A stretch of 35,240 nt of DNA. Source: Clostridiales bacterium. GTDB taxonomy: Bacteria > Bacillota > Clostridia > Oscillospirales > Oscillospiraceae. The DNA lies in the NCBI GenBank assembly GCA_029267755.1, contig JAJUHS010000008.1, positions 1-35,240 on the forward strand. The letters are read 5' to 3'. The position numbers and the translations under genes were made by a program. Shown here in pieces: positions 1 through 35,240 of the stretch; position 1 is the stretch's first letter, and every line of letters starts with the position of its first letter. The notes beneath the pieces are model-generated. The model was not told the DNA's origin and searched no databases. It saw only the letters and a program-made list of their open reading frames with translations.

Positions 1-136
1 CGCTCTGCCGCGCCCGTCATGAGAGGTGTCATTTCCGACGTACACGCCGCCGGAAATGACATATTTGACTTTGTTTCCGCCATTTGTGGCGGAAATTCTG
101 CGAAGCTTTTTTGCTGTAAACAAGTTTTTTGACAAG
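1..136. repeat. Left copy of a hairpin-rich intergenic repeat, cut by the window start
   Basis: Positions 1-123 match 35118-35240 with only three differences (at 25, 62 and 85). The copy contains half of a CATGACGG/CCGTCATG hairpin (right arm 14-21), an 11-bp stem (27-37 with 51-61, 13-nt loop) and a 9-bp stem (74-82 with 87-95, 4-nt loop). All three differences lie outside the stems. The copy is followed at 125-136 by TTTTTTGACAAG, the same 12-mer that precedes the right copy at 35084-35095. It contains no open reading frame of note. It looks like a dispersed, structured, non-coding element; its family is not recognised. Confidence 0.85.
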
Positions 137-139
137 CTG

Positions 140-172
140 AAGGCCAAATTACTCATAAAGTAATTTGGCCTT
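140..172. terminator. Hairpin terminator downstream of pheA
   Basis: A perfect 13-bp inverted repeat (140-152 with 160-172, 7-nt loop) sits 5 bases beyond the pheA stop codon. The arms begin AAGGCCAAATTAC. On the plus strand it is followed by a T-rich tail; on the minus strand, the direction of the aro operon, the tail is not T-rich. It is the likely 3' end of the aromatic operon, but termination there may be partial or Rho-assisted. Confidence 0.65.
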
Positions 173-177
173 ATTTT

Positions 178-1320
178 CTAAACCATCTCGGAATAGCTGC
201 CGAGATACTTAAATTCTTCGCACATCCCGTCAAGCTCTGCTATAAGCTGCGGGAAACGCTCGGAATAAACGGGCGTTTCGATGTCAAAGTAGAACATGAA
301 CTCAAAATCCCTGTCAGGCAGCGGACGGCTTTCGAGCTTTACGAGGTTAATACCAAGTGAGTAAAACCTTGAAAGCACCTTGTAAAGCGAACCTGGCTTG
401 TGCGAAATTATCATCATTATGCTCGTTCTGTCGGCACCGGGGTAAATTTCAAGCTCTTTTGAAATACATATAAACCGCGTAAAATTGTTACCTGTGTCCT
501 GAACTGACTCGGCAAGGCATTCGAGTCCGTAAATTCCGGCACAGGCGCGCGAGGAAAGGGCCGCAGCGTCCTTTCTATTCGATTCCGCTACAAGCTTTGC
601 CGCCGCAGCAGTGTTCTCACAGGCAGTGACCTTAACGTTTTTGAGCCCCGCGAGAAACTCCGAGCACTGGTTTATCGCCTGCTCGTGCGAGAAAATCTCC
701 CTAATATCGGCGAGCTTTGTTCCCTTTTTAACCAGCAGATTGTGGTCGACCTTGAGCCTTATGCTCCTTACAATGCTGAAGTTATAGTGCATCATAAGGT
801 CATAGATTTTGTTTACCGAGCCCGCTGTGCTGTTTTCTATCGGCAGCAGGCCGTATCTGCAAAGCCCCTTGTCAATGGCGGCGAAAACCCCATCGAAGCT
901 GTTGAAGTACATTATATTAGGCACCCTGAACAGCTTTTCACAGGCGATCTGCGAATACGCCCCCTCGACGCCCTGGCAGGCTATAAGCGCATGCTCCGGA
1001 AAGACGCAGTCGGTGTCGGATATTGCTCCCCTTATCCTTTCAACAAGTTCATTTGTGGGGTTGATGATCTTTTTCTGATGAAGCCGGCTGAGCTCAAATA
1101 TCAGCGAGTAAAGCACGCTGGTGTAGGACTTCATCCCCTCGGCAGAGCTCTCGTATATTTCGGAAAGCTTCACCCTCTCACGCGCGCTGTCTAAAACCGG
1201 CAGATTGTTCTCCAGCTTATACTTTGCGACTTCCTCGCTTATGTTCATTCTCTGCTCAAAGAGCCTGATAATCTCTCCGTCTATAGCGTCGATTTTCTCC
1301 CTCAAATCCTTTAAATCCAT
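178..1320 (-). CDS. pheA: Bifunctional chorismate mutase / prephenate dehydratase (P-protein)
   Basis: This 380-residue protein should convert chorismate to prephenate and then to phenylpyruvate, the committed branch to phenylalanine. Residues about 1-88 form an AroQ-type chorismate mutase helix bundle (LREKIDAIDGEII). Residues about 105-285 are the dehydratase domain, with the NNFTRF signature near its end. Residues about 295-375 are an ACT domain with ESRP, the usual site of phenylalanine feedback. The start is the ATG at 1320, preceded by GAGGTG at 6-nt spacing; an in-frame GTG at 1329 overlaps that ribosome site and is less likely. The gene begins one base after the aroC stop and is the last gene of the aromatic operon. 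Domain order and length are normal for the family. Confidence 0.96.
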   Translation of the reverse strand: MDLKDLREKIDAIDGEIIRLFEQRMNISEEVAKYKLENNLPVLDSARERVKLSEIYESSAEGMKSYTSVLYSLIFELSRLHQKKIINPTNELVERIRGAISDTDCVFPEHALIACQGVEGAYSQIACEKLFRVPNIMYFNSFDGVFAAIDKGLCRYGLLPIENSTAGSVNKIYDLMMHYNFSIVRSIRLKVDHNLLVKKGTKLADIREIFSHEQAINQCSEFLAGLKNVKVTACENTAAAAKLVAESNRKDAAALSSRACAGIYGLECLAESVQDTGNNFTRFICISKELEIYPGADRTSIMMIISHKPGSLYKVLSRFYSLGINLVKLESRPLPDRDFEFMFYFDIETPVYSERFPQLIAELDGMCEEFKYLGSYSEMV

Positions 1321-1321
1321 T

Positions 1322-2419
1322 TCAAACACCTCTTATCTTATTGTTTTCGAAAATCGCGTCGCAGATTGCTATAGCCGCAGCAGCCTCAACGCAGGGTACA
1401 GCACGGGGCACTATGCAGGGATCGTGCCTGCCCTTTATACTCAGCTTTACGTTTTCCATTTTTGAAAGGCTGACGCTGTCCTGAGTCGTTGCGATTGACG
1501 GCGTCGGCTTGAAAGCCGCCCGGAACACAAGCGGCATGCCCGAGGTAATGCCGCCGAGTATTCCGCCGTGGTTGTTGGTCTTTGTGTGTATTCCGCTGCC
1601 GTCGGTATAAAAGGCGTCATTGTTTTCCGAACCTTTCAGCAAGGCAGAGCCGAAGCCGTTTCCAAATTCTATGCCCTTGACCGCAGGAATCCCAAAAACG
1701 ATCCCCGCAATTCGGTTCTCCATTCCGTCGAACATTGGGTCGCCCAAGCCTGCGGAAAGTCCGATTGCAGCGCACTCCACTACTCCACCGACGGAATCTC
1801 CCGTGGCTCGAGCTTCCTCAATAACTTCCTTCATTTTTTGGCCGCTCGCAAAGTCGATTACGGGGAAATCGTTTTCTCTTAGAGCAAAGAAATCCTCCTC
1901 TGTGACGTTCACCATGTCAAAGTGAGCATCCGATACATTTCCGATACTCGAAATGTGCGCCGCAATCTCTATTCCGTGCCTTTTCAGTAGCTGCAAACAA
2001 ATGCCGCCCGCAATGCAGAGCGGGGCAGTAAGCCTGCCTGAAAAGTGCCCTCCGCCCCTTACGTCCTGCGCGCCTCCGTATTTGACATGCGCGGTAAAGT
2101 CGGCGTGAGCGGGGCGCGGTACGTCAAAAAGCTCGCTGTAATCGGAGGAGCGTATATCCGTATTCCTTATCACCGCAGTGAGCGGCGCGCCGCAGGTAAT
2201 TCCGTTCGCCATTCCCGAAAGAAATTCAGGCATATCCGGCTCCCTGCGCTTTGTGGAATAGGCGTTTTTGCCGGGCGCGCGTCTGTCCAGAAAGCGTTGA
2301 AGCTCCTCAATGTCGATTTCTATCCCTGCAGGAAGCCCCTCTATGCAAACTCCTATTCCCTCCGAGTGGGACTGTCCGAATATCGTTATTCTTATATTTT
2401 TCCCGTATGAAGACGACAT
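1322..2419 (-). CDS. aroC: Chorismate synthase
   Basis: The product (366 residues) makes chorismate from 5-enolpyruvylshikimate-3-phosphate by anti-1,4-elimination of phosphate and needs reduced FMN. Signatures visible are GQSHSEGIGV near the N-terminus, RPAHADFTAHVKYG, and VRGGGHFSGRLTA, the conserved blocks of the family. An open frame extends upstream to 2470, but the ATG at 2419 (MSSSYGKN) matches the usual family start, has GGGAG upstream, and lies 4 bases after the aroA stop, so translational coupling is likely. Fifth enzyme gene of the operon. Confidence 0.96.
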   Translation of the reverse strand: MSSSYGKNIRITIFGQSHSEGIGVCIEGLPAGIEIDIEELQRFLDRRAPGKNAYSTKRREPDMPEFLSGMANGITCGAPLTAVIRNTDIRSSDYSELFDVPRPAHADFTAHVKYGGAQDVRGGGHFSGRLTAPLCIAGGICLQLLKRHGIEIAAHISSIGNVSDAHFDMVNVTEEDFFALRENDFPVIDFASGQKMKEVIEEARATGDSVGGVVECAAIGLSAGLGDPMFDGMENRIAGIVFGIPAVKGIEFGNGFGSALLKGSENNDAFYTDGSGIHTKTNNHGGILGGITSGMPLVFRAAFKPTPSIATTQDSVSLSKMENVKLSIKGRHDPCIVPRAVPCVEAAAAIAICDAIFENNKIRGV

Positions 2420-2423
2420 ACTC

Positions 2424-3692
2424 TCAGTCTCCCTTTTTAACTTTTCCGCCCAGTGACACAAGATCCTCAAAAAAGGCGGGATATGATTTTCTTACCGCCT
2501 CCGCGTTCCTGATACGGACGGGGTTTACGCACCGGGCAGCCGCTATCGCCGCCATCATTGCGATGCGGTGGTCGCCAAAGGCGTCGACCGTGCCGCCGCA
2601 AAGCTCTTCCCCTCCGTTTATTATAAGTCCGTCGGCCGTTTCCTCAATGTCCGCGCCGAGATCGGACAGTGTTTTTGAAACCGTATAAAGCCTGTCGCTC
2701 TCCTTTATTCGAAGGCGGGCGGCGTTCTTTATAACCGTTTTTCCCTTCGCCGCAACTGCAACTGCGGCAATGGCAGGAACCAGGTCCGGTATGTTTTTGG
2801 CATCAACCTCTACACCGCGAAGCTCATTGGGGATAGCGGTTACCGCATCACCGGTTTTTTCAATCTTGGCGCCGAACTCTGAAAGTATTTCCGCGATTTC
2901 TCTGTCGCCCTGAAGTGAATTTATGTTAAGCCCTGTGCATTTAAGTCTGCCCGTTCCCATGGCTGCGGCGCAGAGCCAGAAGGCAGCGTTCGACCAGTCG
3001 CCTTCCACACTTACATTTTCGGGTGAAACATACTTTGCTCCGGGTTTTACGGCGAAGTTTCTATCACCGCCCTCAGCTTTGACTCCGAACGCTTTGAGAG
3101 CATCCAACGTCATCATAATATAGTTTTTCGACTCTGTTTCACCCGTCAGCTCTATTACCCCGCCGTCCGGAATAAGCGACAGAGCGAACAAAAGGCCGCT
3201 CACATACTGGGACGAAACATTCCCAGGGAGAGTGAAGCTGCCGCCCCGAAGCCTGCCCGAGGTCTTAAGCTCCGCCCCGCATGCGTCAAGCATACATCCG
3301 TGCCGGGTGAGTGCTTCGATCAGATCCCTCATCGGCCGCTGCGGAAGCCTTCCTCCCATAAGAAAGGTCGAGTCGGAACCAAGAGCGCAGGCGACGGGGA
3401 GCAAAAACCTCAGCGTCGAGCCGCTCTCACCGCAGTCAAGAACAGCGTTTCTCACCGCATCTGATGGATTTAAAGGCATAACCTCGAAGCCGTCCCAGAC
3501 TCTTTCAATTCTCGCACCTAGTGCGTTTAAGCACCTTACGGTGGCGTCTATGTCCTCGGAGCTCTCCTCGCAGCTTATAAAGGTTTTCTTATCTGACAAC
3601 GAAGAACAGATTAGCAGCCTGTGAGCGCAGGATTTTGAGGCAATAGCCTTTATTGTCCCAGAAAGCATTGAAGGATAGACAATCGCTTCCAT
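2424..3692 (-). CDS. aroA: 3-phosphoshikimate 1-carboxyvinyltransferase (EPSP synthase)
   Basis: The product (422 residues, a normal length) transfers enolpyruvate from PEP to shikimate-3-phosphate. Family blocks seen include GESGSTLRFLLPVA, LPQRPM, GDWSNAAFW and RIKESDR. The N-terminal substrate lysine is in KSCAHRLL. The ATG at 3692 follows the aroB stop with no gap, so the two genes are coupled. Glyphosate class was not assigned from the sequence. The operon lacks shikimate kinase (aroK), shikimate dehydrogenase (aroE) and dehydroquinase, which must lie elsewhere if the pathway is complete. Confidence 0.96.
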   Translation of the reverse strand: MEAIVYPSMLSGTIKAIASKSCAHRLLICSSLSDKKTFISCEESSEDIDATVRCLNALGARIERVWDGFEVMPLNPSDAVRNAVLDCGESGSTLRFLLPVACALGSDSTFLMGGRLPQRPMRDLIEALTRHGCMLDACGAELKTSGRLRGGSFTLPGNVSSQYVSGLLFALSLIPDGGVIELTGETESKNYIMMTLDALKAFGVKAEGGDRNFAVKPGAKYVSPENVSVEGDWSNAAFWLCAAAMGTGRLKCTGLNINSLQGDREIAEILSEFGAKIEKTGDAVTAIPNELRGVEVDAKNIPDLVPAIAAVAVAAKGKTVIKNAARLRIKESDRLYTVSKTLSDLGADIEETADGLIINGGEELCGGTVDAFGDHRIAMMAAIAAARCVNPVRIRNAEAVRKSYPAFFEDLVSLGGKVKKGD

Positions 3693-4754
3693 TCACTCTC
3701 CCCTTTCCAGCCCCAAGGCAATGATTTCCTTTAATTCGCCGAGCTTGGTTTCCCTCAACTCGCACTTCCCTATTTCTCTTGGGATGATCAGCGTGATCTT
3801 ATCACCGCTGCTTTTTTTGTCCGACAGCGCCGCGCTGTATATTTCCTCCGAGCTGAAGCCCGTTTCCGTCGGCAGCGCGTATCTTTTCAGCATCCCGATT
3901 ATCTCGTCGCGGCAGTCCGCCGTACAAAACCCCATTCTGGCGCTTGCCCGGGCTATCAGTGCCATTCCCTCAGCGACGGCATAGCCGTGAGGGGTTTTGT
4001 AGCGGCTGAGCAGCTCAATTGCGTGCCCCGCCGTGTGCCCGAAGTTAAGTATCTGGCGTATGCCGCCGTCGCATTCGTCCTCATTCACGATGTCGCGCTT
4101 TATGGCAACGCAGCGCGTTATTATTTCCTCTATTTTATCGTCCATCGGGAGCTTTAAAAGCTCGAACAACCCCTTATCCCTGATGATGCCGTATTTTATA
4201 ATCTCCGCACAGCCCGCCCGAAAAACATCCTCATCGAGCGTGTAGAGCGTTTTATGGTCGCATAACACAAAGTCCGGCTGAAAAAACGCTCCTGCAAGGT
4301 TTTTCCCGGATTCAAGGTCGATAGCGGTCTTGCCTCCGACTGAGGAATCCACCGCGGCAAGCAGAGTAGTCGGGATCTGAATGAAACGCGTTCCGCGCAT
4401 GTAGGTCGCAGCCGCGAAGCCTGCGATATCCCCCACGACTCCGCCGCCCAGCGCGACTACAACATCCTTGCGCGTAAAGCCGCTTTCGGCAAGAAAGTCC
4501 AGAATTGAGAGATAGTTCGCGGCGTTTTTCGAGCTTTCGCCGTTGGGCATCACAAATTTAATTACCCTGTAACCGGCGTTTATAAGCGAACTCTCTACGT
4601 TCAGATAATATAGCCTTTCGACTATATCGTCGGTTATCACCGCAGCGGTAGCGCCGCCGCAGATATTTCTGGCATACTGCCCGACTTCGCCGAGAATTCC
4701 CGAGCCTATCAGGATATCATAGCTTTTTGAAGCATCCACCCTTACTGTTTCCAT
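3693..4754 (-). CDS. aroB: 3-dehydroquinate synthase
   Basis: The product (353 residues) cyclises DAHP to 3-dehydroquinate using NAD+ and a divalent metal, the second step of the shikimate pathway. The NAD-binding glycine-rich segment GGGVVGDIAGFAA, the block IPTTLLAAVDSSVGGKT, and the metal-ligand region NFGHTAGHAIE are all intact. The start at 4754 overlaps the end of tyrA by 13 bases and the stop abuts the aroA start, so expression is tightly coupled to both neighbours. Confidence 0.96.
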   Translation of the reverse strand: METVRVDASKSYDILIGSGILGEVGQYARNICGGATAAVITDDIVERLYYLNVESSLINAGYRVIKFVMPNGESSKNAANYLSILDFLAESGFTRKDVVVALGGGVVGDIAGFAAATYMRGTRFIQIPTTLLAAVDSSVGGKTAIDLESGKNLAGAFFQPDFVLCDHKTLYTLDEDVFRAGCAEIIKYGIIRDKGLFELLKLPMDDKIEEIITRCVAIKRDIVNEDECDGGIRQILNFGHTAGHAIELLSRYKTPHGYAVAEGMALIARASARMGFCTADCRDEIIGMLKRYALPTETGFSSEEIYSAALSDKKSSGDKITLIIPREIGKCELRETKLGELKEIIALGLERGE

Positions 4755-5584
4755 TTTCCGTCGACCTCCTCCTTGCGGCGTTTGCCGTCAGCGAGAAGCT
4801 GAGCAAGCCTTTTCTCATCTCCCTTTTCGAGCGCGTCGCGGTATTCCTTTACGGAGTTAATAAAAAATTCAAGCTCTTTAAGCAGAAAATCTTTGTTTTC
4901 GATAAAAAGCTCACTCCACATCTCTTCGTTAAGGTAGGCGACTCTCGTAAGGTCCTTGTAGCTTCCCGCCGAAAAGCCCTTATGAGCTTCGGCTGTCGGG
5001 CTTTTGATATAGGCGTTTGAAACGACGTGTGCCATCTGTGACGTAAATGCTATCATCCTGTCGTGCTTTTCGGCCGTCGAAACGGTTATGCGACCGAAGT
5101 TCGCAGGTGCAAGCAGCTTCTTTACTCTGTCAATCAGTGCCATATCGTCAAATTTAGGCGGTACTATTATCATCGAGGCCTTATTGAACATTGAGGCCGT
5201 GCTGTGCTTAAAGCCCGAATACTGCGTACCCGCCATTGGGTGACCGCCGATAAAGGTAAAGCCGTATTCCTCCGCCGCCTTAAAGCCCTCGGTACAGACC
5301 TCGCGCTTTGTTCCGCAGCAGTCCATCACCACAGTTTTCGGGGAAATGAGCGGCGCCTTGGCTTTTATATATTCTATTGCCGCTCTCGGGTATACCGCTA
5401 TAAGAAGAAGGTCGCATTCGCCGATGTTTCCGTCGTCGAGTTCCCCGTCGACTGCCCCCGCGATCTTCGCAAACTCAAGTATGGTATGGTCGGCGTCAAA
5501 GGCGTAAACACTATCCCCCGAGCTCTTGTAAGCCTTTGCGAACGATCCCCCGATAAGTCCCAGTCCTACTATGCCAACTTTCAT
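4742..5584 (-). CDS. tyrA: Prephenate dehydrogenase
   Basis: The product (280 residues) oxidatively decarboxylates prephenate to 4-hydroxyphenylpyruvate, the tyrosine branch. It starts with a Rossmann motif GLGLIGGSF (GxGxxG) and has the catalytic-histidine block GGHPMAGTQYSG. It is a short, monofunctional form: no chorismate mutase domain and no C-terminal ACT domain, so feedback control by tyrosine may rest on DAHP synthase and the attenuator instead (inference). Its ATG overlaps the DAHP synthase stop as ATGA, and its 3' end overlaps aroB by 13 bases. Confidence 0.94.
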   Translation of the reverse strand: MKVGIVGLGLIGGSFAKAYKSSGDSVYAFDADHTILEFAKIAGAVDGELDDGNIGECDLLLIAVYPRAAIEYIKAKAPLISPKTVVMDCCGTKREVCTEGFKAAEEYGFTFIGGHPMAGTQYSGFKHSTASMFNKASMIIVPPKFDDMALIDRVKKLLAPANFGRITVSTAEKHDRMIAFTSQMAHVVSNAYIKSPTAEAHKGFSAGSYKDLTRVAYLNEEMWSELFIENKDFLLKELEFFINSVKEYRDALEKGDEKRLAQLLADGKRRKEEVDGKWKQ

Positions 5585-6585
5585 TCCTTTATTACCTCAA
5601 GTATCTTTCTGACCCTTTTTGCAACGTCGTCAAACTGCTCTGGCGTAAGCGACTGCGGTCCGTCGCAGAGTGCCTTTGAGGGGTCGTTGTGCACCTCTAT
5701 CATAAGCCCGTCGGCTCCCGCGGCGGCGGCAGCCATGGCCATAGGCTTTACCAGCCTTGCCATTCCCGTTGCGTGGCTCGGGTCGACAACTATCGGGAGG
5801 TGCGTTAACTCGCGCAGCATCGGCACAGCCGAAAGGTCGAGGGTATTTCTCGTATAGGTTTCAAAGGTCCTGATTCCGCGCTCGCAGAGTATGACCTTCT
5901 CGTTGCCCCCAGCCATGATATATTCGGCACTCATAAGCAGCTCCTTCAGCGTGTTGGCAAGGCCACGTTTCAGCAGAACCGGCTTATCCAGCTTCCCAAG
6001 CTCCTTCAAAAGCTCAAAGTTCTGCATGTTGCGCGCACCGACCTGAATGATATCTACATTTTCGAAAAGAGGAATGTGGTTTGCGTTCATTATTTCGGTT
6101 ATGATCGGCATTCCGGTCCGTTTTTTCGCTTCGAGAAGAAGCTCGATTCCGTCGGCCTTAAGCCCCTGGAAGTCGTAGGGCGAGGTGCGGGGCTTGAAGG
6201 CGCCGCCGCGCAGAATGGATGCGCCTGAAGCCTTCACTCTCTCCGCCACTTCAAGTATCTGCTCCGGCGATTCGACCGAGCAGGGGCCAGCTATCATCTG
6301 GAAATTCCCGCCGCCGATTTCGAGGTCTCCGATACTGATTACCGAGTCCTCCGGATGAAACTTCCGGTTTGAGCTCTTGAAAGGATCGCTTATTCTTTTT
6401 ACCGATTCGATTATGTCAAGATCTTCAAGCATGTCAACGTCTATCTTGCTCGTGTCGCCTATAAGGCCCAGCACGGTATAAAATTTACCCTCCGAGATAT
6501 GGACGTCAAGCCCCTGCCCCTTGAACCAAGTACAGAGGTTGTCTATCTGCTGCTTTGTGGCCCCCTGCTTTAATACCGCTATCAT
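5581..6585 (-). CDS. aroF: 3-deoxy-7-phosphoheptulonate (DAHP) synthase, type I-beta with N-terminal regulatory domain
   Basis: The product (334 residues) condenses PEP and erythrose-4-phosphate, the entry step of aromatic biosynthesis. Residues about 1-70 form the ferredoxin-like domain seen in the Thermotoga-type enzyme, which in that enzyme mediates Phe/Tyr inhibition. The barrel follows, with MIAGPCSVES, GGAFKPRTSPY, KRGL and VDPSHATG. The start is the ATG at 6585, behind AGGAGG at 7-nt spacing. An in-frame extension to 6633 would begin inside the attenuator terminator stem and is rejected. It is the first enzyme gene after the leader peptide, so all six downstream genes should be controlled by the attenuator. 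The symbol aroF is by function; other names are used for this class. Confidence 0.95.
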   Translation of the reverse strand: MIAVLKQGATKQQIDNLCTWFKGQGLDVHISEGKFYTVLGLIGDTSKIDVDMLEDLDIIESVKRISDPFKSSNRKFHPEDSVISIGDLEIGGGNFQMIAGPCSVESPEQILEVAERVKASGASILRGGAFKPRTSPYDFQGLKADGIELLLEAKKRTGMPIITEIMNANHIPLFENVDIIQVGARNMQNFELLKELGKLDKPVLLKRGLANTLKELLMSAEYIMAGGNEKVILCERGIRTFETYTRNTLDLSAVPMLRELTHLPIVVDPSHATGMARLVKPMAMAAAAAGADGLMIEVHNDPSKALCDGPQSLTPEQFDDVAKRVRKILEVIKE

Positions 6586-6606
6586 AATTATTCCTCCTGT
6601 CAACAA

Positions 6607-6642
6607 ATAATAAAGGCCCCGCAGTGATTTCACTGCGAGGCC
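6607..6642 (-). terminator. Attenuator terminator ahead of DAHP synthase
   Basis: On the minus strand a 12-bp stem with one G-U pair (6642-6631 with 6626-6615, loop AAAT) is followed by TTTATTAT. It lies between the leader-peptide stop (6679) and the DAHP synthase ribosome site. The segment 6631-6623 inside it can instead pair with 6697-6689 of the leader (AGTGATTTC with GAAATCACT, 9 bp, extendable by TGC/GCA across a 2-nt bulge), so terminator and antiterminator exclude each other. Confidence 0.88.
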
Positions 6643-6678
6643 TACGTAAACATGGTTTCTCGGGGTACAATTTACGTT

Positions 6679-6768
6679 TTATGCAGCAGAAATCACTTTT
6701 ACTTTTCGGCTAAAAAAGTAAAAGTAAAAGTAAAAGAAATATGCAGCTGCAGAAAACAATGACTTCAA
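6679..6768 (-). CDS. Phe/Tyr leader peptide of the aromatic operon attenuator
   Basis: A 29-residue open frame begins with TTG at 6768, preceded by GGAGGAG at about 5-nt spacing (6780-6774). Residues 10-19 read YFFYFYFYFF: ten aromatic residues in a row, six Phe and four Tyr, with no Trp. The stop is at 6681-6679. The Tyr/Phe codons (6741-6712) lie 15-40 bases upstream of the antiterminator strand at 6697-6689, while a ribosome at the stop codon would cover that strand. A 12-bp hairpin (6725-6714 with 6706-6695) spans the end of the codon run, as expected for a pause hairpin. The peptide has no expected function beyond ribosome stalling when charged tRNA-Phe or tRNA-Tyr is scarce. Confidence 0.9.
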   Translation of the reverse strand: MKSLFSAAAYFFYFYFYFFSRKVKVISAA

Positions 6769-6798
6769 TTGTACTCCTCCGTTCCTTCATTTTGGCTC

Positions 6799-6827
6799 AT
6801 TATATTATATAATAAATACTTTGTCAA
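6799..6827 (-). promoter_or_regulatory. Consensus promoter of the aromatic operon
   Basis: On the minus strand TTGACA (6827-6822) and TATAAT (6804-6799) are separated by exactly 17 bases, a full housekeeping-sigma consensus. Transcription should start near 6792, about 24 bases before the leader-peptide TTG. No intrinsic terminator was seen between the fabZ stop (6885) and this promoter, so some read-through from the fab operon is possible. Confidence 0.93.
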
Positions 6828-6884
6828 CAGTTTTGAAGCAAAAACTTTATTTCTTTAAATTTCTAAATAATTTTGGACAACAGA

Positions 6885-7301
6885 TTACTTTTTTACCAAC
6901 GCAAACGAAAATTCAGCGCTTACGCATAGCTTTCCGTTTACGAAGCCCTTGCCGCTGGCCCAGTAAAACGGAGCCCTTGACTTTACAATGGTACATTCCG
7001 TTTTAAAAGTATCCCCAACAGTCACGGGATTTTTGAATCTTACGTTGTCAAGACCGGTCAGATAGGTGCCGACCTCGCCTTCTATCTCGGAGGCCAAAAG
7101 CACGCAGGCCGACTGTGCAAGTATCTCGCAGAGAATGACTCCCGGCACCACCGGATTGCCCGGGAAGTGCCCCTTCAAAAACCATTCGTCGCCTGTAATC
7201 GTCTTCTCGCCGTAAGCCACGCCGTCCTTAAGCTCCGCTTTGTCGACAAGCAGCATATTGTCCCTGTGCGGAAGTATGCCCATTATCTCCTCTTTGTTCA
7301 T
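6885..7301 (-). CDS. fabZ: 3-hydroxyacyl-ACP dehydratase FabZ
   Basis: The product (138 residues) dehydrates 3-hydroxyacyl-ACP to trans-2-enoyl-ACP. The hot-dog fold signature is present: the catalytic His in GHFPGNPVVPGV and the catalytic Glu in CEILAQ. It is the last gene of the fatty-acid operon, 12 bases after the fabF stop. No fabA, and no accBCDA genes follow, unlike in many Firmicutes clusters. The 3' side runs into the aro operon promoter without an obvious hairpin terminator. Confidence 0.95.
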   Translation of the reverse strand: MNKEEIMGILPHRDNMLLVDKAELKDGVAYGEKTITGDEWFLKGHFPGNPVVPGVILCEILAQSACVLLASEIEGEVGTYLTGLDNVRFKNPVTVGDTFKTECTIVKSRAPFYWASGKGFVNGKLCVSAEFSFALVKK

Positions 7302-7313
7302 ACGGTTACCCCT

Positions 7314-8540
7314 TTATATCTTTTTGAACGCAAGGCAAGCGTTGTGTCCTCCGAAGCCGAAAGATGTGGAAAGCGCAAGCTCGATATCAGCCTTTACGGC
7401 CTTGTTCGGGGTATAGTTTAGATCGCATTCCTCGTCCGGCTCAAGATAATTGATGGTCGGAGGAATAATGCCGTTTTTAAGCGCAAGTATGGAAGCTATC
7501 GCCTCGACGGCTCCGGCGGCGCCCAGCATGTGTCCCGTCATCGATTTTGTTGAGCTGATATGCAGCTTTTTTGCCATTTCCTCTCCGAAAGCCTGCTTGA
7601 CGGCCAATGTCTCGGTCTTGTCGTTCAGCTTCGTTCCGGTTCCGTGGGCGTTTAAATATATCTTTGAAACGTCCGTTTCGTTTCCGGCAAGCGCCTCGCT
7701 GATTGCCTTCGCGGAGGCCTTGGCCTCCGGATTTGGCGCCGTCATATGATAAGCGTCACAGGTCGAGCCATAGCCGCATACCTCGGCGTATATCTTCGCG
7801 CCTCGCTTAAGCGCATGCTCGTATTCCTCGAGTATCAGAACACCAGCGCCCTCGCCCATTACAAAGCCGTCGCGCCTCTTGTCGAAGGGAACGGACGCTG
7901 CGTTTCTGTCCGTAGCGGGGCTGAGTGTCTGAGCGTTTCCGAAGCCGGCTATTGAAAACGGATTTATCGCCGCCTCGCTTCCGCCGCAGATTATTGCCTT
8001 GGCATAGCCGTGCTTAACCGCCCTGTACGCTTCGCCTATGGAGCTTGATGATGTTGCGCAGGCGGTGGTCACGGAAATGCAGGGGCCCGTCGCGCCATAT
8101 CTGATCGCTATATTGCCCGCCGCGATGTTGCTTATCATTTTGGGAACAAACAGAGGCGACACCTTTCTAACGCCGCCCGCGATAAAGTTTGCGTGCTCAC
8201 TGCAAAAGGTATTGAAGCCGCCGACGCCCGAACCGAAGTAAACGCCAAGGTCTTCGCCGTCAATGCTGTTTTCGAGGCCGCTGTCCTCCATGGCCTCCTG
8301 CGCCGCGTAAAGCGCATACTGCGAGAAAAGATCCATTCTCCTGACAGTATTGCCGTCAAGGCGGCTTGAGGGATCAAAATTCTTTACTTCGGCGGCCATC
8401 TTATATTTAAAAGGGCTGTGGTCGAAGTAGGAAATGAAATCCACTCCGTTTTTGCCGTTAACAAGTCCATCCCAGAACGACTTGACGTCGTTTCCTATGG
8501 GAGTTACCGCACCGAGTCCTGTTATGACTACTCTGCTCAT
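7314..8540 (-). CDS. fabF: Beta-ketoacyl-ACP synthase II
   Basis: The product (408 residues) elongates acyl-ACP with malonyl-ACP by decarboxylative Claisen condensation. The Cys-His-His triad is visible: Cys in VTTACATSS, His in NAHGTGT, and His in KSMTGHMLGAAGA, plus the C-terminal GFGGHNA block. Length is typical. It starts 45 bases after fabG and is followed closely by fabZ. It is the only elongating condensing enzyme in the cluster; fabH supplies initiation. Confidence 0.97.
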   Translation of the reverse strand: MSRVVITGLGAVTPIGNDVKSFWDGLVNGKNGVDFISYFDHSPFKYKMAAEVKNFDPSSRLDGNTVRRMDLFSQYALYAAQEAMEDSGLENSIDGEDLGVYFGSGVGGFNTFCSEHANFIAGGVRKVSPLFVPKMISNIAAGNIAIRYGATGPCISVTTACATSSSSIGEAYRAVKHGYAKAIICGGSEAAINPFSIAGFGNAQTLSPATDRNAASVPFDKRRDGFVMGEGAGVLILEEYEHALKRGAKIYAEVCGYGSTCDAYHMTAPNPEAKASAKAISEALAGNETDVSKIYLNAHGTGTKLNDKTETLAVKQAFGEEMAKKLHISSTKSMTGHMLGAAGAVEAIASILALKNGIIPPTINYLEPDEECDLNYTPNKAVKADIELALSTSFGFGGHNACLAFKKI

Positions 8541-8585
8541 AAAAACCTCTCTTTATGCTGTGATTGGAAATTCAATATATGCCTG

Positions 8586-9320
8586 TTACATTGCGAGCCC
8601 GCCGTCTATGCGGATGACCTCGCCGGTTATATAATCCGATTTTGAAGACGCTAAAAAGAGCGCGAGTTCCGCAACCTCCTCGGGTTTTCCCATTCTCTTT
8701 TGCGGTATGCTTTCGACAAAAGGATTGGTTTCGTCGAAGCCTGCGGTCATATCCGTCTTGATAAAGCCGGGAGCGATGGCGTTGCAGCAAACCCCTCTGG
8801 AGGCCAGCTCCTTTGCGACCGATTTGGTAAAGCCTATCACTCCGGCCTTTGATGCGGAGTAGTTAGCCTGCCCCTGGTTTCCTATAATTCCAGAAATGGA
8901 ACTTATGTTAATTATTTTCCCAGATTTCCGCTTTGCAAAGATCGGGTACACCTGCTTTACGGTATTGAACATACCCTTGAGATTTATATCTATCACTTCG
9001 CCGAAATCCTGCTCCTTCATAGCGAGAAGCAGCTTATCCTTCGTTATTCCCGCGTTGTTTACAAGAATGTCAACGGTGCCGAAATCCTTTACGATCTGCT
9101 TAAATGTATCCGTAACCTCCTGAAAGCTTGCTACGTTGCATTTGTAGGCCTCCGCCCCGACTCCGGCAGACAGGAGCTTTGACTTAAGCTCCTCCGCTTT
9201 CTCCTGATTTCCGGAGTAGATAAATGCGATGGAAGCGCCGTTTTCTGCGAACTTTTCGCAGATTGCGCGCCCGATACCTCTAGAACCGCCCGTTATTACG
9301 GCTACTTTTCCTTTAAGCAT
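8586..9320 (-). CDS. fabG: 3-oxoacyl-ACP reductase
   Basis: The product (244 residues) is a short-chain dehydrogenase that reduces 3-oxoacyl-ACP with NADPH. Visible motifs are the cofactor loop GGSRGIGRA, NNAG, the serine of SISGIIG, the YSASK catalytic pair, and a C-terminal GGLAM. It overlaps the end of fabD by 8 bases, so the two are translationally coupled. Position between fabD and fabF supports the FabG assignment over another SDR function. Confidence 0.96.
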   Translation of the reverse strand: MLKGKVAVITGGSRGIGRAICEKFAENGASIAFIYSGNQEKAEELKSKLLSAGVGAEAYKCNVASFQEVTDTFKQIVKDFGTVDILVNNAGITKDKLLLAMKEQDFGEVIDINLKGMFNTVKQVYPIFAKRKSGKIINISSISGIIGNQGQANYSASKAGVIGFTKSVAKELASRGVCCNAIAPGFIKTDMTAGFDETNPFVESIPQKRMGKPEEVAELALFLASSKSDYITGEVIRIDGGLAM

Positions 9321-10230
9321 TCCTAATCTCCTTTGCCAGGCTGACAGCGCTTTCGTAGTTATCCACCGAATATGCGTTCACTTCCGGCGCGATGCGCTTT
9401 ATGAGCTTTTGCAGGGTGTTCCCCGCGCCCGTTTCAATAAAGGTATCAAAGCCGGCGCCTACCATATCCGAGATAATCGTATCCCATCTCACGGGGCTGT
9501 TAATTTGCCTTTCGAGCAAAGCCTTAACATCGTCGCCATAAGGCTTTGCGGTTGCGTTCGAATAAGCTGTTATCAACGGCTTTACTACCTTTACGTCCTT
9601 AAGAAACTCGCCGAATCTGCGTGAGGCTTCGTCCATGAACGGAGAATGGAAAGCTCCTCCGACAGGCAAAGCCATGCATTTGCCCTTAGCCTCGTTAACA
9701 TCCTGCTTGAAAAGCTCAAGCTCTTCCTTAAGGCCCGCGACAACAAGCTGCCCGGGTGAATTGTAGTTTACGGGAAATATATTTTTATACTTTTTGCAGA
9801 GCTGCTCAACCGTTTCGTTTTCTAGCTTCAGCACGGCCATCATCGCCGCCGGAACCTTTTCGTTGGCTTCACCCATTATCTCGCCTCGCTTGCAGGCAAG
9901 CTTAAAGCCTTCGAGATGCGAGAACGCCCCCGCAAAAGCAAGCGCGGGGAGCTCGCCAAGCGAAAAGCCTGCGACGGCTTCGGGCTTTATACCGAGCTCA
10001 TCAAGCGATATCGCAGCCGCGATATCGGCAAGATACAGGCAGGGCTGGGTATTCTGAGTACGCTTAAGGGTATCGGCGTCGCCCTCGAAGCACTGCGCAA
10101 GCGTGCCGGCGCGGTAAGCCTCGGCGCTGTTGAAAAGCTCCTTGACCGTTTTGCTCTTCTCATAGAAGCTCTTGCCCATCCCGGCGAACTGGGCACCCTG
10201 ACCGGAAAAAACAAACGCTATTTTACCCAT
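9313..10230 (-). CDS. fabD: Malonyl-CoA:ACP transacylase
   Basis: The product (305 residues) moves malonyl groups from CoA to ACP. It has the N-terminal FSGQGAQFAGMG block, the nucleophile Ser in GFSLGELPAL, and the catalytic His in GGAFHSPFM. The nucleophile motif has Phe where GHSLGE is common, a tolerated change. The gene overlaps fabK by 13 bases at its start and fabG by 8 bases at its end. Confidence 0.95.
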   Translation of the reverse strand: MGKIAFVFSGQGAQFAGMGKSFYEKSKTVKELFNSAEAYRAGTLAQCFEGDADTLKRTQNTQPCLYLADIAAAISLDELGIKPEAVAGFSLGELPALAFAGAFSHLEGFKLACKRGEIMGEANEKVPAAMMAVLKLENETVEQLCKKYKNIFPVNYNSPGQLVVAGLKEELELFKQDVNEAKGKCMALPVGGAFHSPFMDEASRRFGEFLKDVKVVKPLITAYSNATAKPYGDDVKALLERQINSPVRWDTIISDMVGAGFDTFIETGAGNTLQKLIKRIAPEVNAYSVDNYESAVSLAKEIRNA

Positions 10231-11168
10231 GACGCGGCTCCCTTCAGCAAAGCTTCCGCCTCTTTAAATATTTCCTCGATTATTTCTGCCGCAGGCTGCT
10301 CCTTGGAAACCAAGCCTGCAATCTGACCTGCGAGGAAGCAGCCGTCCTGTTTATCGCCCTCGACCGCTGCCTTGCGAAGCGCTCCGACGCCCAGAAGGGC
10401 AACGGACTCGGCGGTCGCATCCGGGCTGTATTCTTCCTTCTGGAAGTTCCTGGTAAAAGCGTTCTTAATGCTTCTGCAGGTATTTCCTCCGAAGCGGAGT
10501 CCCGTGACCGCCGTCGAAATGTCCCCCGCCTTTAGCACCATTTCCTTATAGTTCTGATGCACGGAGCATTCCTCGGCTACAAGGAACCTCGTTCCAAGCT
10601 GAACGCCGCAGGCGCCCAGCATAAGGCTCGCCGCGACCCCTCTGCCGTCCGCGATTCCGCCGGCGGCGATTACGGGGATACTTACGGCGTCGCGAACCTG
10701 CGGAACGATAGCCATGGTAGTAAGCTCACCTATATGCCCGCCGGATTCCATACCCTCCGCTATAACCGCGACGGCGCCGCAGCGCTCCATTTTTTTTGCC
10801 ATGGCAACCGAAGCCACTACGGGTATCACCTTGACACCGGCCTCCGCCCAGCGCGGCATATACTTTGCGGGGATACCCGCGCCGGTTGTCACAACAGGAA
10901 CCTTTTCCCGCGCCACGATTTCGGCCACTTCGTCGGCATAGGGGCTCATCAGCATGATATTGACGCCGAAGGGCTTATCGGTAAGAGATCTTGCGATGTC
11001 TATCTGCCCCTTAAGGTAATCGGCGTCGGCGTTCATAGCTGATATGATGCCCAGACCGCCTCCGTTTGAAACGGCTGCTGCCAGCTTTCCGTCGGCTATC
11101 CACGCCATTCCGCCCTGGAATATCGGGTACTTTATTCCGAGCATCTCACATATTGGCGATACTATCAT
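10218..11168 (-). CDS. fabK: FMN-dependent enoyl-ACP reductase II
   Basis: The product (316 residues) is a TIM-barrel flavoprotein of the FabK / nitronate monooxygenase family. It starts with FQGGMAWIADGKLAAAVSNG and has SGGHIGE and VIAAGGIADGRG flavin-binding blocks. Within the operon it fills the enoyl reductase role, since no FabI or FabV is present. FabK is typical of streptococci and Clostridia and is insensitive to triclosan in studied cases (family knowledge). It lies 29 bases after acpP and overlaps fabD. Confidence 0.93.
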   Translation of the reverse strand: MIVSPICEMLGIKYPIFQGGMAWIADGKLAAAVSNGGGLGIISAMNADADYLKGQIDIARSLTDKPFGVNIMLMSPYADEVAEIVAREKVPVVTTGAGIPAKYMPRWAEAGVKVIPVVASVAMAKKMERCGAVAVIAEGMESGGHIGELTTMAIVPQVRDAVSIPVIAAGGIADGRGVAASLMLGACGVQLGTRFLVAEECSVHQNYKEMVLKAGDISTAVTGLRFGGNTCRSIKNAFTRNFQKEEYSPDATAESVALLGVGALRKAAVEGDKQDGCFLAGQIAGLVSKEQPAAEIIEEIFKEAEALLKGAASWVK

Positions 11169-11197
11169 AGGAGTTCATTCCTTATCTCAATCTTTTA

Positions 11198-11419
11198 TTA
11201 GTCCAGCTTTGACTCAACAAGTTTTACAAGGTCCCCTACCGACTGGAGGGATGAGTCAACCTCAAGCTCAATACCGAATTCGTCCTCGATGTTCATAACA
11301 AGCTCGGTGACGTCAAGAGAATCGATTCCGAGATCGGCAAACTTCGTATCCTCACTCAGCGTGGATGCGTCGCAATTGATCTTTTCAGCGATAATTCCGC
11401 AGATTTTTTCGAATACCAT
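11198..11419 (-). CDS. acpP: Acyl carrier protein
   Basis: The 73-residue acidic protein carries acyl chains on 4'-phosphopantetheine attached to Ser34 in the motif GIDSLD. Helices and length match ACP. The ATG at 11419 has AGGAG upstream at 9-nt spacing. It sits between fabH and fabK, so it is the carrier for the FAS II enzymes around it. Two cysteines near the N-terminus (positions 7 and 16) are unusual for ACPs but not informative alone. Confidence 0.96.
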   Translation of the reverse strand: MVFEKICGIIAEKINCDASTLSEDTKFADLGIDSLDVTELVMNIEDEFGIELEVDSSLQSVGDLVKLVESKLD

Positions 11420-11471
11420 ATTAAACTTCTCCTTTAAATATAATTATTATAAGTCAAGCCTGAAAATGGCT

Positions 11472-12425
11472 TTACCATCTTATTAGGCAGGCCGCATTGG
11501 AAAGTCCCGCTCCGAACGCTGTAAGGATTATTAGGTCTCCGCATTTAAGGAGCCCCTTCCTGTTTATTTCGTCAAGCGCTATCGGGATGCTGGCGGAGGA
11601 TGTGTTTCCATATTCCTGAATGTTGACATAGAATTTGCTTATTGGCATCTTCAGCCTTATGCAGGCGAGGTCTATGATTCTTTTGTTTGCCTGGTGCGGG
11701 ACGATATACTTTATTTCATCCGGAGTCAGTCCGTTCTGTTCGAGCAGCTTATTTATATCGCTGCATATCGCATTTACCGCGTACTTGAAGGTTTCCTGCC
11801 CCTCCATGTGGATAAACGGCCTTTCAGGCTCAAGCCTGGAAAAAGGCGATTCTCCGGCGTAAGCCGGTATCTTGATTACGGTGTCTCCGCCCCTGGTTGT
11901 GAACGTCGAGTCCAGATAACCGCTGCCCTTGCCGAGTACGGCGGCTCCCGCACCGTCGGCGAATATAACGCAGGTTCCCCTGTCCTTCCAGTCCACAAGC
12001 TTGCTGAGGCGTTCCGCCCCGACTACCAAGACCTTTTTAACCTTGCCTCTGGCAAAGTACCCGGCCGCTGTCTCAAGAAGATAAAGAAAAGCCGAGCACG
12101 CCGCATTAATGTCGTAAGCGGTGCAGGTGGCGCCGAGCTTTCTCTGTATCATGCAGGAGAGCGACGGCGATACGTTGTCACCGCTGACCGTAGCGGCAAG
12201 AATAAGGTCAAGCTCCTCCGGCTTTGTGCCGCTGTTCTCAAGCGCACGGAGCGCCGCCTGATAGCCCAACTCCACCGTTGTCTCGGTTGTGCAAATATGT
12301 CTTCTCTGAACTCCGACACGCTGCCTTATCCATTCGTCCGAGGTATCGACAATTTTAGACATATCATCGTTGGTGACGATATTATCGGGAACATACATAC
12401 CCGTTCCAAGTATTGAGAAATTCAT
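11472..12425 (-). CDS. fabH: Beta-ketoacyl-ACP synthase III
   Basis: The product (317 residues) starts fatty-acid synthesis by condensing an acyl-CoA with malonyl-ACP. The catalytic triad is present: Cys in DINAACSAF, His in VPHQANKRI, Asn in EYGNTSSAS. The ATG at 12425 follows GGAGG at 5-nt spacing. It is the first gene of the seven-gene FAS II operon. No fabT- or fapR-type regulator precedes it, and it diverges from a sigma-factor gene. Confidence 0.96.
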   Translation of the reverse strand: MNFSILGTGMYVPDNIVTNDDMSKIVDTSDEWIRQRVGVQRRHICTTETTVELGYQAALRALENSGTKPEELDLILAATVSGDNVSPSLSCMIQRKLGATCTAYDINAACSAFLYLLETAAGYFARGKVKKVLVVGAERLSKLVDWKDRGTCVIFADGAGAAVLGKGSGYLDSTFTTRGGDTVIKIPAYAGESPFSRLEPERPFIHMEGQETFKYAVNAICSDINKLLEQNGLTPDEIKYIVPHQANKRIIDLACIRLKMPISKFYVNIQEYGNTSSASIPIALDEINRKGLLKCGDLIILTAFGAGLSNAACLIRW

Positions 12426-12621
12426 TTCAGCCTCCGTTTCAGACCTTCAACCTATTAGTACCCATTTTTCTGTTTTGGTTACATAAAATCTAAAAATTTC
12501 TTGTATTTTTTTAGTGGCTTCAGAATTTTCAAATATTTTTTCAGATTATTGTAACCTTTTGTAGTCAAATTGGCACTAACTATGGTATAATAGTCGCCAA
12601 TACCAAAGCGGAGGTGACTCA
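12426..12621. promoter_or_regulatory. Divergent control region between fabH and the sigma-factor operon
   Basis: For the plus strand, an extended -10 (TGG-TATAAT, 12583-12591) lies 30 bases before the sigma-factor start; its -35 is poor. For fabH no clear consensus promoter was found. Two facing copies of TGTAACC occur, one on each strand (plus 12550-12556; minus 12483-12477). TTAGTACC at 12455-12462 matches the half-site reported for FapR operators, but no matching second half is present, so this is weak. No small gene was recognised. Confidence 0.55.
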
Positions 12622-13131
12622 GTGAAAGAATTCGAAGAGATATACGTTGATAACTCCTCCCGGATTTTTTCGTTCCTATTTAAGCTCTGCAAGGATCATT
12701 CCCTTGCTGAGGAGCTTACGCAGGAAACGTTTTTACAGGCTTTCAAAAGCTTCTATAAATTCAAAGGCAACTGTGAAATATCAACATGGCTTACCGCTAT
12801 TGCAAAGCATACCTTTTATCATCATCTCAGAAAGCATAAGCTCGGAATTGACGCCATCAGTCTGGAGCACGCCACCGAGGTCTACTGCACCAGCACCTTG
12901 GGCGACCCTGAAAATGAGCTTAAGAAAAAAATGGTATCCGAAGCGATTAAAAAAGTTATAAATTCCATTCCCGACAAGTACCGCGATGTGGTTATTCTGA
13001 GAACCTACGGCGAAATGCCCTTCGCGCAGATCGCAAAGGTACTGGAAATTACCGAAAGCTCCGCGAAAGTCATATACTTCCGGGCGAAAAAAATGTTGAT
13101 GGAGGAAATCAAAAGTGAGTTTGAACTGTGA
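12622..13131 (+). CDS. RNA polymerase sigma factor, ECF (sigma-70 family)
   Basis: The 169-residue protein has sigma region 2 (about residues 5-75: LAEELTQETFLQAFKSFYKF and ISTWLTAIAKH) and sigma region 4 (about 110-165, ending in a helix-turn-helix IAKVLEITESSAKVIYFRAKK). Regions 1 and 3 are missing, as in ECF factors. The GTG start at 12622 has GGAGGTGA at 12610-12617. Its 3' end overlaps the next gene, a zinc-finger anti-sigma factor, by 17 bases, the standard pairing. The signal and regulon are not known; the divergent fabH is an obvious candidate to test. Confidence 0.93.
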   Translation: MKEFEEIYVDNSSRIFSFLFKLCKDHSLAEELTQETFLQAFKSFYKFKGNCEISTWLTAIAKHTFYHHLRKHKLGIDAISLEHATEVYCTSTLGDPENELKKKMVSEAIKKVINSIPDKYRDVVILRTYGEMPFAQIAKVLEITESSAKVIYFRAKKMLMEEIKSEFEL

Positions 13132-13441
13132 TATCGTCATGGACTGCGTTTCAATATACAAGGACGGCCTCGCGAGCGAAGGGACTAAAAAAGCCGTCGA
13201 AACGCATTTAAAGGAATGTCCCGACTGCAAAAAGTACTACAGGCAGTACGACTCAATAAAGCATATCAATACCTCGAACCAAATTGTTTCCTCCGACGAC
13301 AAAACAGCTAAATTCGCCGCCATATCCTCGGTTCTGGACGCCCGCAGGAAGCTTTTCAACGCCTGCTTCGCAATTTTTGCCGCCATCACCGTCGCCTCTG
13401 TTCTGTTCGGAATAATCGTCGGAACGCGCTCAAAAAAGTAA
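13115..13441 (+). CDS. Zinc-finger transmembrane anti-sigma factor
   Basis: The 108-residue protein has an N-terminal zf-HC2 motif, HLKECPDC (H-x3-C-x2-C) at about residues 31-38, which in this family binds zinc and holds the sigma factor. A single membrane helix follows near the C-terminus (LFNACFAIFAAITVASVLFG), leaving almost no extracytoplasmic part. The GTG start lies inside the sigma gene with GGAGG upstream. With so short an outer tail, sensing may occur in the membrane or through zinc/thiol chemistry (inference). Confidence 0.88.
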   Translation: MSLNCDIVMDCVSIYKDGLASEGTKKAVETHLKECPDCKKYYRQYDSIKHINTSNQIVSSDDKTAKFAAISSVLDARRKLFNACFAIFAAITVASVLFGIIVGTRSKK

Positions 13442-13471
13442 AACTGACCTTAATTCCTTAATATTTATTAT

Positions 13472-13510
13472 AAAGCAGCCGGACAAGCATTTTTTGTCGG
13501 CTGCTTTTTA
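13472..13510 (+). terminator. Terminator of the sigma / anti-sigma operon
   Basis: AAAGCAGCC-GACAA pairs with TTGTC-GGCTGCTTT (14 bp with one bulged G), and the descending arm runs into a T-rich tail (TTTTTAATTTT). It lies 30 bases after the anti-sigma stop. Confidence 0.88.
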
Positions 13511-13520
13511 ATTTTCCCTA

Positions 13521-13572
13521 TTGACAATTTTCAGCATTGGTCGTAATATGTTTATGATATCAATTTGATATC
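13521..13572 (+). promoter_or_regulatory. Promoter and palindrome upstream of the SPFH gene
   Basis: TTGACA (13521-13526) is 17 bases from TAATAT (13544-13549), a reasonable vegetative promoter. Directly downstream, at the expected start point, is a palindrome GATATCA-ATT-TGATATC (13556-13572). A repressor bound there would block transcription. The small ribbon-helix-helix protein encoded downstream is one candidate (inference). Confidence 0.72.
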
Positions 13573-13596
13573 GCATTAATATTAGGAGTGATAATA

Positions 13597-14622
13597 ATGA
13601 GTGAAAAAGAAAGTCCCTCTAAGGAACTGCAATATGAGGAGATTACGCCTAAATACTCAAACGGCATGGCTATCCTGATACTGAATATTTTATTAATGGC
13701 CGCCTCTCTCGCGGCTGTCATCTTCGGCGCGATAAGAGCCGAGGCTTCGAGCTCCGCTTTGGGTATAGTACTTATCGTGGTCGGAAGCGTCTTCCTATGC
13801 ATAGTCTCACCGATTATCTTTGCCGGTCTAAAAGTATTGAAACCGAACGAGGCCCTTGTGCTGACGCTTTTCGGAAAGTACTACGGCACGCTCAAGGGGG
13901 AGGGCTTCTTCTTTGTAAATCCCTTCGTTACGGCCGTTAATCCCGGCAACACCCCGCTTTCGACTGCTACTGTGATAGGAAATGACGCCGCGGTTCCCGC
14001 GGGGAAAAACCAGGCTCAGGTTCATTCGTACAGCAAAAAAATATCGCTCAAGGCGATGACGCTGAATAACAATACGCAGAAAATAAATGACCAGCTAGGA
14101 AATCCGATTATCATCGGCATCGTTGTTATTTGGAAGGTTGTAAACACCGCCAAGGCCGTGTTCAACGTTGACAACTACAAGGAATTTCTGTCCATACAGT
14201 GCGATTCTGCTCTGAGGAATATCGTAAGGCTCTACCCCTATGACGTATCCGGCGACGACAATGAAAAAACGCTTCGCGGAAGCAGCCTTGAGATCGCCGA
14301 AAGGATAAAGGCCGAAATCCAGGCGAAAACCGAGATAGCTGGCCTTGAGATAATCGAAGCAAGGATAACCCATCTTTCCTACGCACCGGAAATCGCTGCG
14401 GCCATGCTCCAGCGGCAGCAGGCCTCCGCAATAATTGACGCGAGACAGATGATCGTCGAAGGCGCCGTCAGCATGGTCGAAATGGCTCTCGACAAGCTTA
14501 ACGAGCGTGAAATAGTTCACCTCGACGAGGAGCGCAAGGCCGCAATGGTAAGCAACCTGCTCGTCATACTCTGTGGAAACAAGGACGCCCAGCCCGTCGT
14601 AAACAGCGGCTCATTGTATTGA
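13597..14622 (+). CDS. SPFH / band-7 domain membrane protein
   Basis: The 341-residue protein has two N-terminal membrane helices (about residues 25-45 and 50-75), then an SPFH domain starting near LKPNEALVLTLFGKYYGT and running to about residue 270, then a short coiled region with no long C-terminal tail. SPFH proteins (stomatin/flotillin relatives) form membrane microdomain assemblies. The ATG at 13597 has AGGAG at 8-nt spacing; an upstream GTG at 13588 is inside that ribosome site. It is followed by a small DNA-binding-like protein, with which it probably shares a transcript. No protease (NfeD) partner is adjacent. Confidence 0.88.
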   Translation: MSEKESPSKELQYEEITPKYSNGMAILILNILLMAASLAAVIFGAIRAEASSSALGIVLIVVGSVFLCIVSPIIFAGLKVLKPNEALVLTLFGKYYGTLKGEGFFFVNPFVTAVNPGNTPLSTATVIGNDAAVPAGKNQAQVHSYSKKISLKAMTLNNNTQKINDQLGNPIIIGIVVIWKVVNTAKAVFNVDNYKEFLSIQCDSALRNIVRLYPYDVSGDDNEKTLRGSSLEIAERIKAEIQAKTEIAGLEIIEARITHLSYAPEIAAAMLQRQQASAIIDARQMIVEGAVSMVEMALDKLNEREIVHLDEERKAAMVSNLLVILCGNKDAQPVVNSGSLY

Positions 14623-14667
14623 TTAAACTTACAGGATCAATAATTACACATTTGGGAGGGATGGCGC

Positions 14668-14862
14668 TTGGACAGCAAGGATAAGGAAAAGAAACAATTA
14701 TTGCTCCGGATATCGCCGTCCCTCTGGGAGGATCTGGCAGCATGGGCTGAGGACGACTTTCGTTCCCTTAACGGCCAGATTGAGTATCTGCTCAGTGAAG
14801 CGGTAAAACGGCGAAAAAAGGGAAAGCGGACTAACAAAGAAGATCAAGAAGAATACAAATAG
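14668..14862 (+). CDS. Small ribbon-helix-helix (Arc-like) protein
   Basis: The 64-residue protein has a beta strand LLLRISPSLW followed by two helices (EDLAAWAEDD and SLNGQIEYLLSEAVKR), the pattern of Arc/MetJ ribbon-helix-helix DNA-binding proteins, and then a basic and acidic charged tail. It starts with TTG at 14668, with GGGAGGG at 14654-14660; the ATG at 14661 leads to a stop after seven codons. It follows the SPFH gene by 45 bases. It could be a transcription factor for this locus or a partner protein; no toxin gene is adjacent. Confidence 0.75.
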   Translation: MDSKDKEKKQLLLRISPSLWEDLAAWAEDDFRSLNGQIEYLLSEAVKRRKKGKRTNKEDQEEYK

Positions 14863-14894
14863 GAGGCAGCCGAATTTTTCCGCTGCCTCCTATT
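14858..14894. terminator. Bidirectional hairpin between convergent genes
   Basis: A perfect 13-bp inverted repeat (14858-14870 with 14882-14894, 11-nt loop) overlaps the stop codon of the ribbon-helix-helix gene. The core is GGAGGCAGC/GCTGCCTCC. T-richness is modest on both sides, so it probably ends transcripts from both directions. Confidence 0.7.
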
Positions 14895-14967
14895 CTGTCC
14901 GCCACCCCCTCGCACAGCCCGCGCAAATCGTGAGAGGCTGCGGAAATCGGATTTCTGACAAAGCCTT

Positions 14968-17427
14968 TTATATAAAAAGGTTTACATTCGACTCCTCGGC
15001 ATCTCCGAGGTAGGCTCCTACCCCGCCGAGCTCCACTCCGTCGATGAGCTCTTCCCTTCTTATTCCCATGACGTCCATGCTCATCGTGCAGGCGACAATT
15101 TTTACTCCTGAGCTCATAGCCTTTTTTACAAGATCCTCGAGGCTGTCTATATTTTTATCCTTCATAACCTTTTTCATCATCGCGGTACCCATACCGCCCA
15201 TGTTCATCTTTGAAAGCTTAAGCTTACCCATGCCTCTCGGCATCATGCTGCCGAACATGCTCTCCACCGCGGATTTCTTTACGCTTACCTTTTCGGGCCT
15301 GCGCAATACGTTTAGCCCCCAGAAGGTGAAAAACATCGTGACGGGCCTTCCCATTGCCGCAGCACCGTTTGCGATTATGAACGAAGCCAAAACCTTGTCA
15401 AGGTCGCCGCTGAATACGATTATCGTCTTCCCCTCGCCGTCCTTTTCCGCGCTCTTCGCCTTTACCTCTCCGGCTCCCTTTTTTACCGTTGCAACATAGT
15501 CGTTTCCGCGGCGCTCATTAGTGATAAGGGTGTTTCCGGTTCTCTTGCACCATGCGGCTATGTCCCGGGCGAAGCCCGGATCGGTGGCCGAAACCTCCAT
15601 CACATCCCCGTTCTTCATTCCCTTCATCGTTTCAAACACCTTCATAAGAGGCCCTGGGCACTGCATTCCGCTGCAGTCCAACCTCATCGAAGCCGCCGGA
15701 TTCTCTTTTGCGACATGTCCGCTGTCGTCAATGCGCTCAAGCTTCGGATCGTCGGGCGTAAAGCTGTTTTTGTAGTGCGTGGCAGTATAGAAGCGCATTC
15801 CTCCCGGATATACCTTTACGTTCCTGAAGCCGTGACCCGTCAAAATACGCGCCGCGTTGTAGGCGCGTACCCCGACCGCGCAAAATACGATAATCTCCTT
15901 TTCCCTGTCAATTTCGTCAAGCCTCTTGCGGAGCTGTCCAAGCGGGATTCCGAGAGAACCGGGTATGGATGAGGCCATCCTTTCGACTTCCTCGCGCACG
16001 TCGAGAATTACCGCCTCAAGGTTGTTCTCTACGGCATCCCATTCCGCAAAGGAAACCTTTCCCGAAAGCAGGTTTTCCGCAACGAATCCCGCCATATTCA
16101 CCGGGTCCTTAGCTGAGGAATACGGCGGAGCATACGCGAGCTCAAGGGTCTTAAGATCCTGTATTCCGCCGCCCAGGCGTATCGCAACGGCTATCGTGTC
16201 GATGCGCTTGTCAACTCCGTCGCGTCCTACTATCTGTGCTCCGAATATCTTCTTTCCGTCCATCGAGAACAGGAGCTTCAGCGTAAGCGGAGTAGCTCCG
16301 GGGTAGTAGCTTGCATGTGAGTTCTGGATGATCGTAACGCTCTCGTAGTCCTTGCCTTTAACAAGACCACGCTTAATAAGCGTTTTTTCGTTAAGGCCCG
16401 TGCTTGCCGCCGTGATATCGAAAATCTTCGCTATCGCCGTACCCTGGGTGCCCTCGTACTTTTCGGATGCGCCTGCGATATTGTTCGCGGCAATACGCCC
16501 CTGCTTGTTTGCGGGGCCGGCGAGAGGTATCATGGCTCGGCTGCCGTCAATATACTGCTCCACCTCGACGGCGTCGCCGACAGCGTATATATCCGGGTCC
16601 GATGTCCTCATATATTCGTCTGTGACTATGCCTCCCCGCTCGTTTGTCTTTAGTCCCGCTTCCTTTGCAAGCCTGCTGTTCGGGCTTACGCCTATCGCAA
16701 GTATGACAAGATCAGCTGCGATTTCCTTACCGCTGTTCAGCCGCGTAACTACCCTTCCGCTTTTCTCCTCAAAAGACGCTACGCCGTCCCCGAGGGAAAG
16801 CGAGATGCCGTTTTGCTCCATATTGTCGTGTATAATCTGCGCCATTTCGTAATCCAAAGAGGTCATCACCTGATCGACCATTTCGACTAGCGTTACGGAA
16901 ATGCCGATCTCGTGCAGGTTTTCGGCCATTTCGAGTCCGATGAAGCCGCCTCCGACGACGACAGCTCTCTTTACGCTGTTTTCGGCTATATAGCTCTTTA
17001 TTCTGTCGGTATCGGGAACTGTCCACAGAGTCATAATCTTCGGAGAATCTATGCCCGGTATAGGCGGCTTTACCGGAGTGGAACCGGGAGAAAGAACTAA
17101 TACGTCGTAACTCTCTTCATAGACTTCTCCGGTATCCGCACGGCGAACCTTAACCTTTTTTGCGGCTCGGTCTATCGATATTACCTCCTGCTTTATTCGG
17201 ACATCCGCGTTGAATTTTGCGCCCATACCCTCCGGGGTCTGTAAAAACAGAGCGTCCCTTGACTTTATCACGTTGCCTATATGATACGGAAGCCCGCAGT
17301 TTGCGTATGAGATATATTCTCCGCGTTCAAAAACTATTATCTCCGCTTCCTCGTCCAGTCTGCGAAGCCTGGCTGCCGCAGTCGCGCCTCCGGCGACACC
17401 GCCAACAACAATCACCTTTTTCCCCAT
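14968..17427 (-). CDS. CoA-disulfide reductase-type oxidoreductase fused to rhodanese, TusA and DsrE-like domains
   Basis: The 819-residue protein combines four modules. Residues 1-445 form an FAD/NAD(P)H disulfide oxidoreductase with GGVAGG (9-14) and the redox Cys44 in SYANCGLPYHIG, as in CoA-disulfide reductase. About 460-550 is a rhodanese domain with active-site Cys in VFCAVGVRAYN. About 580-655 is a TusA/SirA domain with GMQCPGPLM. About 670-819 is a DsrE/DsrF-like domain with CTMSMDVMG. Together these suggest reduction of CoA persulfide or polysulfide and relay of sulfane sulfur between protein thiols in the cytoplasm (family inference). ATG at 17427 has AGGAGG at 8-nt spacing. It is monocistronic, with its own promoter and a CRP/FNR-like site. 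Confidence 0.9.
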   Translation of the reverse strand: MGKKVIVVGGVAGGATAAARLRRLDEEAEIIVFERGEYISYANCGLPYHIGNVIKSRDALFLQTPEGMGAKFNADVRIKQEVISIDRAAKKVKVRRADTGEVYEESYDVLVLSPGSTPVKPPIPGIDSPKIMTLWTVPDTDRIKSYIAENSVKRAVVVGGGFIGLEMAENLHEIGISVTLVEMVDQVMTSLDYEMAQIIHDNMEQNGISLSLGDGVASFEEKSGRVVTRLNSGKEIAADLVILAIGVSPNSRLAKEAGLKTNERGGIVTDEYMRTSDPDIYAVGDAVEVEQYIDGSRAMIPLAGPANKQGRIAANNIAGASEKYEGTQGTAIAKIFDITAASTGLNEKTLIKRGLVKGKDYESVTIIQNSHASYYPGATPLTLKLLFSMDGKKIFGAQIVGRDGVDKRIDTIAVAIRLGGGIQDLKTLELAYAPPYSSAKDPVNMAGFVAENLLSGKVSFAEWDAVENNLEAVILDVREEVERMASSIPGSLGIPLGQLRKRLDEIDREKEIIVFCAVGVRAYNAARILTGHGFRNVKVYPGGMRFYTATHYKNSFTPDDPKLERIDDSGHVAKENPAASMRLDCSGMQCPGPLMKVFETMKGMKNGDVMEVSATDPGFARDIAAWCKRTGNTLITNERRGNDYVATVKKGAGEVKAKSAEKDGEGKTIIVFSGDLDKVLASFIIANGAAAMGRPVTMFFTFWGLNVLRRPEKVSVKKSAVESMFGSMMPRGMGKLKLSKMNMGGMGTAMMKKVMKDKNIDSLEDLVKKAMSSGVKIVACTMSMDVMGIRREELIDGVELGGVGAYLGDAEESNVNLFI

Positions 17428-17457
17428 AACGATTCCTCCTTATAATACTTAAGTGTC

Positions 17458-17474
17458 TGGCGGCGACGCCGCCA
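17458..17474 (-). promoter_or_regulatory. GC hairpin in the 5' leader of the oxidoreductase gene
   Basis: TGGCGGC-GAC-GCCGCCA is a perfect 7-bp stem with a 3-nt loop, about 12-28 bases after the predicted start of transcription and 30 bases before the ATG. In an otherwise AT-rich leader it may stabilise the mRNA end or modulate translation. No T tail, so not a terminator. Confidence 0.6.
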
Positions 17475-17492
17475 CTTTCCTATTCTCTGGTA

Positions 17493-17534
17493 ATTATACC
17501 CCCAAAATCACAATTAAACTGTGACTATGTCACA
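17493..17534 (-). promoter_or_regulatory. Activator-type promoter with CRP/FNR-like palindrome
   Basis: On the minus strand TATAAT (17498-17493) has a poor -35 (CAGTTT). The -35 region is overlapped by a perfect palindrome TGTGAC-ATA-GTCACA (17534-17520), centred near 17527, about 41 bases upstream of the likely start near 17486. That is the class II position for CRP/FNR-family activators. The spacing (TGTGA-N5-TCACA) is one base shorter than the E. coli CRP site. Confidence 0.65.
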
Positions 17535-17551
17535 AAAAAATACAAAATTCA

Positions 17552-17580
17552 TTGAAAAATCAGCAAGCCGTTGTATAATT
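17552..17580 (+). promoter_or_regulatory. Promoter of the activase / HgdB-like operon
   Basis: TTGAAA (17552-17557) is 17 bases from TATAAT (17575-17580). The start of transcription would be near 17587, giving an untranslated leader of about 180 bases before the ATG at 17767. Confidence 0.8.
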
Positions 17581-17766
17581 AATTATTTGATATGGAATGA
17601 TTTTTATTTGTTTGGATCGACATAATGGGACATTTAATCTCTCCCATTATTTTTAAACCTTTTTATATGTACAAACCTCGCAAAATATGTTAATATTTTT
17701 TAGTAAATCTACTAATAAACACCCTTAGGTAATCGGCGGTTAATCAAGGGGTTCAAAGGATACGCA
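17581..17766 (+). promoter_or_regulatory. Long 5' leader with two inverted repeats
   Basis: The leader contains ATAATGGGA and TCCCATTAT arms (17622-17630, 17642-17650; 11-nt loop) running into a T-rich tail, resembling a weak terminator. Further down lies TTAGTA-AATC-TACTAA (17700-17715), an operator-like palindrome. No known riboswitch class was recognised, and no small open frame with a convincing ribosome site was found. AAGGA precedes the ATG. Confidence 0.5.
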
Positions 17767-20691
17767 ATGATTAGAATAGGTCTCGATGTGGGTTCCACAA
17801 CACTAAAATGCGTCGTGCTGAACGAAGCCGACGAGGTTATTTTCAAAAAGTACGAAAGGCACTTTTCGCAGATTTCCGAGAAGAGCGCAGAGATGCTCTC
17901 GGAAATCCGCGATAATTTCCCCAATGAGCAAATCGTCGGGCTCTGCGTTTCCGGCTCAGCCGGAATGGGATTTGCAGAGCAGGCCGGCATACCCTTCGTG
18001 CAGGAGGTCTACGCTACACGCGTTTCTGTAAAGCGCCTTTTGCCGGAAACGGACGTTGTTATCGAGCTTGGCGGCGAAGACGCCAAAATTCTTTTTATCT
18101 CCGGTATGATGGAGGTTCGCATGAACGGCACCTGCGCCGGAGGCACCGGAGCGTTCATAGACCAGATGTCCACCCTGCTCGGCATCACTCCAGCGGAGAT
18201 GAACGAGCTTGCGTCGCGCCACTCAAAGATATACAGCGTGGCATCCCGCTGCGGCGTGTTCGCCAAATCCGATATACAGCCGCTTCTCAATCAGGGCGCC
18301 CAGAAATCCGATATTTCCGCTAGCATCTTTGCCGCGGTCGTGAACCAGACGATAGCGGGTCTTGCGCAGGGCCGGGAAATCAGCGGCAACATTGTATACC
18401 TTGGAGGACCTCTTACCTTTCTGTCCGAGCTTCGCACACTGTTTGACAAGGCGCTCGGACGAAATGGCCTTTGCCCCGAAAACTCGCTTTACTACGTCGC
18501 CCTTGGAGCGGCGCTGATGAACGGCGGTTCATGCGTTGATCTGCACGAAACCGTTGAAAGGATAAGGAGCTTCTCCTCCTCTGAAGGCTTCCGGAGCTGT
18601 CATCCTCTTTTTACCAGTGAGGAGGAATACGCAGCGTTCAGGAAAAGACATAAGTCCGGCGAAGCCATTGAATATCACCCGCTGCTCGAAGGGAACCGTG
18701 CCTACATAGGGATAGACGCCGGCTCAACCACGGTAAAGGGCGTCGTCCTTAACGAAAATGGGGAACTCGTTTTCTCAAAGTATCTTCAGAACAGCGGAAA
18801 TCCCGTTCCGATAGTGCAGGGTTTCCTGAAAGAGGTCTATTCAAAATTTCCGGATATAAATATCGTTTCCTCAGCCTCCACGGGCTACGGTGAGGAGATC
18901 ATAAAAAACGCTTTCCATATCGATATGGGAGTTGTGGAGACTATCGCCCATTTCTCCGCCGCGAGAGAGTTCGATCCCGACGTCGACTTTATAATCGACA
19001 TAGGCGGACAGGATATAAAATGCTTTAAAATACAAAACGGAGCGATTGACAACATTTTTCTGAATGAAGCCTGCTCCTCCGGCTGCGGCTCCTTCCTTCA
19101 AACCTTTGCCGGCGCTCTCGGCTTCTCGATATCCGAATTCGCCGCTAAGGGAATCCTCGCCGAAAGACCGGTCGATCTTGGCTCACGCTGCACAGTGTTT
19201 ATGAATTCCTCTGTAAAGCAGGCGCAGAAGGACGGGGCGAGCATCGAAAACATCTCCGCCGGTCTTTCACTGAGCGTCGTAAAAAACGCACTCTATAAGG
19301 TCATCCGCGTTGCAAACTCCGATTCGCTCGGAAAGCATATCGTCGTGCAGGGCGGAACGTTCCTTAACGACGCGGTGCTGCGCGCCTTTGAGCAGGAGAC
19401 GGGAAAAAACGTCACCCGTCCCCCTATCGCAGGTCTCATGGGCGCATACGGCGCGGCGCTTTACGCGAAGCAGAACCCTCCGGAAAAAAGCGGTATCATC
19501 TCGCCCGAAAGGCTGGACAGCTTTACGCACAGCGTCCAGGCAATTACCTGCAATGGCTGCCAGAACAACTGCCGCCTTACAGTTAACACCTTCGACGACG
19601 GCGGAAAGTTTATCGGCGGCAACCGCTGTGAAAAGCCGCTTGCGCTTAAAAACACAAACAAAAAGTATAATCTTTACGACTATAAAAAAGAGCTGCTCGC
19701 CTCCTACGCCTCGTTCAAGGGCGAAAGGGAAACGATCGGCATCCCGATGGGGCTCAACATGTTCGAGCTCCTGCCTTTCTGGCACACTTTCTTTAAGAGC
19801 CTAGGCTTCGGAGTCACGGTATCGCCCGAAACCACCAGAAAGCTCTACCTCAAAGGCCAACACACGATTCCGTCCGACACGGTATGCTACCCCGCGAAGG
19901 TACTTCACGGACATATCGAGGCCCTTTTAGAGAGCGGCGTCGACGCGATATTTTACCCCTGTATGAGCTACAACCTCGACGAGGGGCTCGGCGACAACCA
20001 TTTCAACTGCCCCGTTGTCGCCTATTACCCAGAAGTCATAGGCGCCAACGTCACCGCGCTCTCCGGCACAAAGTACATATACGATTATTTAGGCATACAC
20101 CGCAGAAGGGATTTCCCTAAAAAAATTCACAGGATCCTTGAGCGGGAATTCGGAAAGATCCCGCTTTCGGATGTGAAAGCCGCCGCCGAAAAAGCCTACG
20201 AAGAATACAATGGCTATATGGCAAGGATTCGAAAAAGAGGAAAGGAATATCTCTCGCTCGCTCATGAAAACGGGCTGCCGGTCATAGTGCTTTGCGGACG
20301 GCCATACCACCTTGATTCCGAAATCAACCACGGCATAGACAAGCTCATTTGCGACTGCGGAGCGGTACTCATTACCGAGGACTCGATCAGCGACGCTGTC
20401 TGCGAGTTCCCGACAACCGTTCTCAACCAGTGGACCTACCACTCGAGGCTGTATGCCGCAGCCAAATACATAGCCGACAGCGGAAACCTTGACATTAACC
20501 TCGTCCAGCTTGTGTCCTTCGGCTGCGGAGTCGATGCGATAACTACTGACGAGGTGCGGAAAATACTCGAAAAAAGCAACAGGATATACACCCAGATTAA
20601 AATAGACGAAATCACAAACCTCGGCGCGGTAAAAATAAGGCTGCGCAGCCTGTTTGCCGCTGCGGAGCAGCAAAAGAGGTACCGAAATTGA
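17767..20691 (+). CDS. Double BadF/HgdC-type activase with C-terminal DUF2229-like domain
   Basis: The 974-residue protein has two tandem ASKHA ATPase domains of the 2-hydroxyacyl-CoA dehydratase activase family. The first (about 1-255) has DVGSTT at 7-12 and cluster cysteines at 123 (TCAGGTGAF) and 162 (SRCGVFAKSD). The second (about 312-570) has DAGSTT at 317-322, cysteines in ACSSGCGSF (436, 440) and SRCTVF (474-475). Then comes a Cys motif CNGCQNNC (595-602) with another Cys at 621, and a C-terminal domain with DTVCYPAK and YPCMSYN resembling the HgdB-type partner. Such proteins use ATP to push electrons at very low potential onto a partner Fe-S protein. Its substrate is unknown. It overlaps the next gene by 4 bases. 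Confidence 0.88.
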   Translation: MIRIGLDVGSTTLKCVVLNEADEVIFKKYERHFSQISEKSAEMLSEIRDNFPNEQIVGLCVSGSAGMGFAEQAGIPFVQEVYATRVSVKRLLPETDVVIELGGEDAKILFISGMMEVRMNGTCAGGTGAFIDQMSTLLGITPAEMNELASRHSKIYSVASRCGVFAKSDIQPLLNQGAQKSDISASIFAAVVNQTIAGLAQGREISGNIVYLGGPLTFLSELRTLFDKALGRNGLCPENSLYYVALGAALMNGGSCVDLHETVERIRSFSSSEGFRSCHPLFTSEEEYAAFRKRHKSGEAIEYHPLLEGNRAYIGIDAGSTTVKGVVLNENGELVFSKYLQNSGNPVPIVQGFLKEVYSKFPDINIVSSASTGYGEEIIKNAFHIDMGVVETIAHFSAAREFDPDVDFIIDIGGQDIKCFKIQNGAIDNIFLNEACSSGCGSFLQTFAGALGFSISEFAAKGILAERPVDLGSRCTVFMNSSVKQAQKDGASIENISAGLSLSVVKNALYKVIRVANSDSLGKHIVVQGGTFLNDAVLRAFEQETGKNVTRPPIAGLMGAYGAALYAKQNPPEKSGIISPERLDSFTHSVQAITCNGCQNNCRLTVNTFDDGGKFIGGNRCEKPLALKNTNKKYNLYDYKKELLASYASFKGERETIGIPMGLNMFELLPFWHTFFKSLGFGVTVSPETTRKLYLKGQHTIPSDTVCYPAKVLHGHIEALLESGVDAIFYPCMSYNLDEGLGDNHFNCPVVAYYPEVIGANVTALSGTKYIYDYLGIHRRRDFPKKIHRILEREFGKIPLSDVKAAAEKAYEEYNGYMARIRKRGKEYLSLAHENGLPVIVLCGRPYHLDSEINHGIDKLICDCGAVLITEDSISDAVCEFPTTVLNQWTYHSRLYAAAKYIADSGNLDINLVQLVSFGCGVDAITTDEVRKILEKSNRIYTQIKIDEITNLGAVKIRLRSLFAAAEQQKRYRN

Positions 20692-22010
20692 TTGACAACA
20701 AGGACAGGATTGAATTTACCAGAGAAATGAAATCCAATTACAAGATCCTTTTCCCAAACATGGCTGACATTCACTTCCGCATCCTGCAAAAGGTTTTTCT
20801 GAACTACGGCTATGATATTGAGCTGTTGACGACTGCAGATTCCGGCATCATAGAAGAGGGGCTCAAATACGTTCACAACGACACCTGCTACCCCGCCCTT
20901 CTGACTATAGGCCAGCTTCTTACGGCGCTCAAAAGCGGTAAGTATGACGTTAACAGGACTGCGGTCATGATGTCGCAGACGGGCGGTGGCTGCCGTGCCT
21001 CGAACTACATACACCTTTTGCGGAAAGCGCTTAAAAATTCAGGCATGGGACAGGTTCCTGTAATTTCTGTCAACGTTGCTGGGCTGGAAAAGAACAGCGG
21101 CTTTAAAATCAACCTGCCCGTAATCAGGCGCGCGATTGCCGCCCTCGCCTACGGCGACCTTCTGATGCTGCTTAACAACCAGACAAAGCCATACGAGGTC
21201 AGAAAGGGCGAAAGCTTTGCCAACACCCTAAAATGGGTGGACTTTATTTCCGATAGATTTGCAAACGGCAGGGCATTTTCACAGAGGGAACTCAAGGGAT
21301 ATTTCAGTCGGATAGTGAAATCCTACGCCGACATCGAAGTAAATGTGACGCCTAAGGTCAAGGTCGGCATAGTCGGCGAAATCTATGTCAAGTACTCCGC
21401 CCTCGCAAACAACGGACTTGAGGACTTTCTAGCCTCCGAGGGCTGCGAGGTTATGGTGCCGGGGCTTTTGGGCTTTGCGTTCTACTGCCTAATGAACAAT
21501 ATCGAGGACATAAACCTCTACGGGGGCAGCCCGGCAAAGAAAGCCGCTCTGGAAGCGCTGCTCAAGTACCTTACAAAGTTTGAAACCTGTCTTATCGACG
21601 CTGTAAGGGCTGAGCCGAGGTTTACCGCGCCCGCGAGCGCCGCCGAACTGCGTGAGCTTGCCGACCCTGTAATCGGAAGGGGCTGCAAAATGGGCGAAGG
21701 CTGGCTGCTGACCGCAGAGATAATGGAGCTTATAAGCCACGGCTATGAAAATGTTATATGCGCCCAGCCCTTCGGCTGTCTGCCGAACCACATTGTGGGA
21801 AAGGGCATGATAAGAAAGATACGCTCTCTTCACCCGGAGGCCAATATCGTACCTATAGACTACGATCCCGGCGCTACAAGGGTCAATCAGGAAAACAGGA
21901 TCAAGCTCATGCTCGCGGTCGCGCGGGAAAATCTTAAATCAGGGGAAGACGGAATTAAAATCGCCGTTTTTTCTCCCGACTATGATAAAAAAGCAGTAAA
22001 AAATAGTTAA
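20688..22010 (+). CDS. HgdB/DUF2229-like Fe-S protein partnered with the activase
   Basis: The 440-residue protein has cysteine blocks typical of 2-hydroxyacyl-CoA dehydratase-like and double-cubane-cluster-like proteins: DTCYPALL near the N-terminus, GGGCRASNY, GRGCKMG and CAQPFGCLPNH. It begins with TTG at 20688 overlapping the activase stop (TTGA), preceded by AGAGGT, so synthesis is coupled 1:1 to the activase. In many anaerobes the two proteins occur as one fused polypeptide (family knowledge). No genuine dehydratase alpha/beta pair, CoA-transferase or acyl-CoA dehydrogenase is nearby, so this should not be named a hydroxyglutaryl-CoA dehydratase. Reductase for a small molecule or maturation factor are both open. 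Confidence 0.85.
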   Translation: MIDNKDRIEFTREMKSNYKILFPNMADIHFRILQKVFLNYGYDIELLTTADSGIIEEGLKYVHNDTCYPALLTIGQLLTALKSGKYDVNRTAVMMSQTGGGCRASNYIHLLRKALKNSGMGQVPVISVNVAGLEKNSGFKINLPVIRRAIAALAYGDLLMLLNNQTKPYEVRKGESFANTLKWVDFISDRFANGRAFSQRELKGYFSRIVKSYADIEVNVTPKVKVGIVGEIYVKYSALANNGLEDFLASEGCEVMVPGLLGFAFYCLMNNIEDINLYGGSPAKKAALEALLKYLTKFETCLIDAVRAEPRFTAPASAAELRELADPVIGRGCKMGEGWLLTAEIMELISHGYENVICAQPFGCLPNHIVGKGMIRKIRSLHPEANIVPIDYDPGATRVNQENRIKLMLAVARENLKSGEDGIKIAVFSPDYDKKAVKNS

Positions 22011-22043
22011 AACGTAGAAAGTATTTGTTCGGTTGTTTTCTTA

Positions 22044-22072
22044 TTGCCGCAGAAATATGCAAATGTTATAAT
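22044..22072 (+). promoter_or_regulatory. Promoter of the PAS-GGDEF gene
   Basis: TTGCCG (22044-22049) lies 17 bases from an extended -10, TGT-TATAAT (22064-22072). A second TATAAT occurs at 22100-22105. The 22011-22133 gap shows no hairpin terminator for the preceding operon. Confidence 0.65.
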
Positions 22073-22133
22073 AAACATGTAAAAAAGTTATGAATTTTAT
22101 ATAATGTGCTAATATTTTGCATATTAAGGTATT

Positions 22134-23942
22134 TTGAATGGGGCAATAATTATGGGCAACACTACCGCTTTCTGCGATTCTTCACCCACGTTGGTCGGCG
22201 GCTCGACCTTCTGCGACAAGCTGACCTCACTATTACCCTGCGGAGTCTGCATATTTTTGTGCGACGACGACGTTACCATTTCCTACGCAAACGACTATTT
22301 TTATAGTTTCTTTGGTTACTCCACCTCTCTTGAAGCAAGGAGCGCCGGATTCACCAGCCTTAAGCCGGCCCTGCATTCCTCCGATCACAGTAGTTTGCAT
22401 GAAAAAATCAAGCGCTGCCTCAACGGAGAAATTGTGGATTTCTCGTGCAGAATATCGCGCAAAGACGTTGAAAATAAATTTATATGGCTGTTGCTGCGCT
22501 TCAGATACCTTACGGAAGAGCATAGGCTCATCGCAGCGGTTTTTGACATTACCCGCATAAAGCAGATGGAGGAACGTCTTCGGATAGGCGAAGAGGAGTT
22601 TCGCATCGCCTCCGAGCAGAGCGGAAGTTATATCATCCGCTACGACATAAAGACAAAAACCGAATACCGCACAAAAAAGGCCTCCGAATATCTCGGTACT
22701 CCGATGGTAGTTGAAAACGTCCCTGACAGCGTCATTGCCTCGGGAGCCATCGCAGACGAGAGCATAACTGCATTCAGGAACTTCTTTGAGGCGATTTTCA
22801 GGGGAGAACCGACGGGAAGCGCGCTTTTCAAGGTTCAGCGGAAGGGCAGACGCGCGGTTTGGAGGCGCTTGGAATTTACCTCAATTTTTGACAGCGAGGG
22901 TAAGCCCTTTCAGGCTGTAATCACTCTTACCGACGCTACGGAGCAGCATGAAAGAGAAATCGCCTATATGCAGCACCGGCAGAGAATAAACGACGCTGTG
23001 CAAAACGGAGCCATGTATTACGAGTTCAACCTTATCAAGGATATCTGTGAGCACGAGGAAGGGAGCAGCTTCCCCAATTTTCTCGATTCAGGCCAAAGAT
23101 CATATTCCGATTATTACAGGCTGGCTATAAAAAGCTATATACATAAGGATTATAACCAAAAGTTCATAGACTTCTTTTCCCGCGAACGGCTGATATCCGA
23201 TTTTTACAACGGAATATTCGAGGAGTGGGCCGATGTCCCGATTCTATTCCCCGACGGCGAATACAAATGGATGCGCGCTACGGTTCATTTGATTTTTGAC
23301 CCATATTCCTCGGATATAAAGGCGCTTTTGCTGATTGAGGATATCGACAAGCAGAAGCAGGCCGAGCTGCAGATTCTTTCCCGTTCCGAGGTTGAACCTC
23401 TTACCGGACTTCTGAACAGGATAACGTTTGTCGAAAAGGTCACACTGATGATAAACGAAAGCAAAAAAGAAGCGCTGCACGCTCTCGTTCTGATAGATAT
23501 AGACAACTTTAAACAGATAAACGACAGATTCGGACATATTTACGGAGACAAGATACTTTATGACACCTCAGCCAACATTCTGTCCCGGCTGAAAAAGGAT
23601 GATATTATAGGCAGGTACGGCGGCGACGAAATCATCGTTTTTCTGAACAGCATATCTTCCTTTGAGGATATAGCCGAGCGCGTAGAGGCTTTGCGCAAAT
23701 CCATATACAGGAGGATATCTGGCGGTTTGAGGGTTTCGGGAAGTCTGGGCGTAGCCCTATATCCCAAGGACGGCACTGATTATGGCCAGCTTTGCCTGAA
23801 TGCCGACGCCGCCCTTTACGAAGCCAAAAGAAGCGGCCGCAACAAGGTGGTTTTTTTCTCTCCGTCGACAAGAAAAATTTCCCCCGTTTCACACCTTTCG
23901 CCGGCTGAAGAGGCAATTATATCATCGGATCTGTCGCAGTAG
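22134..23942 (+). CDS. PAS-domain GGDEF protein (putative diguanylate cyclase)
   Basis: The 602-residue soluble protein has PAS-like domains at about 25-140, 165-275 and 285-420, then a GGDEF domain (about 430-580) that would make c-di-GMP. The signature reads GRYGGDEIIVFL (GGDEI at 496-500), with Ile instead of the usual Phe. The upstream inhibitory-site position reads KKDD rather than RxxD, so product inhibition there is unlikely. The rest of the domain (DIDNFKQINDRFGH, SLGVALYP) is intact. No membrane helix or signal peptide. The start is uncertain: TTG at 22134 has AAGG nearby, while ATG at 22152 lacks a clear ribosome site. It is not in an operon with the activase pair by promoter evidence, but lies 123 bases after it. 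Confidence 0.88.
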   Translation: MNGAIIMGNTTAFCDSSPTLVGGSTFCDKLTSLLPCGVCIFLCDDDVTISYANDYFYSFFGYSTSLEARSAGFTSLKPALHSSDHSSLHEKIKRCLNGEIVDFSCRISRKDVENKFIWLLLRFRYLTEEHRLIAAVFDITRIKQMEERLRIGEEEFRIASEQSGSYIIRYDIKTKTEYRTKKASEYLGTPMVVENVPDSVIASGAIADESITAFRNFFEAIFRGEPTGSALFKVQRKGRRAVWRRLEFTSIFDSEGKPFQAVITLTDATEQHEREIAYMQHRQRINDAVQNGAMYYEFNLIKDICEHEEGSSFPNFLDSGQRSYSDYYRLAIKSYIHKDYNQKFIDFFSRERLISDFYNGIFEEWADVPILFPDGEYKWMRATVHLIFDPYSSDIKALLLIEDIDKQKQAELQILSRSEVEPLTGLLNRITFVEKVTLMINESKKEALHALVLIDIDNFKQINDRFGHIYGDKILYDTSANILSRLKKDDIIGRYGGDEIIVFLNSISSFEDIAERVEALRKSIYRRISGGLRVSGSLGVALYPKDGTDYGQLCLNADAALYEAKRSGRNKVVFFSPSTRKISPVSHLSPAEEAIISSDLSQ

Positions 23943-23952
23943 GTTGCAAAAC

Positions 23953-23983
23953 ATAGGGGCTGTCCCGGCAGGACAGCCCCTAT
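23953..23983. terminator. Bidirectional terminator between convergent genes
   Basis: A perfect 13-bp stem (23953-23965 with 23971-23983, 5-nt loop CGGCA) with core AGGGGCTGTCC lies between the GGDEF stop and the EF-G paralogue stop. T-rich sequence follows on the plus strand, and GTTTTG on the minus strand. Confidence 0.88.
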
Positions 23984-23986
23984 CAT

Positions 23987-26050
23987 TTATTCTTTTGCGG
24001 CGAGAGCCTTCGCTTCCTCGATTATCTTTGCCTGTATGTTGCCCGGAGTTTCCTCGTAACGGACAAACTCGAATGTAAAGGAACCTCTGCCCTGGGTCAT
24101 GCTTCTAAGGTCTATGGCATAGCTGCTCATCTCGGCCATGGGCACCTCGGCCTCAACAACCTGCATTCCGTCCGCTGCGGGGTTCATTCCCAGCACCCTT
24201 CCGCGGCGCTTATTAAGGTCGCCGATAACGTCTCCCATGTAGCTGTCGGGAATCGTAACGTTGAGTGTTCCTATGGGCTCCAGAATGACGGGATTGGCCT
24301 GCGGCAGTCCGGCCTTATAGGCCAGCGTCGCAGCCATCTTGAAGGCCATTTCGGACGAGTCCACCTCATGGTACGAACCGTCGACCAGCGTCGCCTTCAG
24401 GAAAACTACCGGGTATCCCGCAAGGACTCCCTCCGTTATACAATCGCGCAGTCCCTTCTCGACTGCGGGATGGAAGTTTTTGGGTACGCTTCCGCCGAAA
24501 ATATTTTCCTGGAAGGTCAGATCCTCTGTATCGCCCGGCTCGAACTCTATCCAAACATCGCCAAACTGTCCGTGGCCGCCGGACTGCTTCTTATGGCGGC
24601 CCTGAACCTTTACCTTTTTGCGGATCTTCTCGCGGTACGGTACTCTAGCCGGGCTAAGCTCCACGTCGACGCCGAACTTATTCTTCAGCTTCGAGCATAT
24701 TACGTCGAGATGTATGTCTCCGGCTCCTGAGAGAACCATCTGGTGAGTTTCAGCGTTGTTAACGACGCCGAAGGTAAGATCCTCCTCGCTCAGCCTTGCA
24801 AGGCCGGCGGCTATCTTGTCCTCCTGTCCCTTTACCTTAGGGGAAATTGCCATGGCATAGCAAGGGGCGGGGAAATCTATGCCTTTGAGTGTCACCTGGC
24901 GCTTCTGGTCGCAAAGCGTGTCTCCGGTTTTCGTATCGGAAAGCTTCGCGACCGCACCGATGTCGCCGCAGTCTATTTCCTTTACTTCGATGCTTTTCTT
25001 ACCCTGCATAACATAAATGTGACCCATTTTTTCGCTTGTTCCGGTTCTGGGATTAACAAGAGTCATATCCGCCGCAACCTTGCCGGAAACGACCTTAAAG
25101 AAGCTGAACTTGCCGTACTGGTCGGAAAGCGTCTTATAAACTATCGCGCAGGCAGGGGCGGACGGATCGCAGGCTATCTCGGTCTTGCCGTCCTCTGAAA
25201 GCTCCGCTTTGGCGTCCTTAGGCGAGGGCATAAGCCGAACGACTGCGTCGAGCAGGGTAAGCGTTCCGACGCCCGTCATGGCGTTTCCGCAGAAAACCGG
25301 GAACATCGTCAGCTCCTTCACACCCTTGCGCAGGCCGTCAACGATCTCTTCAACAGTAAACTCCTCTCCGGAGAAGTACTTGTCTATAAGCTCCTCGCTC
25401 GTTTCGGCGACGCTCTCGTTGACGGCGACGGAAAGCTTTTCGATCTTTTCTTTCATAGCCTCAGGAACGGGAATTTCAACCTTCTTGCCCTTGTCAAAGG
25501 CAAAAGCCTTTCGAACTATCAGATCATAGAGGCCGGTGACGTTGCCGGAAGAGTCCTTGACAGGAATGGTGCAGGGGCAGACAGATGTCCCGAACTTTGC
25601 GCGCAGAGCTTCATAAATGGCTTCAAAATCTCCGTTCTCCTCGTCGACTTTTGAAACGTAGAAAAACCTAGGCTTCTTTGCTGCGTCAAGCGCTTTCCAC
25701 GCTTTTTCGGTGCCGACGCTCACTCCGCCCTTCGCGGAGCAGACAATTATTCCGCTGTCTGCGACGCGAAGCGCCTCGGCGGCTTCTCCCATAAAATCAA
25801 AGTAGCCCGGTGTATCAAGTATATTCACTTTGTATTTCTCATGCTCAAGGTGCATCGTGGATAAGGAAATGGAGATCTTGCGCTTGATTTCTTCGGGGTC
25901 GTAATCGCCAACCGTATTTCCATCCACTACCTTGCCGAGTCTGTCGGTCGCTCCCTTGAGATAAAGCATGCTTTCGGCAAGGCTTGTCTTGCCGGTGCCG
26001 CCATGTCCCAAAAGGCAAATGTTGCGGATATTCTCTATCGCATAGCTCAT
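23987..26050 (-). CDS. Elongation factor G-like GTPase (EF-G2 type)
   Basis: The 687-residue protein has the full EF-G domain order. The G domain has GHGGTGKT (15-22), DTPGY, and a G4 motif SKVD in place of NKxD. Switch I is diverged (DPEEIKRKISIS rather than the RGITI type). Domains II-V follow, ending with MTQGRGSF, the usual EF-G C-terminal block. This pattern fits the accessory EF-G2-like group of Firmicutes and Actinobacteria, not the housekeeping fusA, and there are no ribosomal protein genes around it. Its exact role is not established. The ATG at 26050 has AGGAAGGGA upstream; a GTG at 26089 is rejected because it lies before that site. Monocistronic. Confidence 0.88.
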   Translation of the reverse strand: MSYAIENIRNICLLGHGGTGKTSLAESMLYLKGATDRLGKVVDGNTVGDYDPEEIKRKISISLSTMHLEHEKYKVNILDTPGYFDFMGEAAEALRVADSGIIVCSAKGGVSVGTEKAWKALDAAKKPRFFYVSKVDEENGDFEAIYEALRAKFGTSVCPCTIPVKDSSGNVTGLYDLIVRKAFAFDKGKKVEIPVPEAMKEKIEKLSVAVNESVAETSEELIDKYFSGEEFTVEEIVDGLRKGVKELTMFPVFCGNAMTGVGTLTLLDAVVRLMPSPKDAKAELSEDGKTEIACDPSAPACAIVYKTLSDQYGKFSFFKVVSGKVAADMTLVNPRTGTSEKMGHIYVMQGKKSIEVKEIDCGDIGAVAKLSDTKTGDTLCDQKRQVTLKGIDFPAPCYAMAISPKVKGQEDKIAAGLARLSEEDLTFGVVNNAETHQMVLSGAGDIHLDVICSKLKNKFGVDVELSPARVPYREKIRKKVKVQGRHKKQSGGHGQFGDVWIEFEPGDTEDLTFQENIFGGSVPKNFHPAVEKGLRDCITEGVLAGYPVVFLKATLVDGSYHEVDSSEMAFKMAATLAYKAGLPQANPVILEPIGTLNVTIPDSYMGDVIGDLNKRRGRVLGMNPAADGMQVVEAEVPMAEMSSYAIDLRSMTQGRGSFTFEFVRYEETPGNIQAKIIEEAKALAAKE

Positions 26051-26109
26051 TTTAACAATTCCCTTCCTTATGGTATAAGTACTACACACTCTTGTATGCT
26101 GACTTTTTG

Positions 26110-26138
26110 ATTATACAGCAGCGAATTATTAATTTCAA
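26110..26138 (-). promoter_or_regulatory. Promoter of the EF-G-like gene
   Basis: On the minus strand TTGAAA (26138-26133) and TATAAT (26115-26110) are separated by 17 bases. The leader to the ATG at 26050 is about 53 bases. Confidence 0.82.
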
Positions 26139-26202
26139 CAAATATTTTGTTTTAAATTGTCAGCTTTAAGGCACTTTTCCCAGTAAATGATCAACACGAG
26201 GC

Positions 26203-26240
26203 AAAAATCTCCGGCAGGCTATAGCCTGCCGGAGATTTTT
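26203..26240 (-). terminator. Strong terminator of the metK-to-membrane-protein operon
   Basis: A 17-bp perfect stem (26240-26224 with 26219-26203, loop TATA) with core CTCCGGCAGGC ends in a T run on the minus strand. It lies 22 bases past the stop of the 26263-28551 gene. Confidence 0.93.
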
Positions 26241-26262
26241 TGTATGTTTGCCTTCTTAATTC

Positions 26263-28551
26263 TCAATACCTGCCGACGATTTTCTTCAAGAAAAAGGTTG
26301 GCAGAAGCCACGCGAACATATATGTCAGCGTATTTGTAGCGGTAGCCGCGCTGAAAGCGCCCTTGAAGCATAGATAGAACATCAGGAGAACTCCGAACAA
26401 GGTGCCTATCACTGAGATCACTGTCCCGATTACGACAGTAGTTTGAAGGCTCCTCCCCCCCAGAATAACATGGGTATAGGGAGCAAGCCCCTCTCTGAAT
26501 ATCAGAGCAGAGGGCTGTTTCTTTACTTCCGGGGCCTCGGAAAGCTTGTACCTTTCAGAAAATGAAAGTATTTCGATTTCATCCATGCGATTTGGAGGAA
26601 GCTTGAACTTCTGCTTGAGCAGCATGGTCGTTATGTTAAAGTCGCGCACGGCGAAAAGCGTCAGCATCTTGCGCGACAAAAGCGCCGAAAGGGCATTCTG
26701 TACAGAGTTCGTGGGGTTGTAATTGATAATGAAAACGCCGGACAGCTCCCCATTTATAGCGCAGAAAATCGCGTTCTTAATGTTCATGTTCTCCTGGAGA
26801 CGTATGCCCATCAGGTTCATAAAGCCCCATGAACCTATAAGGACCCGGTCGTTGGCTACTGTTCCGGAGATTCCTCCGCCTTCGTAAAACGAAAAGTCCC
26901 GCACGTCCGAGACGAGGCACCTCTGGTTTTTAAGCAGCTCGGCGAAAACATCCGCGAGTCCCGAATCGGATGCGATTATCAAGCTGCCTGTACATGTAAG
27001 AACCTTCTCCCTAGACGATCCGCCGAGTATATTTACACCACCGATTGCAATGGTTCCCGTCGGGAAAAGATCGCCTTCCCTGACGACCGTACCTATCGCG
27101 TTTCCTATATCACAAGCGCCCTGCCATCCGGCTATCGCAGCTCCGACATCCGAAAGGCGTCCGGCAAGCACTCTGAAAGGCTGTCCAAAAATCAGCAAAA
27201 GCGAAAATGGAGCGGATATGGAAGCCATAGCCGCGAAGCTGCGAAAAAACATATGCGGGCGTCCCCGAGCCAGCGAAGCTACGAGTGAAAGTACGATAAC
27301 CGCGACAAGCAGTATAGGCGTCACGATTGAAAAAGCCTTTTCCGGCAAGTTCGGCTTATGGCTTTTCGTCATAAACCCCTTCGCATCGCCCTTCATTTTA
27401 TAGAGCACCGAACCGCCTTCCACGCGCTTGTACTCGGCGGTTACGCAGTACATCTCCGAAACCTTTGAGGCCGAGCGGAACGAAAGCATATATCCGCGTG
27501 CAGTCTTATACGCGCCTATGAGCGCAAAAAGCATGGAACATGCCGCAACCGCACAGAACGGCGCGCCCTGTTCACTCGATTTCGTAACTATAATCCACAC
27601 GGCGTCGGCAATTGCGGCCACGCAGGATACCATAACCAGAGTTTCCGCATTTGCCTTAAGACGGACAAGATCGCGCAGTCCAGCCCTTATAATATCGAAG
27701 CCTGAAATTGCAACCAGCAGCTCCAGCCCGAGAACCACAGCGGCGGCAATCACAAAGTTGCCGGTCAGGATTCCCGAAAGGGGCAGGTTGTATTCCCACG
27801 CAAAAGCCGCGTAAAGCAAAGGTATGCACGCAAGCCCAGCCACAATGCTGCGATACCTGAGCGAGTGAGCCTTTGCCGCGTAAGCCTTATAAATATCCTT
27901 AAGCTCGGGTTCGTTTTCGGGGATTGCCTCGTCCTCTCCCAACTCATAATCCTCTTGCGGCTCAATATATTCCCTGTATTCATTTTTGTCATCGTTTTCT
28001 TCCTCTGGTTCTCCCGAATCGCCGTCTTCCGCAGCGCTGTCGTATTCTTCGCCGTTCCCATGTTTTTTCCGGAAAAGACCTCCGAATAAACCCCTGCGCT
28101 TTGATGTAACGTCGGCTTCCCCGTCCTCCTTGTCGTCCAGCGAGTCATCAGCATATTCGTTTTCGTCCGCCCCGTCCTGAGAAATCTCGTCCGTAAAAGC
28201 GGGCCGCTTCTGAACTTCACGGAGAAATACAAGGTTAGGCAGCGCCGTATATGTTTTTCCGTCCCCGCCGCCATCCTTTTTCTTTATTTCGTCAAAAATT
28301 CCGCGCCACTCGTTTTCCTTTTCCCCGGCGCTGTCATATTCCTTTACGACGAGCTCCCGTTCCTCCTGCTGCTCCGGCTCGGTCTTGCCGTTCGCTTCGT
28401 TTATTATCTCCTCGGTGCGTCTATGCAGCTCGTCGGATGGCATCTTTTTCTCTCCCGCTATAAAAGCGTCTCCCTTTACTTCGGCGAGAATGTCTTCAAG
28501 CGTAAAATTTTCTTCCTGCTCCTGCGCCGTCTTATTGTTTTCGTCAGACAT
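26263..28551 (-). CDS. Large membrane protein, probable catalytically dead P1B-type ATPase homologue
   Basis: The 762-residue protein has an acidic, low-complexity N-terminal region (1-225) and eight predicted membrane helices in a 4+2+2 order (about 234-252, 264-283, 303-323, 331-349; 405-427, 436-457; 703-726, 736-755). That is the layout of heavy-metal P1B ATPases. The helix-6 metal motif CPC position reads SAPFSLLL (446-453). The phosphorylation motif DKTGT is replaced by LFPTGT (495-500). The stretch 556-640 resembles the nucleotide-binding and phosphorylation domains (GISGTV, GELSGVFIINYNP), but TGD reads AVRD and GDGxND is absent. No ATP-driven transport is expected; a regulatory, scaffold or sensing role is possible. 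Last gene of the metK operon. The P-ATPase relation is an inference from pattern, not from a search. Confidence 0.62.
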   Translation of the reverse strand: MSDENNKTAQEQEENFTLEDILAEVKGDAFIAGEKKMPSDELHRRTEEIINEANGKTEPEQQEERELVVKEYDSAGEKENEWRGIFDEIKKKDGGGDGKTYTALPNLVFLREVQKRPAFTDEISQDGADENEYADDSLDDKEDGEADVTSKRRGLFGGLFRKKHGNGEEYDSAAEDGDSGEPEEENDDKNEYREYIEPQEDYELGEDEAIPENEPELKDIYKAYAAKAHSLRYRSIVAGLACIPLLYAAFAWEYNLPLSGILTGNFVIAAAVVLGLELLVAISGFDIIRAGLRDLVRLKANAETLVMVSCVAAIADAVWIIVTKSSEQGAPFCAVAACSMLFALIGAYKTARGYMLSFRSASKVSEMYCVTAEYKRVEGGSVLYKMKGDAKGFMTKSHKPNLPEKAFSIVTPILLVAVIVLSLVASLARGRPHMFFRSFAAMASISAPFSLLLIFGQPFRVLAGRLSDVGAAIAGWQGACDIGNAIGTVVREGDLFPTGTIAIGGVNILGGSSREKVLTCTGSLIIASDSGLADVFAELLKNQRCLVSDVRDFSFYEGGGISGTVANDRVLIGSWGFMNLMGIRLQENMNIKNAIFCAINGELSGVFIINYNPTNSVQNALSALLSRKMLTLFAVRDFNITTMLLKQKFKLPPNRMDEIEILSFSERYKLSEAPEVKKQPSALIFREGLAPYTHVILGGRSLQTTVVIGTVISVIGTLFGVLLMFYLCFKGAFSAATATNTLTYMFAWLLPTFFLKKIVGRY

Positions 28552-28588
28552 ACAGCGCTCCCCTTTGCATCAGTAAAATTGTTTCAAT

Positions 28589-29338
28589 TTATCCTTTTCT
28601 CTGTCTTACGGCCTCATAAATCAGTATTGCGGCCGAGGCTGAGGCATTGAGCGACGAGACCTTCCCGAACATCGGTATACTGACCCTGAAGTCGCAGTTT
28701 TCGGAAACGAGGCGGCTCATGCCCTCTCCCTCGGAACCTATTACTATGGCCGATGCCCCGGTAAAGTCGGCGTCCCATAACCTTGTTTTCCCGTCCGCGG
28801 CGGTTCCGAACACCCATACGCCGGCCTTCTGCAGCTCCTTTATCGCCGCCGTAATGTTCGCCACCCTTGAAACCGCAATGTGCTCCACGGCGCCGGCCGA
28901 GGTTTTCGCCACTATCGGGGTCACGCCCGCGCTCCGCCGCTTCGGTATTATAACGCCGTGCGCCCCCGCACACTCCGCAGTTCTGATGACCGCCCCAAGA
29001 TTGTGCGGATCCGATATCTCGTCACAGATTACAATAAGAGGTTTTTCTCCTCTCTCCTCCGCGATTTTCAATATATCCCCGACAGATACATATTCCCTCA
29101 CCGCCGCAAGCGCGATGACGCCCTGATGCGAATGCGTCACACTCATAAAATCGAGTTTCTGCCTCGCGGCCTCGACGACGACCACACCCTTTTCGCGCGC
29201 TTTTGATGCGATGTGTCCGAGAGTCGCGTCGGTCTCGCCCTTTGCTATATATATCTTATCGATAGGACGCCCCGCGCGCAACGCCTCGATTACCGCGTTT
29301 CTGCCCTCGATGACACCTTCGCGCCTTTCTTCAGTCAT
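28589..29338 (-). CDS. rlmB: 23S rRNA (guanosine-2'-O-)-methyltransferase, SpoU/TrmH family
   Basis: The 249-residue protein has an N-terminal SpoU substrate-binding domain (GRNAVIEALRAG) and a C-terminal SPOUT knot with the three motifs NLGAVIRTAE, IVIGSEGEGMS and SIPMFGKVSSLNASASA. It would transfer a methyl group from S-adenosylmethionine to a ribose 2'-OH in 23S rRNA (Gm2251 in E. coli numbering). The ATG at 29338 has GGGAGG at 5-nt spacing; an open frame continuing upstream to 29509 is inside the neighbour's coding end and is not used. Sharing an operon with metK, the maker of its cofactor, is suggestive but may be chance. Confidence 0.9.
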   Translation of the reverse strand: MTEERREGVIEGRNAVIEALRAGRPIDKIYIAKGETDATLGHIASKAREKGVVVVEAARQKLDFMSVTHSHQGVIALAAVREYVSVGDILKIAEERGEKPLIVICDEISDPHNLGAVIRTAECAGAHGVIIPKRRSAGVTPIVAKTSAGAVEHIAVSRVANITAAIKELQKAGVWVFGTAADGKTRLWDADFTGASAIVIGSEGEGMSRLVSENCDFRVSIPMFGKVSSLNASASAAILIYEAVRQRKG

Positions 29339-29378
29339 ATAATCCTCCCATGCGCCAGCGCTGTATAAAAAGTAAAAT

Positions 29379-30902
29379 TTAAGCCTGCGTTTCTGTTCCG
29401 GCGGAGCGATTTGCTTCTCCCGCAGCGAGCCTGACCGCTGAAATCGTAACGCTGACAACCGCCCAGAAAATAAGCATGACCCTTGGGTAAAACCAAACAT
29501 AGTCGACAAGCCCGAAAATAAGCGCGCCGATTATTCCCGCGACACCCGCGAGTATAACATTTCTGAGATCCGCGGGACAGCGGCCGTCTATTATCCATGC
29601 GCTTGACCTCTTAAACCAGTTTGAAACCGATCCGAGGAACGAAACAAGCCCAAGAATGCCCATCTCAACCCATATCTGCATAAAGGTGTTATGGCTGTGA
29701 ATAAACTTATATCCGTTTGAATAGTACGAATAGCAGTTGGCGGTTTTCTGCACCACGTCGGTACCTAGCCCTATGCCCAGCCCCCAGTTGTCCGCAATCA
29801 GCTTTATTGCGGAATTGTAGGTGTATGCGCGGCTTGAAATCGACGAGTCGCCCTTAACTATCGAAAGCAGCCGGTAGTAAACCGAATCCGGCAGGACGGG
29901 AATCATGACTATTCCGAGAACGAGGAATACCGGAATAAGCTTCCAGTTCAGAAACAGTACAAACAGCGCAAAAATAGCCGCGAACGCCATATAGCCCGCT
30001 CGCGAATAAGTGGCCGCCATGGCTACTATGCAGCCGCCCAGAACGAGAAGCGCCAGTATTTTCCCCAGCGTCTCCTTTTCGTTGGCGATCATCACAGCGA
30101 CAAATGGAGTGAGCATGGTCAGAAGCTCCGCGAAGCCGTTCGGATTCTCAAAGAACGAGTAGACGCGCCCCGGCATATTCTTGTTAACCGTGGTGTCTAC
30201 CTGCCAGAGCACGACCTTCACACCCACCTTTGCCTGGTAACAGCCGTAGGCGACCGCAATAGCGAAACCCGCGAGCATCGCGATAAGGAAGAAGTTCAGC
30301 TGCTTTCTGTCCGTAATTGTGCTGACTATTATAAGAGTCATAATCATACAGGTAAGGTGGAATGCAAGAAACCTCAGGCTTAGCGAGCGGCTGTCCGACG
30401 TAAGGAACGAAATAACCGCAAAAACGGCGAAGGCCGCGATATACGGGCCTATCTCCCCGATGCTGAAGCCGCGTCCGCGCTTTCTCATAGCATAAACAAG
30501 GAAAAGGCAGGCAAGAGCAAGGGCTCCGAGAAGGCTATACATATTATTCCAGTATTTCTGCGGAATAATAAGCACGGCGGCCAGAAAAAGCCCCGAAAGC
30601 AGGCCGAGGTTATCCGAAAGCTTCGATAGCAGGCCGAAAAGCAGGCTGCTGTCAAATGCTCTGGGAAAGCGCCTGTACAGCGCTCCGAACATTCTCGGCA
30701 GTAGGTTTACTATCCAGTCAAGCACCTTATAGCCATAGCTTTCACGCCAGGCAATGTCTATGCAGCTTTCGTGCGGTATTCTCAATATGAATGATTTCGG
30801 CTTTCTGATAAGCGACGCCACTATGCCGGCTATGAAGCTCTCCGTAATGAGCAGCCATAACCGCCGTGAAAAGCTCATGCCGTTTTCAGAGGCTATGTTC
30901 AA
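29379..30902 (-). CDS. O-antigen ligase / polysaccharide polymerase-like membrane protein
   Basis: The 507-residue protein has about ten to twelve predicted membrane helices and the Wzy_C-type signatures: ENPNGFAELL, TYSRAGYMAF, and the loop HSHNTFMQIWVEMGILGL. Family members join or polymerise lipid-linked glycans outside the membrane. The first ~95 residues before the multi-helix core are long for the family. The TTG at 30902 has AAAGGA about 10 bases upstream; an ATG eight codons later lacks a ribosome site, so the start is moderately sure. It follows a family 2 glycosyltransferase, supporting a role in cell-surface polysaccharide. The acceptor cannot be read from the sequence. Confidence 0.85.
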   Translation of the reverse strand: MNIASENGMSFSRRLWLLITESFIAGIVASLIRKPKSFILRIPHESCIDIAWRESYGYKVLDWIVNLLPRMFGALYRRFPRAFDSSLLFGLLSKLSDNLGLLSGLFLAAVLIIPQKYWNNMYSLLGALALACLFLVYAMRKRGRGFSIGEIGPYIAAFAVFAVISFLTSDSRSLSLRFLAFHLTCMIMTLIIVSTITDRKQLNFFLIAMLAGFAIAVAYGCYQAKVGVKVVLWQVDTTVNKNMPGRVYSFFENPNGFAELLTMLTPFVAVMIANEKETLGKILALLVLGGCIVAMAATYSRAGYMAFAAIFALFVLFLNWKLIPVFLVLGIVMIPVLPDSVYYRLLSIVKGDSSISSRAYTYNSAIKLIADNWGLGIGLGTDVVQKTANCYSYYSNGYKFIHSHNTFMQIWVEMGILGLVSFLGSVSNWFKRSSAWIIDGRCPADLRNVILAGVAGIIGALIFGLVDYVWFYPRVMLIFWAVVSVTISAVRLAAGEANRSAGTETQA

Positions 30903-30948
30903 TTGCTACCAATCCTTTCGATGGGGAAAATAGAAGTTGCGGGTATTA

Positions 30949-31965
30949 TTACCTGCTCCTGTTTTTTATAGCGTAAAGCAGGGTAAGTAATGTGTATTGT
31001 TTTGCGGCTATCAGGTCGATTACCATCTTCTTGCGACGTCCCGCCCCCTGCGGCTTTCCCGAAGCGATTGCGGACCTAAACGGCTCCTTCTTGCAAAGTG
31101 CAATTATGTTTCTTCGCTTCTGTAAAGAGGAAATGTCGTTTCCGGGAGCGTATTCGTTACCGACGGCGATAAGGAGCCCTGCCCACAGGGTCGAATTCTC
31201 CCAGCCGTCTATGCCCTGAATATCGAATCGCTGGACAAGAGCGCGCTTGGAGTCAAAGAACCTGAGGAAGGTTTCCTCATAGCTTTTAAGATATCTCTTT
31301 GTTACGGATGCGGGATTCTGAAAGTAGTGATACAGGGGCTCCCGCACCGAAACCAGCTTCCTTGAACAGCAGAGGTACTCAAGCAGGAACATCTCGTCCT
31401 CAAGGTACGCGCCCGAAAAGCTTATGCCGTTTTCGACGATAACCGAACGGCTGAAAAGGTAGCGCCATACGAAGCCGTTCAAAGCCTTTTCACTTGTCCG
31501 GTCCCTGAGCATGGGCCGGACGACCTTGTCCATAATCTCGTCCTTTTCATACGCTCCCGCCGGCAGGAAATAGTCAATCTGTACCTTGCCGCCGTCCGGA
31601 TAATGATCCCAGTTGGAGCAGCCCGCGATATCTGCATCGTATGCCCTGAGGGCGCCGACCATCTTCTTGCAGAAATCGCTGTCGATATAGTCGTCGCTGT
31701 CAAGGAAGAGGATATATCTTCCCTGCGCGATGCCGATGCCGGCGTTTCGCGCGGCGCTGACTCCGCCGTTTTTCTGATGTATTACGCGGACTCTGGGATC
31801 CATGGCCGCATATTCGTCGCAGATTTCGCCGCTTCTGTCGGGCGAGCCGTCGTCTATCAGAATAACCTCAAGATCGCCGCTTGACTGGGAAAGTGCGGAA
31901 TCCACACAGGTTCTTAGTAAATTCTCCGCCTTATAGACGGGCACAATAATGCTTACTGTCGGCAT
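30949..31965 (-). CDS. Family 2 glycosyltransferase
   Basis: The 338-residue protein begins with the GT-A fold: VSIIVPVYKAENLLRTCVDS, VILIDDGSPDRSGEICDEY, NGGVSAARNAGI and the DXD-type LFLDSDDYID. These are hallmark blocks of inverting GT2 enzymes that use nucleotide sugars. No membrane helix is apparent, so it acts at the cytoplasmic face. The start is the ATG at 31965 with GAAAGG upstream; a GTG at 31983 is too close to that site. It lies 24 bases after metK and 46 bases before the O-antigen ligase-like gene. Sugar donor and acceptor are unknown. Confidence 0.9.
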   Translation of the reverse strand: MPTVSIIVPVYKAENLLRTCVDSALSQSSGDLEVILIDDGSPDRSGEICDEYAAMDPRVRVIHQKNGGVSAARNAGIGIAQGRYILFLDSDDYIDSDFCKKMVGALRAYDADIAGCSNWDHYPDGGKVQIDYFLPAGAYEKDEIMDKVVRPMLRDRTSEKALNGFVWRYLFSRSVIVENGISFSGAYLEDEMFLLEYLCCSRKLVSVREPLYHYFQNPASVTKRYLKSYEETFLRFFDSKRALVQRFDIQGIDGWENSTLWAGLLIAVGNEYAPGNDISSLQKRRNIIALCKKEPFRSAIASGKPQGAGRRKKMVIDLIAAKQYTLLTLLYAIKNRSR

Positions 31966-31989
31966 TTGTAAATACCTTTCCACTTACAC

Positions 31990-33171
31990 TTACAGGTAAC
32001 TTCTCAGTTTTTCGGCCATATCGGTCTTTTCCCATGGGAGCTCTATATCCGTCCTGCCAAAGTGTCCGTATGCGGCTGTCTGCCTGTATATCGGGCGCAA
32101 AAGGTCAAGGTACGAAATAATCTTTGCTGGGCGAAGGTCAAAATTATCCCTGACTATCTCGGCAATGCGCTCGTCCGGCAAAGCGCCGGTACCCCTTGTA
32201 TCAACGAAAACTGAAACGGGGCGGGCGACGCCGATCGCGTAGGACACCTCTATCTGGCACTGTCTTGCAAGACCTGCCGCAACGATGTTCTTCGCCACAT
32301 AGCGCATCATGTATGCCGCACTGCGATCCACCTTTGTCGGGTCCTTGCCCGAGAACGATCCGCCGCCATGGGCCGCGCGTCCTCCGTAGGTATCGACGAT
32401 TATCTTCCTTCCCGTAAGTCCGGAGTCGCCCACTGGGCCTCCTATAACAAACCTTCCTGTCGGGTTGACATAGATCTTAGTATTTTTGTCTATCATGGAC
32501 TCGGGTATAACAGGCTTTATCACGGTGTCAAAAACCGCCTCGCGCAGTTCCCTGATGCCGATTTCCGGGTCGTGCTGAGTCGATACGACTATGGCATCGC
32601 AACGTACCGCCCTGTCATTTTCGTCATACTCGACCGAAACCTGGGTCTTTCCGTCGGGGCGGAGGAAGGAAAGCTCACCGCTCTTTCTGACTGTCGCAAG
32701 CCTCCTTGAAAGGGCGTGCGCCATGGAAATAGACGCAGGCATAAGCTCCGGAGTTTCGTCACAGGCGAAGCCGAACATCATGCCCTGATCTCCGGCACCT
32801 GTCTTGTCGGCGGCGTCGTCAGCCTTTTCCCTGTACTCAAAGGAATTGTCAACGCCGAGAGCAATATCAGGGCTCTGCTCGTGTATCGTCGTAAGCACGG
32901 CGCAAGAGTTGCCGTCAAAGCCGTACTCCGGCTTGTTATATCCGATGCTTCTCACTGTCTCTCGGACGATTTCGGGGATGTCCGCGTAGCAGCTCGTCGT
33001 TATTTCTCCCATAACGAGAGCCATTCCCGTTGTAACTATCGTTTCGCAGGCCACTCTGGCGTTTTTGTCCTGAGCTATTATAGCGTCAAGCACCGCGTCC
33101 GAAATCTGGTCGCACATCTTATCGGGATGTCCTTCGGTAACGGACTCTGATGTAAAAACTTTGTTGAACAT
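31990..33171 (-). CDS. metK: S-adenosylmethionine synthetase
   Basis: The 393-residue enzyme makes S-adenosylmethionine from methionine and ATP. It has [13 protein letters not shown] at the N-terminus, [16 protein letters not shown] (ATP-binding hexapeptide region), and [19 protein letters not shown] (P-loop-like block, with Ser where GGGAFSGKD is common). Length is standard. The start is the ATG at 33171 with AGGAG at 8-nt spacing; a GTG at 33180 overlaps that site. It heads a five-gene operon. No SAM riboswitch was seen upstream. Confidence 0.97.
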
Positions 33172-33262
33172 ATAATTCACTCCTGTTTTGCAATTATAGT
33201 TGTTATATATACTTATTATCGTAATATCATATAGTTTTTAATAACAAGAAATATATTGATAT

Positions 33263-33271
33263 ATTATAGCA
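33263..33271 (-). promoter_or_regulatory. Extended -10 promoter of the metK operon
   Basis: On the minus strand TGC-TATAAT (33271-33263) is an extended -10; the -35 (TTTAAG at 17 bases) is poor. The leader would be about 85 bases, AT-rich, with no strong structure. Confidence 0.7.
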
Positions 33272-33334
33272 CATGAATATTATCACTTAAAGACAAAATT
33301 CTTTTTTTTAGTCTCTTTTTCGCTCAAAATACAA

Positions 33335-33364
33335 TTGGACAAGAATATCCGCCTTTGATATAAT
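33335..33364 (+). promoter_or_regulatory. Promoter of the rhomboid-like gene
   Basis: TTGGAC (33335-33340) and TATAAT (33359-33364) are 18 bases apart, about 60 bases before the TTG start. It diverges from the metK promoter. The rest of the 33172-33426 gap is AT-rich with no gene recognised. Confidence 0.75.
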
Positions 33365-33426
33365 CGGTTAGAGTACAAACTGATTTGCATTCTCTCTTAT
33401 TCACAATCAAATCTGGAGGCGATTCC

Positions 33427-34284
33427 TTGAAATCAATAATGAAATCCATAGACAGGTTCTGCGCAAAGCACCCCCGATTTGGCATCCCGAACCTGATGCT
33501 GTATATCGTAATTGCGAACGCCGTCGTCTACGTTTTTTCGCAGATTGACAGGACGGGCGGCTATTTCCTCTTTAATCTCTATTTTAATCCCTCCCGTATC
33601 CTGGCTGGAGAGGTATGGCGCCTCATTACGTTCATTTTTATTCCCGAAGGCTCAAACCTTCTTTTTGTGGCGCTTTTTCTTTACTTTTATTACTTTATCG
33701 GAAGCACGCTCGAAAGAACCTGGGGAAGCGGGAAATTCACAATTTATTATATCCTCGGGTATCTCCTGCTGGTGATTTTCGGCTTTATCGTCTGGATATT
33801 TACGGGTTCGTCCTCGCTTTGGGCGATTGATGCGCATTATCTCAACCTTTCGATGTTCTTCGCATTTGCGACTCTCTATCCCGAAACTCAGGTGCTGCTG
33901 TTCTTTATCATACCGATAAAAATTAAATGGCTGGCGCTTGTCGACGCAGCGTACTTTCTCTTTTATTTTTTAACAGGTCCCTTCCCGGTCAATTTCATGC
34001 CGGTGGTGGCAGTACTAAACTATCTCATATTCTGCGGCAGCGACCTTAAATATCTGCTTCAGCCGCTCAAGTACCGCGTATCGCGGCGCAGCGTCAATTT
34101 CCGGTCATCAGCCCACAAAGCCGAAAAGAAAAATGCCTCCGGCGCTTATATCCGCAAGTGCTCGGTTTGCGGCAGAACCGATAGGGATTACCCCAATCTT
34201 GAGTTCCGTTACTGCTCAAAATGCGACGGTTATCACTGCTTCTGCGAGGATCATATTAACAATCATATCCACTTCAAGGAATAA
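33427..34284 (+). CDS. Rhomboid-fold membrane protein lacking catalytic motif, with C-terminal zinc ribbon
   Basis: The 285-residue protein has about six membrane helices. The order resembles rhomboid proteins: GEVWRLITFIFIPEG matches the WRL loop, and YYFIGSTLERTWGSGKF matches the G-x-x-LE..WG segment. The serine motif GxSG expected in helix 4 is replaced by AHYLNLSMFF, and no helix-6 catalytic His is evident. So it is probably a pseudoprotease, like derlins and iRhoms in fold but not necessarily function. The C-terminus (about 245-285) carries CSVCG, YCSKC, CFCEDH and HIHF, likely binding one or two zinc ions in the cytoplasm. The TTG at 33427 has GGAGG at 7-nt spacing. Confidence 0.72.
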   Translation: MKSIMKSIDRFCAKHPRFGIPNLMLYIVIANAVVYVFSQIDRTGGYFLFNLYFNPSRILAGEVWRLITFIFIPEGSNLLFVALFLYFYYFIGSTLERTWGSGKFTIYYILGYLLLVIFGFIVWIFTGSSSLWAIDAHYLNLSMFFAFATLYPETQVLLFFIIPIKIKWLALVDAAYFLFYFLTGPFPVNFMPVVAVLNYLIFCGSDLKYLLQPLKYRVSRRSVNFRSSAHKAEKKNASGAYIRKCSVCGRTDRDYPNLEFRYCSKCDGYHCFCEDHINNHIHFKE

Positions 34285-34363
34285 ATCCGACAATATTGGC
34301 AAAAATAAATTCTGGCGTAGTATATTTGTATAATATTTTTTTGTGGTTTTTGTAACTTTTTTA

Positions 34364-34403
34364 TTGACTTTCCCAAACGGGAATGTTACTATAGCGTTAC
34401 TAT
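34364..34403 (+). promoter_or_regulatory. Promoter of the MarR gene with tandem GTTACTAT repeats
   Basis: TTGACT (34364-34369) and TACTAT (34387-34392) are 17 bases apart. GTTACTAT occurs twice with 11-base period (34385-34392 and 34396-34403), overlapping the -10 and the start site, which is where an autorepressor would bind. The rest of the 34285-34475 gap contains another TATAAT (34329-34334) without a good -35, and no hairpin. Confidence 0.6.
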
Positions 34404-34475
34404 GCTACATTGTTTTATCTATGTAAAAGACTTTTTCGCATTTTCTCCTGCAAATATACTTATGAGGTGATAAAA

Positions 34476-34955
34476 ATGTCACATCCTTTCAATCCGGAGA
34501 GAGCCAGAACTCTCAGAATCATCAGGCGTATAGATAATTCCCTGCTTAAAAACCGCAACAAAAGGCTTGCCGATTTTGACCTTACCGCAGCGCAATCGGA
34601 CATAGTGGTATATTTAATGAACAACTACCAGAAAAAGTCCGAAATAAACCAGCTTGACATACAGAGGCACCTTCAGCTTTCAAACCCGACCGTTTCCGGT
34701 CTTCTGAACCGTCTGGAAGAGAAGGGCTTTATCTCCAGGACTTCAAGCATACACGACGCGCGCTATAACTGCATTTCGCCCACGCAGAAGGCCCTTGAGC
34801 TGAGCAACGCAATGATCGAGCACATGTATTCCTCCGAGGATGCGATGCTTGACGGTCTTTCAAATTCCGAAAGGGATGAGCTTTACAGGCTTCTTTCCAT
34901 CGTTCTTGAAAATGTTGAAAAGGAAGAAGCGGAAAGCCAGAAAAAAGCGAAGTAG
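34476..34955 (+). CDS. MarR-family transcriptional regulator
   Basis: The 159-residue protein has a winged helix-turn-helix core (about 30-125): DFDLTAAQSDIVVYL, then the recognition region SNPTVSGLLNRLEEKGFISRTSS followed by HDARYNCISPTQKA, the wing with the conserved D-x-R. Dimerisation helices flank it, and the C-terminus is a charged tail. The ATG at 34476 has GAGGTGA at 5-nt spacing; an open frame reaching 34410 has no ribosome site. No adjacent transporter or enzyme gene marks its target. Control of the fab operon, as by FabT in other Firmicutes, is conceivable but unsupported here. Confidence 0.92.
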   Translation: MSHPFNPERARTLRIIRRIDNSLLKNRNKRLADFDLTAAQSDIVVYLMNNYQKKSEINQLDIQRHLQLSNPTVSGLLNRLEEKGFISRTSSIHDARYNCISPTQKALELSNAMIEHMYSSEDAMLDGLSNSERDELYRLLSIVLENVEKEEAESQKKAK

Positions 34956-35028
34956 CTTTCATAGATTGCAGACCGGCAAAGGATACGATTTTTTATCATC
35001 TGCAAAACAAACCAATGAAACGATATTT

Positions 35029-35093
35029 AAAGGCTTGAGCAAACGCTCAAGCCTTTACAGACTGTCAAAAAAGCCCAAAGGGCTTTTTTGACA
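35029..35093 (+). terminator. Two consecutive strong hairpins
   Basis: The first is a perfect 12-bp stem (35029-35040 with 35045-35056, loop AAAC) with arms AAAGGCTTGAGC. The second is a perfect 14-bp stem (35063-35076 with 35080-35093, loop AAA), containing AAAAAAGCCC/GGGCTTTTTT, a typical terminator. They lie 74 and 108 bases after the MarR stop and just before the repeat. The second could be part of the repeat unit, since TTTTTTGACAAG also borders the left copy. Confidence 0.8.
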
Positions 35094-35094
35094 A

Positions 35095-35105
35095 GGGGGG
35101 GGGGG
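35095..35105. repeat. Run of eleven G
   Basis: Eleven consecutive G bases join the terminator hairpin to the repeat. Such runs are prone to slippage and sequencing-length error, so the exact count is uncertain. On the opposite strand it is C11. Confidence 0.85.
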
Positions 35106-35108
35106 TTG

Positions 35109-35240
35109 CATGACGGCCGCTCTGCCGCGCCCGTCATGAGATGTGTCATTTCCGACGTACACGCCGCCGGAAATGACAGATTTGACTTTGTTTCCGCCAT
35201 TCGTGGCGGAAATTCTGCGAAGCTTTTTTGCTGTAAACAA
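35109..35240. repeat. Right copy of the hairpin-rich repeat, cut by the window end
   Basis: Positions 35118-35240 repeat 1-123. Stems here are CATGACGG/CCGTCATG (35109-35116 with 35131-35138), an 11-bp stem (35144-35154 with 35168-35178) and a 9-bp stem (35191-35199 with 35204-35212) with loop TTCG; the left copy has loop TTTG. The orientation is the same as in the left copy. No gene is contained. Confidence 0.88.

Follow-up and report, generated by a model that had tools for sequence, protein, structure and literature searches.

A probable tyrosine/phenylalanine leader-peptide attenuator ahead of the aroF-pheA operon in a clostridial genome and its relatives

The window analyzed here, a 35,240-nt stretch of DNA from a Clostridiales bacterium (contig JAJUHS010000008.1), carries on its minus strand a short frame with ten consecutive Tyr/Phe codons ahead of the operon aroF-tyrA-aroB-aroA-aroC-pheA (Table 1), and this element is, with high probability, a ribosome-mediated transcription attenuator of the classical type with a mixed Tyr/Phe sensor. 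Judged from its sequence, the leader very probably switches the operon on under Tyr/Phe shortage. The anatomy of the element, its conservation and covariation, its alternative helices and the agreement between its codons and the genes of the operon are direct results of the computation, and the element is present well beyond one genome, in relatives from the order and the class of the window.

Table 1. Features of the leader element and of the operon behind it, in window coordinates.
Feature	Position	Strand	Basis or remark
Promoter TTGACA-17-TATAAT	6827-6799	-	Pattern scan, 12/12 matches; pattern match, start not mapped
Leader SD GGAGGAG	6780-6774	-	5 nt ahead of TTG; read from sequence
Leader peptide frame MKSLFSAAAYFFYFYFYFFSRKVKVISAA	6679-6768	-	29 codons, from ORF list; aromatic-rich counterparts at orthologous loci
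Leader start TTG	6768-6766	-	Read from sequence
Leader stop TAA	6681-6679	-	Read from sequence
Regulatory codon run YFFYFYFYFF (putative)	6741-6712	-	Ten consecutive Tyr/Phe codons
Segment 1, Tyr/Phe codons	6713-6727	-	15 bp with segment 2 at 6693-6707 (fold)
Segment 2, mostly KVKVISAA codons	6682-6707	-	6697-6683 doubles as antiterminator 5' arm
Antiterminator 3' arm GCAGTGAAATCACT	6623-6636	-	14 bp with 6697-6683, one bulge; overlaps terminator
Intrinsic terminator	6643-6614	-	13 pairs, 9 G-C, then T-rich tail
aroF SD AGGAGG	6593-6598	-	Read from sequence
aroF-like DAHP synthase, first gene	5581-6585	-	ATG 6585; NCBIfam NF006421 494.5 bits (cut-off 335)
tyrA-like prephenate dehydrogenase	4742-5584	-	NCBIfam family-level matches, below curated cut-offs
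aroB	3693-4754	-	TIGR01357 354.8 bits (cut-off 305)
aroA	2424-3692	-	TIGR01356 365.3 bits (cut-off 287.25)
aroC	1322-2470	-	NF003793 398.1 bits (cut-off 321)
pheA-like chorismate mutase/prephenate dehydratase	178-1329	-	NF008865 215.4 bits, just below cut-off 219

The first-pass annotation of this DNA had described the TTG-initiated frame with its GGAGGAG site and aromatic run, and the ORF list and the sequence bear out this description. The promoter that it had called a perfect consensus indeed matches at every position with a 17-nt spacing, the terminator that it had placed between the frame and the DAHP synthase gene was recovered by the scan as a 13-pair hairpin, and NCBIfam agrees with the assignment of DAHP synthase, tyrA and pheA downstream, with the TyrA-like and PheA-like proteins matching the right families below the cut-offs. 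The richest ten-codon stretch ahead of aroF consists of 10 Phe/Tyr codons against a shuffle mean of 3.1, and no stretch this rich arose when the 320 nt ahead of aroF were dinucleotide-shuffled 200 times. Moreover, the RNA from 6790 to 6605 folds at -62.3 kcal/mol (z -6.3), a value reached by none of 200 shuffles. Directly upstream of the leader, NCBIfam matches a FabZ-like dehydratase (slightly below the cut-off), FabF and FabG in positions 6885-9320.

From this anatomy we infer the start site, the translation of the frame, the stalling of the ribosome, the readthrough and the response to either amino acid. In the proposed mechanism, RNA polymerase would initiate near 6792 and a ribosome would translate the leader behind it. 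With both Tyr-tRNA and Phe-tRNA charged, the ribosome would pass the aromatic run and reach the stop codon, and because segment 2 runs up to this codon, a ribosome finishing the peptide would cover that segment, the terminator would form and the operon would be off. Should either charged tRNA be scarce, the ribosome would halt in the run and mask segment 1, segment 2 would be free to pair with positions 6636-6623 before the 3' arm of the terminator exists, and the antiterminator so formed would let the polymerase continue into the six genes from aroF to pheA. An untranslated leader would form the 1:2 helix and then terminate.

These states were compared by folding the window RNA left free by the ribosome, up to just before the 3' arm of the terminator, with an assumed footprint of 15 nt. 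The antiterminator had a probability of 0.04 with no ribosome and of 0.82-0.98 with the ribosomal A-site at five positions of the run; a ribosome placed at the stop codon brought it to 0.00. The antiterminator duplex in the window amounts to -19.0 kcal/mol, and its 3' arm spans the 5' arm, the loop and the 3' arm of the terminator. When the complete terminator was included, it reached 0.99 and the antiterminator 0.00 in every ribosome state; therefore, the model needs a choice made by kinetics, the accepted view for the attenuators of E. coli. A ribosome at the first Tyr codon also left the 1:2 helix at 0.75. Altogether, the window combines a short frame between promoter and terminator, a codon run for the amino acids of the operon, an intrinsic terminator ahead of aroF and an antiterminator that, by computation, competes with both the terminator and the 1:2 helix. 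Attenuation by a leader peptide whose sensor mixes Tyr and Phe, as proposed in the first-pass annotation, is supported by the run, the SD site, the terminator and the covarying antiterminator found at most loci examined.

T-boxes are common in this lineage, with matches at E 0.001 in 60/60 genomes of the relatives search (above the cut-off in 50), and the region ahead of aroF might instead hold a T-box or another riboswitch that senses tRNA or a metabolite directly. At the Rfam gathering threshold, which weaker T-boxes may escape, T-boxes lie ahead of aroF-aroB-aroC-pheA-aroA operons at three of 48 loci (L073, L086, and L217). Another one precedes the trp operon (trpE, trpG, trpD, a trpF-like gene, and a second aroF) of a close relative from the genus of the window, G003 (86.4 bits, below the gathering score, E 1.7e-19), and therefore the Trp and the Phe/Tyr branches are regulated differently in that genome. 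The Rfam scan of the window, however, returned no family match, and the T-box family (RF00230; gathering score 93 bits) is absent even among the 20 hits to E 10 over 6560-6840, which leaves direct sensing by a riboswitch with a next to negligible probability. Membership in the Rfam family Phe_leader (RF01859; gathering score 55) was rejected at 14.1 bits and E 8.4, over 6607-6683 only. Like the E. coli pheA leader (pheL), the window element combines a Phe-codon leader peptide, alternative hairpins and an intrinsic terminator ahead of a Phe biosynthetic gene; unlike pheL and Phe_leader, its run mixes Tyr and Phe and stands ahead of a six-gene shikimate-to-Phe/Tyr operon. TRAP-type control was likewise discarded: in a TRAP target, GAG/UAG triplets recur at regular intervals along the leader RNA, some 7-11 in number, and the sequence between 6790 and 6614 reads as five scattered ones.

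The conservation of the leader was evaluated on 216 loci of DAHP synthase relatives, some of them repeats, made up of the window and 60 loci from its relatives, 80 named loci of the GTDB collection among the matches listed, and 75 further loci from an order sample, a class sample and genomes with two copies. Exclusion of L068, L080, and L228 (less than 150 nt upstream) left 213 loci, which aroF DNA identity reduced to 188 and the removal of L150, whose contig begins inside aroF, to 187; the set is not random because the loci were picked by aroF similarity. DAHP synthase matches occurred in 153/245 genomes of the order sample and 215/291 of the class sample, with upstream regions read for the fetched loci only, and the named relatives among the matches listed are mostly Clostridia and Oscillospiraceae MAGs. 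In the plasmid collection, aroF-like matches turned up in nine records, all with a query coverage below 80%.

A blind search, which took at each locus the short frame with most Phe/Tyr/Trp codons in 14, found at least seven aromatic codons at 116 and at least six at 143 of the 187 loci. The first-pass annotation had made its reading depend on the persistence of the run and of the ribosome-binding site in orthologous operons, and both persist at most loci examined: among 52 non-redundant loci where aroF is followed by tyrA and pheA, 43 reach at least seven aromatic codons in 14 (42 without the suspect frame L099), as do 2.4% of the shuffles serving as control for these loci, and an SD match 4 nt or longer precedes the frame at 117/131 loci (matched control, 0.197). 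Four suspect frames are probably no leaders, namely L099 (apparently the tail of a gene lying upstream), L086 (within a T-box leader), L112, and L152. In the blind frame scan, 7/52 tyrA+pheA loci carried fewer than six aromatic codons in 14; two of these, L107 and L132, have the short runs AYYFYF and AYYFCF, and no run was found at the other five. A conserved frame with an SD site would also suit a small functional protein acting in trans, and a leader peptide that acts in trans, peTrpL, is reported elsewhere (PMC7298713). The length from the chosen start, however, varies from 16 to 54 aa across loci, little beyond the aromatic run and the RNA-pairing codons appears by eye to be shared, and the composition tracks the downstream enzymes, so that we regard a trans-acting protein as extremely unlikely. 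As a separate observation, L123, on a contig of a MAG whose record is titled uncultured Treponema sp., has an aroF 80% identical to that of the window and a Tyr-rich leader; this contig may reflect transfer, mis-binning or mislabelling.

In most cases, the RNA helices required by the attenuator model pair better within a locus than across loci. Among the 143 loci with at least six aromatic codons, a terminator-like hairpin occurs at 140, and the helix tests used the 131 with a hairpin better than -12 kcal/mol located 20-110 nt behind the run, the four suspect frames not being among them. The antiterminator was stronger with the own terminator than with the mean of those of other loci at 120/131 loci (medians -17.6 vs. 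-11.9 kcal/mol), and the 1:2 helix was stronger with its own partner than the mean cross pairing at 118/131 (medians -20.1 vs. -14.0 kcal/mol), the own pairing being no stronger at 11/131 and 13/131 loci, respectively. Besides, the antiterminator exceeded that of a shuffled segment 2 at 116/131 loci. An alignment of 32 loci (35 picked by eye, with L147, L221, and L224 left out) revealed compensatory changes in the antiterminator. Segment 2 holds nine different hexamers in this alignment, and the exact Watson-Crick complement of the hexamer is present in the own terminator at 15/32 loci vs. 2/636 comparisons with terminators of loci carrying another hexamer; for hexamers other than GTGATT, it occurs in the own terminator in 5/13 cases and in the GTGATT loci in 0/247. 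The hexamer test is weaker when G-U pairs are allowed (own 26/32, cross 236/636). In the consensus fold of the same alignment, the terminator shows two-sided changes in 10/12 pairs, and the 1:2 stem is present and varies mostly by one-sided G-U changes, with one two-sided change. A helix between the leader SD and the stretch ahead of the terminator, suggested by the full fold, was stronger with the own partner at 86/131 loci (p 9e-8; medians -9.8 own vs. -8.0 kcal/mol cross), and it was omitted from the model because this support is weak.

Three kinds of operon occur among the loci (tyrA+pheA, pheA without tyrA, and tyrA only), and the codon content of the leader tracks the enzymes of the downstream operon. 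The tyrA-only class comprises 15 loci with at least 5.5 kb downstream, loci cut at about 2.5 kb being left out. Among loci with at least six aromatic codons in 14, the mean Y/(Y+F) was 0.44 for the mixed leaders of tyrA+pheA operons (45 loci), 0.22 for the Phe-rich leaders of pheA-only operons (23 loci) and 0.71 for the Tyr-rich leaders of tyrA-only operons (14 loci), with Mann-Whitney p values, which ignore kinship, of 1.6e-6 (tyrA+pheA vs. pheA-only), 1.1e-4 (tyrA+pheA vs. tyrA-only) and 2.0e-5 (pheA-only vs. tyrA-only). Without the four suspect frames, the means become 0.44, 0.21, and 0.80, in the same order; the corresponding p values, again blind to kinship, are 2.2e-7, 4.0e-7, and 1.9e-6. 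The within-genome comparison is the exception in this respect: in the fetched genomes with one pheA-only and one tyrA-only operon, the tyrA leader was the Tyr-richer one in 13/14 (Wilcoxon p 0.0012), and since four of the paired genomes belong to one genus, a hand count by genus gives 10/11 in agreement (binomial p 0.012). In the pairs of G029, G030, G033, and G046, one member has fewer than six aromatic codons, and the other ten pairs all agree; L065 of the G033 pair was taken as the Phe-type operon, its contig ending before pheA would be seen. The sole contrary pair is that of G029, whose tyrA locus (L085) has no clear leader and is cut at 3.5 kb.

These compositions also bear on whether the frame is a mere by-product of RNA structure. 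In the fold of the window, a TTTTAC repeat pairs with GTAAAA to make up the 1:2 stem, and since TTTTAC in this frame encodes Phe-Tyr, the repeat and its complement could simply be a hairpin that protects the terminator or serves as a pause site. However, the leaders of tyrA-only operons are Tyr-rich without the TTTTAC repeat (GYYYYGGRYYY at L215, GYGYGYYRCYY, NYGYSYYRYY), some leaders of pheA-only operons are Phe-only (NARFFNGFFGFSFF at L208) and the frames are preceded by SD sites, which makes a hairpin with an incidental frame highly improbable. At eight loci with pheA and no tyrA (L066, L070, L071, L198, L200, L202, L204, and L206), the leaders have GWARF(M/T) and then GF in common, a single Trp codon accompanying those for Phe.

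Accounts of aromatic operons in Firmicutes usually invoke T-boxes or TRAP. Aromatic regulation in low-GC Gram-positives was reportedly treated by Panina et al. in 2003. The suggestion of the first-pass annotation that the present arrangement is unusual in a clostridial-type genome needs qualification. Leader-peptide attenuation as such is already known in Firmicutes, where the literature describes his leader peptides in Bacillus, Peptostreptococcaceae, and Erysipelotrichales (PMC2965389, PMC9413887), a leucine-rich attenuator peptide for branched-chain amino acid genes in S. aureus (PMC5794164) and a suggested Phe uORF before aroF, uORFC-13-1, from Acholeplasma and environmental sequences only, with 24 representatives (PMC8632094). 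We found no published report of Tyr/Phe leaders in Clostridia in the open-licence literature, which is no proof of their absence; the available portions of PMC2494555 and PMC10219788 contain nothing on such leaders, and PMC1262725 lists, for other species, phenylalanine attenuators and tyrosine T-boxes. The closest published system that we found is uORFC-13-1, which is likewise a uORF with at least one Phe codon, a possible promoter, an RBS and a terminator ahead of aroF; it differs from the window element in its reported range and in that no Tyr sensor is named for it (PMC8632094). The his attenuators resemble the window element in the proposed mechanism, the phylum and the comparative genomic approach but differ in His codons, his genes and lineages (PMC2965389, PMC9413887), and the S. 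aureus peptide likewise represents leader-peptide control of amino acid synthesis in a Firmicute but concerns the branched-chain pathway in Bacilli (PMC5794164).

It is somewhat more probable than the contrary that these leaders belong to a widespread clostridial regime that we have not found in print, in which the leader would respond to charged Tyr-tRNA and Phe-tRNA in the manner of an OR gate, split Phe and Tyr units would each have a leader matching their own product, the Trp branch would be under a T-box and leaders would serve elsewhere in the lineage too (a pair of Ile/Val/Leu attenuators in series ahead of leuA, and possibly leaders of acyl-CoA ligases that supply amino acid synthesis). 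In many Clostridia, those named being mostly uncultured MAGs, a translated sensor appears to govern the Phe/Tyr pathway and stands beside T-boxes within the same genomes. Because its codons follow the enzymes of the operon, even between two operons of one genome, the leader represents a natural experiment on the change of regulator specificity, and its codons offer a means to read the product of an operon. The record titles of the carriers include the described species Oscillibacter valericigenes, Angelakisella massiliensis, and Bittarella massiliensis, which render the leader testable.

Leader peptides were also observed ahead of other operons. A covariance model of the element matched 32 places in 24/60 relatives at E 0.01, 22 of them ahead of aroF, and among the ten others a leader frame is present at eight (L267-L272, L274, and L275; some read by eye), with none found at L273 and L276. 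In the genome of the window itself, two Ile/Val/Leu-rich leaders lie in series ahead of leuA (L267, G000:C7, 930-1430), MLLSVVSIIILSVILGILVI... followed by MFKRIRMEGIIIILVLVIVLII..., each with an intrinsic terminator behind it, and they are apparent tandem leader-peptide attenuators. Both frames also occur in G001 (L268/L312) and G004 (L269/L317), and the second, the only one sought there, in G002 (L309) and G003 (L321); overall, the leuA leader was found at 5/17 loci scanned (those above the cut-off, of 30 fetched), corresponding to five genomes of the genus of the window. At L272 (G022:C31), a Phe-rich leader, MAYRAFFFNSAFDYCFFNMGNGDLCCEKV, precedes a phenylacetate-CoA ligase-like gene, partial at the contig end, in a genome with no match to the DAHP synthase of the window; that this ligase serves Phe synthesis is a lead from a single case. 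The idea that PaaK-like ligases carry aromatic leaders in general was rejected: of 30 loci fetched, four (L282, L297, L302, and L308) reach six aromatic codons in 14; TIGR02155 (PaaK-like) has matches at E 0.001 in 80/99 genomes, with 0 above the curated cut-off. An Ile-rich leader, MFNYIYGIIIIISIIIIEIIDNADL, stands at L270 (G002:C54) ahead of a 758-aa protein whose C-terminal part matches the acyl-CoA synthetase MbcS below the cut-off. Finally, leaders with Trp, Tyr, and Phe codons precede aroB at L274 (G022:C127; MENKISAAKKYWRRFGFTMTVVRLICDA) and a TrpB-like gene at L275 (G039:C13; MRNVSAKYWRYFNFTFYGFAAGV).
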